Positions 1-64,000 of a stretch of 64,000 bases of DNA are shown piece after piece; within the stretch, counting starts at the first letter, position 1, and each line of letters opens with the position of its first letter. Made by a program: the position numbers and the translations under genes. The DNA comes from Gemmobacter lanyuensis (GTDB taxonomy: Bacteria > Pseudomonadota > Alphaproteobacteria > Rhodobacterales > Rhodobacteraceae): assembly GCF_014652355.1 (NCBI RefSeq), contig NZ_BMYQ01000005.1, positions 1 through 64,000 on the forward strand. The letters run 5' to 3'. The notes below the pieces were generated by a model. That model saw only the letters and a program-made list of their open reading frames with translations. It ran no database searches and was not told the origin of the DNA.

Positions 1-228
1 GAGCTTGAATCACGCAGGAAGGGCAGCCTCAAGCCGTTTAATGGGTCCTGACCCTACGGCAGTCCATCTATGATCGGCCGGTATTCACAGATCTGAAATC
101 TGGTCAAATTCCGCCCCGCTAATGCACCTCATCAGTGAGGTATCTTAACAATTGCCGTTCCACTCTCGCAGAACGGCATCAACATTTATCGCACGGGCTG
201 GGCCGCGGGCGCCCCTTTTTTCATGCCG
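1..228. other. Gene-free start of window with several short hairpins
   Basis: No convincing gene is seen in this edge stretch. A short reading frame open from the window edge to base 51 (plus strand) could be the tail of a gene outside the window, but nothing identifies it. Three short inverted repeats follow: arms at 126-131/136-141, arms at 153-160/171-178 (8 bp, perfect), and a GC-rich segment at 195-215 followed by six T. The last could end a plus-strand transcript, either the unseen upstream gene or a small RNA. Confidence 0.4.
195..221 (+). terminator. Possible intrinsic terminator, plus strand
   Basis: A GC-rich segment with weak self-complementarity (GGGC at 195-198 against GCCC at 211-214) runs straight into six T residues at 216-221. 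The stem is poor, so this is tentative. It would stop plus-strand transcription before it ran into the lectin gene on the other strand. Confidence 0.3.
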
Positions 229-579
229 TCATTCCAGAACCCAGTCATCTTCGCCGCGAACCTGGCCCATCGCGGTCCAGTCGGCACGCACCCGCGCGAC
301 ACGGGTATCCCCCCAGGTCTTGAAGACGATGTGAAAGCCCTGCGGTGTGATCGCCTCGGCGCTGATGTCGACGCGGGAATTGTGCATATTGTCGATGTCC
401 CACATGGACAGCCCCACCATCACCACCGGCGGTTCGAGGAAGGCTTCCTTGAAGGTCACGATGAAACGGCTTTCACGAGGCCCCTGCCCCGTCCACATCA
501 CGCCGCCATCTGCGAAATCGGAAAACAGCACCCGGCTGCCTTGCAGGATGCCCAAGGAACTTGTGTTGAAACGTCTCAA
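229..579 (-). CDS. H-type lectin domain protein
   Basis: A 116-residue protein that is essentially one H-type lectin domain, a small beta-sandwich fold that in other proteins binds N-acetylgalactosamine-type sugars. Family-like features are the PPVVMVGL strand near residue 50, the WDID segment after it, and the closing ADWTAMG segment near residue 100. There is no signal peptide, so export is not obvious. The start is a TTG at 579: an AAAGGAG ribosome site sits about nine bases upstream and no ATG fits better. It lies directly downstream of the ATP synthase operon on the same strand, separated by the hairpin at 646-673, and may be transcribed by readthrough or from its own promoter. The ligand is unknown. 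Confidence 0.75.
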   Translation of the reverse strand: MRRFNTSSLGILQGSRVLFSDFADGGVMWTGQGPRESRFIVTFKEAFLEPPVVMVGLSMWDIDNMHNSRVDISAEAITPQGFHIVFKTWGDTRVARVRADWTAMGQVRGEDDWVLE

Positions 580-645
580 AATGGAAGTCTCCTTTCCCGC
601 GGGTCAATAATGACAAATCCCGCCGGGACTGGAAGCTGCAATGAT

Positions 646-673
646 GAAGGCCCCGAAAAATATCGGGGCCTTC
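646..673 (-). terminator. Terminator hairpin of the atp operon
   Basis: A perfect 11-bp stem (646-656 with 663-673) around a six-base loop sits 23 bases beyond the atpC stop. No strong T run follows on the minus strand, so it is a hairpin-only terminator or an mRNA 3'-end stabiliser. Confidence 0.65.
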
Positions 674-696
674 AATAACTTCAGCACGGGCAGCGA

Positions 697-1095
697 TCAG
701 TGCGCCGAAGCGCCCCGCAGCGCGAGCAGGTCATTCACGACCTTCTCGGCAGCGTCCTTCTGATCGGCCGGGGCCTTGGAGGCCAGGGCACGGGCCTCGG
801 CCACCAGCTCGTCGATCACGGTCGCCGAAAGCTCTGCCACCGGAATGGCACGTTCGGCCAGCACGGTGACGCCCGAAGCGCTGATCTCGGCAAAGCCACC
901 GGTCACGGCGAAGGCCTGCGTCCCTTGGGCGGAAACCGCCTTGAGGATGCCGGGGCGCAGAGTGGTGATGGTGGCCGCATGGCCTTCCATCGCCGTCAGG
1001 TCGCCGTCCGTCCCCGGGATCTGCACCTCGGTGGCCTGAACGGAAGCAAGCTTCCGCTCGGGCGACACGAGGTCGAATTGCAGGGTGTTGGCCAT
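697..1095 (-). CDS. atpC: F1 ATP synthase epsilon subunit
   Basis: A 132-residue epsilon subunit, the part of the rotating central stalk that couples the c-ring to the catalytic head and can inhibit ATP hydrolysis. The N-terminal beta-sandwich starts with LQFDLVSPERK and contains the family segment VQIPGTDGDLTAMEGHA. The C-terminal helical part is alanine-rich. It is the last gene of the atpHAGDC operon, 11 bases after atpD, and acts on the cytoplasmic face of the membrane. Length and order match Rhodobacteraceae homologues. Confidence 0.97.
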   Translation of the reverse strand: MANTLQFDLVSPERKLASVQATEVQIPGTDGDLTAMEGHAATITTLRPGILKAVSAQGTQAFAVTGGFAEISASGVTVLAERAIPVAELSATVIDELVAEARALASKAPADQKDAAEKVVNDLLALRGASAH

Positions 1096-1106
1096 TCTCA
1101 GCCCCC

Positions 1107-3417
<2,311 letters not shown>

Positions 3418-3438
3418 GTCCCTGTCCCCTCAGACGGA

Positions 3439-4977
3439 TCAAGCGAAGGTCTTGGCGAAATCAGCGATCGCAGCCTTCAGTTTCTCTTCGTCGGCACCCT
3501 TGATCTTCGGATCGCTGTTGGTGATCCAGTCCAGGATGTCCTTGCGCTGACCGCGCAGGTAGGACAGCAGGCCCGCTTCGAAACGGCCCACGTCCTTGAC
3601 GGCGACCTTGTCGAGGAAGCCCGCGGTGCCCGCGTAGATCACGCAGACGATTTCCGCGTTGGTCAGCGGCGAGTATTGCGGCTGTTTCATCAGCTCGGTC
3701 AGACGGGCGCCGCGGTTCAGCAGAGCCTGGGTCGAGGCGTCGAGGTCCGAACCGAACTGGGCGAAAGCGGCCATCTCGCGGTACTGGGCGAGCGACAGTT
3801 TCACCGGGCCGGCCACGGTTTTCATCGAGTTGGTCTGAGCCGACGAACCCACGCGCGACACCGACAGACCGGTGTTCACGGCCGGGCGGATGCCCTGGTA
3901 GAACAGTTCGGTTTCCAGGAAGATCTGGCCGTCGGTGATCGAGATCACGTTGGTCGGAATGAAGGCCGACACGTCGCCGCCCTGGGTTTCGATGATCGGC
4001 AGCGCGGTCAGCGAGCCAGCCCCGAAATCTTCGTTCAGCTTGGCCGAACGCTCCAGCAGACGCGAGTGGAGGTAGAACACGTCGCCCGGATAGGCTTCAC
4101 GCCCCGGCGGACGGCGCAGCAGCAGCGACATCTGACGGTAGGCAACGGCTTGTTTCGACAGATCATCATAGATGATCAGGGCGTGACGGCCGTTGTCGCG
4201 GAAGTATTCCGCCATCGCGGTCGCAGCATAGGGCGCGAGGAACTGCATCGGAGCCGGGTCCGAAGCGGTCGCAGCCACGACGATGGTATAGTCGATGGCG
4301 CCGGTTTCTTCGAGCTTCTTCACCAGCTGGGCAACGGTCGAACGCTTCTGACCCACGGCGACGTAGATGCAGTAGAGCTTCTTCGACTCGTCCGAGCCAG
4401 CCGCTTCGTTATACGACTTCTGGTTCAGGATGGTGTCGAGCGCCACGGCGGTCTTGCCGGTCTGACGGTCGCCGATGATCAGTTCGCGCTGGCCACGGCC
4501 AACGGGGATCATCGCGTCCACGGCCTTGAGGCCGGTCGCCATCGGCTCATGCACCGATTTGCGCGGGATGATGCCGGGGGCTTTCACGTCGGCGATGCGA
4601 CGCTCGGTGGCCGCGATCGGGCCTTTGCCGTCGATCGGGTTGCCCAGACCGTCCACAACGCGGCCGAGCAGGGCGTCACCCGCGGGCACGTCCACGATCG
4701 ACTTGGTGCGCTTGACGGTGTCGCCTTCCTTGATGTCCTGGTCGGAACCGAAGATCACGACGCCGACGTTGTCGACTTCGAGGTTCAGCGCCATCCCGCG
4801 GATGCCGCCGGGGAATTCCACCATCTCGCCGGCCTGGACGTTGTCCAGCCCGTGGACGCGCGCAATACCGTCACCGACGGACAGCACACGGCCGACTTCA
4901 GCCACGGCAGCGTCCGTGCCGAAGTTCTTGATCTGCTCCTTGAGGATCGCAGAGATCTCAGCAGCCTGGATTCCCAT
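3439..4977 (-). CDS. atpA: F1 ATP synthase alpha subunit
   Basis: A 512-residue alpha subunit, the regulatory nucleotide-binding partner of beta. The Walker A loop GDRQTGKT is near residue 170 and the family segment [17 protein letters not shown] is near 265. The start chosen is the ATG at 4977, which overlaps the atpH stop as TGATG, a normal sign of translational coupling. A GTG one codon earlier is also possible but less likely. Second gene of the operon. Confidence 0.98.
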
Positions 4978-5537
4978 CACCCAACCTCTTTCATTGCATT
5001 CTGGAGAGCCGAGAGCTTGGACTTGATCGAGGTGTCGATCATGGTCGAGCCCAGCTTGACGACGAGACCGCCGATGAGGCTCTCATCGACGGCGAGTTTC
5101 ACTTTGACGTCCTTGCCGACGCGCGCTTTCAGCGTCGCGGCCAGTTTGTCGGCCTGCTCTTGCGACAGGGCGGCAGCAGCGGTCACTTCGGCCGTCACTT
5201 CACCCTTTTCCGCTGCGATGCGGGCACGCAGGTCGGCCACCAGTTGCGGCAGCACGAACAGGCGGCGCTTGGCCGCCATGAGCTTGAGCGTATTGGTGGT
5301 CAGGGCCGAAAGACCCGATTTGGCCGCGATGGCGGCGATGGCATTCCCTTGATCGTCGCGCGAATAGATCGGCGAAGAGATCAGGTCACGCAGGTCTGCC
5401 GAAGCCGAGAGAGCGGCGTCGAGCAGATCGACATCCTTCTCAAGTGCCCCGAGGCCATTTTCTTCCTTGGAGAGGTCGAAAAGGGCGGTTGCGTAACGCG
5501 CGGCAATGCCGGAGGAGATCGAAGCTGGTTCGGACAC
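4977..5537 (-). CDS. atpH: F1 ATP synthase delta subunit
   Basis: A 186-residue delta subunit (OSCP), which joins the alpha3beta3 head to the peripheral stalk. It begins with the expected helix containing [14 protein letters not shown] and ends with the segment [20 protein letters not shown], the conserved C-terminal signature. It is the first gene of the F1 operon. The Fo genes (atpB, E, F) are not in this window, which agrees with the split Fo and F1 operons known in this group. Confidence 0.97.
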
Positions 5538-5642
5538 GTCAACCCTTCCGCTGGCTCTGCCCCTTGACCCGCACGAAAAGCGCCGCGCAGGCCAGAGGCT
5601 ATTGTTGGCGCATGAGGACCATGCGTCTCAAATTCGAGGCGT

Positions 5643-5670
5643 CTCTAGCAGAGGAACCCCAATGCCGCAA
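5643..5670 (-). promoter_or_regulatory. Candidate promoter of the atp operon
   Basis: On the minus strand a TTGCGG hexamer (5670-5665) is followed after 16 bases by CTAGAG (5648-5643). It lies about 105 bases upstream of the atpH start. The match to a housekeeping promoter is fair, and placement supports it. Confidence 0.4.
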
Positions 5671-5882
5671 CCGTGAACAGGGCAGAAAAAAGGCCTGTTC
5701 GGCGCAAACATTTCCGTCAGCGGGCCGTTATTGGTCATTTGCATCGAAACAGAGACTGACGGCCGGGAATCGCCCCCGGCGGGTGGGATCAGGCCGCCCC
5801 CTCTGCCCCGCGCGAAAGCGCGGAAACGACCCGATCGCCGCGGGGCGCGACCTGCCGGAACCGCCCGCGAAATGGGCGTGCG
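5671..5882. other. Intergenic spacer between atp operon and methyltransferase gene
   Basis: No gene is seen. A GC-rich hairpin (CCGCGC-TTTC-GCGCGG on the minus strand, near 5805-5820) lies 60-80 bases past the methyltransferase stop and may help end its transcript. There is no T run after it. Confidence 0.35.
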
Positions 5883-6647
5883 TCAGTCGAGACTGTGGTT
5901 CAGTGCAGGCTCCGGCACCCCCTGCCCCACCCCCTCCAGCACCTTCAGCGGCTTGCGGACCACCGCGCCCAGGCCGCCGCGTGTGGGCGCATAGACCTGT
6001 TTTGACGCCTCGACCAGCAGCACCCCGCCGGCAAGCCAGGGCGCGCAACGCCGACCGGCGCCTTCCCAGAACGCCGCCGTCCGCAGCCAGAACCGCTTGC
6101 CCGAGGGCGGGGCATACAGCGCGGCCACATGCCGTTCCGGGGTGAACCCGTGGCGGCGCAACTGCGCCTCAAGCTGGCGCAGCGAATAGGGCCGACCAAA
6201 GCCGAAGGGCGTGCCATCGCCCCGCGCCCACAGGCCCGACCGGTTCGGCACCACAAACAGCGCCTTTCCCCCCGGCCCCAGCACACGGTGACATTCCTCC
6301 AGCACGGCCGAGGGCTGCTCCGAGGTTTCAAGCCCATGCATCAGGATCAGCCGGTCGACAAAGCCGCTGGAAATCGGCCAGGCGGTTTCCTCGCACAGGA
6401 GGCTGACATTCTCCATCCCGGCGGGCCAGGGCATGACACCTTGCGGACCCGGCAGCAGGCCGATGACCCGCCGCGCCTCGGTCAGGTAGGGGCGCAGCAG
6501 CGGCAGCGCAAAGCCGAACCCCGCGACCGTCTGGCCCGGCGCGGGCGGCCACATGGCCACCACCTGATCCCGGATGGCCCGCTGTGCGACCCGCCCCAGA
6601 GGCGTCCGGTAATAGAAATTCCGCAGGTCCAGCACATCAAGATGCAT
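5883..6647 (-). CDS. Class I SAM-dependent methyltransferase
   Basis: A 254-residue protein with a degenerate Rossmann-type methyltransferase fold. Visible parts are the nucleotide-binding strand [15 protein letters not shown] near residue 35, the acidic-loop region after RLILMHGLE, and the post-motif segment [20 protein letters not shown], typical of UbiE/Methyltransf_11 proteins. The ATG at 6647 was chosen because the protein then begins [18 protein letters not shown], as homologues do; a longer form would run into the gloB start region. It is divergent from gloB with 61 bases between, an arrangement common in Rhodobacteraceae. The substrate is unknown. Confidence 0.8.
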
Positions 6648-6708
6648 TGCAGCAGGTTCCGCTTCACAGCAATCTGGGACCAACTTATCGAAAACGCCGG
6701 GAAATGCC

Positions 6709-7470
6709 ATGCTCGAACTCGTGACGGTGCCGTGTCTCAAGGACAATTACGCCTTTCTGGTCCATGATCCGGAAACCGGAGCCACCGCCTGCGTGGATGT
6801 GCCCGAGGCCGCGCCGATCCTGAAGGCACTGGCGGATCGGAACTGGCAGCTGACCCATGTGCTGCTGACGCATCACCACTGGGACCATGTCGATGGCCTG
6901 CCCGACCTGGCGGCACGGCACAGCCCCATTGTGGTCGGTGCCGCCGCTGATGCCCATCGCCTGCCGCCTCTCGATCTTGCGGTGGCAGAGGGCGACAGCT
7001 TTGCCTTTGGCCCGGCCGAGGTGCGGGTCATGGATGTTTCGGGCCATACGGTCGGCCATATCGCCTTTCACATCCCCGCCGCGGGGCTTGTGTTCACAGC
7101 CGACAGCCTGATGGCCATGGGCTGCGGCCGCCTGTTTGAAGGCACCCCGGCCCAGATGTGGGACAGCCTGTCGAAACTTGCCGCCCTGCCCCCCGAAACG
7201 CTGGTCTGTTCGGGCCATGAATACACCGAAAGCAACGCCCGCTTTGCCGCAAGCCTTGATTTGACGCCTGCGCTGGCCGCCCGTCTGGACCGCATCGCCC
7301 GCGCCCGTGCCGCGGGGGAACCCACCGTGCCTTCAACCCTGGCCGAGGAACTGGCGACCAATCCCTTTTTGCGCGCCCGCGATCCGGCCCTGAAACAGGC
7401 GCTTGGCATGGAGAATGCACCGGATGCCGATGTTTTCGCCATGCTCCGAAGCCGCAAGGATAATTTCTGA
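6709..7470 (+). CDS. gloB: Hydroxyacylglutathione hydrolase (glyoxalase II)
   Basis: A 253-residue metallo-beta-lactamase-fold enzyme that hydrolyses S-lactoylglutathione to lactate and glutathione, the second step of methylglyoxal detoxification. The metal-binding motif THHHWDH is near residue 52 (the THxHxDH signature), SGHTVGHI near 108 gives another metal histidine, and CSGHEYT near 168 a third. The C-terminal HAGH domain ends with the substrate-binding [14 protein letters not shown]. Length is normal for the family. No lactoylglutathione lyase gene lies nearby. Confidence 0.95.
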
Positions 7471-7638
7471 GACGATGACGGACGCCGCCGATCACAAATT
7501 GCAACCAAGCCGCACGAAAGCGGTAAATCTTCCAAATAGGGCTTGAAGCGCCGCAAAGAAAACCGAACTTTAACCTTATGAGGCCACGGTCGGAGATGGG
7601 GCCCCCACCCGCCGACCAGAAGGAAGGAGCACTCTGTC
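7471..7638. other. clpA upstream region
   Basis: No gene is seen in these 168 bases. The segment 7540-7580 is relatively AT-rich and probably holds the clpA promoter. A CTTGAA at about 7542 could be a -35 element of a heat-shock type promoter, but no convincing -10 partner was found. clpS, often next to clpA, is not here. Confidence 0.3.
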
Positions 7639-9960
7639 GTGCCATCTTTTTCGACCACCCTTGAACAGGCCATCCATGGCGCCCTGGCCCTCGCCAATGC
7701 CCGTCGTCACGAACTTGCGACGCTGGAACACCTGCTGCTTGCGTTGATCGATGAACCCGACGCAGCGCGGGTGATGAAGGCCTGCTCGGTCGATCTCGAT
7801 GATCTGCGCAAGACTCTGACCGACTTCATCGATGATGACCTCTCGACGCTGGTCACCGATGTCGAAGGGTCGGAAGCCGTGCCCACGGCCGCATTCCAGC
7901 GCGTGATCCAGCGCGCCGCGATCCATGTGCAATCCTCGGGGCGGACCGAGGTGACCGGGGCCAATGTCCTTGTCGCCATCTTCGCCGAACGGGAATCGAA
8001 CGCCGCCTATTTCCTGCAAGAACAGGATATGACGCGCTATGATGCGGTGAATTTCATCGCCCATGGTGTCGCCAAGGACCCGGGCTATGGCGAAAGCCGC
8101 CCGGTGACCGGCTCTGAAGAACCCCATCACGAAACGCCCAAGGGCGAGGCAGGTGAGGCGAAGGAATCCGCCCTTTCGAAATACTGTGTCGATCTGAACG
8201 TGAAGGCCCGCAAGGGCGACGTCGACCCGCTGATCGGCCGCGAGCAAGAGGTGGAGCGCGCGATCCAGGTGCTCTGCCGCCGCCGCAAGAACAACCCGCT
8301 GCTGGTGGGCGACCCCGGTGTCGGCAAGACCGCCATTGCGGAAGGTCTGGCCAAGAAGATCGTCGATGGCGAAACGCCGGAAATTCTTTCTGGCGCAACG
8401 ATTTACAGCCTCGACATGGGCGCACTGCTTGCAGGGACCCGCTATCGTGGGGATTTTGAGGAACGCCTGAAGGCCGTCGTCAAAGAGATGGAGGATCACC
8501 CCGACGCGATCCTTTTCATCGACGAAATCCATACCGTCATCGGCGCGGGGGCGACCTCGGGCGGGGCGATGGATGCGTCAAACCTTCTCAAACCCGCGCT
8601 GCAGGGCGGCAAGCTGCGCTGCATGGGATCGACCACTTACAAAGAGTTCCGTCAGCACTTTGAAAAGGACCGCGCACTGTCGCGCCGGTTCCAGAAGATC
8701 GACGTGAACGAACCTTCGGTGCCGGATGCGATCAAGATCCTCATGGGCCTCAAGCCCAATTTTGAGGAACATCACGATCTGCGCTATACGGCCGAGGCGA
8801 TCAAATCGGCGGTGGAACTGGCCGCGCGCTATATCCATGACCGCAAGCTGCCTGACAGCGCCATCGACGTGATCGACGAAGCCGGTGCCGCCCAGCACCT
8901 GCTGCCGACGGCCAAGCGCCGTAAGACCATCGGCATCAAGGAAATCGAATCTGTCGTGGCCAAGATCGCCCGCATCCCGCCGAAATCGGTGTCGAAAGAC
9001 GATGCCGAAATCCTGCGCGATCTGGAAAAGACCCTGAAACGCGTGGTCTTCGGTCAGGACAAGGCGATCGAGGCGCTGTCTTCGGCGATCAAGCTGGCCC
9101 GTGCGGGCCTGCGCGAGCCGGAAAAGCCGATCGGCAACTACCTGTTTGCCGGGCCGACGGGTGTTGGCAAGACCGAGGTCGCCAAGCAGCTGGCCAATAC
9201 GCTGGGGGTAGAACTTCTGCGCTTCGACATGTCGGAGTATATGGAGAAACACGCCGTCAGCCGTCTGATCGGCGCCCCGCCCGGCTATGTGGGGTTCGAT
9301 CAGGGGGGTATGCTGACGGATGGTGTTGATCAGCACCCGCATTGCGTGCTGCTGCTCGACGAAATTGAAAAGGCGCACCCGGATGTCTACAACATCCTGC
9401 TGCAGGTGATGGACCACGGCAAACTGACCGACCATAACGGCCGTCAGGTGGATTTCCGCAATGTGATCCTGATCATGACCTCGAACGCCGGGGCCGCCGA
9501 TCAGGCCAAGGCCGCCTTCGGTTTTGGCCGCGACCGTCGCACCGGCGAAGACACCGCCGCCATCGAACGGACCTTCACGCCCGAATTCCGCAACCGTCTG
9601 GATGCGGTGATCAGCTTCGCGCCCCTGGCGCGCGAGACGATCAATCAGGTGGTCGAGAAGTTCGTGCTGCAGCTGGAAGCCCAGCTCATGGACCGCAATG
9701 TCCATATCGAGCTGACGGCAGAGGCCGCGCAATGGCTGGGTGACAAGGGCTATGATGACAAGATGGGCGCGCGTCCGCTGGGCCGTGTGATCCAGGAAAA
9801 CATCAAGAAGCCTTTGGCCGAGGAGTTGCTCTTTGGTCGGTTGATCAAAGGCGGCGTGGTGCGCGTCACCGTGAAGGACGAAAAGATCGAGCTGATCATC
9901 GAGGAACCGGGCAAGCCGCGGCTGACCGGGCAAAAACCACCGCTGCTGACGGCGGAATGA
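7639..9960 (+). CDS. clpA: ATP-dependent Clp protease ATP-binding subunit ClpA
   Basis: A 773-residue AAA+ unfoldase that feeds substrates to the ClpP protease in the cytoplasm. Domains in order are the N-terminal Clp-N adaptor domain (about 1-145), first AAA+ module with Walker A GDPGVGKT near residue 222 and Walker [10 protein letters not shown] near 293, then the second module with GPTGVGKT near 503 and [13 protein letters not shown] near 570. The long middle domain of ClpB is absent, which separates ClpA from ClpB. The start is GTG at 7639, with an AAGGAG-like site about ten bases upstream. Its stop overlaps the start of the next gene by four bases. Confidence 0.97.
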
Positions 9961-10904
9961 TCGGCCGACTTGCGCTGTGTCTGACACTGGCCCCCGCGAC
10001 AGCGGGGGCCTTTGATTTGGCGTTACCACTGGATTGCACGCTGGGCGAGACCTGTTTCATCCAGCAATTCCCCGATCACGACCCCGGCCCCGCGGCACGC
10101 GATTTCACCTGTGGCAGCCTGACTTATGACGGGCATGACGGCACCGATTTCGCGCTGGTCTCAGATGCCGCGATGGCGGCGGGTGTCACGGTCCGCGCGG
10201 CGGCGGATGGGGTGGTGCGGGGCATGCGGGATGGCATGGCCGATCTTCGCATCTCGGATCCGGCGGCGCCAGCGCTGAACGGGCAGGACTGTGGCAATGG
10301 CATCGCGATCACCCATGCGCACGGGTGGGAGACGCAGTATTGCCACCTCAAGCGCGGCTCGGTGCAGGTGGCCGCCGGGCAAAAGGTTCAGGCGGGGCAG
10401 GCGCTTGGCCAGGTGGGCCTGTCGGGCAATACCGAATTTCCGCATCTGCACCTGACCGTCCGGCGCAATGGCCGTCCGGTCGATCCCTTTGTACCGGATG
10501 CGCAGGCCTGCGGCCCCGCGGCCAAAGGTCTTTGGCAGGCGCCGCTACCCTATGTGGCGGGAGGCATCGTCTCGGCCGGGTTCGCGCCAGAAATCCCTGA
10601 GTTTGACGCCGTAAAGGCCGGGACCGCCCCACCCGCCAGTGACACCGCCCCGGCGCTGGTCTTTTGGGCCCAGCTTTACGGCACCCGCAAGGGTGACCGC
10701 CTGATCCTGCAACTTTCCGGCCCATTAGAAACGCTGGTCGAAGAAAGCTTCACCTTTGACCGACCTCAGGCCCGCGCCTTCCGCGCTGTCGGACGCAAGC
10801 TGCGCGACGACTCCTGGCCGCCCGGCACCTATCACGGCACAGCGCGGCTGATGCGTGATGGTGCCGAAATCGACCGCGTTGTCTCCAAGGTCATTCTACC
10901 GTAA
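9957..10904 (+). CDS. Secreted M23-family (LytM-like) metallopeptidase
   Basis: A 315-residue exported protein with a zinc peptidase domain of the M23 type, which usually cuts peptidoglycan cross-bridges. A signal peptide covers about residues 1-18. The domain shows the HxxxD zinc site (GHDGTDF, near residue 59) and the HLHL motif near 162, both needed for catalysis, so it looks active. Residues 200-315 are a poorly conserved C-terminal extension. The ATG overlaps the clpA stop as ATGA, suggesting co-translation with clpA. The 3' end overlaps the convergent DUF2125 gene by nine bases. Confidence 0.88.
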   Translation: MIGRLALCLTLAPATAGAFDLALPLDCTLGETCFIQQFPDHDPGPAARDFTCGSLTYDGHDGTDFALVSDAAMAAGVTVRAAADGVVRGMRDGMADLRISDPAAPALNGQDCGNGIAITHAHGWETQYCHLKRGSVQVAAGQKVQAGQALGQVGLSGNTEFPHLHLTVRRNGRPVDPFVPDAQACGPAAKGLWQAPLPYVAGGIVSAGFAPEIPEFDAVKAGTAPPASDTAPALVFWAQLYGTRKGDRLILQLSGPLETLVEESFTFDRPQARAFRAVGRKLRDDSWPPGTYHGTARLMRDGAEIDRVVSKVILP

Positions 10905-11873
10905 CAGCGGCGCCGCGCCGAGCGGGATGGGCCCCAGCATCATCCGCCCGTTCCGTGCCACCAGCGGCAGATCAAGCTGCCCCGGCACCTTCGATTGCAC
11001 AGCAAGGTTTTCGGCCACCGACCGCAGCGCCACTTGGAACCGCGCGGGCACAAGGCCCATGGCCTCGGCGGCCGTCAGCGCCTCACGCCATCCTTGAACG
11101 GTAAAGGTGATGGTGCCTTCGGCCTGTCCCTGCGCATCGGCCACCAGACGCCCTTCACCCTTCACCTTGACCGGTCCCCATGTGACCAGCGCCTCGCGCA
11201 GATCCACCGCCTCCACCTGCGGCGCGCCATCCATCAGCGCAATCGGCGCGCGCAGCGTCAGGTCGGCCAGCAGCGACAGCCGCTCGACCGTGCCGGGCAG
11301 ATCGGTGGTCGCAAGGGCCGCCGTCAGCGCCTGATCCGGCACCAGATCCAGCATCCGCAACGCCAGCTGCGCCTGCGTCCCCTCCCCCGCGATCAGCGCC
11401 GCATTGGCCGATCCGACCCCAAGCGACCAGCCCAGATCCGATCGCAGGCTGACCCCTTCTGCCACCAGATCGAGCCGTTTCAACGGCACGGACGGCAGCG
11501 GCCGGGTAAACAGCGACCCCTGCATCCGGGTGGACTTCAGCGCAACCTCCTGCCCTTGAAGCGAAATCGTCTGATCATCCGGCAAGGCGGCAATCAGGTT
11601 CCAAGGCGCATAGCTGAGCGTCAGGATCTGTGCGAACGGTGCGGACCAGGTCACGCCATGCGCGACATCCTCAACCCGCGGCTCTGTGAGTGTCACATCA
11701 AAGCGGTTGGGAAAGCCCGCAACCTCGACCCCGGCATGGCGGACCGCAAGGCCACGCACCGCGGCCTGATCCATCACCATGGCCACCGCCTTTTCGGCCC
11801 CACGTTCCCCGACGAACCACCACCCGCACCACAAAACCCCGAGGATCGCCACGATCCAGACCAGCGCCCGCAT
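10896..11873 (-). CDS. DUF2125 domain protein
   Basis: A 325-residue protein of the DUF2125 family, found mainly in alphaproteobacteria and of unknown function. It has an N-terminal hydrophobic segment (about residues 3-20), followed by a long periplasmic region rich in beta strands, with the family-like segment VEVAGFPNRFDVTLTEPRV near 50. It is probably membrane-anchored with its bulk in the periplasm. It is divergent from the gamma-glutamylcyclotransferase gene with 60 bases between. Confidence 0.8.
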   Translation of the reverse strand: MRALVWIVAILGVLWCGWWFVGERGAEKAVAMVMDQAAVRGLAVRHAGVEVAGFPNRFDVTLTEPRVEDVAHGVTWSAPFAQILTLSYAPWNLIAALPDDQTISLQGQEVALKSTRMQGSLFTRPLPSVPLKRLDLVAEGVSLRSDLGWSLGVGSANAALIAGEGTQAQLALRMLDLVPDQALTAALATTDLPGTVERLSLLADLTLRAPIALMDGAPQVEAVDLREALVTWGPVKVKGEGRLVADAQGQAEGTITFTVQGWREALTAAEAMGLVPARFQVALRSVAENLAVQSKVPGQLDLPLVARNGRMMLGPIPLGAAPLLR

Positions 11874-11933
11874 ATCCGCCTCTTTTCCTTGTCAGCGGCC
11901 CAGTTTACAGGGGTCCGGAAGGGAGGGCCAGCC

Positions 11934-12464
11934 ATGTGGGTCTTCGGTTACGGTTCCTTGATCTGGCATCCCGGCTTTCCGGTGGCGGAACGCCGCATCG
12001 CGCGCCTGACCGGCTGGCACCGCAGCTTCTGCATGCGGTCAATCCACCATCGCGGCACCGAGGAAGCACCGGGCCTTGTCCTCGCGCTCGACCGGGCCGA
12101 GGGGGCGGTTTGCGACGGCGTGGCCTTCCGCGTGTCGCCGGGGGCCGAGGAACACACCCTAGCCGAACTGCGCGAGCGCGAGCTTGTCTCCTCCGCCTAT
12201 CTGGAAACCCGTCTGCCCGTCACTGCGGGGGATGAGGTGCTGGAATGCCTCGCCTACGTGATCGACCCTGATCACGTGCAGTATTGCGGGGGGCTGCCAC
12301 TGGAAGAACAGGCACAGATCATCGCGCAGGCCACGGGCGGGCGCGGACCGAACCGAGATTACCTGTGGAACACCGCCGCCCATCTGGCGGAGCTTGGTCT
12401 TGCCGACCCCGATCTCGAATGGCTGTCAGCGCGGGTGCGGCAACTGACCGCCGCTTTGCCTTGA
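11934..12464 (+). CDS. Gamma-glutamylcyclotransferase (ChaC-like)
   Basis: A 176-residue enzyme of the ChaC/GGCT family, which releases 5-oxoproline from gamma-glutamyl compounds; ChaC members act on glutathione. The N-terminus MWVFGYGSLIWHPGF holds the substrate-binding GYGSL loop, and the acidic region LAELRERELVSSAY near residue 80 probably holds the catalytic glutamate. The start at 11934 was chosen because the GYGSL motif is always within a few residues of the N-terminus; a GGGAGGG-like ribosome site lies just upstream. Cytoplasmic. Confidence 0.88.
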   Translation: MWVFGYGSLIWHPGFPVAERRIARLTGWHRSFCMRSIHHRGTEEAPGLVLALDRAEGAVCDGVAFRVSPGAEEHTLAELRERELVSSAYLETRLPVTAGDEVLECLAYVIDPDHVQYCGGLPLEEQAQIIAQATGGRGPNRDYLWNTAAHLAELGLADPDLEWLSARVRQLTAALP

Positions 12465-12543
12465 CGGCTTGGCAGCGCGCCGTGCTGCCCCTACACTTGC
12501 CCCAAAACCAGAGCAGCCCGGCACCACCGGAAAAGGACGAGGC

Positions 12544-13707
12544 ATGACCAGACTTGCCCCCAGCGCGGCCCCCGTCTTCGCGCAGCCCATCCGCCAGATC
12601 ATCCTGATGCTGATCGTGATCGGGTTGGTGATTTCGGGCATCTGGGTGATGATGCCGGTGTTGCGGGGAATCATCGCCTCGAACCCGCCGCTGAACCTGT
12701 TCATCCTGTCGGTGTTCGCGCTGGGGATCCTGACCTGTTTCTGGCAGGTCTGGCAGCTGGTGAAATCGGTCAGCTGGCTGGATGCCTTCGTGCAGGACCG
12801 CCCCGGCGCCGATGTAACCAGCGCGCCGCGTATCCTCGGGCCGCTCGCGGCACTGCTGGGGCCGCGCACGGCGCGGTTGCAGCTGTCCTCCAGTTCGTCG
12901 CGGTCCATCCTCGATTCCGTGGCCACCCGCATCGACGAGGCGCGCGATATCACGCGCTATCTTGCCAACCTGATGATCTTCCTCGGGCTTTTGGGCACGT
13001 TCTATGGGCTTGCGACCACTGTCCCGGCCATTGTGGAAACCATCCGATCGCTGGCCCCGCAAGAGGGCGAATCCAGCCTGCAGATCTTTGGCAAGCTGAT
13101 GGGCGGGCTGGAAAGCCAGCTGGGCGGGATGGGGACGGCGTTCTCGTCTTCGCTGCTTGGCCTTGCCGGGTCGCTGGTGATCGGCCTGCTGGAGCTGTTT
13201 GCCGGCCATGGCCAGAACCGCTTTTACCGCGAGCTTGAGGAATGGCTGTCGTCCATCACCCGCATCGGGCTTGAGGCGGGCGAAGGGGATGGCGGCGGGA
13301 TGGGGCAGCTGGCGCAGGTGCTCGACAATCTCTCGGACCAGATCGAAAACCTGCAGATGATGGTCAGCCAGACCGAGGTCAGCCGCACCACCGCCGACGA
13401 CCGGCTGGCCGAACTTGCCGAAGCTGTCACCCATCTGACCACGCGGCTTGAGGCCGATCAGGCGCAGACCGCCCTTCTGGCACGTATCGCGGATGGGCAG
13501 GATCGGCTGATCACCGCCCTGACGGGCGAAACGGGCGGCCCGCACATTGATGCCGAAAGCCGGATGCGCCTGCGGTCGATTGATGTGCAGCTGCTGCGGA
13601 TTCTGGAAGAAATCTCGGCCGGGCGGCAGGAAACGCTGGCGGATCTGCGATCCGATCTGGGCGGGCTGACGCAGGCCGTGCGGCAACTCTTGCGGACGAG
13701 GGCCTGA
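12544..13707 (+). CDS. MotA/TolQ/ExbB-family proton channel protein
   Basis: A 387-residue inner-membrane protein with four likely membrane helices at about residues 17-38, 50-70, 138-160 and 198-218. The third contains LGLLGTFYGL, the family signature of the ion-conducting helix. After residue 220 comes a long, mostly helical cytoplasmic tail (to about 387), much longer than in TolQ or ExbB. It is followed after a single base by a MotB-like gene, so the two are a stator pair that should use the proton gradient to do work on the cell wall. The start at 12544 has an AAGGACGAGG ribosome site. No flagellar or tol genes are near. Confidence 0.85.
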   Translation: MTRLAPSAAPVFAQPIRQIILMLIVIGLVISGIWVMMPVLRGIIASNPPLNLFILSVFALGILTCFWQVWQLVKSVSWLDAFVQDRPGADVTSAPRILGPLAALLGPRTARLQLSSSSSRSILDSVATRIDEARDITRYLANLMIFLGLLGTFYGLATTVPAIVETIRSLAPQEGESSLQIFGKLMGGLESQLGGMGTAFSSSLLGLAGSLVIGLLELFAGHGQNRFYRELEEWLSSITRIGLEAGEGDGGGMGQLAQVLDNLSDQIENLQMMVSQTEVSRTTADDRLAELAEAVTHLTTRLEADQAQTALLARIADGQDRLITALTGETGGPHIDAESRMRLRSIDVQLLRILEEISAGRQETLADLRSDLGGLTQAVRQLLRTRA

Positions 13708-13708
13708 G

Positions 13709-15292
13709 ATGGGTCTTTCGCGCCGCGGCTCAGTTCGCAACAATGAGGGCATGGTCTGGCCGGGCTTTGTGGATGCTGTGACCACCCTTTTGATGGTGCT
13801 GATGTTCATCCTGACCATCTTCACCGTCATGCAATCGGTTCTGCAACAGACCATCACCACCAAGGAAAATGAGCTGGACGCGCTTGGGGTGCAGGTTTCG
13901 CAACTGGCCGATGCGCTGGGGCTGGAACGCAAGAAGGCCGAGGGTCTGCAGGCCGAAGTCGGCAGCCTGACCGCAAGCCTTGCCGCCGCCCGCGCCAAGG
14001 GCGAGGAGCAAGCCTCGCTGATTTCATCGCTGTCATCGCAACTTTCCGACAAGACCACCGCGCTGGAAGGCGCACAGGCCCGGATCACCAGCTTTGAGGC
14101 GCAGGTTGCAAGCCTGATCGCCGAACGCGATGCCGCGCGGGGCGAGGTCGGCAGCCTGACCGCCTCGGTTGAGGATCTGAAGGCCGCCCAGACCAAGCTG
14201 ATGACGGAACAAGAGGCGCTGAACCTGGCGCTCGCCAAGGCGCGGGAAGAGATCGACAGCCAGACAGAGGCCGCGCGTCTGGCCGCCGCCCGCGCCGATG
14301 CGATGCAGGCGCTGGCCGACAAGCTGAAGGCCGAGAATGCGACCCAGGCTGTGAAGCTGACCGATGCCGAGGCCTCACGTCTGGTGGACGCCGCCGCCCT
14401 TGAGGCGCTGCGCGAAAAGCTCAAGGCCTCGGACACCGAACTGACGGCGCTGACCCTCTCGCTCGAAGAACAACGCAAACGGGCGGAAGAAACGCTCACC
14501 CTTCTCGCTGCAGCGCAGGGGGTGGATGTGGAAAAGGCCGACTTGGCCGAAACCGCCAAGGCGCTGCTGGCCCAGCAAGAGGCGAAATCGGCCGAGGCCG
14601 CGCGCCGGGTTGCCCTTCTGAATCAGCAGATCGCCGCGCTGCGGACGCAACTGGGGGAATTGCAGGGGCTGCTCGATGCCGCACAATCGCGCGATGCGGC
14701 GGCCAAGGTGCAGCTGGAAAATCTGGGCGGGCAGCTCAATTCTGCACTGGCGCAGGTAGCGGCGGAGCAAAAGCGCCGGGCCGAGCTGGAGGCCGCCGAA
14801 CGCGCGCGGCTTGAGGCCGAGAAGCTGAACCTTGAAAAATTCCGGTCGGAATTCTTCGGCCAGCTGCGTGAGGTTCTGGCGGGCCGTGAAGGCGTGCGGA
14901 TCGTGGGCGACCGTTTCGTCTTTTCCTCTGAGGTGCTGTTCAACCCCGGATCGGCCGATCTGGCGCCCGAAGGTCAGGCGCAGATCGCCAAAGTCGTGCA
15001 GACCCTGACCGAGATTTCAGGGGATATTCCGCCCGGCATCGACTGGATCATCCGGGTCGATGGCCATACCGACAATGTGCCGCTTTCGGGCACCGGCGCC
15101 TTCCGCGACAACTGGGAACTCAGCCAGGCGCGGGCGCTGTCGGTGGTGCGGTTCATGCAGGATCAGCTGGGCTTTCCGCCGAACCGCCTTGCCGCAACCG
15201 GCTTTGGCGAATGGCAACCCGTGGCCGAAGGCGATGGCGCCGAGGCCCGCGCCCAGAACCGGCGGATCGAGCTGAAGCTGACGGAACGCTGA
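13709..15292 (+). CDS. OmpA/MotB-like peptidoglycan-binding protein with long coiled coil
   Basis: A 527-residue partner of the preceding channel protein. The N-terminus reads EGMVWPGFVDAVTTLLMV, one membrane helix (about 20-42) with Asp22 at the place where MotB and TolR carry their essential proton-binding aspartate. Residues about 50-375 are an alanine/glutamate-rich heptad-like coiled coil. Residues about 395-527 form an OmpA C-terminal domain with DGHTDNVPLSG and NRRIELKL, which binds peptidoglycan. The coiled coil is far longer than in MotB. The gene ends exactly where the convergent extensin-like gene ends. Confidence 0.87.
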   Translation: MGLSRRGSVRNNEGMVWPGFVDAVTTLLMVLMFILTIFTVMQSVLQQTITTKENELDALGVQVSQLADALGLERKKAEGLQAEVGSLTASLAAARAKGEEQASLISSLSSQLSDKTTALEGAQARITSFEAQVASLIAERDAARGEVGSLTASVEDLKAAQTKLMTEQEALNLALAKAREEIDSQTEAARLAAARADAMQALADKLKAENATQAVKLTDAEASRLVDAAALEALREKLKASDTELTALTLSLEEQRKRAEETLTLLAAAQGVDVEKADLAETAKALLAQQEAKSAEAARRVALLNQQIAALRTQLGELQGLLDAAQSRDAAAKVQLENLGGQLNSALAQVAAEQKRRAELEAAERARLEAEKLNLEKFRSEFFGQLREVLAGREGVRIVGDRFVFSSEVLFNPGSADLAPEGQAQIAKVVQTLTEISGDIPPGIDWIIRVDGHTDNVPLSGTGAFRDNWELSQARALSVVRFMQDQLGFPPNRLAATGFGEWQPVAEGDGAEARAQNRRIELKLTER

Positions 15293-16231
15293 TCAGCGGC
15301 AGTAGGTGCCGTTGCGATAGCTGACGATATCCACATGGATATGGTCTTCGTGGAACCCATCCGACCCCGGCCCCAGCGTGGTGCCATAGGGGCCGCAGGC
15401 CGCCTTGTGCGCGGCCTTCATCGCCTTGGATTTGCGATAATCCTGCGCCACCGACAACGTCTTGCCATTTGACAGAACGAAGCCCGATACGTCCAGCGCG
15501 CGGCCGCGACCATGTTCGCTGACCTTGTTGCCGCGCACGCCATTGCGCGGGCGGCAGACATAGCTGCCCGCGATCTGCAACTGCACTACGGCATTGTCGA
15601 AGGCGGGCTGGATGCCGCGCTCGATCCACTTCTTGGCGGCGATGGCGGTGTCGCAGGTGATGGTAGCGGGCTGGCTGAAGGTCACGCCGGCGATTGCCGT
15701 CACCTTCACCGGGTCTTCGATGCCGCAGCCCCGCACGCGGCTGGTGATGGGCGCGATCTCTTCGCCGCGAATGTCGGGGTCGCCACAGACCGAGCCCTTC
15801 TTGGGCAGGACCGCAGTCTTGCCCGGCACGGTGCGGACGGCGGCGGCCTTGAAGATGCCCCAGCCCTTGCGCTTGGGTGCCTCTTCCTGCGGGGCGATGG
15901 CCAGATCGGCAGGCCGGGGGCGCGGGCGCGTCATCGGCACGGTGACGGCTGACACCAGCGCGACCGAGGCCTCATCCACCACGGGCGCCTCGGGCGCGGG
16001 TTCCGGTGCGGGTGCGTCTGTCACCAGCCCTGCCGGGCGCGGGCGCGGGCGGGTCAGCGGCACAACGGCATTGGTGGTGGAAACCGACACGACCAGCGGT
16101 TCCGTCGGGGCAGCAGGGACGACGGTGCCGGGACGGGCCTTGGGAAGCATCGAGGATTTCAGCCCTTCGGCCTGCACCGCCCCAGCCAGACATGCCAGAC
16201 CGGCTGCAAGTACAATCGCACGCTTCATCAT
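15293..16231 (-). CDS. Extensin-family protein, secreted
   Basis: A 312-residue exported protein with an extensin-like C-terminal domain, a bacterial domain of unknown activity related to zinc D-Ala-D-Ala peptidases. A signal peptide spans about residues 1-20. Residues 20-130 are low-complexity, with three repeats of a PLTRPRPRPA-type motif. The C-terminal domain (about 150-312) has SEHGRGRALDVSGF and HEDHIHVD, the conserved histidine/aspartate motifs that look like a metal site. The ATG pair at 16231/16228 was preferred over a GTG at 16258 because it gives a clean signal peptide. It follows the prephenate dehydrogenase gene closely, in one operon. Confidence 0.82.
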   Translation of the reverse strand: MMKRAIVLAAGLACLAGAVQAEGLKSSMLPKARPGTVVPAAPTEPLVVSVSTTNAVVPLTRPRPRPAGLVTDAPAPEPAPEAPVVDEASVALVSAVTVPMTRPRPRPADLAIAPQEEAPKRKGWGIFKAAAVRTVPGKTAVLPKKGSVCGDPDIRGEEIAPITSRVRGCGIEDPVKVTAIAGVTFSQPATITCDTAIAAKKWIERGIQPAFDNAVVQLQIAGSYVCRPRNGVRGNKVSEHGRGRALDVSGFVLSNGKTLSVAQDYRKSKAMKAAHKAACGPYGTTLGPGSDGFHEDHIHVDIVSYRNGTYCR

Positions 16232-16254
16232 CGTTACTGCCCCCGCCGTATCGC

Positions 16255-17193
16255 TCACTTGCCCGGCGGTTGCACCCGCCCGAAATCCGGCGCAGAGGTA
16301 TCCTGCCCCGCCTCGATGATCCCCCGGCGGATGGCCCGCGTCCGGGTGAAATAGGCATGCAGATGCGCGCCATCGCCCAGACGGATCGCCCGCTGCAGAG
16401 CAAAAAGCTCTTCGGTGAACCGCCCGAGTATTTCCAATGTCGCATCCTTGTTCGTCAAGAACACATCACGCCACATGGTGGGGTCACTGGCGGCAATCCG
16501 CGTAAAGTCGCGGAAACCCGCCGCTGAATACTGGATCACCTCGCTGTCGGTGACGCGGGCAAGGTCATCCGCGACCCCCACCATCGTATAGGCGATGAGG
16601 TGCGGGGTATGCGAGGTGACGGCCAGCACCAGATCATGATGCTCGGCGTCCATCTCATCGACCTTGGCGCCGATAGATTCGCAAAGCTGCCGCAGACGGC
16701 GCGTGGCCTCGGGGTCGGTGCCAGGAACCGGGGTCAGCAGCCACCAGCGGTTCTGGAACAGCGTGGCAAAGCCCGACCGCGGGCCGGAATGTTCGGTCCC
16801 GGCAATCGGGTGGCCCGGAATGAAATGCACCCCTGCCGGGATATGCGGGGCGACCGCATCGATCACCGCCTGCTTGACCGACCCGACGTCCGTAACGGTT
16901 GCACCGGGGGCCAGATGCGGGCCGATTTCCGCGGCAATGGCGCCCATGGCGCCCACCGGCACGGCCAGCACCACCAGATCGGCGCCGCGCACGGCCTCGG
17001 CCGCGGTTTCGGCCGTGCGATCGACAAAGCCGATATCAATCGCCACGGCCCGGCTTTCGGCCGACTTCGCAAAACCCACGATCTCATCGGCCAGACCGGC
17101 GGCCTTGATGGCATGGGCCATCGAGGAGGCGATCAGGCCAAGCCCGATCAGCGCGACGCGCCGATAGACGGTCCCTTGCCCTGCTGCCGTCAT
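16255..17193 (-). CDS. tyrC: Prephenate/arogenate dehydrogenase
   Basis: A 312-residue NAD(P)-dependent dehydrogenase of the TyrA family, which converts prephenate or arogenate on the way to tyrosine. The N-terminal dinucleotide fold begins with [15 protein letters not shown], and the catalytic region includes [15 protein letters not shown] near residue 140. There is no chorismate mutase domain, which fits the alphaproteobacterial cyclohexadienyl type. The gene overlaps hisC by four bases (ATGA), so the two are translationally coupled. The exact substrate preference cannot be read from sequence. Confidence 0.92.
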
Positions 17194-18275
17194 TTCACAC
17201 CTTTGAACTGTCCAATCGCATGGGCCACGCGGCGGCAGGACGCTTCATCCCCCACGGTGATCCGCAGGCAATGCGGCAGCTTGTAGCCCGCCACGCGGCG
17301 CACGATCAGGCCCTGCTGCTGCAGGAAGGTATCGCAGGCCTCGGCCTCTTCGGCGCTGGCAAAGCGGGCCAGCACGAAATTGGCCATCGAGGTGTCAGAC
17401 GGCACACCGACCGCAGCCAGCGCCTCGGCCAGCCAATGGCGCAGACGGGCGTTTTCGCTGCGGCAGCGGGTGACGAAATCCTGATCCCGCACCGCGGCCT
17501 CGGCCGTTTCCAGCTGGGTGTTCGACAGGTTGAACGGACCACGGATGCGGTTCAGCACATCGATGATCGCCTTGGGGCCATAACCCCAGCCAATCCGCAG
17601 CCCGCCCAGACCGTAGATCTTGGAAAAGGTCCGCGTCATCACGACATTGCCCGAAGCCTCGACCAGCGACAGCCCGGCGTCAAAGCCATCGACATATTCG
17701 GCATAGGCCCCGTCCAGCACCAGAATCGCCTGCGGCGGCAGACCGCGTGCCAGCCGCGCGACCTCACCGGCCGAAATCATCGTGCCGGTGGGGTTGTTGG
17801 GATTGGCAATGAAGACAAGCTTGGTGCGTTCCGTGCAGGCCGCAAGCAGCGCGTCCACGTCGGTGGTGCGCTCGCGCTCTTTGACCTCGACCGGGGTCGC
17901 CCCGACCGCAAGGGCCGAGATCTTGTACATCAGGAAGCCGTGTTCGGTGTAAAGCACCTCATCCCCCGGCCCGGCATAGGCCTGGCACAGGAAGGTGATG
18001 ATCTCGTCCGAACCCACGCCGCAGATCACCCGCGCGGCATCAAGTCCATGCACCTCGGCGATGGCGGCGCGCAGATTGGCGTGATCGGTCGAAGGGTAGC
18101 GATGCAACTGATGCACCGACTTGGCGAAGGCATCCTTCGCCTTGTCCGACGGCCCGAACGGATTTTCGTTCGAGCTGAGTTTCACCACATTGCTCACCCC
18201 CGCCACATGGGCCTTGCCACCTTCGTAAAGGGCAATGTCCATGATACCGGGTTGCGGGCGGATGGCGTCGTTCAT
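17190..18275 (-). CDS. hisC: Histidinol-phosphate aminotransferase
   Basis: A 361-residue class I/II PLP aminotransferase of histidine synthesis that often also transaminates aromatic amino-acid precursors. The substrate-binding [10 protein letters not shown] motif is near residue 33 and the PLP lysine lies in [17 protein letters not shown] near 213-225. Start at 18275: a GGAG site lies eight bases upstream, and the protein begins [20 protein letters not shown] as homologues do. Coupling to tyrC suggests a role in both histidine and tyrosine/phenylalanine synthesis. Confidence 0.93.
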
Positions 18276-18354
18276 CGCTGTCTCCATTGCAGTTGCGCCG
18301 GGTTTAGCGATCCCCCCGGCGCTTTGCCAGTGCGATATGCGCCCGCGCAAAGGA

Positions 18355-18376
18355 AAGGGCCGCGACTGCGGCCCTT
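18355..18376 (-). terminator. Intrinsic terminator after the YqhA-like gene
   Basis: A perfect 9-bp GC-rich stem (18355-18363 with 18368-18376) with a four-base loop, followed on the minus strand by TTTCCTTT. It lies just past the YqhA-like stop and separates it from hisC. Confidence 0.75.
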
Positions 18377-18379
18377 CGG

Positions 18380-18910
18380 TCAATGCTTGTCGGTCTTGGA
18401 GGCGAGCCAATCCATCAAGGCCAGCAACACGCCCGAGGCGACGAAGGTCAGGTGGATGATGACCAGCCATTGCAGCTTGACGCTATCAAGCGGCGCGGCG
18501 CCCTTGCCAATCTCCATAAAGACCTTGAGCAGATGGATCCCCGAAATCGCCACGATCGAGGCGATGAGCTTCATCTTCAGCCCCGAGAAATCGACCTTGC
18601 CCATCCAGCTGGGTCGATCCGCCGAATCCCGGATATCAAGCTTCGAGACGAAATTCTCATACCCCGAAAACAGCACGATCAGCAGCAGGTTTGCCGCCAG
18701 CGACAGGTCGATCAGCGTGAGGATCGCAAGGATCGCCTGATCTGCCGACATGGTGAAGGTCTTGCCCGCGTAATAGACCAGCTCTTCGGTGAAGACGATG
18801 GTCAGCATCCCAAGGCTGACAACCAACCCCAGATACATCGGCGCCATCAGCCAGCGGGACGCGAAAAGGCCCTGTTCGAAGCGGGTTTCGATACCGGGTT
18901 TTTGTGACAT
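18380..18910 (-). CDS. YqhA/UPF0114-family inner-membrane protein
   Basis: A 176-residue membrane protein of the UPF0114 (TIGR00645) family, function unknown. Likely membrane helices lie at about residues 20-42, 58-82, 107-127 and 140-162. The start at 18910 gives [20 protein letters not shown], the usual beginning of the family, in which FExxLFxSRW is conserved. It follows rpsD on the same strand but is separated from it by a hairpin, so it may have its own promoter. Confidence 0.85.
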
Positions 18911-18940
18911 TACCGTTAAACTCCTGTGCCGGAAATGGAT

Positions 18941-18966
18941 GAGGCCCGCCAAGACAGGCGGGCCTC
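18941..18966 (-). terminator. Hairpin downstream of rpsD
   Basis: A perfect 10-bp stem (18941-18950 with 18957-18966) and six-base loop about 40 bases past the rpsD stop. No T run follows, so termination may be partial. Confidence 0.6.
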
Positions 18967-19003
18967 CAAGCTTGGATCGACCGAAGGCCATAAGGCCCGC
19001 GGA

Positions 19004-19624
19004 TCAGTTCTTCGCGTAGTATTCGACGACGAGGTTCGGTTCCATGACAACCGGGTAGGGAACGTCCGACAGCGAGGGCGTACGGACGAACTTGACGGTC
19101 ATCTTGGAGTGGTCGACTTCGAGGTAGTCGGGAACTTCACGCTCGGTCAGGGCGACGGCTTCCAGCACGATGGCCAGTTGCTTCGAACGCTGACGCACTT
19201 CGATCACGTCGCCTTCCTTCACACGGTAGGAAGCGATGTTCACGCGCTGGCCATTCACGGTCACATGGCCGTGGTTGACGAACTGACGGGCCGCAAAAAC
19301 GGTCGGAACGAACTTGGCGCGGTAGACAACGGCGTCCAGACGACGCTCGAGCAGACCGATCAGCATTTCGCTGGTGTCGCCCTTCACGCGCTCGGCTTCC
19401 GCATAGATCTTGCGGAACTGCTTTTCGGTCAGGTCCCCGTAGTAGCCTTTCAGCTTCTGCTTGGCGCGCAGCTGCGTACCGAAGTCCGACAGCTTGCCCT
19501 TGCGGCGCTGACCGTGCTGGCCGGGGCCATATTCACGCTTGTTCAGGGGCGACTTGGCGCGACCCCAGATGTTCTCGCCCATGCGGCGGTCGATCTTGTA
19601 CTTGGCAGCGGTGCGTTTGGTCAT
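19004..19624 (-). CDS. rpsD: 30S ribosomal protein S4
   Basis: A 206-residue S4 protein, a primary binder of 16S rRNA and an assembly initiator of the small subunit. The N-terminus [20 protein letters not shown], the loop [15 protein letters not shown] and the S4 RNA-binding motif near residues 95-155 ([21 protein letters not shown]) are all present. Start at 19624 has a strong AGAAGGAG ribosome site. It stands alone here, as in other Rhodobacteraceae, instead of in the alpha ribosomal operon. Lack of the zinc-binding cysteines marks the C-minus form. Confidence 0.97.
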
Positions 19625-19877
19625 CGCTGATCTCCTTCTCTCTTTATGCCCTCGGCGCTTCCGAAACCGCGTCACGCGCCGGGCCTTGCGGCCCATTGCG
19701 ATCTTCGATCCCGGCCTTGCCAAGATGGAAGGGCGTTGTCCTTTCCCTTGCGGGCGACAGGCATCCCCTTGCGGGGGCCACCAACACCAATGAAAAGCCC
19801 CGGAATCTCTTCCGGGACATGGCGCGCTTATACAGGCCCGCCGACCCGAGTCAACGCCAGATGACGGCCCGATGTCA
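19625..19877. other. rpsD upstream region
   Basis: No gene is seen. It must hold the rpsD promoter on the minus strand, but no convincing -35/-10 pair was picked out. It also contains the terminator of the Hint-domain gene at 19793-19816. Confidence 0.4.
19793..19816 (-). terminator. Intrinsic terminator of the Hint-domain gene
   Basis: A perfect 7-bp stem CCCGGAA/TTCCGGG (19799-19805 with 19810-19816) and a four-base loop, followed on the minus strand by GCTTTTC. It lies about 60 bases past the Hint gene stop. Confidence 0.65.
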
Positions 19878-20957
19878 TCAGGCCGCCATGTCGTGCCGCA
19901 GGATCGCCGCCTCGGAGGCGGAAAGGTTGCGCCGCGCGTAATCGCCATAGCGATCGGGGTTCACCTCAATGCCCGGCAGAACCTCAATCAGCCCGGCCCG
20001 CTGGTCAGGGGTGATGGTGTCCAGCGCCGTATTCGAGGGGTGGAAGCTTTCCGTCTCCATCCCGTTGGCAAAGACAATATTGTGCCGTTCCAGCAGGATA
20101 TGGACATAGGTCACTTCGCGCAGCGCGTGATCGACCACGATGCTGCGGTCATTCAGCAGATCTTCCGCCGCGACCAGAACCTCGGCCTCGTTGAACAGCG
20201 CCCGCGCCGCCGGACCCTGCACCAACATCCGGTGCTGGGGCGAGACCAGGAGGTCATCCTCAGGCCGCCCCGACCCCAGCGCACCGGCGCGGAAGCGGAT
20301 GGGGCGCAGATGCGGCATCGCGTAAAGACGCGCACCTGTCATGCGGCGATGTCCCGTCCAGAGGATCGGCTGCGGGCCATTGTCCCGCGTCAGGATGCTG
20401 TCGCCCGGCCGCAAGTGCTGAATGAGGCGTGGTCCTTCGGGGGTTGCGATGCGCGTATCGGGGGTAAAGCAGATCACCCCGCCGGCATGGCGGGCCCCTG
20501 CCCCTTTGTGCGTGCGGTCGATCGCCACACGAACGACCCACATATCCCGGCCCGCGGGCGGCAAATCCCCCACGAACATCACCAGTCGCGCGCCCGTATC
20601 GGGCACGTCGATCAGCGTGACCGCATAGGAATGGTGGCCATCCGTGACGATGAAGCCCTGTTCGGGTTCATCCTCGACCGGCGCGGCCATTGCGTCCCTG
20701 TCCTCGGGCAAACGTTGCTGCCCAAGAGATGCACCCACAAGGCGGCGCACCATGCGCGCCGCACGTTTCCGTACTTCCGCTGCCCCCTCGGCCCCTTCCA
20801 GAACCAGAACGGTTTGCGGGCCATCGACCCGCACCGGCGCGCCCGTCCAGCGCCAGGATGCCCCGACATTGAGCACATCCAGCGGCGCGGCCGCGATTCC
20901 GTCTGTCTCTGTCTGCGACCAGGATATGACAAACGTGCCCCGAGAGCCCGCCATCAT
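19878..20957 (-). CDS. Hint-domain protein
   Basis: A 359-residue protein with a Hedgehog/intein (Hint) domain at about residues 160-300. Block A is [17 protein letters not shown] with its leading cysteine (near residue 165), followed by [13 protein letters not shown] and the later [10 protein letters not shown] block with histidine. The first 150 residues are not recognisable, and the C-terminal 60 contain [16 protein letters not shown], a stretch that recurs in Rhodobacteraceae Hint proteins. Such proteins are numerous in this family and their job is unknown; autoproteolysis is possible but unproven. No signal peptide is seen. The upstream region is noticeably AT-rich compared with its neighbours. 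Confidence 0.8.
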
Positions 20958-21080
20958 GCCTGTTTGCCTGCTCGTTTTATTGTTTATGAGAAAAACGTTA
21001 ACAGGCGGTTTTCCGCTTGGCTATAACCAAACGGCAACAATCCCAACCAATTGGATGTGTTGTATCATCTTTGGGATAGG
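20958..21080. other. AT-rich Hint gene upstream region
   Basis: A 123-base spacer with much lower GC than the surrounding genes. On the minus strand a TATAGC hexamer and a GCGG-AAAA-CCGC hairpin are visible. It probably holds the Hint gene promoter and the end of the LpxR-like transcript. Confidence 0.35.
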
Positions 21081-21995
21081 TCAAAACTGCAGGCTGAGAC
21101 GGACAGAGCCTAAAATTTGGTCAGTCGCCTGTTCCTCAAACTCTTTGCCCAGCCAGGTGACGCCGTAAAAGACAGCCGCACGCTCGCCCTGCCAATGTAC
21201 ACCGGCCCGAAGCCGCGCGCGGTCCCCCTTCAGCGTCGCAGGGCCAAAATCGGGCAGGTAGACGCTGTCAAAGACCCGCGCCACATCGCCACCCAGGGTC
21301 AGACTGATTCCCTGTTCCGGCAAGGCAGAAATCCCCAGCACGCGATGCCCGGTGACGGTATCGCGGGTAAACAACCCATCGCGGCCAAAGCGGCCCAGAA
21401 TCACATCGGCCCCGACGCGCAGATAATCTTCGACACCGACCTGCGCCTCAAGGAAGGGGCGCACCACGGCAGACCCCAGTGTCAGATCCTTGCCGATTTC
21501 CAGATTGGCGGTGGGATGCACCCCATCGGGGATCTGCGACCCAAGCACCCGCGGGGTATCGAGGCCCAAAAATTCATGCACTTCGCGCTGGAAGGCGCCG
21601 ACCTTGGTCTGCGGGCCGGTAAAGACCAGTTCTCCCCCAAGCCGCGCCTCGAACCCGCCAACATCAAAATGCGTGAAAAGCCCCGGCGCGATCACCCCGG
21701 CATAGGGCCGGTCGATGGCCCTGTTGGTCAGACTGCGGGGCGCGATGATTTCGCTGCGGATCCGCGCCTCAAGCACGGAACCGGCCTCGGAAGGAAGCTG
21801 ACCATCCCAGCGATAACCACGAAAGCGACTGACCGCATAAGACCCTGACCGCCAGCGATCATGCATGTCGCCCAAGGCATCATTGGTGAAAAGGCGCGCA
21901 AAACCCAGCGTCACCCGATCCTGGGAAAATGCCGAGGGGGCGCATCCCATGAAAACAAGCGCGGCACAAATCGCCGCCCGGAGAACCTTTTTCAT
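21081..21995 (-). CDS. LpxR-family (DUF2219) outer-membrane protein
   Basis: A 304-residue exported beta-barrel-type protein of the LpxR/DUF2219 family; Salmonella LpxR removes the 3'-acyloxyacyl group of lipid A in the outer membrane. A signal peptide covers about residues 1-24 (ends SAFSQD). Family-like parts are FTNDALGDMHDRWRSGSY near 36, GPQTKVGAFQREVHEFLG near 125 and GVHPTANLEIGK near 155. The protein ends in LSLQF, a normal outer-membrane C-terminus with terminal Phe. Whether the catalytic residues are all kept needs a structural alignment, so deacylase activity is inference. It is divergent from the iron cluster. Confidence 0.75.
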   Translation of the reverse strand: MKKVLRAAICAALVFMGCAPSAFSQDRVTLGFARLFTNDALGDMHDRWRSGSYAVSRFRGYRWDGQLPSEAGSVLEARIRSEIIAPRSLTNRAIDRPYAGVIAPGLFTHFDVGGFEARLGGELVFTGPQTKVGAFQREVHEFLGLDTPRVLGSQIPDGVHPTANLEIGKDLTLGSAVVRPFLEAQVGVEDYLRVGADVILGRFGRDGLFTRDTVTGHRVLGISALPEQGISLTLGGDVARVFDSVYLPDFGPATLKGDRARLRAGVHWQGERAAVFYGVTWLGKEFEEQATDQILGSVRLSLQF

Positions 21996-22100
21996 AACAA
22001 TCCCGACTCAAGGCCCCCCAGCCTTGACCAAGCTTAAGCAGAAAAACCCGCCCCGGCATAGTGCGGTCGGGCCACAGTCGCCTGCGCTGCCGCGCCGTCT

Positions 22101-22128
22101 TTGCTGAGTGAAAGAATCAGGCTTTACA
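22101..22128 (+). promoter_or_regulatory. Candidate iron-responsive promoter of the hemP cluster
   Basis: A TTGCTG hexamer (22101-22106) and a TTTACA hexamer (22123-22128) are 16 bases apart. Between them lies TGA-N9-TCA (22105-22119), which matches the IRO motif bound by the iron sensor RirA in rhizobia. Placement just upstream of hemP, an iron-starvation gene, supports it. The motif is short, so chance is possible. Confidence 0.4.
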
Positions 22129-22218
22129 AATCCAAGTGTTTTTGTCACCTTTCCTGCATCCAAGCCAACCCGCCTCGGGCCAGCCCGGATCGCACAGCCG
22201 CAGCAACCCGAGGTCCAG

Positions 22219-22362
22219 ATGAAAGCGCGCCAAACCCGCCCTTTGCCCCAGCTCTCTTCCGAGCCGAGCCTGACAGAGATCCTGCTGCAGACCTTGAACG
22301 GCCTGATGCCGGTGACCCCGGATCTCTCGGCCTTTTTCGACCGGATGGAGATGCCCCGATGA
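22219..22362 (+). CDS. Small ORF upstream of hemP, 47 residues
   Basis: A 47-codon frame whose stop overlaps the hemP start as ATGA, a coupling pattern that suggests it is translated. The product has a leucine-rich helix-like centre (LTEILLQTLNGL) and a charged C-terminus (FFDRMEMPR), with no signal peptide or known domain. It lies about 90 bases downstream of the candidate iron-responsive promoter. It could be a small regulatory protein, a leader peptide for hemP, or chance. Not recognised. Confidence 0.4.
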   Translation: MKARQTRPLPQLSSEPSLTEILLQTLNGLMPVTPDLSAFFDRMEMPR

Positions 22363-22529
22363 ACATGCAAGTTGACCCCCGCACCCTCATTGCCCTGACC
22401 ACCGACCGCACCCCCTGCCATGACGCGCTGCTGCTGACGGAAGGGGGCAATCTGGCCCGCATCGTGCTGCACGATCAGGTCTATTCGCTGCGGATCACGC
22501 GGGCAGGCAAACTGATCCTGACCAAGTAA
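22359..22529 (+). CDS. hemP: Hemin uptake protein HemP
   Basis: A 56-residue protein of the HemP/HmuP family, found in haemin-uptake and iron-starvation operons, where related HmuP proteins activate haem-transport genes. The C-terminal signature is present: GNLARIVLHDQVYSLRITRAGKLILTK read in segments LRITRAGKLILTK after HDQVY. Small size and the ending ILTK are typical. It overlaps the small upstream ORF and is followed 14 bases later by an imelysin gene, so it belongs to the iron cluster. Confidence 0.85.
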   Translation: MNMQVDPRTLIALTTDRTPCHDALLLTEGGNLARIVLHDQVYSLRITRAGKLILTK

Positions 22530-22543
22530 ACTTTGGAAAACCC

Positions 22544-23797
22544 ATGAAACGCACGCTGACCGCCGCCCTTTTCGCCACAGTGGCCCTTCCCGCCCTTGCC
22601 GCCACCGAGGCCGAGGTCGTCACGACCTATGCCGATCTGGCAGAGGCGGGCTATGCCGACAGTCTGGCCACGGCCAAGACCCTGCAGGCGGCGGTCGCGG
22701 CGCTGATTGAAACGCCGAGCGAGGCAACCCTCGCCGCCGCCCGCGCGGCCTGGTTCGCGGCCCGCATCCCCTATCAGCAGACCGAGGTCTTCCGCTTCGG
22801 CAACCCCATCGTCGATGATTGGGAGGGCCGCGTGAATGCCTGGCCGCTGGACGAAGGGCTGATCGATTATGTCGACAGCAGCTATGGCGAGGCGCCGGAA
22901 AACCCGCTCTCCACGCTGAACGTGATTGCGGCGCCCGAAATCACCATCGGCGGCGCCAAGATCGATGCCAGCCAAATCACCCCTGGCCTGATCCGCGACA
23001 CCCTGCATGAGGCCGACGGCATCGAGGCCAATGTCGCCTCGGGCTATCATGCCATCGAATTCATGCTTTGGGGGCAAGATCTGAACGGCACCGGCAAGGG
23101 CGCGGGCGCGCGCGCCTTCACCGATTACCTGCAGACCGAGGGCTGCACCGGCGGAAATTGTGACCGCCGCGCCGCCTATCTGCAGGCCGCGACTGACCTG
23201 CTGGTATCGGACCTTGCGGAAATGACCGCGAACTGGGGCCAATCCGGCGCCGCCCGCGCGGCCGTGCTGGCCGATCCGGCCAAGGGATTGCAGGCCATGC
23301 TGACCGGGATGGGAAGCCTCTCTTATGGCGAACTGGCGGGCGAACGGATGAAACTGGGGCTCATGCTCAATGACCCCGAGGAGGAGCAGGACTGCTTCTC
23401 GGACAATACCCACAACAGCCATTTCTATGACGGCGTGGGCATCCGTAATGTCTATCTCGGCAGCTACACCCGCGCCGATGGCAGCACTGTCAGCGGCCCC
23501 GCGCTGGCCGATCTGATCGCCGCGCGCGACCCAGCACTGGATACGCGCCTGCGGGCAGAGCTTGACGCCTCGGTCGCCGCGCTGCAGGCGGTGAAGACCG
23601 CGGCCGAGGGCGGGCTGGCCTATGACCAGATGCTTGAGGCCGGCAATGCCGAGGGCGAGGCGCTGATCACCGGCGCGGTCGATGCGCTGGTCACCCAAAC
23701 CGCGTCAATCGAGCGGGCGGTGGCGGTGCTGGGCCTGACCGGCGTTGCCTTCGAAGGGTCCGACAGCCTCGACAACCCCGGCGCCGTTTTCCAGTGA
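22544..23797 (+). CDS. Imelysin-family periplasmic protein (first copy)
   Basis: A 417-residue exported protein of the imelysin (peptidase M75/IrpA) family. A signal peptide covers about residues 1-19. The GxHxxE motif, thought to bind metal, is GYHAIEF near residue 167. Members are iron-regulated periplasmic proteins; proteolysis has not been shown for most, and an iron-binding role is favoured. It shares an operon with hemP, and a terminator-like hairpin follows it. Length is normal for the full-size form of the family. Confidence 0.88.
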   Translation: MKRTLTAALFATVALPALAATEAEVVTTYADLAEAGYADSLATAKTLQAAVAALIETPSEATLAAARAAWFAARIPYQQTEVFRFGNPIVDDWEGRVNAWPLDEGLIDYVDSSYGEAPENPLSTLNVIAAPEITIGGAKIDASQITPGLIRDTLHEADGIEANVASGYHAIEFMLWGQDLNGTGKGAGARAFTDYLQTEGCTGGNCDRRAAYLQAATDLLVSDLAEMTANWGQSGAARAAVLADPAKGLQAMLTGMGSLSYGELAGERMKLGLMLNDPEEEQDCFSDNTHNSHFYDGVGIRNVYLGSYTRADGSTVSGPALADLIAARDPALDTRLRAELDASVAALQAVKTAAEGGLAYDQMLEAGNAEGEALITGAVDALVTQTASIERAVAVLGLTGVAFEGSDSLDNPGAVFQ

Positions 23798-23804
23798 CGC
23801 CGAT

Positions 23805-23844
23805 GCCGGGCGCGCGGCCTCCCTCTCGTGCGCCCGGCCCTTTT
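23805..23844 (+). terminator. Terminator-like hairpin between imelysin and bfd
   Basis: A perfect 9-bp stem (23805-23813 with 23830-23838) and a 16-base loop, followed by CC and TTTT. It lies eight bases past the imelysin stop and could end the hemP-imelysin transcript or thin it before bfd. Confidence 0.6.
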
Positions 23845-23861
23845 CCGACAGGAGCCGCGAC

Positions 23862-24161
23862 ATGATCGTCTGCCACTGCATGAACATTTCGGACCATGAC
23901 ATCCGCGCCGCGGTAGACTGGATGCGCGCAGCCGACCCGGAAACCGTCATCACCCCCGGCAAGGTCTATCACGCCATGGGCAAGCGCGCGGACTGCGGCG
24001 GCTGCATGCCGCTTTTTCTTGCAACCATGCGCGGATGTGACACGTTCGAAATACCCATGCAGCTGCGCGGCCTGAAACGCCGTGCCCCAGCCACAGGACA
24101 GGACATCCATGAAGGGCGATCCCAAAGTCATCGAGTATCTGAACGCAGCCTTGCGGTCTGA
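23862..24161 (+). CDS. bfd: Bacterioferritin-associated ferredoxin
   Basis: A 99-residue [2Fe-2S] protein that, in Pseudomonas, reduces the iron core of bacterioferritin so that iron can be released. The four cluster cysteines are visible: Cys4 and Cys6 (CHC) and Cys45 and Cys48 (CGGC). Only the first 65-70 residues form the Bfd fold; the tail of about 30 residues is encoded in DNA that overlaps the bacterioferritin gene by 53 bases in another frame and looks unconstrained. The pairing with bfr strongly supports the role. Confidence 0.9.
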
Positions 24162-24594
24162 ACTGACGGCCGTCAGCCAGTATTGGCTGCATTACCGCCT
24201 GCAGGAAGACTGGGGCTTTGGCCGGATCGCCGCCAAATCGCGCGCCGAAAGCATCGAAGAGATGCACCATGCCGACCGGCTGATTGCGCGCATCATCTTT
24301 CTGGAGGGGCATCCGAACCTCCAAAAGCTCGATCCGCTGCGCATCGGCCAGAACCTCAAGGAAACGCTTGAGGCCGATCTGGCCGGCGAACATGACGCCC
24401 GCACCCTTTATATCGCGGCGCGACAGCATTGTGACGCGGTGGGCGATTATGTCAGTCGGGCGCTTTTCGATTCCCTGATCGCGGATGAAGAGGGTCACAT
24501 CGACTTCCTCGAAACGCAGCTTGGCCTTTATGAGACGCTGGGCCCCGAAAAATACGGCATGCTCAACGCGAAACCGGCCAACGAGGCGGAATGA
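24109..24594 (+). CDS. bfr: Bacterioferritin
   Basis: A 161-residue haem-containing ferritin that forms 24-subunit shells storing iron in the cytoplasm. The ferroxidase residues Glu18, Glu51 and His54 are present, as is Met52, the haem axial ligand (segment [10 protein letters not shown]). The start at 24109 gives [19 protein letters not shown], the usual family N-terminus. It overlaps bfd by 53 bases. It is followed by the perfect inverted repeat at 24607-24643. Confidence 0.95.
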
Positions 24595-24606
24595 CGCATT
24601 GCAGGC

Positions 24607-24643
24607 GGCGAGATTTCCGATAGAAGTAGTCGGAAATCTCGCC
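24607..24643 (+). promoter_or_regulatory. Perfect 14-bp inverted repeat between bfr and di-heme oxidoreductase
   Basis: Arms 24607-24620 and 24630-24643 are exact reverse complements with a nine-base loop. No T run follows, so it is not a classical terminator. It ends 21 bases before the start of the di-heme oxidoreductase gene. It may be an mRNA stem that shields a 3' end, a weak terminator between gene groups, or a protein-binding operator. Confidence 0.6.
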
Positions 24644-24664
24644 CTCTCATGCCCGAGCTCCCCG

Positions 24665-26179
24665 ATGCCCCTTCGCCTCGCCCTTCCGGTCGCCCTTCTG
24701 GTGGCCCTTCCCGCCGTGGCGCAAACGCTGGATGACCGGCATCTGCCCGTCCTGCCCCGCACCCCGGCCGAAGCCAAGCGCATCGCGGCCGTGCTGGCCC
24801 CGCCCACCGATTTCACCAAGCCCGAAGCCTTTGAGGACAACCCCGGCGGCGCGGCAACCACCCGCACCATCGCCACCGCTGATGCCTTTTCGCAATCGTC
24901 GGAAAACATGCCTTTTGAGCGCGAGATGGATTTCAAGCTGGGCAATGGGCTGTTCCGCAAGACCTGGGTCGCGGCGCCGTCGTCAACCCGCGCGTCGGAT
25001 GGGCTGGGCCCGATCTACAATGCCCGCGCCTGTCAGGATTGCCACCTGAAGGATGGTCGCGGCCATATGCCCGAAACCGCGCAAGAGCCGCGCGTTTCGG
25101 CCTTTCTGCGGCTTTCGGTGCCCAGCGGGGCTGCCCCCGCGGGCATTCCCGACTACCTTCCCACCCTGCCCGAGCCGACCTATGGCGGCCAGCTGCAGGA
25201 CTTCGGCGCCCCCGGCCATGCCCCCGAAGGGCAGATGACGGTTCGCTACGAAGAGGTGCCGGTCACGCTGGCCGATGGGACCGTCGTGTCCCTGCGCCGC
25301 CCGACCTATGGGGTGGACGATCCCGCCTATGGCCCGCTGCACCCCGACGTGATGCTGTCGCCCCGCGTGGCGCCACAGATGATCGGCCTCGGGCTACTCG
25401 AGGCGATCCCGGCGGCTGAAATCCTCGCCCGCGCCGACCCGGGGGATGCCGATGGCGACGGGATTTCGGGCCGCCCGAACATCGTGATCAGCGCCGAATT
25501 CGGCGTGCCCATGCTGGGCCGTTTCGGACACAAGGCCGGGGCGCCGACCGTGCGGGAACAAAGCGCCGGGGCCTTTGCGGGGGATATGGGGCTGTCAAAC
25601 CCGCTCCATCCCGATCCGGCAGGCGATTGCACGCCGGGCCAGACCGCCTGCAAATCCGGCCCCCACGGGCAGGAACCCGGCCTGCGCGAAGGGCTTGAGG
25701 TGGACGGGCCGAGCCTTGACCTTGTGACCTTCTATTCCCGCAATCTGGCCGTGCCCGCGCGCCGCGATCCGGCCGACCCGCAAGTGCTGCATGGGAAAGA
25801 GCTGTTCCATCAGGCGCAATGCGCGGCCTGCCATGTTCCGAAACATGTGACCAACCGCCTGAAAGACCAGCCGGAGCAAAGCTTTCAGTTGATCTGGCCC
25901 TTCACAGATCTTCTGTTGCACGACATGGGCCCCGGTCTTGCGGACAACCGCCCCGAGGCGCGGGCCACCGGGCAGGAATGGCGCACCGCACCCCTTTGGG
26001 GGATCGGGCTGACGGAACAGGTCTCTGGCCACAGCCAGTTCCTGCATGATGGCCGGGCGCGCAACCTGCTGGAGGCGATCCTGTGGCACGGGGGCGAGGC
26101 TGAAGCCGCGCGCGAAACCGTGATGGCCATGCCCGCCGCCGACCGGGAGGCGCTGGTCGCCTACCTGAAAAGCCTGTGA
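24665..26179 (+). CDS. Di-heme oxidoreductase family (DUF1111) cytochrome
   Basis: A 504-residue exported cytochrome of the di-heme oxidoreductase family, once called thiol oxidoreductase. Signal peptide about residues 1-20. Two haem c sites are seen: CQDCH at Cys123 and CAACH at Cys386. The C-terminal part has the cytochrome-peroxidase-like region RTAPLWGIGLTEQVSGH and HDGRARNLLEAILWHGGEA. The gene sits between two imelysin genes, an order common in alpha- and gammaproteobacteria, pointing to a periplasmic iron redox job; the reaction itself is not established. Start at 24665 chosen to give the signal peptide. Confidence 0.85.
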   Translation: MPLRLALPVALLVALPAVAQTLDDRHLPVLPRTPAEAKRIAAVLAPPTDFTKPEAFEDNPGGAATTRTIATADAFSQSSENMPFEREMDFKLGNGLFRKTWVAAPSSTRASDGLGPIYNARACQDCHLKDGRGHMPETAQEPRVSAFLRLSVPSGAAPAGIPDYLPTLPEPTYGGQLQDFGAPGHAPEGQMTVRYEEVPVTLADGTVVSLRRPTYGVDDPAYGPLHPDVMLSPRVAPQMIGLGLLEAIPAAEILARADPGDADGDGISGRPNIVISAEFGVPMLGRFGHKAGAPTVREQSAGAFAGDMGLSNPLHPDPAGDCTPGQTACKSGPHGQEPGLREGLEVDGPSLDLVTFYSRNLAVPARRDPADPQVLHGKELFHQAQCAACHVPKHVTNRLKDQPEQSFQLIWPFTDLLLHDMGPGLADNRPEARATGQEWRTAPLWGIGLTEQVSGHSQFLHDGRARNLLEAILWHGGEAEAARETVMAMPAADREALVAYLKSL

Positions 26180-26225
26180 TACAGATCCCGATCAAAGGCC
26201 CGTGCCTGTCGTCAAGAAAGCCCCG

Positions 26226-27197
26226 ATGAAACGCTCTGCTCTCCTGCTTGGTCCCCTTCTCGCCCTTACCCTTGCCGCCCCGGTCGCCCGGGCCGATGTG
26301 GCCGAAACGGTCGAGGATCACATCCTTCCGGGGCTTGCACGTTTCACGGCGACCACCGCCACGCTGGCGGCTATCGACAGCTGCGAACCCGAGGCGCTGC
26401 AAGTGGCCTGGGGTGCGGCCTTTGACGCCTGGGTTGGGGTGGGCCATCTGCGGCTCGGCCCGGTCGAGGAAGAGGGCCGCGTGCTGGCCATCGCCTTCTG
26501 GCCCGACCCCAAGGGAATGGGCCAGAAACAGACCAATGCGCTTTTAGCCAAGGCAGATCCCGCCGTGTTGGAGCCTGCGCTGATGGCCGAACAATCGGTG
26601 GCGGTGCGCGGCCTTTTTGGCCTTGAACGGCTGCTTTGGCCGACCGAGACCGCAACCGGCGATTACCCCTGCGCCTTGACCCATGCGATTGCGGATGATC
26701 TGGCACGCATGGCTGCGGAAATCGATGCCGAGTGGCGCGCGAGCTTTGCGGATCACCTGCTCAACCCCGGTCCGTCCAGCCGCTATCTGACCTTGACCGA
26801 GGCGCGACAGGCGCTGTTGACCACCTTGATCACGGGGCTGGAGTTCAACAAGGACGCCCGCCTGGGCCGCCCTCTGGGCAGCTTCGACAAACCCCACCCC
26901 GAGCGGGCCGAGGCAGCAACCTCGGGGCGCTCCACCCGCAATCTTGAACTGTCCCTGGTGGCGCTGCGCAGCCTTGCACGGTCGCTTCACCAGCCGATCC
27001 CCCGGACCGAAGCGGCCTTCGACCGCGTTCTTGCCAATGTGGCAAAGGTAGACCTGTCACAGGTGGATGACCCGACCATGTGGCTCAAGGCCGATATCCT
27101 GCGGCAGGACATCACCGCAGTGCGCGAGGCAGTGATGGCCGAAATCGCCCCCGCGCTGGGGGCCGGGGTCGGCTTCAACGCCGCCGACGGGGATTGA
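26226..27197 (+). CDS. Imelysin-family periplasmic protein (second copy)
   Basis: A 323-residue shorter member of the imelysin family with a signal peptide (about residues 1-22, ends VARADV). The place of the GxHxxE motif reads GLFGLE near residue 135, with Phe where the metal-binding His would be, so any metal site must differ from that of the first copy. It follows the di-heme gene and is three bases ahead of the DUF1513 gene, so they form one unit. An upstream GTG at 26202 is possible, but the ATG at 26226 has an AAGAAAG site and a cleaner signal peptide. Confidence 0.85.
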   Translation: MKRSALLLGPLLALTLAAPVARADVAETVEDHILPGLARFTATTATLAAIDSCEPEALQVAWGAAFDAWVGVGHLRLGPVEEEGRVLAIAFWPDPKGMGQKQTNALLAKADPAVLEPALMAEQSVAVRGLFGLERLLWPTETATGDYPCALTHAIADDLARMAAEIDAEWRASFADHLLNPGPSSRYLTLTEARQALLTTLITGLEFNKDARLGRPLGSFDKPHPERAEAATSGRSTRNLELSLVALRSLARSLHQPIPRTEAAFDRVLANVAKVDLSQVDDPTMWLKADILRQDITAVREAVMAEIAPALGAGVGFNAADGD

Positions 27198-27200
27198 TCG

Positions 27201-28271
27201 ATGCAGCGGCGAAGTTTTCTCGCCTCGGTTCTGGCGGCCTCGGTGCTGCCGCAGCTGAGCTGGGCGGATGCGGGCGATCCGGCCTATCTGGCCGCCGCGC
27301 AGACCGCCGATGGCGCCTTTGCCCTGCACGGGCTGAGCCTTGCGGGCGAAAGCCTGTTTGCCCTGCCGCTGCCGGCCCGCGGCCATGCCGCGACCGCACA
27401 CCCGACGCGGCCGCTCGCCGTGGCCTTTGCCCGCAGGCCCGGCACCTTCGCGCTGGTGATCGATTGCGCGCTGGGGCAGGAAACGGCGCGGCTGACCCCG
27501 CCTGCGGGGCGGCAGTTCAACGGCCACGGCACCTTTTCTGCCGATGGCGCGCGGCTTTACACATCCGAAGTTGTGGCCGAAACCTCGGAAGGGCGGCTGG
27601 GCATCTGGGATACGGCCAGCTGGCAGCGCATCGGCGAATGTGCCACCCATGGCGTCGGTCCGCATGACGTGAAGCGCCTGCCCCTGTCGGAGGACCTGCT
27701 GGTCGCCAATGGGGGCATCCAGACCGACCCGACCGACCGAACCAAGCTGAACATCGCGACCATGCGGCCCAATCTGGCGCGGCTTGGGCCGGATGGGGCG
27801 CTGATCTCGCTGGCAGAAGCGCCAGAGGATCTGGCCCAGAATTCGTTGCGTCATCTGGCGCTTTTGTCCGATGGTCGCGCCGCCGTCGCGACGCAGTGGG
27901 AAGGCGATCCGGCCGAGGCGCCGCCACTGCTGGCGCTGTGGGAGGACGGGCGGCTGACCTTCTGCCCGGTGCCCGAAGCCGAAATGCTGGTGATGCAGAA
28001 CTATGCAGGCTCTATCGCCTATTGCCCGGCGCGGGCCGAGATCGCGATCACCTCGCCCAAGGGTGGGGCCGTGCAGGTCTTTGACGCGGCAGGCCGGTTC
28101 AGGGCCACGCATCGTCGGGCCGATGCCTGCGGCGTGGCGCCCGCACCGGCGGGGTTTACCGTGACGGACGGGAATGGTGCGATCTCCACGCTGGGGGCCG
28201 CGGGGCTGCAACCCGCCACCCGGCTGGACGTGAAATGGGACAATCATCTGATCGCGCTCGACCGCGCCTAG
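27201..28271 (+). CDS. DUF1513 periplasmic beta-propeller-like protein
   Basis: A 356-residue DUF1513 protein. The N-terminus MQRRSFLASVLAASVLP looks like a twin-arginine signal (RRSFLA), which would mean export in folded form. The rest has repeated short strand motifs (GHGTFSADGARLYTSE, LRHLALLSDGRAAVATQWEG) as in a seven-bladed propeller. The family is nearly always next to imelysin and di-heme genes. No reaction is known. It is the last gene of the iron unit. Confidence 0.82.
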   Translation: MQRRSFLASVLAASVLPQLSWADAGDPAYLAAAQTADGAFALHGLSLAGESLFALPLPARGHAATAHPTRPLAVAFARRPGTFALVIDCALGQETARLTPPAGRQFNGHGTFSADGARLYTSEVVAETSEGRLGIWDTASWQRIGECATHGVGPHDVKRLPLSEDLLVANGGIQTDPTDRTKLNIATMRPNLARLGPDGALISLAEAPEDLAQNSLRHLALLSDGRAAVATQWEGDPAEAPPLLALWEDGRLTFCPVPEAEMLVMQNYAGSIAYCPARAEIAITSPKGGAVQVFDAAGRFRATHRRADACGVAPAPAGFTVTDGNGAISTLGAAGLQPATRLDVKWDNHLIALDRA

Positions 28272-28352
28272 CTGCCCGATCTTTGATCAAACCCATTGCA
28301 TCCCCGCGCGCTGCATGGTCATCCTGCGCCGAACAGGATTGGGGGGCCGGAT

Positions 28353-29339
28353 ATGCGCGTCTTCATCAACGGATTTGGCCGGATCGGACGTTCGGTACTG
28401 CGGGCTTGGGCGCTGGCCGCACGCAAGGGGGCGGATCCCGGGCAAAGGTTGGAAATTGTCGGGATCAACGACATCGCTGCCGCCGAAATGTGTGCCTATC
28501 TGTTCGAATATGACAGCGTCTTTGGCCCCTTCCCCGGCACGGTCGCCCTGTCCGAAGGGCATCTTGTGGTTGATGGTCGCGCGATTCCGCTGCACCGCAC
28601 CGCCGATTTGACGACGCTGGATCTGTCCGGCATCGATCTGGTGATGGAATGCACCGGCCGCGCCGATGCGCGCGATGTGGCCGAACGCGGGCTGACCGCC
28701 GGGGCGCGACGGGTGCTGATCTCCGGTCCCTCCAAGGCCGCCGACCTGACGGTGGTGCTGGGCGCCAATGATGCAGCGTTGACCGATCAGCGGATCGTGT
28801 CGAATGCCTCTTGCACGACCAATGCGCTGGCACCGCTGGCGCGGCTGATCCATGAACATTGGGGCATCGTTACCGGATCGATGACGACGATCCACTGCTA
28901 TACCGGCAGCCAACCTACGGTGGACGCCCCGGCGGCAGATTTCGCCCGGTCGCGCGCGGCGGCCCTGTCGATGGTGCCGACCACGACTTCGGCCCAGCGG
29001 CTGGTCGATCTGGTGCTGCCCGATCTGGCAGGGCGGCTCGAAGGGTCGGCGGTGCGGGTGCCGACGGCCTCAGTGTCTGCCGTGGATCTGGCGGTGATGA
29101 CCGAACGTCCGGCCACGGCAGAGGCCGTGAACACCGCCTTCCGCGCCGCGGGTGGGGTGATCGGTGCCACCGACAAGGCGCTGGTCTCCACCGATCTGCG
29201 CGCCCGGCCCGAAAGCATCATCATGGCCTGCCCGGAAACCCGCGTCACGCGTGGGGGCATGCTGCGGGTCTTTGGCTGGTATGACAACGAATGGGGCTTT
29301 TCCAACCGGATGCTGGATGTGGCCCTGCGGATGGGCTGA
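28353..29339 (+). CDS. Glyceraldehyde-3-phosphate dehydrogenase family
   Basis: A 328-residue enzyme of the type I GAPDH family. The N-terminus MRVFINGFGRIGRSVLRA is the dinucleotide-binding loop, and the aspartate in VGINDIA points to NAD rather than NADP. The catalytic Cys154 lies in SNASCTTN, and the conserved C-terminal WYDNEWGFSNRM is complete. Rhodobacteraceae carry several gap copies; this one is not linked to pgk or the Calvin genes, and could serve gluconeogenesis, or act as an erythrose-4-phosphate dehydrogenase. Its stop is only three bases from the stop of the convergent aminotransferase gene. Confidence 0.88.
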   Translation: MRVFINGFGRIGRSVLRAWALAARKGADPGQRLEIVGINDIAAAEMCAYLFEYDSVFGPFPGTVALSEGHLVVDGRAIPLHRTADLTTLDLSGIDLVMECTGRADARDVAERGLTAGARRVLISGPSKAADLTVVLGANDAALTDQRIVSNASCTTNALAPLARLIHEHWGIVTGSMTTIHCYTGSQPTVDAPAADFARSRAAALSMVPTTTSAQRLVDLVLPDLAGRLEGSAVRVPTASVSAVDLAVMTERPATAEAVNTAFRAAGGVIGATDKALVSTDLRARPESIIMACPETRVTRGGMLRVFGWYDNEWGFSNRMLDVALRMG

Positions 29340-29342
29340 GGC

Positions 29343-30659
29343 TTAGCGGCAGCGCGTCAGCACCCGGTCGAGCTTATCCAGGAAAAACGAAAGGTTCTCC
29401 GCGTTGAAGGGCAGCGGCGGGCGGATCTTCAGCACATGCCCCTGCGGCCCGGTGGCCGAAATCAGCACCCCTTCGTCGCGCAGCCCGTTGACGATGCGCC
29501 CGGTCAGCGCAGCATCTGGCCGCCCCTCGGCCGAGATGATGTCCTGCCCGAGGAAGAGGCCCACGGCCCGCAAATCCCCCAGCATGGCGTGGCGATGGGC
29601 AAGGTCGTGCAGCCCTTCGGCAAAGGCGCGGCCGATCTGATCGGCGTGCGCGATCAGCCCCTCATCCTCGATCACATCCAGCACCGCCGCGGCGACCGAA
29701 GCGGCCACGGCATTGCCCCCGAAGGTGTTGAAATAGCGCGCATGGGCGCCGAATTCTGCAATCACCTCGGGGCGCAGGGCCAGACCGGCGACGGGATAGC
29801 CATTGCCCATCGGCTTGCCCATCGACACCATATCCGGCACGACGCCATGGCGCGCAAAGCCCCACATCCCCGCCCCGGTACGGCCGAAACCGGGCTGCAC
29901 CTCATCGGCGATGAACACGCCCCCCGCCGCGCGGATGGCGGCGACGGCGGGTTGCAGCACCCCTTCCGGCCCGACAAAAACCCCGTCCGAAGAAAAGACT
30001 GTATCCACAATCAACGCAGCAGGCTTGATGCCGTGGCGCAGCAGATCGTCGATCGCCGCCTGCACCGCGGCGCCAAAGCCCCCGGCGGCATCGCCGCCAA
30101 AGCGACGGGCATCGGGCGGCGGCACGGTGCGGACATGTGCCCCAAGCGGCACCCCGGCCCCGAGCGAGGGCGAAAACTCGGCCACGCTGAGGGTGACGCC
30201 GTGATAGGCGTTTTCGGTCACAATGACCCCGGTGCCCCCCGTCTGCGCGCGGGCGATCCGCAGCGCCAGGTCATTCGCCTCGGACCCGGTGCAGGTGAAC
30301 ATCATATGCCCGATCTCATCCGGCAGTGTGGCGAGCAGCCGTTCCGCCAGCGTCAGCACCTTGTCATGCAGATAGCGGGTATGGCTGGCAAAAATCGCCG
30401 CCTGATCGGCCATGGCCTGCACCACGCGCGGGTGGCAATGCCCGACCGAGGCCACGTTGTTGTAGGTGTCCAGATAGGCGCGGCCATCGGCATCGTAGAG
30501 CCAGACCCCCTCGCCCCGCACCAGATGCAGGGGGCGTTCGTAGAAAAGCCGGTAAGCCGGGCCAAGCGCGGCCTGACGGCGGGCGACCAGATCGGCCTCG
30601 ACCGGCGGCAAATCGACCGCACCGGGGCGAAAGGCATTGGGCATCGGATCACGGGTCAT
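29343..30659 (-). CDS. Class III aminotransferase-fold PLP enzyme, AGXT2L-type phospho-lyase
   Basis: A 438-residue PLP enzyme of aminotransferase class III. The PLP lysine is in MGKPMGNGYPVAG near residue 280; GKPMGNG is the hallmark of the AGXT2L subfamily, whose studied members are phospho-lyases acting on phosphoethanolamine or 5-phosphohydroxylysine, not transaminases. The cofactor region FIADEVQPGFGRTG is near 245. It overlaps the kinase gene upstream by 11 bases, which fits a kinase then phospho-lyase pathway. The substrate is inferred only. A start further upstream (30758) would run deep into the kinase gene, so 30659 is preferred. Confidence 0.83.
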   Translation of the reverse strand: MTRDPMPNAFRPGAVDLPPVEADLVARRQAALGPAYRLFYERPLHLVRGEGVWLYDADGRAYLDTYNNVASVGHCHPRVVQAMADQAAIFASHTRYLHDKVLTLAERLLATLPDEIGHMMFTCTGSEANDLALRIARAQTGGTGVIVTENAYHGVTLSVAEFSPSLGAGVPLGAHVRTVPPPDARRFGGDAAGGFGAAVQAAIDDLLRHGIKPAALIVDTVFSSDGVFVGPEGVLQPAVAAIRAAGGVFIADEVQPGFGRTGAGMWGFARHGVVPDMVSMGKPMGNGYPVAGLALRPEVIAEFGAHARYFNTFGGNAVAASVAAAVLDVIEDEGLIAHADQIGRAFAEGLHDLAHRHAMLGDLRAVGLFLGQDIISAEGRPDAALTGRIVNGLRDEGVLISATGPQGHVLKIRPPLPFNAENLSFFLDKLDRVLTRCR

Positions 30660-31656
30660 GGCGGCCTCCGGCTGGGGGTGGCAGGGCCAAAAGCCCCGCA
30701 CGAGAGATGGGGAAATTCCGCAGGATATAGGCGGCATTGTCAGGCTGGCGTTTCGCACGGTGGCTGGTGATGGCTAGGGTTGTCACCATGCGAATGGCGG
30801 CCAGATCGGGCAACAGGCTGCGTTCCTCCGACAGAAGCGGCAGCTCTGCGGCACAAGCGGTCGCGATCTCATCCAGCGCGCCAAGGGCATTCGCGGGATC
30901 GATCAGGTAAGAGGCCGCGACCGCAAGGTCGCAGATGCGCGGCGTGCGAACCATATCGCCGAAATCCAGCACGCCTGCGACGGTGTCCGGGTCCGTTTCG
31001 GACACCAACACGTTATGGGGGTTCAGATCGGCATGGACCACCTGCCACGGCAGATCGGCCAGCGCGGGGGCGATAACGCGGTCAAACCGGTCGAGCCAAC
31101 GGGCGCAGAGGTCGCGCAGCGCCGGCTCCTCAATCGCGGGCAACAGCGGGCGGAGGCGACCGGCCTGTTTCAGATCCCATTGCAGCACATGATCGGCGGC
31201 GGGGTGCCTGAACCCTTCGAGCGCGCGGGTCAGCCGACCGGCCATGGCCCCCAGACTGCGGCGCAGCGCGGCCGTCACCGGAACCTCATGCATGGGTCGG
31301 CCTTCGACATAGGTCAGAAGGCGGATCAGATGGCCCGCAGGCAGGGTGATGTCGGTTTCACCGCCCACCGCAGGGACCACGCGCGGCACCGGCAACTGCG
31401 GGTCGCGCGCCGCGATATGCAGCAGCGCCGCATTCTGGAACCGCGTCACCGCCGGGTCTTCGGCCGCATTGGCGATTTTCAGCACGAAACGCCCCGAGGG
31501 CGTCGTCACCCGCCAGTTCAGATCGCGTTCCGAGGTCAGACGGCGCAAATCCCCCTCAAGCCCCCAATGGGCCTGAAGAAGGGCGCGGCTCTCGCCCTCG
31601 GACAGGTCGGGCGGGGGGGCATTGAGGATCGGGCCAAGCGGGTCTTCGGGGGTCAT
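30649..31656 (-). CDS. APH-family kinase, hydroxylysine-kinase-like
   Basis: A 335-residue phosphotransferase of the aminoglycoside phosphotransferase (choline/hydroxylysine kinase) fold. The catalytic loop VVHADLNPHNVLV is near residue 210 and the metal-binding VLDFGDMVRTPRICDLA near 232; the DFGDM plus following helix resembles animal hydroxylysine kinase. It is followed by, and overlaps, the AGXT2L-type phospho-lyase gene. Together they should phosphorylate a hydroxylated amine (5-hydroxylysine, or ethanolamine) and then eliminate phosphate and ammonia. Antibiotic resistance is unlikely given this partner. Confidence 0.78.
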   Translation of the reverse strand: MTPEDPLGPILNAPPPDLSEGESRALLQAHWGLEGDLRRLTSERDLNWRVTTPSGRFVLKIANAAEDPAVTRFQNAALLHIAARDPQLPVPRVVPAVGGETDITLPAGHLIRLLTYVEGRPMHEVPVTAALRRSLGAMAGRLTRALEGFRHPAADHVLQWDLKQAGRLRPLLPAIEEPALRDLCARWLDRFDRVIAPALADLPWQVVHADLNPHNVLVSETDPDTVAGVLDFGDMVRTPRICDLAVAASYLIDPANALGALDEIATACAAELPLLSEERSLLPDLAAIRMVTTLAITSHRAKRQPDNAAYILRNFPISRAGLLALPPPAGGRHDP

Positions 31657-31672
31657 GGCGCTACCGAACAGG

Positions 31673-31702
31673 AAAACGCCCCCGGCGGCAAGGCCGGGGG
31701 CG
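31673..31702 (-). terminator. Intrinsic terminator after the permease gene
   Basis: A perfect 10-bp GC-rich stem (31677-31686 with 31693-31702) and six-base loop, followed on the minus strand by TTTTCC. It lies between the permease end and the kinase start and so separates the purine block from the kinase pair. Confidence 0.85.
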
Positions 31703-31722
31703 ACATGGCATGTCGCGGCTGA

Positions 31723-33204
31723 TCAGTGATCGGCAAGGCTCGCCGCCGATTTCGCCTCATCCTGCGTGCCGGAGGCACCGTTGAAGAAGAGGTTCAGCAA
31801 AACTGCGGAAATCGAGGCCAGCAGGATGCCGCTTTCGATCAGCGGATGCAGGCCATGCGGCATCCACTGTTTGAAATTGGGCGCAACCAGCGGGATCATC
31901 CCCATGCCAAGACTGACCGCCACGACAAACAGGTTGTTGCGGTTGGCGGTGAAATTGACCCCCGCAAGGATGCGGATGCCCGTGGCCGCGACCATGCCGA
32001 ACATCACAAGACCCGCACCGCCCAGCACCATGGTGGGGATGCTTTCAACCAGTGCGCCCATCTTGGGCACAAGGCCGAGCACAATCAGGATCACGCCCCC
32101 CTGCCACGCAGACAAAGCGCGAGCGGATGCCGGTGACGCCCACCAGCCCCACGTTCTGACTGAACGAGGTATAGGGGAAGGTGTTGAAAATGCCGCCGAT
32201 CAGCGTGCCCAGACCATCGGTCCGCAATCCGGCCGACAGCATCGGCTGGCTGACGCGCCGCCCGGTCATATCCCCCAGCGCAAGGAACATGCCGGTCGAT
32301 TCGATCATCACCACGATCATCACCAGTGTCATGGTCAGGATCATCACCGGATCAAAGGTCGGCATCCCGAAGTGGAACGGGGTGATCAGGCCGAACCACG
32401 CGGCCTCGCCCACCTTGGCGAAGGTCATGGCGCCGGTTGCCACCGCAATCACCGCCCCGATGATGATGCCCATCAGGACCGAGATATTGGCGATGAAGCC
32501 GCGCGCGAATTTTGCGATGATCAGGATGGACACCAGCACGGCAGCCGAAACGGCGATATTGCCCAAGGGTGCATAGGCCGGGTTCGGCACGCTGGGGGCG
32601 GCCGCGATCTTGGCCGGAACCTCGGGCAGGCCCGCGGCTGTGGCACCTTCGGTCGCAGCCTTCAGCCAGTCGGCATGGGCGGGATCGACGATCATCGGCG
32701 CGGTCGGGCCGACAGGGTTGCCGAAGATCCAGTTGATGCCGATCCGCATCAGGCTGACCCCGATGACAAGGATGATGGTGCCCGTCACCACGGGCGGGAA
32801 AAACCGCAGCATGCGCGACACCGCAGGCGCGATGATCATCGAGATCAACCCCGCCGCGATGATCGCGCCAAAGATCGCCGCGCGCCCGCAGCACCGCTGG
32901 TCTGGTTCGCCATCGCCACCATCGGGCCCACGGCCGCGAAGGTCACGCCCATCATGACGGGCAGGCGGATGCCGAACCATTGCGTGGCCCCCAAGGACTG
33001 GATCAGCGTGGCAATGCCGCAGACGAAAAGATCGGCCGAGATCAGATAGGCGACATCGGCGGGGTCAAGCTTCAGCGCGCGCCCGACGATCAGCGGCACG
33101 GCAATCGCGCCCGCATACATCACCAGCACATGCTGCAACCCCAGGGCAAAGAGCTTCGGCGCAGGCAGAAGCTCATCCACCGGATGGGTGGGAGAAGTGG
33201 TCAT
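31723..33204 (-). pseudogene. NCS2 uracil/xanthine permease, disrupted by two frame changes
   Basis: The coding sequence of a purine (xanthine/urate) permease of the NCS2 family is split over three frames. Part one (33204 down to about 32885) starts MTTSPTHPVDELLPAPKLFA and has the first helices. Part two (about 32885-32100) carries FSQNVGLVGVTGIRSR, the NCS2 signature. Part three (about 32096-31723) is the C-terminal helices. At 32096-32101 removing one base of a six-G run (minus strand) restores AGGVILIVLG, and near 32877-32887 removing a CG dinucleotide joins GAAG to AIFGAII. Otherwise it is intact, so the breaks are either recent mutations or assembly errors. It lies first in the purine-catabolism operon. 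Confidence 0.85.
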
Positions 33205-33294
33205 GCGTTTCCATTTCCTGCGGGGGATTTTGATTGTTCGCGCCGTCTCCGCGCCTCCCCCGAGGGTCGCGGTCCGGTTAGATCCCCGGCCGGG

Positions 33295-33783
33295 TCAGGC
33301 CGGGGTGATGGTCCAAGGCTGGTCGAACCAGTGTTCTTGCAAATTGGCGGTCGGGCCGATGCGGTCGACCACCGCGAAAAGACCCGGAGCGGCAAGGGGT
33401 GTTAGCACGCCATGCCAGGTGCCGCGATGAAAGTTGATCGCCTGCGACCCGTCCGTCAGGAAGGCGCGCGGGGTTCCGGGGGTGCCGTCCTGATCGGGGG
33501 CGGTGATGACGAGGAAGGGATCGGCCGTCATCGGGATGAAGGCCTGGCTGCCCTCGGGGTGGCGTTCGACCAGATCAAGCAGATAGGGAAAGCTGCGCGG
33601 AATGGCCTTGAAGATCGAGAGCCCCGCCCGGCCATCCGGCCCGAAGTCAAGCTGCGCCCGGTCGTGGTAACGGCCGCAGAACCCTTGATTGATCAGTCGG
33701 TCCGGTGCGCCGGTGGCGGCCATCACATCGCCGAAGGGAGCAAAGCTTTCGGGTGTCAGGGGTTCGGTATGGATCACGCGCAT
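33295..33783 (-). CDS. allA: Ureidoglycolate lyase
   Basis: A 162-residue cupin-fold enzyme that splits ureidoglycolate to glyoxylate and urea, the last step of ureide breakdown. Family features are LTPESFAPFGDV at the start, FKAIPRSFPYLLDLVERHPEGSQAF near 60-85 and the FHRGTWHGVLTPL metal/substrate region near 120. It is downstream of allE, across a short spacer that contains a copy of a Rhodobacteraceae intergenic repeat. Cytoplasmic. Confidence 0.93.
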   Translation of the reverse strand: MRVIHTEPLTPESFAPFGDVMAATGAPDRLINQGFCGRYHDRAQLDFGPDGRAGLSIFKAIPRSFPYLLDLVERHPEGSQAFIPMTADPFLVITAPDQDGTPGTPRAFLTDGSQAINFHRGTWHGVLTPLAAPGLFAVVDRIGPTANLQEHWFDQPWTITPA

Positions 33784-33812
33784 GGCGGGCCTTTCCGCGG
33801 GGTGGAGAGGCC

Positions 33813-33858
33813 GGGGGCGCTTCGCCCCCCGGACCCCCAGAGGATATTTTGGGACAGA
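33813..33858. repeat. Copy of the hairpin plus CCCCCgaggatatttt intergenic element
   Basis: A GGGGGCG-CTTC-GCCCCC type hairpin (33813-33830) followed by ACCCCCAGAGGATATTTT (near 33833-33850) and a purine-rich tail ending near ATGCAG. The same layout occurs in both arms between lysS and truA (60571-60636 and 60700-60747). Here it sits between allE and allA. Confidence 0.6.
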
Positions 33859-33870
33859 AAATGCAGGCGG

Positions 33871-34707
33871 TCAGCGCCCGAAGCCGCCGGGCCCGCGCAG
33901 TTTGGCGTGGCGGTTCACGTCCTTGTAGAGGAGGTAGCGGAAACGACCGGGGCCTGCGGCGTAGCAGGCCTGCGGGCAGAAGGCGCGGAGCCACATGAAA
34001 TCGCCGGCCTCGACCTCGACCCAGTCCTGGTTGAGTTTGTAGACGGCCTTGCCTTCCAGCACATAGAGCCCGTGCTCCATGACATGGGTTTCTTCGAAGG
34101 GGATGAGGCCGCCCGGTTCGAAGGTGACGATATTGACATGCATGTCGTGGCGCAGGTCTTCGGGATCGACGAAGCGGGTGGTGCCCCAGCGGTTTTCGGT
34201 GCCAGGCATCCAGGAGATCGCGATCTCTTGTTCATGGGTCACGAAGGCCTCGGGCGCGGGGAGGCCGGGGGAGGGTTCGTAGAGTTTCCGGAGCCAGTGG
34301 AAGCGTGCCGGGGTGGTATGGGCGTTTTTGACCCGCCATTGGCAGCCGGGCGGCAGATAGGCATAACCGCCGGGGCCGAGGTCATGGTCCTGCCCGTCAA
34401 TCGAGAGCCAGATTTCCCCTTCGGTCATGAAGATCACGCCTTCGGCGCCGACTTCGGGTTCGGGTGTGTCGGAGCCGCCGCCGGGGGCGACCTCCATCAC
34501 ATATTGGCTGAAGGTTTCGGAGAACCCGGTCATCGGGCGGGCGATAAGCCAGAGGCGCGTCTTGTCCCAGCCGGGCAGATAACTGGTGACGATATCCGAG
34601 AAGCAGCCCTTGGGGATGAAGGCATAGGAGGGGGTGAAGACGGCACGTTGGGTCATCAGGGCAGTCTGGGGCGGCAGGCCGCCCTTGGGGGCGAAATATC
34701 CGGTCAT
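33871..34707 (-). CDS. allE: (S)-ureidoglycine aminohydrolase
   Basis: A 278-residue bicupin that releases ammonia from (S)-ureidoglycine to give (S)-ureidoglycolate, the substrate of AllA. Two cupin domains are visible, the second with the metal-type histidine and glutamate motif THEQEIA and HDMHVNIVTFEPGG, GLIPFEETHVMEHGLYVLEG near residues 170-220. Length and motifs match YlbA/AllE. Its start overlaps the stop of the allantoinase fusion gene by four bases. No allantoicase gene is seen near, and the presence of AllE suggests allantoate is processed through an amidohydrolase (AllC) encoded elsewhere. Confidence 0.9.
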   Translation of the reverse strand: MTGYFAPKGGLPPQTALMTQRAVFTPSYAFIPKGCFSDIVTSYLPGWDKTRLWLIARPMTGFSETFSQYVMEVAPGGGSDTPEPEVGAEGVIFMTEGEIWLSIDGQDHDLGPGGYAYLPPGCQWRVKNAHTTPARFHWLRKLYEPSPGLPAPEAFVTHEQEIAISWMPGTENRWGTTRFVDPEDLRHDMHVNIVTFEPGGLIPFEETHVMEHGLYVLEGKAVYKLNQDWVEVEAGDFMWLRAFCPQACYAAGPGRFRYLLYKDVNRHAKLRGPGGFGR

Positions 34708-36119
34708 GGCAGCAGATCCTTCAGCCTGAGTTCGGCGATGCGTTCGACCTGACGGCAGGCGGTGGCGAATTCGGTTTCGGTATCCTGGGCGATACGGGTT
34801 TCGAAGGCCGCAAGGATGCTGGCCTTGGTATTGTCCCGCACGGCGATGATGAAGGGGAAGCCGTGTTTGGCGGTGTATTTGGTGTTCAGCCGGGTGAATC
34901 GGTCGCGTTCGCCATCGGTCAGGGCATCGAGTGCGGCACTGGCCTGTTCGGCGGTGCTTTCGGCCGTGAGGCGGCGCGCCTGCGCGAGCTTGCCTGCCAG
35001 ATCGGGGTGGGCGCGCAGGACGGCCAGCCGTTCTTCGGCACTGGCGCTGCGGAAGATGCGGGTCAGCGCATTGTGCAAGCCAGCCGCGCTGTCATGCGCG
35101 GGGCCGAGTTCGAGATCAAACGCGCGATCCGCGATCCAAGGGGAATGTTCGAAGATCGACCCGTAGCGCGCGACGAAATCGGCGCGCGGCAGGGCCGAGG
35201 GGCGGTCACTGCGCTGCGGCGGGTGGGTCTTGTGCCAGTGGTCGGCAATGTCGATGCGGCGGGGGAACCAGACGCCCTCATGCGATTGCGCATAGTCGAG
35301 AAAGCGCATCAACCCCGCGATCTTTCCGGGCCGTCCGATCAGACGGCAATGGAGGCCGATCGAGAACATCTTGGCCGCGCCCGCTGCCCCTTCGGCGTAA
35401 AGCACATCGAAGCTGTCCTTCAGATACTGAAAGAATTGCTCGCCCGTGATATAGCCGGGAGCGGTAGCAAAGCGCATGTCGTTCGCCTCGAGCGTATAGG
35501 GGATGACCAGTTGGTCGCGGTCGCCCACCTGCCGCCAATAGGGCAGATCATCGTCGTAAGTGTCTGAGATCCAGTCGAACTGGCCCGTCTCGGCGGTCAG
35601 CTGCACGGTGTTCATGGAGCAGCGCCCGGTATACCAGCCGCGCGGCGGTTCACCTACGACCTCGGCATGCAGGCGGATGGCCTCGGCGATCTGGCGGCGC
35701 TCTTCCTCAGCGGGCATGTCGCGGTGTTCGACCCACTTCAGCCCATGCGAGGCGATTTCCCAGCCTGCGGCCTTCATTGCGGCGACCTGTTCGGGGCTGC
35801 GGGCCAGCGCGGTGGCGACGCCATAGACCGTCACCGGGACCTGCCGCCCCGTGAACAGCCGGTGCAGACGCCAAAAGCCCGCCCGCGCACCATAGTCATA
35901 GATGGATTCCATGTTCCAATGGCGCTGACCCGGCCAGGGTGCCGCCCCGGCGATGTCGGACAGGAACGCCTCAGACCCGGCATCGCCGTGCAGAAGGTTG
36001 TTCTCGCCCCCTTCCTCATAGTTCAGCACGATGGAAACGGCGATCTTCGCCCCACCTGGCCAGGCGGCATCGGGGGGCATGGGGCCGTGGCCTCGGAAAT
36101 CGCGGGGGTAGCGGTTCAT
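34704..36119 (-). CDS. Fused allantoinase PuuE and OHCU decarboxylase UraD
   Basis: A 471-residue two-domain protein. Residues about 1-300 are a PuuE-type allantoinase of the polysaccharide-deacetylase fold (ENNLLHGD near 40, GWEIASHGLKWVEH near 120, FSIGLHCRLIGRPG near 255), which opens allantoin to allantoate. Residues about 305-471 are a UraD domain (SIFEHSPWIADRAF, RAHPDLAGKLA), which decarboxylates OHCU to (S)-allantoin. The fusion therefore carries out two consecutive steps and probably channels allantoin. Such fusions are known in alphaproteobacteria. It is divergent from uraH. Confidence 0.92.
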   Translation of the reverse strand: MNRYPRDFRGHGPMPPDAAWPGGAKIAVSIVLNYEEGGENNLLHGDAGSEAFLSDIAGAAPWPGQRHWNMESIYDYGARAGFWRLHRLFTGRQVPVTVYGVATALARSPEQVAAMKAAGWEIASHGLKWVEHRDMPAEEERRQIAEAIRLHAEVVGEPPRGWYTGRCSMNTVQLTAETGQFDWISDTYDDDLPYWRQVGDRDQLVIPYTLEANDMRFATAPGYITGEQFFQYLKDSFDVLYAEGAAGAAKMFSIGLHCRLIGRPGKIAGLMRFLDYAQSHEGVWFPRRIDIADHWHKTHPPQRSDRPSALPRADFVARYGSIFEHSPWIADRAFDLELGPAHDSAAGLHNALTRIFRSASAEERLAVLRAHPDLAGKLAQARRLTAESTAEQASAALDALTDGERDRFTRLNTKYTAKHGFPFIIAVRDNTKASILAAFETRIAQDTETEFATACRQVERIAELRLKDLLP

Positions 36120-36271
36120 GCGGGCACCTTCTGTTTCGCCGTCAGATTAGGCGGCAATCGCTGATTGTTTTTTCAAAAAATCCCGGAAAGACCTTTGCTG
36201 CATCTGCGCTGTCGCCAGCCGGACGAAAACCGGGCAGGATTGCCGAAGGCTTCATCGCAGGAGAGATTGGC
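36120..36271. promoter_or_regulatory. Divergent promoter region of the purine genes
   Basis: A 152-base spacer between the allantoinase fusion gene and uraH. It contains TTTTTT-C-AAAAAA at 36168-36180, a symmetric AT-rich site in a GC-rich genome, which may be an operator or part of a promoter. A GCAGGAGAG ribosome site for uraH lies near 36258. Confidence 0.45.
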
Positions 36272-36631
36272 ATGGCTGCTGGCCGTTTGACGACCCATGT
36301 TCTGGATACGGCGCGCGGTAAGCCCGCGGCGGGGGTGGCGATCACGCTGTATCGGGTGAATGGCGCGGCGCGGGAAGAAATTGGCCGCACCATCACCAAT
36401 GCCGATGGGCGGACCGATGCGCCGATGCTGACAGGCGAAGGCATGGCCGTGGGGCAGTATGAACTGGTCTTTCAGGCCGGGGCCTATCTGCGTGCGACAG
36501 GCCAGGCGGGGGATGGGGTGCTGTTTCTGGATGAGGTGCCGATCCGCTTTGGCATTCCGGATGCCGGGCAGCACTACCACGTGCCGCTGCTGATTTCGCC
36601 CTTCGCCTATTCCACCTATCGCGGCAGCTGA
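36272..36631 (+). CDS. uraH: 5-hydroxyisourate hydrolase
   Basis: A 119-residue transthyretin-related protein that hydrolyses 5-hydroxyisourate to OHCU, the substrate of UraD. Family marks are TTHVLDTARGKPAAGV at the start (catalytic His), HYHVPLLISPFAYSTY near the end and the C-terminal tetrapeptide YRGS. The ATG at 36272 is chosen because the family begins just before the LTTHVLD strand. The 3' end overlaps the convergent hydrolase gene by 16 bases. Confidence 0.95.
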   Translation: MAAGRLTTHVLDTARGKPAAGVAITLYRVNGAAREEIGRTITNADGRTDAPMLTGEGMAVGQYELVFQAGAYLRATGQAGDGVLFLDEVPIRFGIPDAGQHYHVPLLISPFAYSTYRGS

Positions 36632-37314
36632 AGCCGGGCGCGGCGCTGGCCCCCTGCCCCGGTGGCGATGCGGATCAGGCGGCGGCGGTCGCCGCTCAGC
36701 GCGGCGCTGACAAGGCCGGGCAGGCAGCCGCGGGCCTTCAGATGCGGCAGCAGATCGCTGTGGCCCAGACCGGGGAACAGCAGATGGTCCAGATTGGCCT
36801 GTTCGGGAAACGCCTGCGCCTGCGCGCCGTCATCGGCCATCCCGTGCATCAGCGTGATCTGCGGGCCAAGGGCCAAGGGTGCGGTCGGGTAGCGCAGGGA
36901 CGCGATCCGCGCCGTCCAGTCCTGCCAGCGGGCATCGGGCAGGCGTGCGGGGTCGATGGTGAACTGCGGGCCAAAGGCCAGCACTGCCGTCACGGGCAGC
37001 ACATCGGCCGCGACCAGCGCGCAGAAGCCGCCCATCGACAGACCCAGCGTCAGGATGCGTCGTGCAGGGGCCGCCGCCGCAAGGGCGCCCAAGATCGCCG
37101 GGGCAAAACCCGGGTCATTGGCCCAGCTGCGGCTTTCATCCATAACGAACAGCGCGGGCCGCCCCCCGGCGGTGGCCGCCCCGAAAAATTCGGGCGAGGG
37201 GGCGCGCGTCGCATCATGGCCGATGCTGGAAAAAGAAATCACCAGATCCTCGCCCTGCCCCGGTGCGTAATCGACGCTATAGGGCGCCCGGTCCCAGACG
37301 CGGATCAGGGTCAC
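36616..37314 (-). CDS. Alpha/beta-hydrolase-fold protein
   Basis: A 232-residue protein with an alpha/beta-hydrolase core. The nucleophile elbow GLSMGGFC is near residue 92; HGMADDGAQ near 155 may hold the acid and GLGHSDLLP near 185 the catalytic histidine. No signal peptide. It is coupled to the downstream-neighbour metallophosphoesterase gene by a four-base overlap. The substrate is unknown; its place in the purine region may be chance. Confidence 0.7.
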   Translation of the reverse strand: MTLIRVWDRAPYSVDYAPGQGEDLVISFSSIGHDATRAPSPEFFGAATAGGRPALFVMDESRSWANDPGFAPAILGALAAAAPARRILTLGLSMGGFCALVAADVLPVTAVLAFGPQFTIDPARLPDARWQDWTARIASLRYPTAPLALGPQITLMHGMADDGAQAQAFPEQANLDHLLFPGLGHSDLLPHLKARGCLPGLVSAALSGDRRRLIRIATGAGGQRRARLQLPR

Positions 37315-38078
37315 GGAAAGACCATCCGATGCCGTTCATCCATGCGGCTGAAGCGGGCATGTTCATCGGCCAGCAGCGTGTGAATGGTCAGGCCATCCGG
37401 GGTGAAATCCAGCAGGTTGAAGGCATTGGCCTCGGCCCGGCGGCGATGCGACAGGCCGGTGCCCGCCTGCACGAACAAAAGGCCCGGCGCGGCGGTGAAG
37501 GGGCCGGCGTGGCTGACATGGATATGCCCCGACAGCACCACCTGCGCCCCAAGGCCCGGCAGCTGCGCCAGCGCGCGCCCCGCCCCCTGCATGAGCCATT
37601 GGGTTTCGCCTGCCAGATGTTCCAGCGGGTGGTGCATGACCACGATCCGCCGCCGCGCGCCCGCATTGGCAAAAAGCGCCCCCAGCCGGTCAAGCTGCCG
37701 CTGCGTGATCCGGCCCCGCTGCCAGGCCAACGGATTGGCGGTGTTCACGCCCGCGACGATCACGGTGTCATTCTGCCAAACCGGCTCAAGGTCCGGGTTG
37801 ATCCAGTGTCGATACCGGCGAAAGGGGGTGAACAGCCGCGCCACCAGATTGTGCAGCGGCATGTCATGGTTTCCCGGCACACACAGCGTGGGCGCCCCGA
37901 TCCGCGCCATGAAGGCGCGCGCCTCGGCGAACTGCGCCGCGCGGGCGCGTTGTGTTAGATCGCCCGAAATCACCACGAGATCAGGCCGCAATTCCGCCAC
38001 GCGGGCGGCCAGCGGGTCGAGCAGCGCATGGGTCACCGCGCCGAAATGCAGATCGGACAGATGGACGATGCGCGTCAT
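37311..38078 (-). CDS. Calcineurin-like metallophosphoesterase
   Basis: A 255-residue phosphoesterase with the five blocks of the family: HLSDLHFG near residue 6, SGDLTQ near 39, GNHDMPLH near 70, VMHHPLEH near 155 and GHIHVSHAG near 190. It is likely a two-metal phosphodiesterase, of the cyclic-nucleotide phosphodiesterase type (CpdA-like). It follows the diacylglycerol-kinase-like gene by six bases and overlaps the hydrolase gene. Substrate not established. Confidence 0.85.
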   Translation of the reverse strand: MTRIVHLSDLHFGAVTHALLDPLAARVAELRPDLVVISGDLTQRARAAQFAEARAFMARIGAPTLCVPGNHDMPLHNLVARLFTPFRRYRHWINPDLEPVWQNDTVIVAGVNTANPLAWQRGRITQRQLDRLGALFANAGARRRIVVMHHPLEHLAGETQWLMQGAGRALAQLPGLGAQVVLSGHIHVSHAGPFTAAPGLLFVQAGTGLSHRRRAEANAFNLLDFTPDGLTIHTLLADEHARFSRMDERHRMVFP

Positions 38079-38084
38079 GCCAAC

Positions 38085-39002
38085 CTAGACCTTCACCCGG
38101 TCCTGCGGCGCGGGGCAGATGATGTTCAGGGCCTGGCTTTCGATCCTGAATCGCAAAGGCGCGCGCATCCGCATCTTTTCACCATCGAAGGCCACGCGCG
38201 GGGTGCGCTTGCGCGTCTCGATCACCAGATCGCGGCAGTACAGGACATCGACATCCCGGTCCTGTTGCAACCGCCGCAGGGCGAGCCGCAGCGCAAGCTT
38301 CATCAGCCCCCAACGCGACCCGCCATGCACCAGAAACACCGCGAACTGATCATCACTGATCGCCCGCGCGCCCTGCAGGCCAAAGCGTTCCAGCTGATAG
38401 GCCGACCGCGCCACGAAGACGAGCGGGCTTTTCACCGCAACCCTTTCACCATCGGCTGTCAGCATGATGGCCTGCGGCCGCTGAAACCGCAGGATGGTGG
38501 ACAGAACAGTCCAATAGGCCGCAAGGCGCGACCGGCCCCATTTGGCATAGACCCCTTCCCGTGCCTGCAGGATGGTCGGGTATATCCCGATCGACGCATT
38601 GTTGAGAAAGAGCTGCCCGTTGACCGTGCCGACGGAAATGCGCTGCCTCTGCCCGGCCAGAATGGCGCGTGCTGCGGCCTCGGGTTCCTGCGGAAGGCCA
38701 AGTCCCCGCGCGAAATAGTTGAAGGTGCCCAATGGCAAGACGCCAAGCGTCGCGTCGGACCCCATCAGAGCATGGGCGACGCCCATCACGGTACCGTCGC
38801 CTCCGGCGGCCACGATGGTGGAAAACCCATCCTCGACGGCCTGCCGCACGAAGGCATCCAGATCATCGCCCTTGCGCCAGCGCCGCAGGGTGGCTTTGGG
38901 CCCAAAGGCCGCCATGGCCCGGTCGATGGCGGCCCCGTCCTTGCTGTTTCGACCCGATCCGGGATTTGTCACGACGCAGATGGTTTCGGGGTCGATCGTC
39001 AC
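38085..39002 (-). CDS. Diacylglycerol/lipid kinase family protein
   Basis: A 305-residue protein of the DAGK catalytic fold (YegS/DagK-like). The ATP-binding AAGGDGTVMGVAHAL segment is near residue 63 and the family motif LGTFNYFARGLGLP near 92. The N-terminus VVTNPGSGRNSKDG is the nucleotide loop. It should phosphorylate a lipid at the inner membrane surface. It overlaps the LysR gene by four bases. No membrane helices are seen. Confidence 0.85.
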   Translation of the reverse strand: MTIDPETICVVTNPGSGRNSKDGAAIDRAMAAFGPKATLRRWRKGDDLDAFVRQAVEDGFSTIVAAGGDGTVMGVAHALMGSDATLGVLPLGTFNYFARGLGLPQEPEAAARAILAGQRQRISVGTVNGQLFLNNASIGIYPTILQAREGVYAKWGRSRLAAYWTVLSTILRFQRPQAIMLTADGERVAVKSPLVFVARSAYQLERFGLQGARAISDDQFAVFLVHGGSRWGLMKLALRLALRRLQQDRDVDVLYCRDLVIETRKRTPRVAFDGEKMRMRAPLRFRIESQALNIICPAPQDRVKV

Positions 39003-39985
39003 TTTGCACCTTGGGTCCTAGACTGCGTCGTCGCCTCAACGTCCGGCGCGGGGTTGGGTTCCAGCACCAGCCCCTCCATCCGTGCGGCCATATCGCCCTT
39101 GATCCGGGTGATGACGAAATCGACAAACAGCCGGATCTTCGGATCGCGGAAGCGGCGATGCTGGCTCAGGCACGAAAGCTGCGTGGGCATCGGCGGCGTC
39201 GCCACGGCAACTGGCACCAAAGCCCCCGATTGCAGATGTTCGGCCACCTCGAAGATCGGCTTCATCACGATGCCGCGCCCATCCAGTGCCCAACCCGTCA
39301 GCACATCGCCATCATCGCTTTCGAAGGGGCCGGTGATCTCGAACCGCCGCGGGCCTTCGGGGGTTTGCAGCGTCCATTGAAATTCCCGCGCACCGGGAAA
39401 GCGGAGGTTGAGACAATCATGCCGATCCTCGACCAAGGCCGCCCCGTCGACCGGATTGCCCCGCCGCGAAATGTAATCGGGTGCCGCACACAGGATGCGT
39501 GGGCAATCGGCAATCAGCCGCACCTTCAGCGTACTGTCATCGAGCAACCCCAGATGGAAGGCCACGTCTAGCCCTTCGGCCGTGACATCGACATTGCGGT
39601 CCGACAGACGCAGCCGCACATCGATCTGCGGGTAAAGATCCTTGAAGGCCGGCACATGCGGCGCGATGAACCGCCGCCCGATGCCCAGGGGGGCCGCCAC
39701 ATAGATCGTGCCGCGGGGGTTCTGCGTCACATCGACAACCGCCGCCTCGGCCTCGTCAATCGCCTCCAGCACCTTGCGCGCGCCGTCATAGAAGATGCGT
39801 CCGTTTTCGGTGGGCTGCAGACTGCGCGTCGTGCGATTGAAGAGCCGCACCCCCAGATGTTTCTCCAGCTCCGAGATTCGGGCCGAGGCCACGGCGGGCG
39901 AGGTGCGCTGATCGCGCGCGGCCGCGCTCATGCTGCCCAATTCATAGACACGCACGAACATCTTGATGTTGTTCACATAGGACAT
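38999..39985 (-). CDS. LysR-family transcriptional regulator
   Basis: A 328-residue regulator with an N-terminal winged helix-turn-helix (about residues 4-62: MSAAARDQRTSPAVASARI) and a C-terminal effector domain. It is divergent from puuD with 114 bases between, the classical layout for a LysR protein controlling its neighbour. A role in purine catabolism is inferred from position; effector unknown. It is the first gene of a minus-strand unit with lipid kinase, phosphoesterase and hydrolase genes. Confidence 0.88.
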   Translation of the reverse strand: MSYVNNIKMFVRVYELGSMSAAARDQRTSPAVASARISELEKHLGVRLFNRTTRSLQPTENGRIFYDGARKVLEAIDEAEAAVVDVTQNPRGTIYVAAPLGIGRRFIAPHVPAFKDLYPQIDVRLRLSDRNVDVTAEGLDVAFHLGLLDDSTLKVRLIADCPRILCAAPDYISRRGNPVDGAALVEDRHDCLNLRFPGAREFQWTLQTPEGPRRFEITGPFESDDGDVLTGWALDGRGIVMKPIFEVAEHLQSGALVPVAVATPPMPTQLSCLSQHRRFRDPKIRLFVDFVITRIKGDMAARMEGLVLEPNPAPDVEATTQSRTQGAK

Positions 39986-40099
39986 CCGCCTTGCCTTTCA
40001 TTTTCTGCGGGCATTTGAAAGTGATCCGGCATTTGATGGAATTAACCGAAAGCCATGCGACGGTATACAGTTTTCATATGGGGCCGAGAGGAGTGACCG
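39986..40099 (+). promoter_or_regulatory. LysR-puuD divergent control region
   Basis: Toward puuD a TTAACC hexamer (about 40043) and TATACA (about 40065) are 16 bases apart, and GAGAGGAG is the ribosome site. Two direct repeats of GCATTTGA lie near 40011 and 40031, which could be regulator half-sites. Confidence 0.4.
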
Positions 40100-41341
40100 A
40101 TGTATGACTTCGTCGTGATCTGGGAATGGATCGAATTTGCCGTCCGCTGGACACATGTCATCACCGCCATCGCCTGGATCGGGTCGAGCTTCTATTTCAT
40201 CGCGCTTGACCTAGGCCTGCACCGGGACCGCAACCTGGCCAGCGGCGCCGATGGCGAGGAATGGCAGGTGCATGGCGGGGGGTTCTACCACATCCAGAAA
40301 TATCTGGTGGCCCCGGCGGCAATGCCCGATCACCTCGTCTGGTTCAAATGGGAAAGCTACATGACCTGGGTCAGCGGCTTTACCATGCTGGTGCTGGTCT
40401 ATTACCTTGGCGCTGAATTCTATCTGATCGACCCGGCGGTGATGGCGCTTGCGACCTGGCAGGCGGTGGCGCTGTCGATGGCGAGCCTTGCCTTCGGCTG
40501 GATCGCTTACAACACGCTCTGCAAGCTCTTCGTGAACGCGAACCAGACCGCGCTGATGGTGGCGCTGTTCGGGGTGCTGGTGGCGATGTCCTACTTCTAT
40601 ACCTCGGTCTTTTCGGGGCGCGCGGCGTTGCTGCATCTGGGTGCCTTCACCGCGACGATCATGTCGGCCAATGTGTTCTTCATCATCATGCCCAACCAGC
40701 GCATCGTGGTGGCGGATCTGAAGGCCGGGCGCAAACCCGACCCGAAATATGGCAAGATCGCCAAGCAGCGCAGCACGCACAACAACTACCTCACGCTGCC
40801 GGTGCTGTTCCTGATGCTGTCGAACCATTACCCGCTGGCCTTTGCGACCCCCTACAACTGGATCATCGCCAGCCTCGTGTTCCTGATGGGTGTTACGATC
40901 CGGCACTGGTTCAACACCCAGCATGCCCGCAAGGGCGCCCCCTACTGGACCTGGGCCGCGACGGTGATCCTGATGATCGTGATTGCCTGGCTGTCCTCGA
41001 TCCGCCCCGAGACACCGGCCGAGGGCAGCGCCGAGGCGCCGCTGGGCAAGGCCGCGCTGGTCTTTGCCGCCGCACCGGGGTTTGACGATGTCACCTCGAT
41101 CGTGCAGGGCCGCTGCTCGATGTGCCATGCGGCCGAGCCGTCATGGGAGGGGATGTATTGGCCCCCCAAGGGCGTGGTGCTGGAAACCCCCGCGCAGATC
41201 GCGCATGAGGCCCGCCGCATCTATGTGCAGGCCGGGCTGACCCATGCCATGCCGCCCGCGAACCTCAGCTTCATCGAACCCGAAGAACGCGCGGCGATCC
41301 GCCGCTGGTATGAATCCGCAGGCGCCGCGCCGGGGATCTGA
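40100..41341 (+). CDS. puuD: Urate hydroxylase PuuD (membrane protein with cytochrome c domain)
   Basis: A 413-residue membrane enzyme that oxidises urate to 5-hydroxyisourate, replacing soluble uricase. About eight membrane helices span residues 10-310 (for example WTHVITAIAWIGSSFYFIAL near 18 and NVFFIIMPNQRIV near 190). A C-terminal cytochrome c domain with CSMCH near residue 339 suggests that electrons pass to the respiratory chain rather than to form peroxide. It supplies UraH and the fused UraD-PuuE protein. The plus-strand gene is divergent from a LysR gene. Confidence 0.93.
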   Translation: MYDFVVIWEWIEFAVRWTHVITAIAWIGSSFYFIALDLGLHRDRNLASGADGEEWQVHGGGFYHIQKYLVAPAAMPDHLVWFKWESYMTWVSGFTMLVLVYYLGAEFYLIDPAVMALATWQAVALSMASLAFGWIAYNTLCKLFVNANQTALMVALFGVLVAMSYFYTSVFSGRAALLHLGAFTATIMSANVFFIIMPNQRIVVADLKAGRKPDPKYGKIAKQRSTHNNYLTLPVLFLMLSNHYPLAFATPYNWIIASLVFLMGVTIRHWFNTQHARKGAPYWTWAATVILMIVIAWLSSIRPETPAEGSAEAPLGKAALVFAAAPGFDDVTSIVQGRCSMCHAAEPSWEGMYWPPKGVVLETPAQIAHEARRIYVQAGLTHAMPPANLSFIEPEERAAIRRWYESAGAAPGI

Positions 41342-41345
41342 CGCC

Positions 41346-42320
41346 TCAGACCTCGCGGTCAAAGCGCCATTGCATCGCTTGCACCTTCTGCCCACCCGCA
41401 GGCACCAGCACGCTGGGGAAAGCGGGCTGGTTCGGCGCATCGGGCCAGTGCTGGGGCTCGATCGCCAGCCCCTCATAGGCGCCCTTGCCGGGACGGCCGG
41501 GCTTGCGGTTGTCGTAGACCTGAATGCCCGGCTCGGTCGTGGCAATGGTCATGCGCAGCCCGTTGCGTCCGGTCAGCCACAGCACATCCCGCATGGCCTG
41601 CGCCCGGTCCGACAGGCAGAAATTCGTGTCCATCGCCGGGTCGCCGGGATGGATCGCCCGCCCTGCCCGCAGATCGAAAGGCGTGCCGCGCACCAGCGCC
41701 AGATGGCCGGTCGGGATCAGATCCTCATCCACCTCGGTCACACGGTCGGCGGCGATCTTCAGGCGATGACCGGCCCAGTCCGCGCCGCCATCAAGATTCC
41801 AGTAGCTGTGATTGGTGCAATTGACCAAGGTATCGGCATCGGTCGTGGTGGTGATGGTCAGCGACAACGTCGCGGGCGCCGCAACCTGCCAGACCGCCGT
41901 GACCCGACGGTTGCCGGGAAAACCACCTTCCCCGTCAGGCAGGTCCACGGCGAGCGTGAGGTGATCGGCCCCCTGCGCCACGATCTGCCACACCTTGAAC
42001 TGTGCCCCGGCGGAGCCGGAATGCAGCGTATGCCGCCCCGCCTGATTGGGGTCAAAACGGCAGGTCCGGCCCGCCACAAAGGCGCGCGCATCGCAGATCC
42101 GGTTCGCCACAGGCGCCACCAGCGATCCGTGGTGGCGCATGCTGCCTTCGTAATCGGCCACCGAATCAGAGCCGAGCGTCAGCCCATGGTCCACGCCCTG
42201 CAGCCGCACGTCCTGCAGGATGGACCCGAGGGTCAGCACCGTCACGCTCAGATCCCCGGCCTGCAGCGTAACGGCCTGCACCGTCTCACCCGCCGCTGTG
42301 ACCCCAAAATCCACGATCAT
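41346..42320 (-). CDS. galM: Aldose 1-epimerase
   Basis: A 324-residue galactose mutarotase-like enzyme that interconverts alpha and beta anomers of aldoses. The catalytic residues are in NHSYWNL near residue 165 (His) and YEGLAIEPQHWPDAPN near 290 (Glu), with RHTLHSGSAG near 96. Start at 42320 (MIVDFGVTAAGE) was chosen; an earlier one at 42359 is possible. It shows no link to the genes on either side. Confidence 0.9.
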   Translation of the reverse strand: MIVDFGVTAAGETVQAVTLQAGDLSVTVLTLGSILQDVRLQGVDHGLTLGSDSVADYEGSMRHHGSLVAPVANRICDARAFVAGRTCRFDPNQAGRHTLHSGSAGAQFKVWQIVAQGADHLTLAVDLPDGEGGFPGNRRVTAVWQVAAPATLSLTITTTTDADTLVNCTNHSYWNLDGGADWAGHRLKIAADRVTEVDEDLIPTGHLALVRGTPFDLRAGRAIHPGDPAMDTNFCLSDRAQAMRDVLWLTGRNGLRMTIATTEPGIQVYDNRKPGRPGKGAYEGLAIEPQHWPDAPNQPAFPSVLVPAGGQKVQAMQWRFDREV

Positions 42321-42380
42321 GCCACCCCCCGGAACTGGCCCTTGCGTCGGCGCTATCAACAGGGCTTCTGCGCGGAAAGG

Positions 42381-43352
42381 TCAAGAGCGGTTGAGACACT
42401 CTGTCAGCGCGGCCCCCAATGCCTCCAGCACGGCCAGATAGGCACCCGGTCCGGGGTCGGCCTGCACGCCCTCGGGGTCAAGGGCGGCCCCGACGGCAAC
42501 CCCGGTTGCCTCTGCCATCTGCTCCACCAGTTTGGGATCATGGCCTGCTTCGGGGAACAGGCAAAGCGCACGCGTACCCGCCTGATCCTGCAACGCGGCC
42601 AGATGCGCGGCCCCCGGCGAGGTCGCATCCCCCAAGGCAACGGCCCCCGCCAGGGTCAGACCGTAATGCCCGGTGAAATACCCATAGGCATCATGGAAAA
42701 CCACAAAAGGCTTGCCCTTCAACGGGGCAAGGTCGGCCGTCAGACGTTGGTCCAGTGCTGCCAAATCGGCCTGGGCGCGGGCCGCATTGGCGGCATAGGT
42801 CGCGGCATTTTCGGGGTCGCGGGCCGCAAGCTCTTTTGCGATCTGGCCCAGCCAGAGCTGCCCATTGCCGGGGTCAAGCCAGGCGTGGGGGTCCATGCCC
42901 TCGGCGGAATGGTCATGTCCGTCACCCGCTTCATGGTCGTCATGACCCGAATCTTCGGGGGCGGCGGCGTGATCGTGGCCTTCATGCCCCGCATCCTCAT
43001 GGGTGGCGCCGAAGGGTTGCAGATAGGTGCCCGCGATCTCCAGCAGACGGATCTGCGGCAGGTCGCCCTGCCCTTCCAGCGCGCGGTTCAGCCAGGGCGC
43101 CATCTGCGGCCCCATCCAGACCACCAGATCAGCCTCGGCCAGCGCGGCGGCCTGGCTGGGCCGCAACTGGAAGTCATGCGGATTCGCACCCTGCTCCAGC
43201 AGCCGCTCGGGCGACCCCAGATCGCCCATCACCATGGCCACCAGCCCTTCGGCAGGGGCAAAATCGGTCACCACGCGCGGCACTTCGGCCAGCGCCTGCC
43301 CCCCGAAAACAAGAGCCGTGGTGGCCGCCAGGCCTGATATGGTATAACGCAT
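42381..43352 (-). CDS. znuA: Zinc ABC transporter substrate-binding protein
   Basis: A 323-residue periplasmic zinc-binding protein of the A-1 cluster. Signal peptide about residues 1-22. Zinc ligands are in GANPHDFQLRPSQ near 55 and MDPHAWLDPGNG near 155. Between them is a His/Asp-rich loop (residues about 118-153), which is typical of ZnuA and may collect zinc. It is divergent from zur-znuCB across a 71-base region containing a Zur-like site. Confidence 0.93.
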   Translation of the reverse strand: MRYTISGLAATTALVFGGQALAEVPRVVTDFAPAEGLVAMVMGDLGSPERLLEQGANPHDFQLRPSQAAALAEADLVVWMGPQMAPWLNRALEGQGDLPQIRLLEIAGTYLQPFGATHEDAGHEGHDHAAAPEDSGHDDHEAGDGHDHSAEGMDPHAWLDPGNGQLWLGQIAKELAARDPENAATYAANAARAQADLAALDQRLTADLAPLKGKPFVVFHDAYGYFTGHYGLTLAGAVALGDATSPGAAHLAALQDQAGTRALCLFPEAGHDPKLVEQMAEATGVAVGAALDPEGVQADPGPGAYLAVLEALGAALTECLNRS

Positions 43353-43392
43353 CGCAACGCCTCTTTGCTTCTCGGACGGGGCGATCTATGTA

Positions 43393-43407
43393 TGTAATAT
43401 CATAACA
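43393..43407. promoter_or_regulatory. Zur-like operator between znuA and zur
   Basis: TGTAATA-T-CATAACA is an imperfect 7-1-7 palindrome (five of seven positions symmetric) similar to the AT-rich Zur sites of proteobacteria. It lies in the only AT-rich part of the 71-base gap between znuA and zur and would control both directions. Confidence 0.65.
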
Positions 43408-43423
43408 CGTCAAGAGGCCCCGC

Positions 43424-43900
43424 GTGCAGCCCCAGCCGTTTCACGACCATGACCATTCGCATTGCACCGGCGATGTGATGGCGCGTGCCGAAGCCGTGAC
43501 CGCCGCCAGCGGCGCCCGCATGACGCCGGTTCGCCGTCGCGTGCTGGAAATCCTGCTTGAGGAACACCGCGCGCTGGGGGCCTATGACGTGTTGCAGCGC
43601 CTGTCGGCTGAAGGCTTCGGCAATCAGCCCCCGGTGGCCTATCGCGCGCTGGAATTCCTTGTGGATCAGGGTCTTGCCCATCGCATCCAGCGGCTGAACG
43701 CCTTTACCGCCTGCATGCATCCCGGCACCAGCCATGCCCCCGCCTTCCTGATCTGCCGCAGCTGCAATACGGTGGCCGAAGCCCCGGTGGCCCCGGTGCG
43801 CGCCGCGCTGGATGCCGCCGCGGCCGAGCTGGGCTTTGCTGTCGAACGCGCGAATATCGAGGCGCTCGGCCTCTGCCCCGCCTGCGGGGAGACCGCGTGA
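43424..43900 (+). CDS. zur: Zinc uptake regulator Zur (Fur family)
   Basis: A 158-residue Fur-family repressor. The winged helix covers about residues 30-95, with the metal-binding histidine segment HPGTSHAPAFLIC near 103 and two CxxC pairs (CRSC near 115 and CPAC near 152) for structural zinc. The unusual N-terminus begins QPFHDHDHSHC, a histidine-rich stretch not needed by the fold. Start is GTG at 43424 with an AGAGG site. Overlap with znuC as TGATG, and the operator upstream, support Zur over Fur or PerR. Confidence 0.9.
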   Translation: MQPQPFHDHDHSHCTGDVMARAEAVTAASGARMTPVRRRVLEILLEEHRALGAYDVLQRLSAEGFGNQPPVAYRALEFLVDQGLAHRIQRLNAFTACMHPGTSHAPAFLICRSCNTVAEAPVAPVRAALDAAAAELGFAVERANIEALGLCPACGETA

Positions 43901-44664
43901 TGCCGCTGATCGAGGCCAAGGGCATCTGCGTGCAGATCGGCACGCAAGAGGTGCTGCATGACGTGACCCTGCGGATCGACAAGGGCGAAATCGTCACCAT
44001 CCTCGGGCCGAACGGATCGGGGAAATCGACGCTGCTGCGCGCCCTGCTGGGCATCATCCCCACCAGCCACGGCAGCGTGACGCGCAAGCCGGGGCTGGGC
44101 ATCGGCTACGTGCCGCAAAAACTCCATATCGACCGGTCCATGCCGATGACGGCGCGGCGCTTCCTGTCGTTACCGCGCAGACACGGTCTGGCGGAAACCG
44201 ACGCGATGCTGGCCCGCGTGGGCGTGCCCGAAGTGGCCGAACGCCCGATGACCGGCCTGTCGGGCGGGCAGTTCCAGCGCGTTCTGCTGGCTCGCGCCCT
44301 GCTGACCCGACCCGAGCTTCTGGTCCTAGATGAACCGACCCAGGGCCTCGACCAACCCGGCGAGGCCGCCTTTTACCGCCTGATCGACGAAGTCCGCCGC
44401 GACACCGGGGCGGCGGTGCTGATGGTGAGCCATGACCTCCATGTGGTGATGAGCGCGTCAGACCGGGTGATCTGCCTCAACGGGCATATCTGCTGCGAAG
44501 GCACGCCGCGTGTCGTGTCCACCGCGCCGGAATATCGCGCGCTGTTCGGGCTGGGCACGCAAGGGGCGCTTGCGCTGTATCAGCATGTGCATGACCACGA
44601 TCACACCCATGATCACGAGCACCACCATCACGACCACGCGCATCACGGACATGACCATGCTTGA
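43900..44664 (+). CDS. znuC: Zinc ABC transporter ATPase
   Basis: A 254-residue ABC ATPase. Walker A GPNGSGKST is near residue 38, the signature LSGGQFQRVLLARALL near 125 and Walker B LLVLDEPTQGLD near 147. The last 26 residues are almost only His and Asp (HVHDHDHTHDHEHHHH and so on), an unusual tail for an ATPase, which could bind zinc in the cytoplasm. Its start overlaps zur and its end overlaps znuB, so the three are one unit. Confidence 0.95.
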   Translation: MPLIEAKGICVQIGTQEVLHDVTLRIDKGEIVTILGPNGSGKSTLLRALLGIIPTSHGSVTRKPGLGIGYVPQKLHIDRSMPMTARRFLSLPRRHGLAETDAMLARVGVPEVAERPMTGLSGGQFQRVLLARALLTRPELLVLDEPTQGLDQPGEAAFYRLIDEVRRDTGAAVLMVSHDLHVVMSASDRVICLNGHICCEGTPRVVSTAPEYRALFGLGTQGALALYQHVHDHDHTHDHEHHHHDHAHHGHDHA

Positions 44665-45448
44665 CGATTTCCTGATCCGGGCCGCGCTGGCAGGTCTGGG
44701 TGTTGCGGCGGCAACGGGGCCGCTGGGCTCTTTCGTCGTCTGGCGGCGGATGGCCTATTTCGGAGATGCCACAGCCCATGCGGCGATTCTGGGGGTGGCG
44801 CTGGCGCTGGCGGCGGATCTGCCGATCGGGCTGGGAACGCTGGCGATTGCGCTGGTCATGGCGGTGACGGTGGCAACACTGGCCGCGCGGGGCTGGGCGA
44901 TGGATACCACGCTGGGGGTGCTCGCCCATTCGGCGCTAGCCTTCGGTCTGGTCGCGGTCAGCTTCGTGCCCGACGCGCGCACCGATCTTTCAGCCTATCT
45001 GTTTGGGGATATTCTGGCCGTATCAAAGGCCGATCTGGCCTATATCTGGGCCGGGTCGCTGATGGTGATCGGGCTGGTCGTCTGGCGCTGGTCGGCGCTG
45101 TTGACCGCCACGCTGAACGAAGACCTCGCCGCGGCCTCGGGGCTGAACCCTGACCGGGAGCGGCTGATTCTGACGCTGGCCCTGGCGCTGACGGTGGCGG
45201 TCGCGCTCAAGGTCGTGGGGGCGCTGCTGATTGCGGCCATGCTGATCATCCCCGCCGCGACGGCCCGCGGCCTGTCCCGCAGCCCCGAGACGATGGCGAT
45301 TCTGGCCGCCCTTGTGGGCGCCGGGGCGGTGCTGGGGGGGCTGCGCATGTCGCTTTCGCTCGATACGCCCGCAGGGCCTTCGATCGTGGCGGTGGCGGCC
45401 CTGGCCTTCACACTTTCGGCCACGCTGGGACGGATGCGGAGGGGGTGA
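44657..45448 (+). CDS. znuB: Zinc ABC transporter permease
   Basis: A 263-residue membrane permease of the ABC-3 family, with seven to eight helices (for example LGVAAATGPLGSFVVW at the start, LGVALALAADLPIGLGTLAIA near 45, LKVVGALLIAAMLIIPAATA near 185). The ALLIAAMLIIPAATAR region is the family signature. Start at 44657 gives MLDDFLIRAALAGLGV and overlaps the znuC tail by eight bases; an ATG at 44651 is also possible. Imports Zn2+ with ZnuA and ZnuC. Confidence 0.95.
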   Translation: MLDDFLIRAALAGLGVAAATGPLGSFVVWRRMAYFGDATAHAAILGVALALAADLPIGLGTLAIALVMAVTVATLAARGWAMDTTLGVLAHSALAFGLVAVSFVPDARTDLSAYLFGDILAVSKADLAYIWAGSLMVIGLVVWRWSALLTATLNEDLAAASGLNPDRERLILTLALALTVAVALKVVGALLIAAMLIIPAATARGLSRSPETMAILAALVGAGAVLGGLRMSLSLDTPAGPSIVAVAALAFTLSATLGRMRRG

Positions 45449-45607
45449 TTCCCCACTCTCGCGCAGGACGCAAAACGACACCGGAACCTGCCGCGATCAG
45501 GACACCAATGTCGTTTTTCGCCGGAACAGGTCGGACCACCTTGGATGGATCGCCGCTTCTCTGGCATTGATGTGGCCAAAGCATCAGCGCAGCACGGAGT
45601 CGCGCCC
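45449..45607. other. Promoter region of the FAD/GcvT dehydrogenase gene
   Basis: A 159-base spacer with no gene. It contains a 9-bp perfect inverted repeat AAAACGACA (45472-45480) and TGTCGTTTT (45509-45517), 28 bases apart, possibly operator half-sites, plus a repeated CCGGAAC word next to each arm. Confidence 0.45.
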
Positions 45608-48106
45608 ATGAAAACCCATGTCAAAGCCCTTGTCGTCGGCGGTGGTGCCGTCGGGAACGGCATCGCCTACCATCTCGCCAAAGCCGGTTGGGATACCATG
45701 CTGGTGGAGCGCGACGAGCTGACCGCGGGCTCGACCTGGCACGCCGCCGGTCTGCTGCCGCTCTTCAACATGAGCTACGCGACCACCCATATCCACAAAT
45801 ACTCGGTGGACTTCTACAAGGGCCTCGAGGCCGAGACCGGCCTGAATGCCGGCTTCTCGATCTGCGGCAACCTGCGGATGGCCCAGACCCAAGAGCGTAT
45901 GGACGAATACATGCTGTATTCGTCGGTCGCGGAAACCGCTGGCGTCTACCACGAATTCATGACCCCCGCCCAGATCAAGGAGCGTTGGCCGCTGGTCCGC
46001 ACCGAAGACCTGAAGGGCGCGCTGTTCCACCCGCAGGACGGCTATATCAACCCCGCCGACGTGACCCAGGCCATGGCCAAGGGCGCCCGTCAGCTGGGCG
46101 CGACCATCGAACGCAAGGTTCAGGTCGATGGCTACCGCTGGAACGGCAATGAATGGATCGTCTCCTGCACCCGCATGATCGAAAAAGGCGGCATGCTGGT
46201 TCCGGGCGAAGAGAAGTTCGAAATCGTTGCCGAACATGTCGTCACCGCGACGGGCAACCACGCGCAGCGCACCGCCCGCCTGCTGGGCGTGAAGATCCCG
46301 GCCATTCCGGTGGAACACCAGTTCATCGTGACCGAACCCGATCCGATGCTGCAGGAATACCGCAAGAACAACCCGGAACACCCGGTTCTGCGCGACGCCG
46401 ATGCGAAATGGTATGTCCGCGAAGAGCGCGGCGGCTGGATCCTTGGCCCCTATGAGCGCAACGCCCCGGCCCGCTTCCTCTATGACGTGCCGGAATCGTT
46501 CCGCGCCGACCTCTTCCCGCTCGATCTGGAGCGGATCGAAGCCGAATACATGTCGATGATCCACCGGATCCCGTCGTCGGAAACCGTGGGTCTGAAAGAC
46601 GACTTCAACGGCCCGATCTGCTATACCCCCGACGGCAACCCGCTGGTCGGCCCGGTGCCGGGTCTGCGCAACATGTGGATCGCGGAAGGCTTCAGCTTCG
46701 GCATCACGGCCGCCGGTGGCACGGGCTACTACCTGGCCCAGATGATGACCCAGGGCGAAGCCGAAATCGACATGGCCTCGCTGGATCCGCGCCGCTACGG
46801 CCAGTGGATGACCACCGAATATGCTGCCCGCAAGAACGAAGAATGCTATGAGCACGTCTTCATTCTGCACCACCCGGATGAAGAGCGTGAAGCCTGCCGT
46901 CCGCTGCGCACCGCCCCCGCCTATGACCGTCAGAAGGAAATGGGCGCGCAATTCGGCCAGGTGAACGGCTGGGAACGCCCGAACTACTACGGCCCGAAAG
47001 ACGCGCCGGCCGATTTCGACCATGACAGCCGCTCGTTCCGTCGTGGCGCCTGGTGGCCCTATGCCAAGGCCGAGGCCGAGGCCGTCCGCAACACCGTGGG
47101 CATCATCGACGCTTCGGCCTTCACCAAGCATCTGGTCCGTGGCCCCGGCGCGACCCAGTTCCTCGACTGGTTCACCTGCAACAAGCTGCCGAATGTCGGC
47201 CGCATCAACCTGACCTATGCGCTGACTGATGCGGGCACCACCCGCACCGAATACACGATCGTCCGCCTGAAAGAGAACGAGTACTACCTGATCTCGGCCG
47301 GTGCCTGGACTTCGTATGACGGCGACTTCCTGATCAAGTCGGCGGAAGACTTCATGGCGCAGGGTGGCGGCTATATCGACATCCACGACATCACCACCCA
47401 GTGGGGCGTCTTTGCGCTGGCCGGTCCGAATGCCCGCGCCCTGCTCAAGGAAGTGGTCAAGGATGCGAATCCCGACACCGTTCTGGGCAACAAGCGCTTC
47501 CCCTGGCTGTCGTATCGCGACATCGAACTGGGCATGTGCCCGGTGCGCGCGGTCCGCGTGGCCTATACCGGCGAACTGGGTTGGGAACTGCACTTCCCGA
47601 TCGAATTCGGCCGCTACCTTTGGGATCTGCTGTGGTCGGTCGGTGAGAAGCACGGCCTCAAGGGCGTCGGCGCGCGCGCCCAGAACTGGCTGCGTCAGGA
47701 AAAATCCTACCGCGCCTTCGGCAACGAGCTGGGCCGCGATGCAACCCCGCTGGAAGCCGCGCTGGACCGTTTCGTCGATCTGAACAAGGACTTCCGCGGC
47801 AAGGCCAAGATGCTGGAAACCGGCATCCGCGCCAAATGCGTGACGCTGCTGATCGACGGGCCGGATGACACCGATCCGTGGGGCAAGGAAGCCATCCTGA
47901 ACGACGGCGTGAAGGTCGGCCGTCTGACTTCGGGTGGCTGGTCGGTCGCCTTCGGCAAGCAGATCGGCATGGGCTATGTCCCCGAGGCGCTGGCCGAGGT
48001 GGGCACCAAGCTGAAGGTCAAGATGCTGCTCAAGGAATGGGACGCCGTGGTTGTCGAAGACAGCCCCTTCGACCCGACGAACGCCCGCATCCGCGTGGAT
48101 GGCTGA
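45608..48106 (+). CDS. FAD-dependent dehydrogenase with GcvT domain (dimethylglycine/sarcosine dehydrogenase-like)
   Basis: An 832-residue protein. N-terminal FAD domain (DAO fold, about 1-380) with VVGGGAVGNGIAYHLAKAG near residue 11 and STWHAAGLLP near 44, whose histidine is the usual site of FAD linkage. The C-terminal half (about 440-830) is a GcvT-type tetrahydrofolate domain with ALAGPNARALL near 600 and YTGELGWELHFP near 655. Family members demethylate dimethylglycine, sarcosine or similar amines with formaldehyde passed to folate. Codon use is strongly biased to C- and G-ending codons with few rare ones, suggesting high expression. Single gene with its own terminator. Substrate not certain. 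Confidence 0.88.
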   Translation: MKTHVKALVVGGGAVGNGIAYHLAKAGWDTMLVERDELTAGSTWHAAGLLPLFNMSYATTHIHKYSVDFYKGLEAETGLNAGFSICGNLRMAQTQERMDEYMLYSSVAETAGVYHEFMTPAQIKERWPLVRTEDLKGALFHPQDGYINPADVTQAMAKGARQLGATIERKVQVDGYRWNGNEWIVSCTRMIEKGGMLVPGEEKFEIVAEHVVTATGNHAQRTARLLGVKIPAIPVEHQFIVTEPDPMLQEYRKNNPEHPVLRDADAKWYVREERGGWILGPYERNAPARFLYDVPESFRADLFPLDLERIEAEYMSMIHRIPSSETVGLKDDFNGPICYTPDGNPLVGPVPGLRNMWIAEGFSFGITAAGGTGYYLAQMMTQGEAEIDMASLDPRRYGQWMTTEYAARKNEECYEHVFILHHPDEEREACRPLRTAPAYDRQKEMGAQFGQVNGWERPNYYGPKDAPADFDHDSRSFRRGAWWPYAKAEAEAVRNTVGIIDASAFTKHLVRGPGATQFLDWFTCNKLPNVGRINLTYALTDAGTTRTEYTIVRLKENEYYLISAGAWTSYDGDFLIKSAEDFMAQGGGYIDIHDITTQWGVFALAGPNARALLKEVVKDANPDTVLGNKRFPWLSYRDIELGMCPVRAVRVAYTGELGWELHFPIEFGRYLWDLLWSVGEKHGLKGVGARAQNWLRQEKSYRAFGNELGRDATPLEAALDRFVDLNKDFRGKAKMLETGIRAKCVTLLIDGPDDTDPWGKEAILNDGVKVGRLTSGGWSVAFGKQIGMGYVPEALAEVGTKLKVKMLLKEWDAVVVEDSPFDPTNARIRVDG

Positions 48107-48132
48107 TCCACAGCCCCTGGAACAACTTACGG

Positions 48133-48163
48133 AACGCGGCCCTTCGGGGCCGCGTTTTGCTTT
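48133..48163 (+). terminator. Intrinsic terminator of the FAD/GcvT dehydrogenase gene
   Basis: A perfect 10-bp stem AACGCGGCCC/GGGCCGCGTT with a TTCG tetraloop (48133-48156) followed by TTTTGCTTT. A textbook intrinsic terminator 27 bases past the stop. Confidence 0.92.
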
Positions 48164-48241
48164 GCGCGGGCCGCGTCACCCTGCCACCTTGGCCGCAGCG
48201 CGCAAAAGATGCACCCTCGCCGCACCTTGCAGGAGCCTGCC

Positions 48242-48649
48242 ATGACCACCGCCTTTCCGCCGCGCTTCTTTGTCACCCCTGATCAGATCGACGCGCAGGT
48301 GCGGGCTTTTTACGCGGCGGTGCGCGCGCATCCGGTGCTGGGCCCGGTCTTTGCCCATCACGTCACCGACTGGCCCGCGCATGAGGAAAAGATCAGCCGC
48401 TTCTGGCGCAATGCCATCCTGCGCGAGGGGGTTTATGACGGCTCGCCCATGATGGCGCATCGGCAAGCGGGCGATGTGACGCCCGATCATTTTCCGATCT
48501 GGCTGAGCCTTTTCGATGAAACGCTATCCCAGACCCTGCCGCGGGATGCGGCAGAGGCCTGGTCACACATGGCCCATCGCATCGGCCGCGCGCTGAGCAT
48601 GGGCGTGGTCGAGGCGCGCCGCCCCGAAGGCTCAGTCCCGCAGTTCTGA
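48242..48649 (+). CDS. Group III truncated haemoglobin
   Basis: A 135-residue truncated haemoglobin of group III (trHbP). The 2-on-2 globin segments are visible: FYAAVRAHPVLGPVFAHHV near 22-40, FWRNAILREGVYDGSPM near 54-72, then HRQAGDVTPDHF near 75 where a histidine is the proximal haem ligand, and SHMAHRIGRALSMGV near 110. Roles in oxygen or NO chemistry are proposed for the group. It overlaps the convergent DUF2339 gene by 18 bases. Confidence 0.85.
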   Translation: MTTAFPPRFFVTPDQIDAQVRAFYAAVRAHPVLGPVFAHHVTDWPAHEEKISRFWRNAILREGVYDGSPMMAHRQAGDVTPDHFPIWLSLFDETLSQTLPRDAAEAWSHMAHRIGRALSMGVVEARRPEGSVPQF

Positions 48650-51340
48650 GGGCGTCTCGCCGAGCCGGGATTGCGCCCAGCGGTTCAGCCAGGCCAGCCC
48701 CGCCAGTGACAGGCCAAGCCCCGCAAAGCTGACAACCCGCGTCAGCCCCGTCAGCCCGGCCGCATCCCAGAGAAAGACCTTGGCCGCCGTCAGGCCGATG
48801 ACACCCATGGCCATGCGCTGCAGCAGCGCCGACTGACGCGCCAGCGCCTGCCACAGCATCGCCGCCCCGGTCACCAGCATGGCAAGGGTATAGCTGTAAA
48901 GCTCTCCCTGCAGCACGCCCGGCCCCCCGATCCAGCGGCCCTGCCACAGGCGGCGGATCTCCTCGCCGGCATAGACGGTCAGCAGCGCCACGCCGATGGC
49001 GCGCAGCACCAGCCGCCCCCGCGCGGGCAGAACCCGCAGCCGCGGCGGCGCGATCAGCAGCAGCAGACCCGGCAACGCATAGGCAAGGAACAGGCTGTCA
49101 AGCAGCACCGGCCCCCGCACCAGCCCGACCGGGTCTTCGGCCCAATCGTTGAACAGCGGGTTGAACGGCACCAGCGCCAGCAACAGCCCCGATGCCGCCA
49201 TGATCCCTGCCCCCGCCGCAATGGCCAGCCGGAAGCGATGGGTCCAGCCCGGTGCCGTGGCGCCCGCGCGCCACAGCTGCGTGCCGGTCAGGATCAGCCA
49301 AGGCAGTGCGTTCAGCGCGGCCCCCCAATGCGACAGCGCCCAGTCCGGCTGCCAGTCGGTCGCCATCGGATCGGGCTGCAACAGGCGCAGGATCACCACA
49401 TTGGCCAGCAGGGCCAAGGCGGCAAGGCCCAGGCTCTCCAGCACCGCGCGGGGCAGAACGCGCCCCGCAGGCATCAGGCGCAGGCCCGCCGCGCAGGCCA
49501 GCGCGGCCCCCAGATAGGCGGCAAGCACCCCGCCCCAGGACGCCTGCAAGGCCCAGTCCAGCCCCGGATCCGCCACCAGCCGCCAGGACAGCACCGCCCC
49601 ACCCGCCTGAATGAACCAACCCATTTCCGGCAGGTTGAAGCGCCGGTCCAGTGCCGCAGCCGCCGCAACCAGCACCCCCAGCGCCAGCGTCAGGGCCGCG
49701 CTGGATGTCAGCAGGAACAGCGCCAGCGCGATCAGGGACAGCGCCGAAAGCGTGGCCCAGGCGGTGCGCGCGCCCGGCGCGCCATCGGCCCGCGCCCAAA
49801 GCACGGCAAGCCCCACCATGCCCGCCGCAAGCGCCATGACATGCAGCGCCCAGGGGTAGGCGCCCAGCACCTCGGTCGGGTGCCAGAGCATCTCAAGGAT
49901 GCTGGCGGCCAGCGGGGCCACCAGCACGGCACCCAAAGCCTGCGGCCGCGCGCCGGTCTGCAGGCTCCGCCAGCCCGCCGCGGCACTGATCAGCGCGGCC
50001 AGCCCAAGCAGCAGCGTCACCGTGGCGGGCGCCGCGGATTCCGGGGCGCGCAGCACAATAGCCTGATCGCGGAAGGCCCAGATCAGCGGCTCGGCCAGCG
50101 CCAGCAGCGCCAGCAGGCCCGCGGCGGGAAGTGCGGCCAGATCCTCAAGCCCCGGCGCGGCGGCGGCCCAAAGGATCAGCAGCAGCGCAAGCCCCGTCAG
50201 AAGCAACGCCGCCAGAATGCCGTTCGAACCATGCGGCACCAGAAGCAGCAGTGTCAGCACCACCGCCAGCAGATTGCCCGCGGCCAGCCGCACCGGGAAC
50301 GCAGGCCAAACCCCATCGCGGCGCCACAGCGCACGGGTCACCGAAGGTCCGGCATGGGTGGGCAGCAGCCCCTTTTCGGGCAGGATGATCGCCACCAGCG
50401 CCAGCGCGAACAGCGCCCACATCCAGGCCCCCTCGGACCCGCCGCCAAGCGCGATCAGCGCCATGCCCGCATGGGCCAGCACAAGGGCCAGAACCGAAAT
50501 CCAGGCCCAACGGCGGAAGGCATCCACCGCCAGACCCAGCGCCGCAACCAGCACGTAATGTGCGAAAAGCCATGCAGGCGTCCCGCCCCCGCCCGAAACA
50601 AGGAACGGCGTCGCCGCAGCGCCAAGCAGACCGATGGCCACCAGCAGCGGCCCATGCCGCCACCCCAGCGCCACAGCCAACCCCGCCGTGACCACGAGCC
50701 CCGCAAAGGCCGTGCCCGCCCCATACAGATCATAGAGCAGCCGCCCCGCAGCAACGCCCGCGAAAATCGCAACGATCCCCGCGCCGCTGAAGACCGATGG
50801 CAGATAGGCCGTGGTCCGGTCCACCCCGTCGCCGTGGCGGCGGCGGATCCATTCGCCCGCGCCAATCAGTCCGGCACCGAACAGGATCGCCAGCACCACC
50901 CGCGCCACCGGAGGCAGAAGGCCCTTCTCCATGCCATATTGCACGAAGAAAACGCCCGCGAAGGCCAGCGACAGAGCCGATACCGCATAGACCCAATTCT
51001 CGCGCAGCCAGCGCCCCAAGGCGGCGAAACGGTCAGGACGGATGACCAGCGGGCGGTTCTGATCGGGCGCCACGGTTTCCTCGGGCAGGTCCTGCGGCAC
51101 GGCGCGGGGCCAGACCTCGGCCTGCGGGGGCGGTTCCGGGATCGCGGCGGGCTGTGCGTTCTCTTCGCTCGCAGGCGCGGTCTCGGGTCGGCGCGCAAGC
51201 TCGGCCCGCAGTTCGGCCAGTTGCTGTTCCAGCCGCGTCACCCGGCCCCGTGTTCCCGCCATCAGGACAAACAGGATGACCACCCCCAAGGGAATGGCCA
51301 ATGCGATCAGGATCATCAGCAGCAGCAATCCGTCGTCCAT
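48632..51340 (-). CDS. DUF2339 large integral membrane protein
   Basis: A 902-residue protein that is almost all hydrophobic helices: after one N-terminal helix (residues about 3-26) comes a cytoplasmic coiled segment VTRLEQQLAELRAELARR, a proline-rich linker, then about 20 or more membrane helices to the end. It belongs to the DUF2339 family, of unknown role. Distinctive parts are YLPSVFSGAGIVAIFAG near 175 and the conserved helix RVVSFAGLGLSLAGLAWL near the C-terminus. A transporter or a glycan-related function could be guessed, but nothing here shows it. Confidence 0.85.
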   Translation of the reverse strand: MDDGLLLLMILIALAIPLGVVILFVLMAGTRGRVTRLEQQLAELRAELARRPETAPASEENAQPAAIPEPPPQAEVWPRAVPQDLPEETVAPDQNRPLVIRPDRFAALGRWLRENWVYAVSALSLAFAGVFFVQYGMEKGLLPPVARVVLAILFGAGLIGAGEWIRRRHGDGVDRTTAYLPSVFSGAGIVAIFAGVAAGRLLYDLYGAGTAFAGLVVTAGLAVALGWRHGPLLVAIGLLGAAATPFLVSGGGGTPAWLFAHYVLVAALGLAVDAFRRWAWISVLALVLAHAGMALIALGGGSEGAWMWALFALALVAIILPEKGLLPTHAGPSVTRALWRRDGVWPAFPVRLAAGNLLAVVLTLLLLVPHGSNGILAALLLTGLALLLILWAAAAPGLEDLAALPAAGLLALLALAEPLIWAFRDQAIVLRAPESAAPATVTLLLGLAALISAAAGWRSLQTGARPQALGAVLVAPLAASILEMLWHPTEVLGAYPWALHVMALAAGMVGLAVLWARADGAPGARTAWATLSALSLIALALFLLTSSAALTLALGVLVAAAAALDRRFNLPEMGWFIQAGGAVLSWRLVADPGLDWALQASWGGVLAAYLGAALACAAGLRLMPAGRVLPRAVLESLGLAALALLANVVILRLLQPDPMATDWQPDWALSHWGAALNALPWLILTGTQLWRAGATAPGWTHRFRLAIAAGAGIMAASGLLLALVPFNPLFNDWAEDPVGLVRGPVLLDSLFLAYALPGLLLLIAPPRLRVLPARGRLVLRAIGVALLTVYAGEEIRRLWQGRWIGGPGVLQGELYSYTLAMLVTGAAMLWQALARQSALLQRMAMGVIGLTAAKVFLWDAAGLTGLTRVVSFAGLGLSLAGLAWLNRWAQSRLGETPSELRD

Positions 51341-51393
51341 GCCCGCCCCCCAGGATTTCAGGGCAGCATAACAGGCGCAGCAACCTTAACCAG

Positions 51394-52407
51394 TCAGGAA
51401 TTCCCCCGGCTCTCGCCCCGGTCGAACAGCCCCGTCAGCGCCCGGCTGACCAGCACCGAAACCCCCGGCCGCGCCGCGACATGGAAGGGCAAGGGGCGGC
51501 AAAGCTCCATCGCCGCGACACCCACCCGGGCGGTCAACGCGCCATTCACCAGCCCCTCGCCAAAGCGGCGCGACAGTTTGGACAGCACCCCACCCCCGGC
51601 AACCGAGCCGATCAAATCATCGGTCAGCGCGACAGCCCCAGTGGCCACAAGGTAGGTAAACACCCGCCGCAAAAGCCCGAGCGAGGCAAAGCCCCCCGAC
51701 CTTCCGCCGTAAATTTCGGCAATGCGCCGGATCATCCGCAGATTGGCGAAAAGCGCGGTCGCCACATCGGCCAGCGCCATCGGCACCAGCGCGGTGACGG
51801 TGGCGACCTGCCGGGCGGCGGCCTCAACCTCGCGCCGGGCCTGGGCATCAAGGGGCAGGACCAAAAGCTGTTCGGCCAGATCAAGCGCGCCATCCGCATC
51901 GAAAAGATCGCCCTCACGGGCGGCAAGGCGGGCGCGGGCCTCGGTCAGTTCGGGGCGCGCGGTGTAAAGGGCGGCCACCCGCCCCACCACCGCGCGGGCC
52001 GCGCGCAGATCGGCGCGGCTGCGGGCGGCCCCTGCCTCTTGCCGCAGGGCATCGAGCCGCGAGAGGCGGAGGTAAGCCCCCCATTCCCGCAGGCCCGCGA
52101 TCAGTGCCAGCGCCACAAAGACCACCGTCAGGGCCAGCGCCGCATAACCCAGCACCACATTGCGCGCGATCAGCCCGGTGACGAAATCATAGGCCGCGAC
52201 CGAAAGGACAAAGGTAAAAAGCGTCGAAAACGCCCAAAGCAGCGCCCGCCCCAGGGGCGACCCGCGGCGCGCAGCCACCTTGGCGGCAAGCTGCATGGCG
52301 CGGCCGTCAGGCGTGCCATCCAGCACCGGGGCGGCAGCGGATGGGTCGGCCTCATCGCTGCGTTCGATGACCACGGGGCGGCGCAGAGGGGTGGGGTCAT
52401 CCGTCAC
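51394..52407 (-). CDS. YcjF-family (TIGR01620) membrane protein
   Basis: A 337-residue protein of the YcjF/TIGR01620 family. Two membrane helices lie at about residues 45-68 and 72-97 and a further hydrophobic region near 215-275 matches DUF697. Its start overlaps the ycjX stop by four bases (ATGA). In enterobacteria ycjX and ycjF belong to the phage-shock regulon; no pspF or pspA gene is seen here. Function unknown. Confidence 0.82.
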   Translation of the reverse strand: MTDDPTPLRRPVVIERSDEADPSAAAPVLDGTPDGRAMQLAAKVAARRGSPLGRALLWAFSTLFTFVLSVAAYDFVTGLIARNVVLGYAALALTVVFVALALIAGLREWGAYLRLSRLDALRQEAGAARSRADLRAARAVVGRVAALYTARPELTEARARLAAREGDLFDADGALDLAEQLLVLPLDAQARREVEAAARQVATVTALVPMALADVATALFANLRMIRRIAEIYGGRSGGFASLGLLRRVFTYLVATGAVALTDDLIGSVAGGGVLSKLSRRFGEGLVNGALTARVGVAAMELCRPLPFHVAARPGVSVLVSRALTGLFDRGESRGNS

Positions 52408-53819
52408 AGCCGGTCTCCGATCAGAAATTCCGCGGCCCGGTCCAGCCGGATATGCGGCGGCCCCTCGCCGGGGCGCAGGTTCAGCCGTGCGGGCGCAAAA
52501 CCCATCAGCGCGAAATCGGCGTCCAGCCAGCGGTCCGCCCCTTGCCGCGCGGGCGACAGAAGCCGCGCGGGATCGCCCGGCAATTCGCCCGGATACATCG
52601 CCGCCTGCTTGCCCGTGGCCAGAAGCCGCCCCCGGACCATGTCAAGCGTGGTGCCATCCCGTTCCACCGTTTCTTCTACCGTGGCGCGCAGCCCGGCCAG
52701 CGACAGCGCCGCTACCTCGGCCCCGGAAAAGGCGGCGCGGTCGCGGGCATCACGCACAAGCCCCTCGGTGATGGCGGTCAGGGCGGCGTGCTGGCTTTGG
52801 TGCAGATGGTCGGCCTTGGTGGCCGCGAAGAGGATCTTTTCCACCCGCCGCCCCAGCAGGATTTCCGACAGGAACCCGTTCCGACCGGGACGGAAAGCGG
52901 ACAGGATTTCGGCCATGGTCTGACGCAGATCCTCCAGCGCGCGGGGGCCTGCATGCAGCGCGCCCAGCACATCGACCAGCACGATCTGCCGGTCGATCCG
53001 GGCGAAATGCGCGCGGAAGAAAGGCTTGACCACCTTGGCCTTGTAGGCCTCATACCGGCGGTCCATTTCCTGCCAGAGGCAACCGCGCGGGGTGGCCGCG
53101 GGCTGCGGCAGCGGCGCAAAGGTCAGGACCGGGCTTCCCGCAAGCTCGCCCGGCAGCAGGAACCGCCCCGGCGTGCAATCCGACCAGCCCGCCGCCCGCG
53201 CATCTTGCAGATAGGTGGTGAACCCGGCCGCCAGCGCCTGCGCGCGGCCTTCCTCAAACGGGTGCGAGGCATCCTCGGCCCGGGCGATGGCCAGAAATTC
53301 GCGCCCCTCGGGCCGTTTGGCCATGCGGATCAGCGCATCTTCGGCCCAGTCGGCATAGGTCTTGTCCAAAAGCGCAAGGTCCAGCAGCCATTCGCCGGGG
53401 TAATCGACGATGTCGAGATGCACGGTCTGCGACCCTTTCACCCCGGCCAGAAGCCCCGCGGGCTTGACCCGGAAGGACAGGCGGAGTTCCGACACCGCGC
53501 GGGTGCTTTCAGGCCAATGCGGGTCATCCCCGGTGAGCGCGGCCAGATGGCCCTCGAAATCAAAGCGGGGGATGGTGTCATCGGGCTGGGGCTGCAGATA
53601 GGCGGCCTCAATCCGGCGCGCGGCCTCGGCGCGCAGTTGCGGCATCCGCCCCCGATCCAGCAGATTGGCGACCAGTCCGGTGATGAACACTGTCTTGCCC
53701 GCCCGCGACAGACCCGTCACGCCAAGGCGCACCACGCTGTCGGTGAACGGGTCGGTGACGGTGGACACCAGCCCCTCAAGGCTGCGGCCCAACTGATAGG
53801 TCAAATCACGGATGGCCAC
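52404..53819 (-). CDS. YcjX-family GTP-binding protein (DUF463)
   Basis: A 471-residue P-loop protein of the YcjX family. The P-loop GLSRAGKTV is near residue 41 (GxxxxGKT), VDYPGEWLLDLALLDKTY near 140 is the Walker B/switch region, and CLWQEMDRRYEAYKAKVVKPF near 260 is a family block. Start is set at the GTG at 53819 because the family begins shortly before the VRLGVTGLSRAGKT strand; an upstream start is possible. It is coupled to ycjF. Likely stress-related, by analogy to the phage-shock system. Confidence 0.83.
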   Translation of the reverse strand: MAIRDLTYQLGRSLEGLVSTVTDPFTDSVVRLGVTGLSRAGKTVFITGLVANLLDRGRMPQLRAEAARRIEAAYLQPQPDDTIPRFDFEGHLAALTGDDPHWPESTRAVSELRLSFRVKPAGLLAGVKGSQTVHLDIVDYPGEWLLDLALLDKTYADWAEDALIRMAKRPEGREFLAIARAEDASHPFEEGRAQALAAGFTTYLQDARAAGWSDCTPGRFLLPGELAGSPVLTFAPLPQPAATPRGCLWQEMDRRYEAYKAKVVKPFFRAHFARIDRQIVLVDVLGALHAGPRALEDLRQTMAEILSAFRPGRNGFLSEILLGRRVEKILFAATKADHLHQSQHAALTAITEGLVRDARDRAAFSGAEVAALSLAGLRATVEETVERDGTTLDMVRGRLLATGKQAAMYPGELPGDPARLLSPARQGADRWLDADFALMGFAPARLNLRPGEGPPHIRLDRAAEFLIGDRL

Positions 53820-53890
53820 ACGCACCTGCCTGCAAAACCTGCATCTTTCCAGAACATAGGCATCGAGGGCGGGCGGCGTAAGGGGGCAAG

Positions 53891-53924
53891 AAAAAAGGGG
53901 CAGATGCGCGCGCATCCGCCCCTT
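53891..53924 (-). terminator. Intrinsic terminator of leuA
   Basis: A 14-bp stem (53895-53908 with 53911-53924, one G-U pair on the minus strand) followed by six T on the minus strand (53896-53891). It lies 24 bases past the leuA stop and separates leuA from ycjX. Confidence 0.85.
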
Positions 53925-53947
53925 CATGGTCTTGACCACAGGCCCGA

Positions 53948-55525
53948 TCAGCCCGCGTCGCGATAGTTGACCGATTTCACGTCATCGCCGGGGGCGGTTT
54001 TCTTGCGGCGTTCGATCAGGCGGTTCAGCGCGTTCACATAGGCCTTCACGCTAGCCACGATGGTATCCGTGTCGGCCGAAGCGCCGGTCGCGATGCGGCC
54101 CTCTTCCTCGATCCGGACCGAGACGGTCGCCTGCGCGTCGGTGCCTTCGGTCACGGCGGCCACCTGATAGAGCTGCAGCCGCGCCTTGTGCGGATAGAGC
54201 ATCTTCACACAGTTGAACGCCGCATCGACCGGGCCGTCGCCGGTGGCATCGATCGAATGCTCCACACCGTCGATGGAGAGGGTCAGCTCGGCCTCTTGCG
54301 GGCCATCGGTGCCGCAGATCACGCGCAGACGCTTCACCTGCAGGGTGTCATGGGTCGAGGTGGTTTCCTGATCCTTCATCAGCGCGATCAGGTCATCATC
54401 ATAGACCTCTTTCTTGCGGTCGGCCAAAGCCTTGAACCGCACGAAAACATCGTTCAGCTGGTTGTCGGCCAGTTCGAACCCCAGCTCTTTCAGCTTGGCG
54501 CGCAGCGCGGCGCGGCCCGAATGTTTGCCCATGGCGATATTCGCCGCCGAGAGGCCGATGGTTTCGGGGCGCATGATCTCAAACGTCTCGACGTTCTTCA
54601 GCACGCCATCCTGGTGGATGCCGCTTTCATGCAGGAAGGCGTTCTTGCCGACGATGGCCTTGTTGAACTGCACCGGGAAGCCCGACACGGTCGAGACCTT
54701 GCGGCTCAGGTTCATGATCTTGGTGGTGTCGATGCCGGTCTGGAAGGGCATGATGTCATTGCGCACCTTCAGCGCCATGACCACTTCCTCCAGCGCGGCA
54801 TTGCCCGCACGTTCGCCCAGACCGTTGATCGTGCATTCGATCTGACGGGCGCCCGCCTCGACCGCTGCAAGGCTGTTGGCCGTGGCCATGCCCAGGTCGT
54901 TGTGGCAATGGGTCGAGAAGATCACCTCATCCGCGCCCGGCACCCGTTCGATCAGCATGCGGATCAAGTCGGCGCTTTCGCGCGGGGCGGTATAGCCCAC
55001 GGTATCAGGGATATTGATGGTGGTGGCCCCGGCCTTGATGGCGATTTCGACGACGCGGCACAGGTAATCATGTTCGGTGCGATAGGCATCCATCGCCGAC
55101 CACTGCACGTTGTCGCACAGGTTGCGCGCATGGGTGACCGTCTGGTGAATGCGGTCGGCCATTTCGTCCATGGTCAGGTTCGGAATGGCGCGGTGCAGCG
55201 GCGAGGTGCCGATGAAGGTATGGATGCGCGGGCGGGCGGCATGTTTCACCGCTTCCCAGCAACGGTCGATATCCTTGAAATTCGCCCGGCTCAGGCCGCA
55301 GATGGTGCTGTTCTTCGACCGTTTGGCGATTTCGCTGACGGCGGCAAAGTCACCCTCGCTGGCGATAGGAAAGCCCGCCTCGATGATGTCCACGCCCATC
55401 TCGTCCAGCATGCTGGCGATTTCCAGCTTCTCTTCATGGGTCATGGTCGCGCCGGGCGACTGTTCGCCGTCACGCAGGGTGGTATCGAAAATCAGAACGC
55501 GGGGTTGGGCGCTGGTCTCGGTCAT
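53948..55525 (-). CDS. leuA: 2-isopropylmalate synthase
   Basis: A 525-residue enzyme that condenses acetyl-CoA with 2-oxoisovalerate, the first committed step of leucine synthesis. The DRE-TIM barrel begins with FDTTLRDGEQSPG near residue 11 and includes the metal-site SRANF and STHCHNDLGMATANSLA near 205-220. The C-terminal LeuA dimer/allosteric domain (about 385-500) binds leucine for feedback control. The ATG at 55525 was chosen from the MTETSAQPRVLIFDT start; a GGAC weak site precedes it. A leader peptide with leucine codons lies about 75 bases upstream. Confidence 0.96.
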   Translation of the reverse strand: MTETSAQPRVLIFDTTLRDGEQSPGATMTHEEKLEIASMLDEMGVDIIEAGFPIASEGDFAAVSEIAKRSKNSTICGLSRANFKDIDRCWEAVKHAARPRIHTFIGTSPLHRAIPNLTMDEMADRIHQTVTHARNLCDNVQWSAMDAYRTEHDYLCRVVEIAIKAGATTINIPDTVGYTAPRESADLIRMLIERVPGADEVIFSTHCHNDLGMATANSLAAVEAGARQIECTINGLGERAGNAALEEVVMALKVRNDIMPFQTGIDTTKIMNLSRKVSTVSGFPVQFNKAIVGKNAFLHESGIHQDGVLKNVETFEIMRPETIGLSAANIAMGKHSGRAALRAKLKELGFELADNQLNDVFVRFKALADRKKEVYDDDLIALMKDQETTSTHDTLQVKRLRVICGTDGPQEAELTLSIDGVEHSIDATGDGPVDAAFNCVKMLYPHKARLQLYQVAAVTEGTDAQATVSVRIEEEGRIATGASADTDTIVASVKAYVNALNRLIERRKKTAPGDDVKSVNYRDAG

Positions 55526-55569
55526 GTCATCTGTCCTTGGTCTCTGGTTTCTCCTGCGGGCGCTGGACA

Positions 55570-55605
55570 CCTCTGAGCGGTCGCACCCGAAGGCACGCTC
55601 AGAGG
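55570..55605 (-). promoter_or_regulatory. Leader hairpin overlapping the end of the leucine leader
   Basis: A perfect 10-bp inverted repeat (55570-55579 with 55596-55605) caps a 16-base loop in which CC-TTCG-GG can fold as a tetraloop hairpin. Its 5' arm overlaps the last codon and stop of the leader peptide, so a stalled ribosome would change its folding. No T run follows, so it may affect translation or early transcription rather than be a simple terminator. Confidence 0.7.
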
Positions 55606-55685
55606 CAGCTAAGGAGAAGCAGGCCACGGGTGGCCTGGGCGCAATGCGATGCGCGAACGAGGATATGATCGTGTCCCGTGGTCAT
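55599..55685 (-). CDS. Leucine-rich leader peptide of leuA (leuL)
   Basis: A 28-codon reading frame from ATG at 55685 to TGA at 55599. Codons 22-25 all encode leucine (CTG CTT CTC CTT), with further leucine codons at 9 and 28. This is the classical pattern of an attenuation leader: ribosomes that stall on leucine codons when leucyl-tRNA is scarce change folding of the following hairpins. A second hairpin, arms 55620-55627 and 55630-55637, lies just upstream in the leader. A TATAGT box ends eight bases before the ATG (55699-55694), so the mRNA probably begins at or near the start codon. Confidence 0.7.
   Translation of the reverse strand: MTTGHDHILVRASHCAQATRGLLLLSCL
55620..55637 (-). promoter_or_regulatory. 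Hairpin inside the leucine leader frame
   Basis: A perfect 8-bp inverted repeat CAGGCCAC/GTGGCCTG with a two-base centre lies over codons 17-22 of the leader, immediately before the leucine run. It would be melted by a ribosome stalled on the leucine codons. Confidence 0.6.
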
Positions 55686-55693
55686 GGGTCGCG

Positions 55694-55699
55694 ACTATA
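55694..55699 (-). promoter_or_regulatory. -10 box of the leuL-leuA promoter
   Basis: TATAGT on the minus strand, eight bases ahead of the leader ATG. No good -35 hexamer is seen in the pyrimidine-rich stretch upstream. Spacing places the transcription start within a base or two of the leader ATG. Confidence 0.55.
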
Positions 55700-55747
55700 C
55701 CGGGCAGATCAGGAAAGAAAAGGGGGGCCGCAAAGAAAACGGGCGGC

Positions 55748-56797
55748 CTAGCCGCGCTCCGGATCGTGATAGCGGTGCTGCGCGCCAAGGCGGTCGGTGA
55801 TGGCCCAGGCATCGCCCTCGGGCGTGGCATGGGCAGGGGTCAGCGGCACCTTGCCCGCCCCGCCCGGAATATCCAGCACATAGGTCGGCAGCGCGAGCCC
55901 CGAGAGCCTGCGCCGCAGTTCGGCCATCAGGGCGCGGCCCTCGGCGATGGTGGTTCGGAAATGGCTGGTGCCTTTGGCCAGATCGCAGTGATGCAGGTAA
56001 TAGGGCTTGACCCGGTTCGCCAGAAGCTGCCGGAACAGCGCCTCAAGCGTATCGGCATCGTCATTCACCCCGCGCAGAAGCACGCTTTGCGAAAACATCG
56101 CAATGCCCGCGCGGTTCAGACGGCGCAGCGCGGCGCGGGCCGCCGGGGTCAGTTCATCGGGGTGGTTGGTGTGGATCACCAGATGCACGGGCAGGTCGCG
56201 GTCCAGCACGGCCAGCATCGCATCATCCATCCGGTCGGGCGCCACCACCGGCACCCGGCTGTGCAGCCGAACCTGCAGCAGATGCGGGATTGCCTGCAGC
56301 CGGTCGATCACCGCCCCCAACCTGCGCGGTGAAAGCGAGAGCGGGTCCCCCCCGGTCAGAATCACCTCGCGGATCGCGGGGGTGCGGGCGATGTAATCCA
56401 GCGCCAGCGTCAGATCCCCCTCGGGCAGCGGCCCGGCCGCCCCCACGGTTTCCCGGCGAAAGCAAAAGCGGCAGTAAACCTCGCAGGTCTGGGTGACAGC
56501 GAGGATCACCCGGTCGGGGTAGCGATGCGTCAGCCCCGGCGCGGGGCTGAAGGCCGTGTCCCCGATCGGGTCGGCCAGTTCCTCGGGGCGCAGGGTCAGT
56601 TCTTCGGCGCGGGGCAGGAATTGCCGCGCCACGCCCGCGCTGTGCAGCGCTGTCTGCATCTCGGGCGTGATCCGCAGGCGGAAGGTCTCGGTCACTGTCT
56701 CCAGTTCGGCCGCGCCCGCCGCGGGGACGATGCCCTGCGCCACCAGATCCGCCACGCGGGTGATGGATGCGGACGAAGGGGGGCGGGGATCGGTCAT
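55748..56797 (-). CDS. Lysine 2,3-aminomutase-like radical SAM protein (EpmB-like)
   Basis: A 349-residue radical SAM enzyme. Cys105, Cys109 and Cys112 form the CxxxCxxC cluster motif (CEVYCRFC). The PLP-binding lysine of the aminomutase family is expected at Lys316 in DIPGGAGKVPL. Size (349) is close to EpmB (about 340), which makes (R)-beta-lysine for elongation factor P, not to catabolic lysine aminomutase (about 416). The partners efp and epmA are not seen here. A role in EF-P modification is inferred. It is divergent from the dacB-like gene. Confidence 0.82.
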   Translation of the reverse strand: MTDPRPPSSASITRVADLVAQGIVPAAGAAELETVTETFRLRITPEMQTALHSAGVARQFLPRAEELTLRPEELADPIGDTAFSPAPGLTHRYPDRVILAVTQTCEVYCRFCFRRETVGAAGPLPEGDLTLALDYIARTPAIREVILTGGDPLSLSPRRLGAVIDRLQAIPHLLQVRLHSRVPVVAPDRMDDAMLAVLDRDLPVHLVIHTNHPDELTPAARAALRRLNRAGIAMFSQSVLLRGVNDDADTLEALFRQLLANRVKPYYLHHCDLAKGTSHFRTTIAEGRALMAELRRRLSGLALPTYVLDIPGGAGKVPLTPAHATPEGDAWAITDRLGAQHRYHDPERG

Positions 56798-56958
56798 GCT
56801 GGGGTCACATCGCGCTGTCAGGGGAAATCCGGCCGCGTCCCCTAGCCCAAACCCCACCGGAACGGAAGGCTGTGCCGTTCACATCGCGCGGCGCAGGGTT
56901 TTCCGAATGCCGCGCGGACGCTATGCCTTTTGCAGACGGTTCAAGGGGTGAGTCTGCG
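56798..56958. other. Divergent promoter region of the aminomutase-like and PBP4-like genes
   Basis: A 161-base GC-rich spacer. No gene or clear site was recognised; start-proximal promoters for both directions must lie here. Confidence 0.3.
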
Positions 56959-58419
56959 ATGCTGACACGGCGGTGGGTTCTGGCAGGGCTGCTTGCGGGC
57001 GGGGCATCGCCCCTTTTGGCCGAAGCGCCCGCGACCTCGCCCCTGCCCCGCCGCCGCGGGGATGGCGGGGCCACCCGCAGCGACGGTGGCACGCCCGACG
57101 CGCTGGTGACTGCGGCCAAGCTGGGCGGGGCGGTGGGCTTTGTCGTGGCCGATACGGAAACCGGCGCCGTGCTTGAGGCGGCAAACCCCGATCTGCAACA
57201 GCCCCCCGCCAGCGTGATGAAGGCGCTGACCGCCGCCTATGCGCTCGACCGGCTGGGCCCGGCGCACCGCTTCCAGACGCGGGTGCTGGCCACAGGGCCG
57301 GTGATCGGCGGGATCATCCAGGGCGATCTGGTGCTGGCAGGCGGGGGCGACCCGGTGCTGGATACCGACATGCTGGGCGATCTGGCCGCCAAACTGGCGG
57401 CGCAGGGCATTAAAGGGGCCAGCGGGCGCTATCTGGTCTGGGCCGGGGCCTTGCCGATCATGGAACGGATCAACCCGGAACAACCCGATTTCGTGGGCTA
57501 CAACCCCGGCATCAGCGGGCTGAACCTGAATTTCAACCGCGTGCATTTCGAATGGCGCCGCGCGGGGCAGGACTGGGCGCTGACCATGGATGCCCGCGCC
57601 GAACGCTTTGTGCCGCCGGTGCAGATGGCGCGCATCCGCGTGGAACAGCGCAATACGCCGATCTTCACCTATCAGGCCGCAGGCGATGCCGAGGAATGGA
57701 CCGTCGCCTCGGCCGCGCTTGGCAAGGGCGGCGCACGCTGGCTGCCGGTGCGCCACCCCGCCCTTTACGTGGCCGAAGTCTTTCGCACCCTCGCCCGCGC
57801 ACAGGGCATCTTCCTGCCCGCCCCGGCCTTTGCCGACACCCGCCCCGAAGGCCGCGAAATCGTCCGCCATGACAGCCTGCCGCTGACCGATGTGCTGCGC
57901 GACATGCTGAAACATTCCACCAATCTGACGGCCGAAGTGGTGGGGATGACCGCCTCGCAGGCGGCGTCACACCGGGCCTCGGCGGTGGCCATGCGCGAAT
58001 GGGCGCGGCTGCGCCATGGCATCGGGCCGCGGGTGATCGATCATTCCGGCCTCGGCGGCGGATCACGCATCTCTGCGGCCGAAATGGTGCGCGCCCTGCG
58101 CGACGTGCGCGGCGGCGCCCTGCCCGGCTTGCTCAAGGACCACGGCATGCGCGACGCCGAGGGAAAAAAGCTGGAAGGCCATCCGGTCGAGGTGCGCGCC
58201 AAGACCGGCACGCTGAACTTCGTTTCGGCGCTGGCGGGTTATATCACCCCGCCCGGCGGGCGGCAGATGGCCTTTGCGATCTTCACCGCCGATCCCGACC
58301 GCCGCGCCCGCCTGACGGTCGCCGAGCGTGAAGACCCGCCGGGGGGCGATGCCTGGGCCGCACGGTCGCGCAGGTTGCAGGCCCAGCTGATTTCCCGCTG
58401 GGCCGGGCTTTACGCCTGA
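56959..58419 (+). CDS. dacB: D-alanyl-D-alanine carboxypeptidase/endopeptidase (PBP4 type)
   Basis: A 486-residue penicillin-binding protein of the S13 class, which trims peptidoglycan stem peptides and cuts cross-links in the periplasm. The N-terminus MLTRRWVLAGLLAGGAS is an export signal with a twin-arginine look. The active-site motifs are SxxK (Ser85, Lys88 in PPASVMKAL), STN at Ser320-Asn322 and KTG at Lys415 in AKTGTLNF. The large inserted domain between the first two motifs marks the DacB type. It is complete and looks active. Confidence 0.9.
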   Translation: MLTRRWVLAGLLAGGASPLLAEAPATSPLPRRRGDGGATRSDGGTPDALVTAAKLGGAVGFVVADTETGAVLEAANPDLQQPPASVMKALTAAYALDRLGPAHRFQTRVLATGPVIGGIIQGDLVLAGGGDPVLDTDMLGDLAAKLAAQGIKGASGRYLVWAGALPIMERINPEQPDFVGYNPGISGLNLNFNRVHFEWRRAGQDWALTMDARAERFVPPVQMARIRVEQRNTPIFTYQAAGDAEEWTVASAALGKGGARWLPVRHPALYVAEVFRTLARAQGIFLPAPAFADTRPEGREIVRHDSLPLTDVLRDMLKHSTNLTAEVVGMTASQAASHRASAVAMREWARLRHGIGPRVIDHSGLGGGSRISAAEMVRALRDVRGGALPGLLKDHGMRDAEGKKLEGHPVEVRAKTGTLNFVSALAGYITPPGGRQMAFAIFTADPDRRARLTVAEREDPPGGDAWAARSRRLQAQLISRWAGLYA

Positions 58420-58435
58420 CCCGCGGGGCCATGGG

Positions 58436-58867
58436 TCACGGCGTCATGTGCCGCACCCGCGCGCCCCATTCGATGGCGGCAGCATGCAGGCGGTCGATTT
58501 CCAGCTCTTCGCGGATCTCCTCCAGCATCCGCAGCTCCACCTCATTATGGCGGCCGTCGGCGGTGACGACATCACAGGCCAGCGCATAGGCGGTTTCGTT
58601 CAGACGCACGGGCAACGCCTCGCGGATCAGACCGAACAGGGCATCCAGCCCGTCCTCCTCCTCGAACAGGTCAAAGACCGTGCGACTGACGCGGGCGATG
58701 CGGTCCATGTCGTAGCCGGCAAAAACCGGCATGTGATTCACCATGCGCTGAATCGCCACCAGCTCGGCCGTCCGCATGTTCTCATCCGAGGCGGAAGCCG
58801 CCACCATCACCGCGACAAGCGCATCCTGAGGCGAAAGCGAGGGGGTCGTATCGGTCACGTCGGGCAT
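58436..58867 (-). CDS. TerB-like tellurite-resistance family protein
   Basis: A 143-residue helical protein of the TerB/DjlA-N family. Acidic motifs like [16 protein letters not shown] near 65-85 and [21 protein letters not shown] near 105-125 recall the metal-binding acidic helices of TerB. The start at 58867 ([11 protein letters not shown]) was chosen because the frame above it lacks the family and overlaps the lysS leader. Tellurite resistance has not been shown for isolated TerB proteins; function unknown. It is convergent with dacB, 16 bases between their ends. Confidence 0.7.
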
Positions 58868-58973
58868 CCTTCCATGTCTTGCCGGCCCGAGAATATTGAC
58901 GCGGGCCGGGGGCGGCAATAGGAGACGGGGGTTCTGGCGGGCATGGGGCCTGCCACCCTCTGAGGATGAGCCG

Positions 58974-60554
58974 ATGTCCGCCCTTCGTGACGCCGCGATG
59001 AAATCGAAAGCCTGGCCCTTTGAAGAGGCCCGGAAGATTCTCAAGCGGTACGAAAAGAAGGACCCGGAAAAGGGCTATGTCCTGTTCGAGACGGGTTATG
59101 GCCCCTCGGGCCTGCCCCATATCGGCACCTTCGGCGAAGTGGCCCGCACCACGATGATCCGCCGCGCCTTCGAGGCGATCAGCGACATCCCCACGCGCCT
59201 CATCTGCTTCTCGGATGACGTGGACGGCATGCGCAAGGTTCCGGAAAACGTCCCGAACCAGGAAATGCTGCACGCCAATATCCAAAAGCCGCTGACCTCG
59301 GTTCCTGACCCGTTCGGGGAATATGAAAGCTTCGGCCATCACAACAACGCCATGCTGCGGCGCTTCCTCGATACCTTCGGCTTCGAATACGAATTCATCA
59401 GCGCGACCGAATTCTACAAATCGGGCCGCTTCGACGATACCCTGCGGCTGGCCACCGAACGCTATGACCGCATCATGGCGATCATGCTGAAATCCCTGCG
59501 CGAGGAACGCCAGCAAACCTACAGCTGCTTCCTGCCCATCCACCCGGAAACCGGCCGCGTCCTCTATGTGCCGATGAAAAACGTGGATGCGGTGAACCAC
59601 ACCATCACCTTCGATGACGAAGATGGCCGCGAATGGACCCTGCCCGTCACCGGCGGCCATGTGAAACTGCAGTGGAAACCCGATTTCGGCGCCCGCTGGG
59701 CCGCGCTCGATGTCGACTTCGAGATGTATGGCAAGGACCACTCGACCAATACCCCGATCTATGACGGCATCTGCGAGGTTCTGGGCGGCCGCAAGCCCGA
59801 ACATTTTACCTATGAACTCTTCCTCGACGAACACGGCCAGAAGATCTCCAAATCCAAGGGGAACGGCCTGACCATCGACGAATGGCTGAGCTACGCCGCC
59901 ACCGAAAGCCTGTCGTATTTCATGTATCAAAAGCCCAAGACGGCGAAGCGGATGCATTTCGACGTGATCCCGCGGGCGGTCGATGAATACCACCAGCAAC
60001 TGCGCGCCTTCCCGACGCAGGATCTGGACGCACAGGTCAACAACCCCGTGTGGCACATCCACCATGGCAACCCGCCGGAGTCGCGGATGGTGGTGCCCTT
60101 CTCGATGCTGCTGAACCTCGCCTCGGTCGCAGGGGCACAGGATGCCCGCGGGCTCTGGGGCTTCATCAAACGGTACGCCCCCGAGGCCAGCCCCGAGGCG
60201 AACCCCGACCTCGACGCCGCGGCAGGCTTCGCAGTGCGCTACTTCAATGACAAGATCGCGCCAACCCGCAGCTTCCGTCTGCCCAGCGATCAGGAACGCG
60301 CCGCCATCCTCGACCTGCGCGCCCGCCTCGCCGCCTGGGACGGCGGCCTTGATGATGAAGCCCTGCAAAGCATGGTCTTCGCCGTCGGAAAGGATCACGC
60401 CTTCGAACCGCTCCGCGACTGGTTCAAGGCGCTCTACGAAGTGCTGCTCGGCGCCTCAGACGGTCCGCGCTTCGGCGGCTTCATCGCACTTTATGGCGTC
60501 GAAGAAACCATCGCCCTGATCGACCGCGCCCTCGAGGGCGCCTTGGTCAAGTAA
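58974..60554 (+). CDS. lysS: Class I lysyl-tRNA synthetase
   Basis: A 526-residue class I LysRS, the archaeal-type enzyme kept by alphaproteobacteria and spirochaetes, which charges tRNA-Lys. The HIGH-type motif is [11 protein letters not shown] near residue 45 and the KMSKS motif is KISKSKGNG near 290. The rest, including the C-terminal anticodon-binding helical domain, is complete. It is not related to class II LysRS. Start at 58974: [19 protein letters not shown] is the usual beginning. It is divergent from the TerB-like gene. Confidence 0.96.
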
Positions 60555-60570
60555 TCCGAGACTCCAGGGA

Positions 60571-60636
60571 GGGGGCTGTCTGCCCCCTCTGCGCCTGCGG
60601 CGCATTCACCCCCGAGGATATTTTGACAACGGGAAG
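60571..60636. repeat. Left arm of the lysS-truA inverted repeat
   Basis: Starts with GGGGGCTGTCTGCCCCC-type hairpin (60571-60587), then ACCCCCGAGGATATTTTG (60608-60625), and ends GGGAAG at 60636. It matches the reverse complement of 60700-60747 except for a roughly 18-base insert (60588-60606). Related to the copy at 33813-33858. Confidence 0.8.
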
Positions 60637-60699
60637 ATGCAGATTCTGCGCCACAAGGATGGGATGTGGATGCGTTCCAAAGCCCTGCTTTTTGCAGAA

Positions 60700-60747
60700 C
60701 TTCCCGTTGACCAAATATCCTCGGGGGTGCGGGGGCAGACAGCCCCC
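60700..60747. repeat. Right arm of the lysS-truA inverted repeat
   Basis: Reverse-complement copy of the left arm: CTTCCCGTTGACCAAATATCC then TCGGGGGTGCGGGGGCAGAC and a run of C. The pair can fold into one long hairpin or two small ones in either strand. Confidence 0.8.
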
Positions 60748-60757
60748 GCGTGCGGCC

Positions 60758-61531
60758 TCAGTTCTTAAAAGGATCGTGCGGGTAACCGACGCCGGTCAGA
60801 TAGAGCCCTTGCGGCGGGCAAACCGGACCGCAGGCGGCGCGGGCGCGCGCTTCGAGCGCTGAGCGCACATCCTCGGGTTGCCAACCACCAGCGCCCACGC
60901 GTTCGAGCGTGCCGACGATGGAGCGCACCTGGTTGTGCAGGAAGCTGCGGGCGCGCAGGTGGAATCGGTACTCACGGCCGCCGGGATAGGGCAGGTCTTC
61001 CAGAGTGATCTCATCCAGCGTCTTGACCGGCGACTTTGCCTGGCAGATGGACGAGCGGAAGGTGGTGAAATCGTGATGTCCGACCAGATGGGCGGCGCCT
61101 TGGCGCATCGCCTCGGCATCCAGTGCGTGTTGCACCTGCCAGACCAGTCCGGCGTCATGGGTCACCGGCGCGCGGCGCTGCACGAGGCGGAAGGTATAGC
61201 GACGTTCCAGCGCCGAGAAGCGGGCGTGGAACTCATCGGGCACGCGCGCGATCTGCACCACCGCGACCGGCTGGGGCTTGAGGTGATGGTTCAGCGCCTC
61301 GGACAGGCGGAAGATGTCCCATTCGCGGGTCAGGTCGCAATGGGCGACCTGACCGGTGGCATGGACGCCAGCATCGGTGCGGCCTGCCGCGGCGATGGTA
61401 TGGGGCCCGGGTTCCAGGCGCGAGAGGGCGGTTTCAATGGCCCCCTGCACGGATTTTTGTCCCTGGGCCTGGCGCTGCCAGCCGGCAAAGGGACCACCGT
61501 CATATTCGATCTTGAGCGCAAATCTGGGCAT
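60758..61531 (-). CDS. truA: tRNA pseudouridine synthase A
   Basis: A 257-residue enzyme that makes pseudouridine at positions 38-40 of tRNA anticodon arms. The catalytic aspartate is in [17 protein letters not shown] near residue 50, and the C-terminal signature is [20 protein letters not shown] near 195-215. The start at 61531 ([13 protein letters not shown]) is preferred over two upstream starts, because the family begins right before the EYDGG strand. It is convergent with lysS across the repeat pair. Confidence 0.94.
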
Positions 61532-62864
<1,333 letters not shown>

Positions 62865-62891
62865 CGCCTGCCCTGACCCGAGGCTAAGCCC

Positions 62892-63833
62892 GTGGCACGC
62901 AACCGCACATCGCCGGAAGAATTCGCCCGACCGATCCGCAGGATCCTGGTCGGGCTTCTTGTCCTTGTCTTCCTTGCCCTGTTCATGCTCTGGCGGATCG
63001 ACAGCCCGCGGGTGGAACGCTTCCGCACGGCGCTGGTGGACCGGGTGGTGCCCAGCTTCGACTGGGTGATGCTGCCGGTCACGCGGGCGGCGGATATGGT
63101 CAAGGGATTTCGATCCTATCAGAAGCTTTACGAACAGAACCAGGATCTGCGGCAGGAGCTGCAGCAGATGCGCGTCTGGAAAGAGGCGGCGCTGCGGTTG
63201 GAACAGCAGAACGCGCGGCTTCTGGACCTCAATCAGGTCCGGCTGGACCCCAAGCTGACCCATATCACCGGCGTGGTGCTGGCCGATAGCGGCAGCCCGT
63301 TCCGGCAATCGGTGCTGCTGAACGTCGGTGCGCGCGATGGCATCCGCGACGGTTGGGCCGCAATGGACGGGATCGGGCTGGTGGGCCGCATTTCGGGCGT
63401 GGGGCGGCAGACAAGCCGGGTGATCCTGCTGACCGACAGCAACTCGCGCATTCCGGTGGTGGTGCAGCCTTCGGGGCAGAAGGCGCTTTTGTCGGGCGAC
63501 AACTCCCCTGCCCCGCCGCTCGAATTTCTGGAAAAGCCCGATGTCGTGCGGCCGGGGGATCAGGTCGTGACCTCGGGCGATGGCGGGGTGTTTCCGGCGG
63601 GGTTGCTGGTGGGTCAGGTCGCGCAGGGGCCGGATCGGCGCCTGCGGGTGATGCTTTCGGCCGATTATGAGCGGCTCGAGTTCCTGCGCGTGCTACGGAG
63701 CCATGACCTCGAGCCGATCACCGATCCCGGCGGCTTGGTGACGCCGCCGGTGCAGAGCGATCTGATCGGCCCGCCGGCGGCCCCTTCGGCCGAAGTGAAT
63801 GCCGAAAGCCCCGCCGAGGATGGCAATGATTGA
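62892..63833 (+). CDS. mreC: Rod-shape determining protein MreC
   Basis: A 313-residue inner-membrane protein with one N-terminal helix (about residues 18-37), a periplasmic coiled coil (about 70-115: EQNQDLRQELQQMRVWKEAA) and a beta-domain with DSNSRIPVVVQPSG and DQVVTSGDGGVFPAGL in family positions. It links MreB to the elongation synthases in the periplasm. The start is GTG at 62892 (MARNRTSPEEFARP). It is followed by mreD, overlapping it by eight bases. Confidence 0.95.
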   Translation: MARNRTSPEEFARPIRRILVGLLVLVFLALFMLWRIDSPRVERFRTALVDRVVPSFDWVMLPVTRAADMVKGFRSYQKLYEQNQDLRQELQQMRVWKEAALRLEQQNARLLDLNQVRLDPKLTHITGVVLADSGSPFRQSVLLNVGARDGIRDGWAAMDGIGLVGRISGVGRQTSRVILLTDSNSRIPVVVQPSGQKALLSGDNSPAPPLEFLEKPDVVRPGDQVVTSGDGGVFPAGLLVGQVAQGPDRRLRVMLSADYERLEFLRVLRSHDLEPITDPGGLVTPPVQSDLIGPPAAPSAEVNAESPAEDGND

Positions 63834-64000
63834 TCCGCTGCGCCGCGATGTGCTGCTGCATCGGGGGATCTTCCTGCTGGTCGCGCTGGCGCTGATCTTC
63901 CTGCGGCTGCTGCCGATGGGCAGCACGGCGGGCAGTCTGCCGGGGCCGGACCTGCTGTTGTGCCTGACGCTGGCCTGGTTGTTGCGCCGCCCCGATTACC
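63826..64000 (+). CDS. mreD: Rod-shape determining protein MreD (partial, cut by window end)
   Basis: The first 58 codons or so of mreD, from ATG at 63826. The protein begins MIDPLRRDVLLHRGIFLLVA and is strongly hydrophobic (GIFLLVALALIFLRLLPM, then LLCLTLAWLLRRPDY), as expected for the first membrane helices of MreD. The gene continues past the window. Position after mreC makes the identity firm. Confidence 0.85.
   Translation, partial: MIDPLRRDVLLHRGIFLLVALALIFLRLLPMGSTAGSLPGPDLLLCLTLAWLLRRPDY

Follow-up and report, generated by a model that had tools for sequence, protein, structure and literature searches.

Transcription attenuators are usually built from a leader peptide with a run of codons such as leucine codons, together with alternative helices, and in Gammaproteobacteria the leu operon leader (Rfam Leu_leader) controls the leu genes through a leader peptide with leucine codons. 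In Actinobacteria, the LEU element was proposed to bind a protein ligand, with ML1624 as the candidate (Seliverstov 2005, PMC1262725); a protein was favoured there because mutations in the leuA leader of Streptomyces coelicolor had been reported to behave unlike classical attenuation. For M. tuberculosis, leuA-leader RNAs of 85, 65 and 45 nt have been described and taken as a sign of attenuation (PMC3526491), and for C. glutamicum a leuA leader peptide is on record. A literature search returned no account of such an element in Alphaproteobacteria; it did not cover the surveys Vitreschak 2004 and Lopatovskaya 2010, so that an earlier mention is possible.

Here we describe an element upstream of leuA in Gemmobacter lanyuensis, located in a stretch of 64,000 nucleotides (hereafter the window). 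Judged from sequence comparison, this cis-regulatory element is real and conserved widely, and the description that suits it best is that of an alphaproteobacterial LEU element variant. The two have in common the position upstream of leuA, a leader ORF with a leucine run, the lack of an obvious terminator and a pseudoknot, the last supported here in Rhodobacterales only. In the LEU element the basal stem pairs the leucine codons with the leuA Shine-Dalgarno, whereas here the corresponding helix (P1) pairs them with the pre-start region and often stops short upstream of the Shine-Dalgarno; 31 of 66 loci show an overlap with it, but the window does not. The present element differs further in belonging to another phylum, in preceding a TIGR00973-type leuA and in carrying the leader stop codon inside the 5' arm of a hairpin (P2). 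With the gammaproteobacterial Leu_leader it shares a leader with leucine codons, but it has no T run after the hairpin and no Rfam match. A leaderless amino-acid leader peptide, as is probable here, is also described for an alphaproteobacterium in the case of the rnTrpL/trpL attenuator of Sinorhizobium meliloti, which, unlike the present element, concerns tryptophan and yields a small RNA (PMC10117765).

The leader reading frame and its putative promoter

All features described below lie on the minus strand and are given in window coordinates. The leuA gene (2-isopropylmalate synthase; TIGR00973, 670 bits, over the cut-off) occupies 53948..55525, with its ATG at 55525 and a Shine-Dalgarno, AAGGA, at 55534..55538. 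The initial annotation had placed a leader frame from 55685 to 55599 with leucine at codons 9, 22-25 and 28, and the window sequence bears out these positions. The ORF (55599..55685) has 28 codons and translates to MTTGHDHILVRASHCAQATRGLLLLSCL followed by a stop, about 75 nt from leuA; codons 22-25 (55611..55622) read CTG CTT CTC CTT. By eye, the TCCTT of these leucine codons could form an alternative 5-bp pairing with AAGGA of the Shine-Dalgarno.

Across 70 loci the leader frame was open over 20 codons in every case, compared with 28 and 27 loci for the other two frames. Leucine density was 5.43 per 10 codons in the leader frame vs 1.0 and 1.2 in the others, an enrichment that is partly due to selection because leader detection required at least three leucines among the final eight codons of that frame. 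The rare leucine codons CTT and CTA together made up 174 of 405 leucine codons in the leaders vs 209 of 2561 in leuA. Instead of an uninterrupted leucine run, eleven non-Rhodobacterales leaders (L097-L099, L101, L102, L104, L106, L109, L116, L150 and L157) had a CTTCGACTTA core (Leu-Arg-Leu).

A -10 box, TATAGT (55694..55699), precedes the leader, and CTTTTC at 55717..55722 is a candidate -35 box; among the aligned loci, T at -35 and T at -34 from the leader ATG were each 87% conserved. Start codon and box were picked jointly, taking the best box within 4-15 nt, and a -10-like box with 4 or more of 6 positions in agreement was found in 67 of 78 loci (no start was obtained for L039, and that of L064 is implausibly long). 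It lay 7 or 8 nt ahead of the leader ATG in 55 of these 67, a spacing from which the leader is probably leaderless, with an ATG that coincides with or adjoins the first transcribed nucleotide and is read without a Shine-Dalgarno. The leuA leader of S. lividans is also described as leaderless (PMC8079986). In the window, the end of the upstream gene (55748-56857), which has Pfam matches to Radical_SAM and LAM_C (lysine 2,3-aminomutase), is 49 nt from the -10 box.

The His-Ile codons of the window leader are spelled CATATC (55662..55667). This motif occurred within the first 36 nt of 36 of 75 leaders, in 24 of them at offset 15, near codons 6-7. Exact CATATC accounted for 31 of 36 His-Ile pairs, which suggests a constraint on the nucleotides rather than on the peptide. 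As a general promoter element it was rejected, the pattern TATA-ATG-CATATC being found solely at leuA in the window's genome.

A conserved hairpin encloses the leader stop codon

The initial annotation had described a perfect 10-bp hairpin whose 5' arm contains the leader stop, and this was confirmed: the 5' arm of P2, CCTCTGAGCG (55596..55605), with the TGA inside it, pairs throughout with the 3' arm, CGCTCAGAGG (55570..55579). In alignment A3 (80 loci, five weak antisense matches left out), which was fitted to P2, 97.1% of P2 cells were paired and both partners had changed at 8 of the 10 pairs, more than in any of 500 shuffles or any slid control. The MAFFT alignment A1 (77 loci) had 97.7% of cells paired, with changes in both partners at 3 of the 10 pairs.

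The stop codon itself varied, with 30 TGA, 4 TAG, 2 TAA and 0 TGG in a set of 36 loci (one locus counted twice), and TAG or TAA in place of TGA was matched by a compensating change in the opposite arm. These compensated changes speak against a leucine-sensing regulatory protein that binds the RNA and makes the leader peptide secondary, an explanation to which the strongly conserved sequence in and around P2, as well as the Streptomyces mutation results as reported, would lend themselves (PMC1262725). The same architecture is found in Alphaproteobacteria, however, and close homologues of ML1624 were reported from Actinobacteria only (PMC1262725); we consider such a protein switch improbable.

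The lack of a T run after P2, which the initial annotation had also pointed out, held across the loci: only 1 of 78 (L065) had at least five T in the following 9 nt, and P2 was rejected as an intrinsic terminator on this ground. Three weak terminator-like matches were found on the minus strand of the window region, of which P2 is not one. A transcription attenuator, perhaps Rho-dependent, in which the leader ribosome sets whether transcription ends before or early in leuA, would have its usual anatomy here, a leucine-run leader peptide with alternative helices. The short leuA-leader RNAs seen on Northern blots of M. tuberculosis may be counted in its favour (PMC3526491), and are compatible equally with early termination or with processing. 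It is opposed by the missing T run, by the distance of about 75 nt between leader stop and leuA and by Rfam, which gave no match in the window at the gathering cut-off (Leu_leader and T-box included) and, for 18 loci at E up to 1, a single match at E 0.51 to an unrelated sRNA. On balance, termination of transcription appears unlikely to be the regulated step.

One of the three terminator-like matches is the repeat CAGGCCAC/GTGGCCTG over codons 17-22 (55620..55637), perfect over 8 bp around a loop of 2 nt, which the initial annotation had proposed as a first hairpin. It is present in the window as described and, since the loop has only 2 nt, amounts effectively to 7 bp with a 4-nt loop. A repeat of at least 7 bp was found in 6 of 71 loci vs 1.8% of shuffles, a slight excess, and as a functional arm this hairpin was rejected for want of conservation.

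Covariation of the leucine codons with the region before the next start codon

The leucine codons and the stretch just before the start codon of the first gene are the partners of a second helix, P1. In the window its 5' strand, TTCTCCT (55612..55618), lies within the leucine codons and its 3' strand, AGGAGAA (55549..55555), upstream of the Shine-Dalgarno; the 3' pairing spans -33 to -18 from the leuA start, the 7-bp core ends 24 nt before it and the Shine-Dalgarno is at -13. Within the window's genus the 3' strand varies and is still complementary to the leucine codons; by eye, it again lies upstream of the Shine-Dalgarno. Further examples are TTCTTACG/CGTAAGAA in Paracoccus, TCCTAAGCC/GGCTTAGGA in Roseovarius and TTCTGCTT/AAGCAGAA in Neomegalonema.

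In permutation tests, in which some effects of relatedness remain, the mean energy was -11.93 kcal/mol for own pairs vs -9.23 kcal/mol for permuted pairs, with 0 of 2000 permutations as low (75 loci, that is 78 minus L050 and L062, with no start found, and L074, too far). The locus's own 3' region was the best partner of the leucine run in 6 of 75 loci and among the top five in 20, with a median rank of 10; as it is so rarely the single best partner, the P1 signal is a statistical one. With the 5' window slid along 66 Rhodobacterales loci (additionally without L063, the rhizobial L079-L084 and the near-duplicates L035 and L057), peaks appeared at the leucine run with z -9.8 and -9.0 (0/1000 permutations), flanked by shoulders of z -3.2 and -2.8, and five other windows from i-60 on ranged from -1.3 to +1.3; the window at offset -70 was ignored, its energy being meaningless. 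The same peak was found outside Rhodobacterales in 32 alphaproteobacterial loci, with z -3.9 (0/1000) and neighbours of -3.0 and -2.6, after removal of 4 near-duplicates, 5 loci by distance, 9 of Rhodobacter type and 3 lacking a core match; before near-duplicate removal the value was z -4.1 (36 loci, one present twice as L108 and L126).

The P1 3' strand overlapped the best Shine-Dalgarno in 31 of the 66 loci. Four of the 66 loci (L019, L024, L027 and L047) have a further frame separating the element from leuA, and in all four the 3' strand overlapped the Shine-Dalgarno of that frame, although the 41-codon frame of L047 may not be a real gene. The frame in L024 (Yoonia), with P1 on its Shine-Dalgarno, has 55 codons. 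A gene of 117-118 codons stands between element and leuA in L019, L027, L057, L088 and L091; the L019 product has a Pfam Cupin_2 match (E 1.7e-12), and the 118-codon frames of L088 and L091 resemble this cupin gene.

A pseudoknot in Rhodobacterales

The P2 loop contains GGGTGC (55583..55588), which can pair with GCGCCC (55558..55563) downstream of P2. This window pseudoknot includes one G-U pair, its wholly Watson-Crick part being CGGG/CCCG only. The LEU element has in addition an alternative hairpin that shares its basal stem; here, by eye, a GCC/GGC pairing within the loop is possible. Pairing of the P2 loop with the first 24 nt downstream was supported in 70 Rhodobacterales loci (z -5.9, 0/2000), among which pair changes such as GGTGC/GCACC and CCGGGC/GCCCGG occurred. 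In the MAFFT alignment 78.2% of pseudoknot cells were paired, partly a register effect. Outside Rhodobacterales the pseudoknot had no support, with z -0.6 in 36 loci (one twice) and z -0.4 in 32.

Distribution of the element

An in-frame leucine-rich leader ending in a P2-type hairpin was present in 77 of the best 80 loci from 596 leuA relatives, in support of the leucine leader-peptide element upstream of leuA that the initial annotation had proposed. The three remaining loci are a diverged copy (L068; R1 E 0.0012), a locus almost without upstream DNA (L075) and one in which no leader was seen (L072). Hosts of these best 80 loci were mainly Rhodobacteraceae and their relatives, with Bradyrhizobium and other Hyphomicrobiales also represented.

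Model R1 matched 33 of 385 alphaproteobacterial genomes (E 0.001), and leuA lay downstream in all 30 loci fetched from these 33 matches. The covariance model R2, built from 80 loci, matched 94 of the 385 genomes (E 0.01) at one place per genome; as most R1 loci are among its training loci, the R2 search is not independent of the R1 search. Of 85 R2 matches compared, 80 preceded the leuA domain by 29-159 bases; the other five had no listed leuA place. The leuA cut-off was exceeded in 184 genomes, and 80 of the 151 with a leuA place at hand had an R2 match; 20 of the 71 without one were viewed by eye, revealing a diverged element in 11 and none in 9. The element was found in 36 of 37 Rhodobacteraceae genomes, so that the conserved leader frame and paired arms that the initial annotation had suggested looking for in relatives do exist. 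A draw of 299 Pseudomonadota gave 44 matches, all in Alphaproteobacteria, the number of the 299 from outside this class not being shown. Both R1 and R2 found a single copy in the window's genome. In G657, one of the 36 Rhodobacteraceae genomes, another contig has a second match, which also precedes a leuA (56% identity with that of the window) and is perhaps a contamination.

Proposed mechanism

Conserved in position and frame, and covarying in P2, P1 and, in Rhodobacterales, the pseudoknot, the element is fairly likely to be a ribosome-sensing leucine attenuator that controls translation of the first gene on the leuA transcript. Transcription would begin no more than about 2 nt from the leader ATG. 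When leucine is plentiful, the ribosome would clear the leucine codons, terminate at the stop inside P2 and depart, after which P2 and the pseudoknot would fold and the freed leucine codons would form P1 with the stretch that directly precedes, or overlaps, the Shine-Dalgarno of the next gene. P1 would thereby close a compact domain and hinder initiation. Under a shortage of charged leucyl-tRNA, a ribosome stalled on the leucine codons would mask the 5' strand of P1, and leuA would be translated. In this scheme we infer the stalling, the direction of the response, its dependence on leucyl-tRNA and that the step acted upon is initiation and neither transcription nor decay. The guess in the initial annotation of translational control, or of a structure not yet recognised, is supported; P1, the pseudoknot and a promoter that sets the start of the transcript at the leader start codon or beside it had not featured in that annotation, whose interpretation as a whole is partly supported.

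In a nested-fold simulation of 74 loci, accessibility of the Shine-Dalgarno was 0.48 when free and rose to 0.61 once a ribosome occupied the leucine run; the gain did not differ significantly from that of chimeric controls (0.131 vs 0.088, p = 0.19), and in the window accessibility dropped from 0.71 to 0.54, opposite to the expected direction. This outcome, like the uncovered Shine-Dalgarno of the window P1, would suit a conserved stem serving mainly in mRNA protection or processing, with the leucine-rich frame sensing general translation and not leucine. Such a role is nevertheless very improbable in our view, given the confinement of leucine enrichment to one frame (partly by selection) and the location upstream of leuA of every element whose neighbourhood was compared. 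For the translational attenuator, there is better support for closure of a domain beside the initiation site than for direct masking of the Shine-Dalgarno, because of the partial overlap of P1 (31 of 66 loci), its position in the window and the null simulation.

Relationship to the actinobacterial element

A leader with a leucine run was found at five of seven actinobacterial leuA-like loci (L085, L117, L118, L119 and L122, not L120 and L121; the shorter homologue L086 left aside). By eye, these five leaders and the rhizobial L123 and L124, which have the other leuA type, carry a hairpin at the same place. The purely alphaproteobacterial R2 was compared with these seven leader-bearing loci, all with a leuA not of the TIGR00973 type, in a 31-kb search; it matched the leaders of Nonomuraea (E 1.6e-4) and Microbacterium (E 0.003) and, weakly, that of Sinorhizobium (E 0.17), and left those of L085, L117, L122 and L124 unmatched. 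A possible 7-bp loop pseudoknot, GAGGAGC/GCTCCTC, was noted by eye in L123 (Sinorhizobium) and L124 (Shinella).

These similarities suggest that the alphaproteobacterial and actinobacterial elements are akin; the R2 matches are no proof of kinship, since complementarity between leucine codons and a Shine-Dalgarno restricts the possible sequences, and the likeness may possibly have arisen by convergence. We put forward tentatively that Alphaproteobacteria and Actinobacteria might share one ancient or transferred leucine switch, in which leucine codons sequester the next initiation region, and that the LEU element might be a widespread ribosome-operated translational attenuator rather than a lineage-specific protein site.

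If the proposed mechanism is true, an RNA element without an Rfam match would set leucine synthesis in many Alphaproteobacteria, including Rhodobacter and its roseobacter relatives and Bradyrhizobium. It would offer a clear case, backed by covariation, of codons doubling as a regulatory pairing strand, and the way in which the LEU element works in Actinobacteria, so far unsolved, would become testable in easily handled bacteria.
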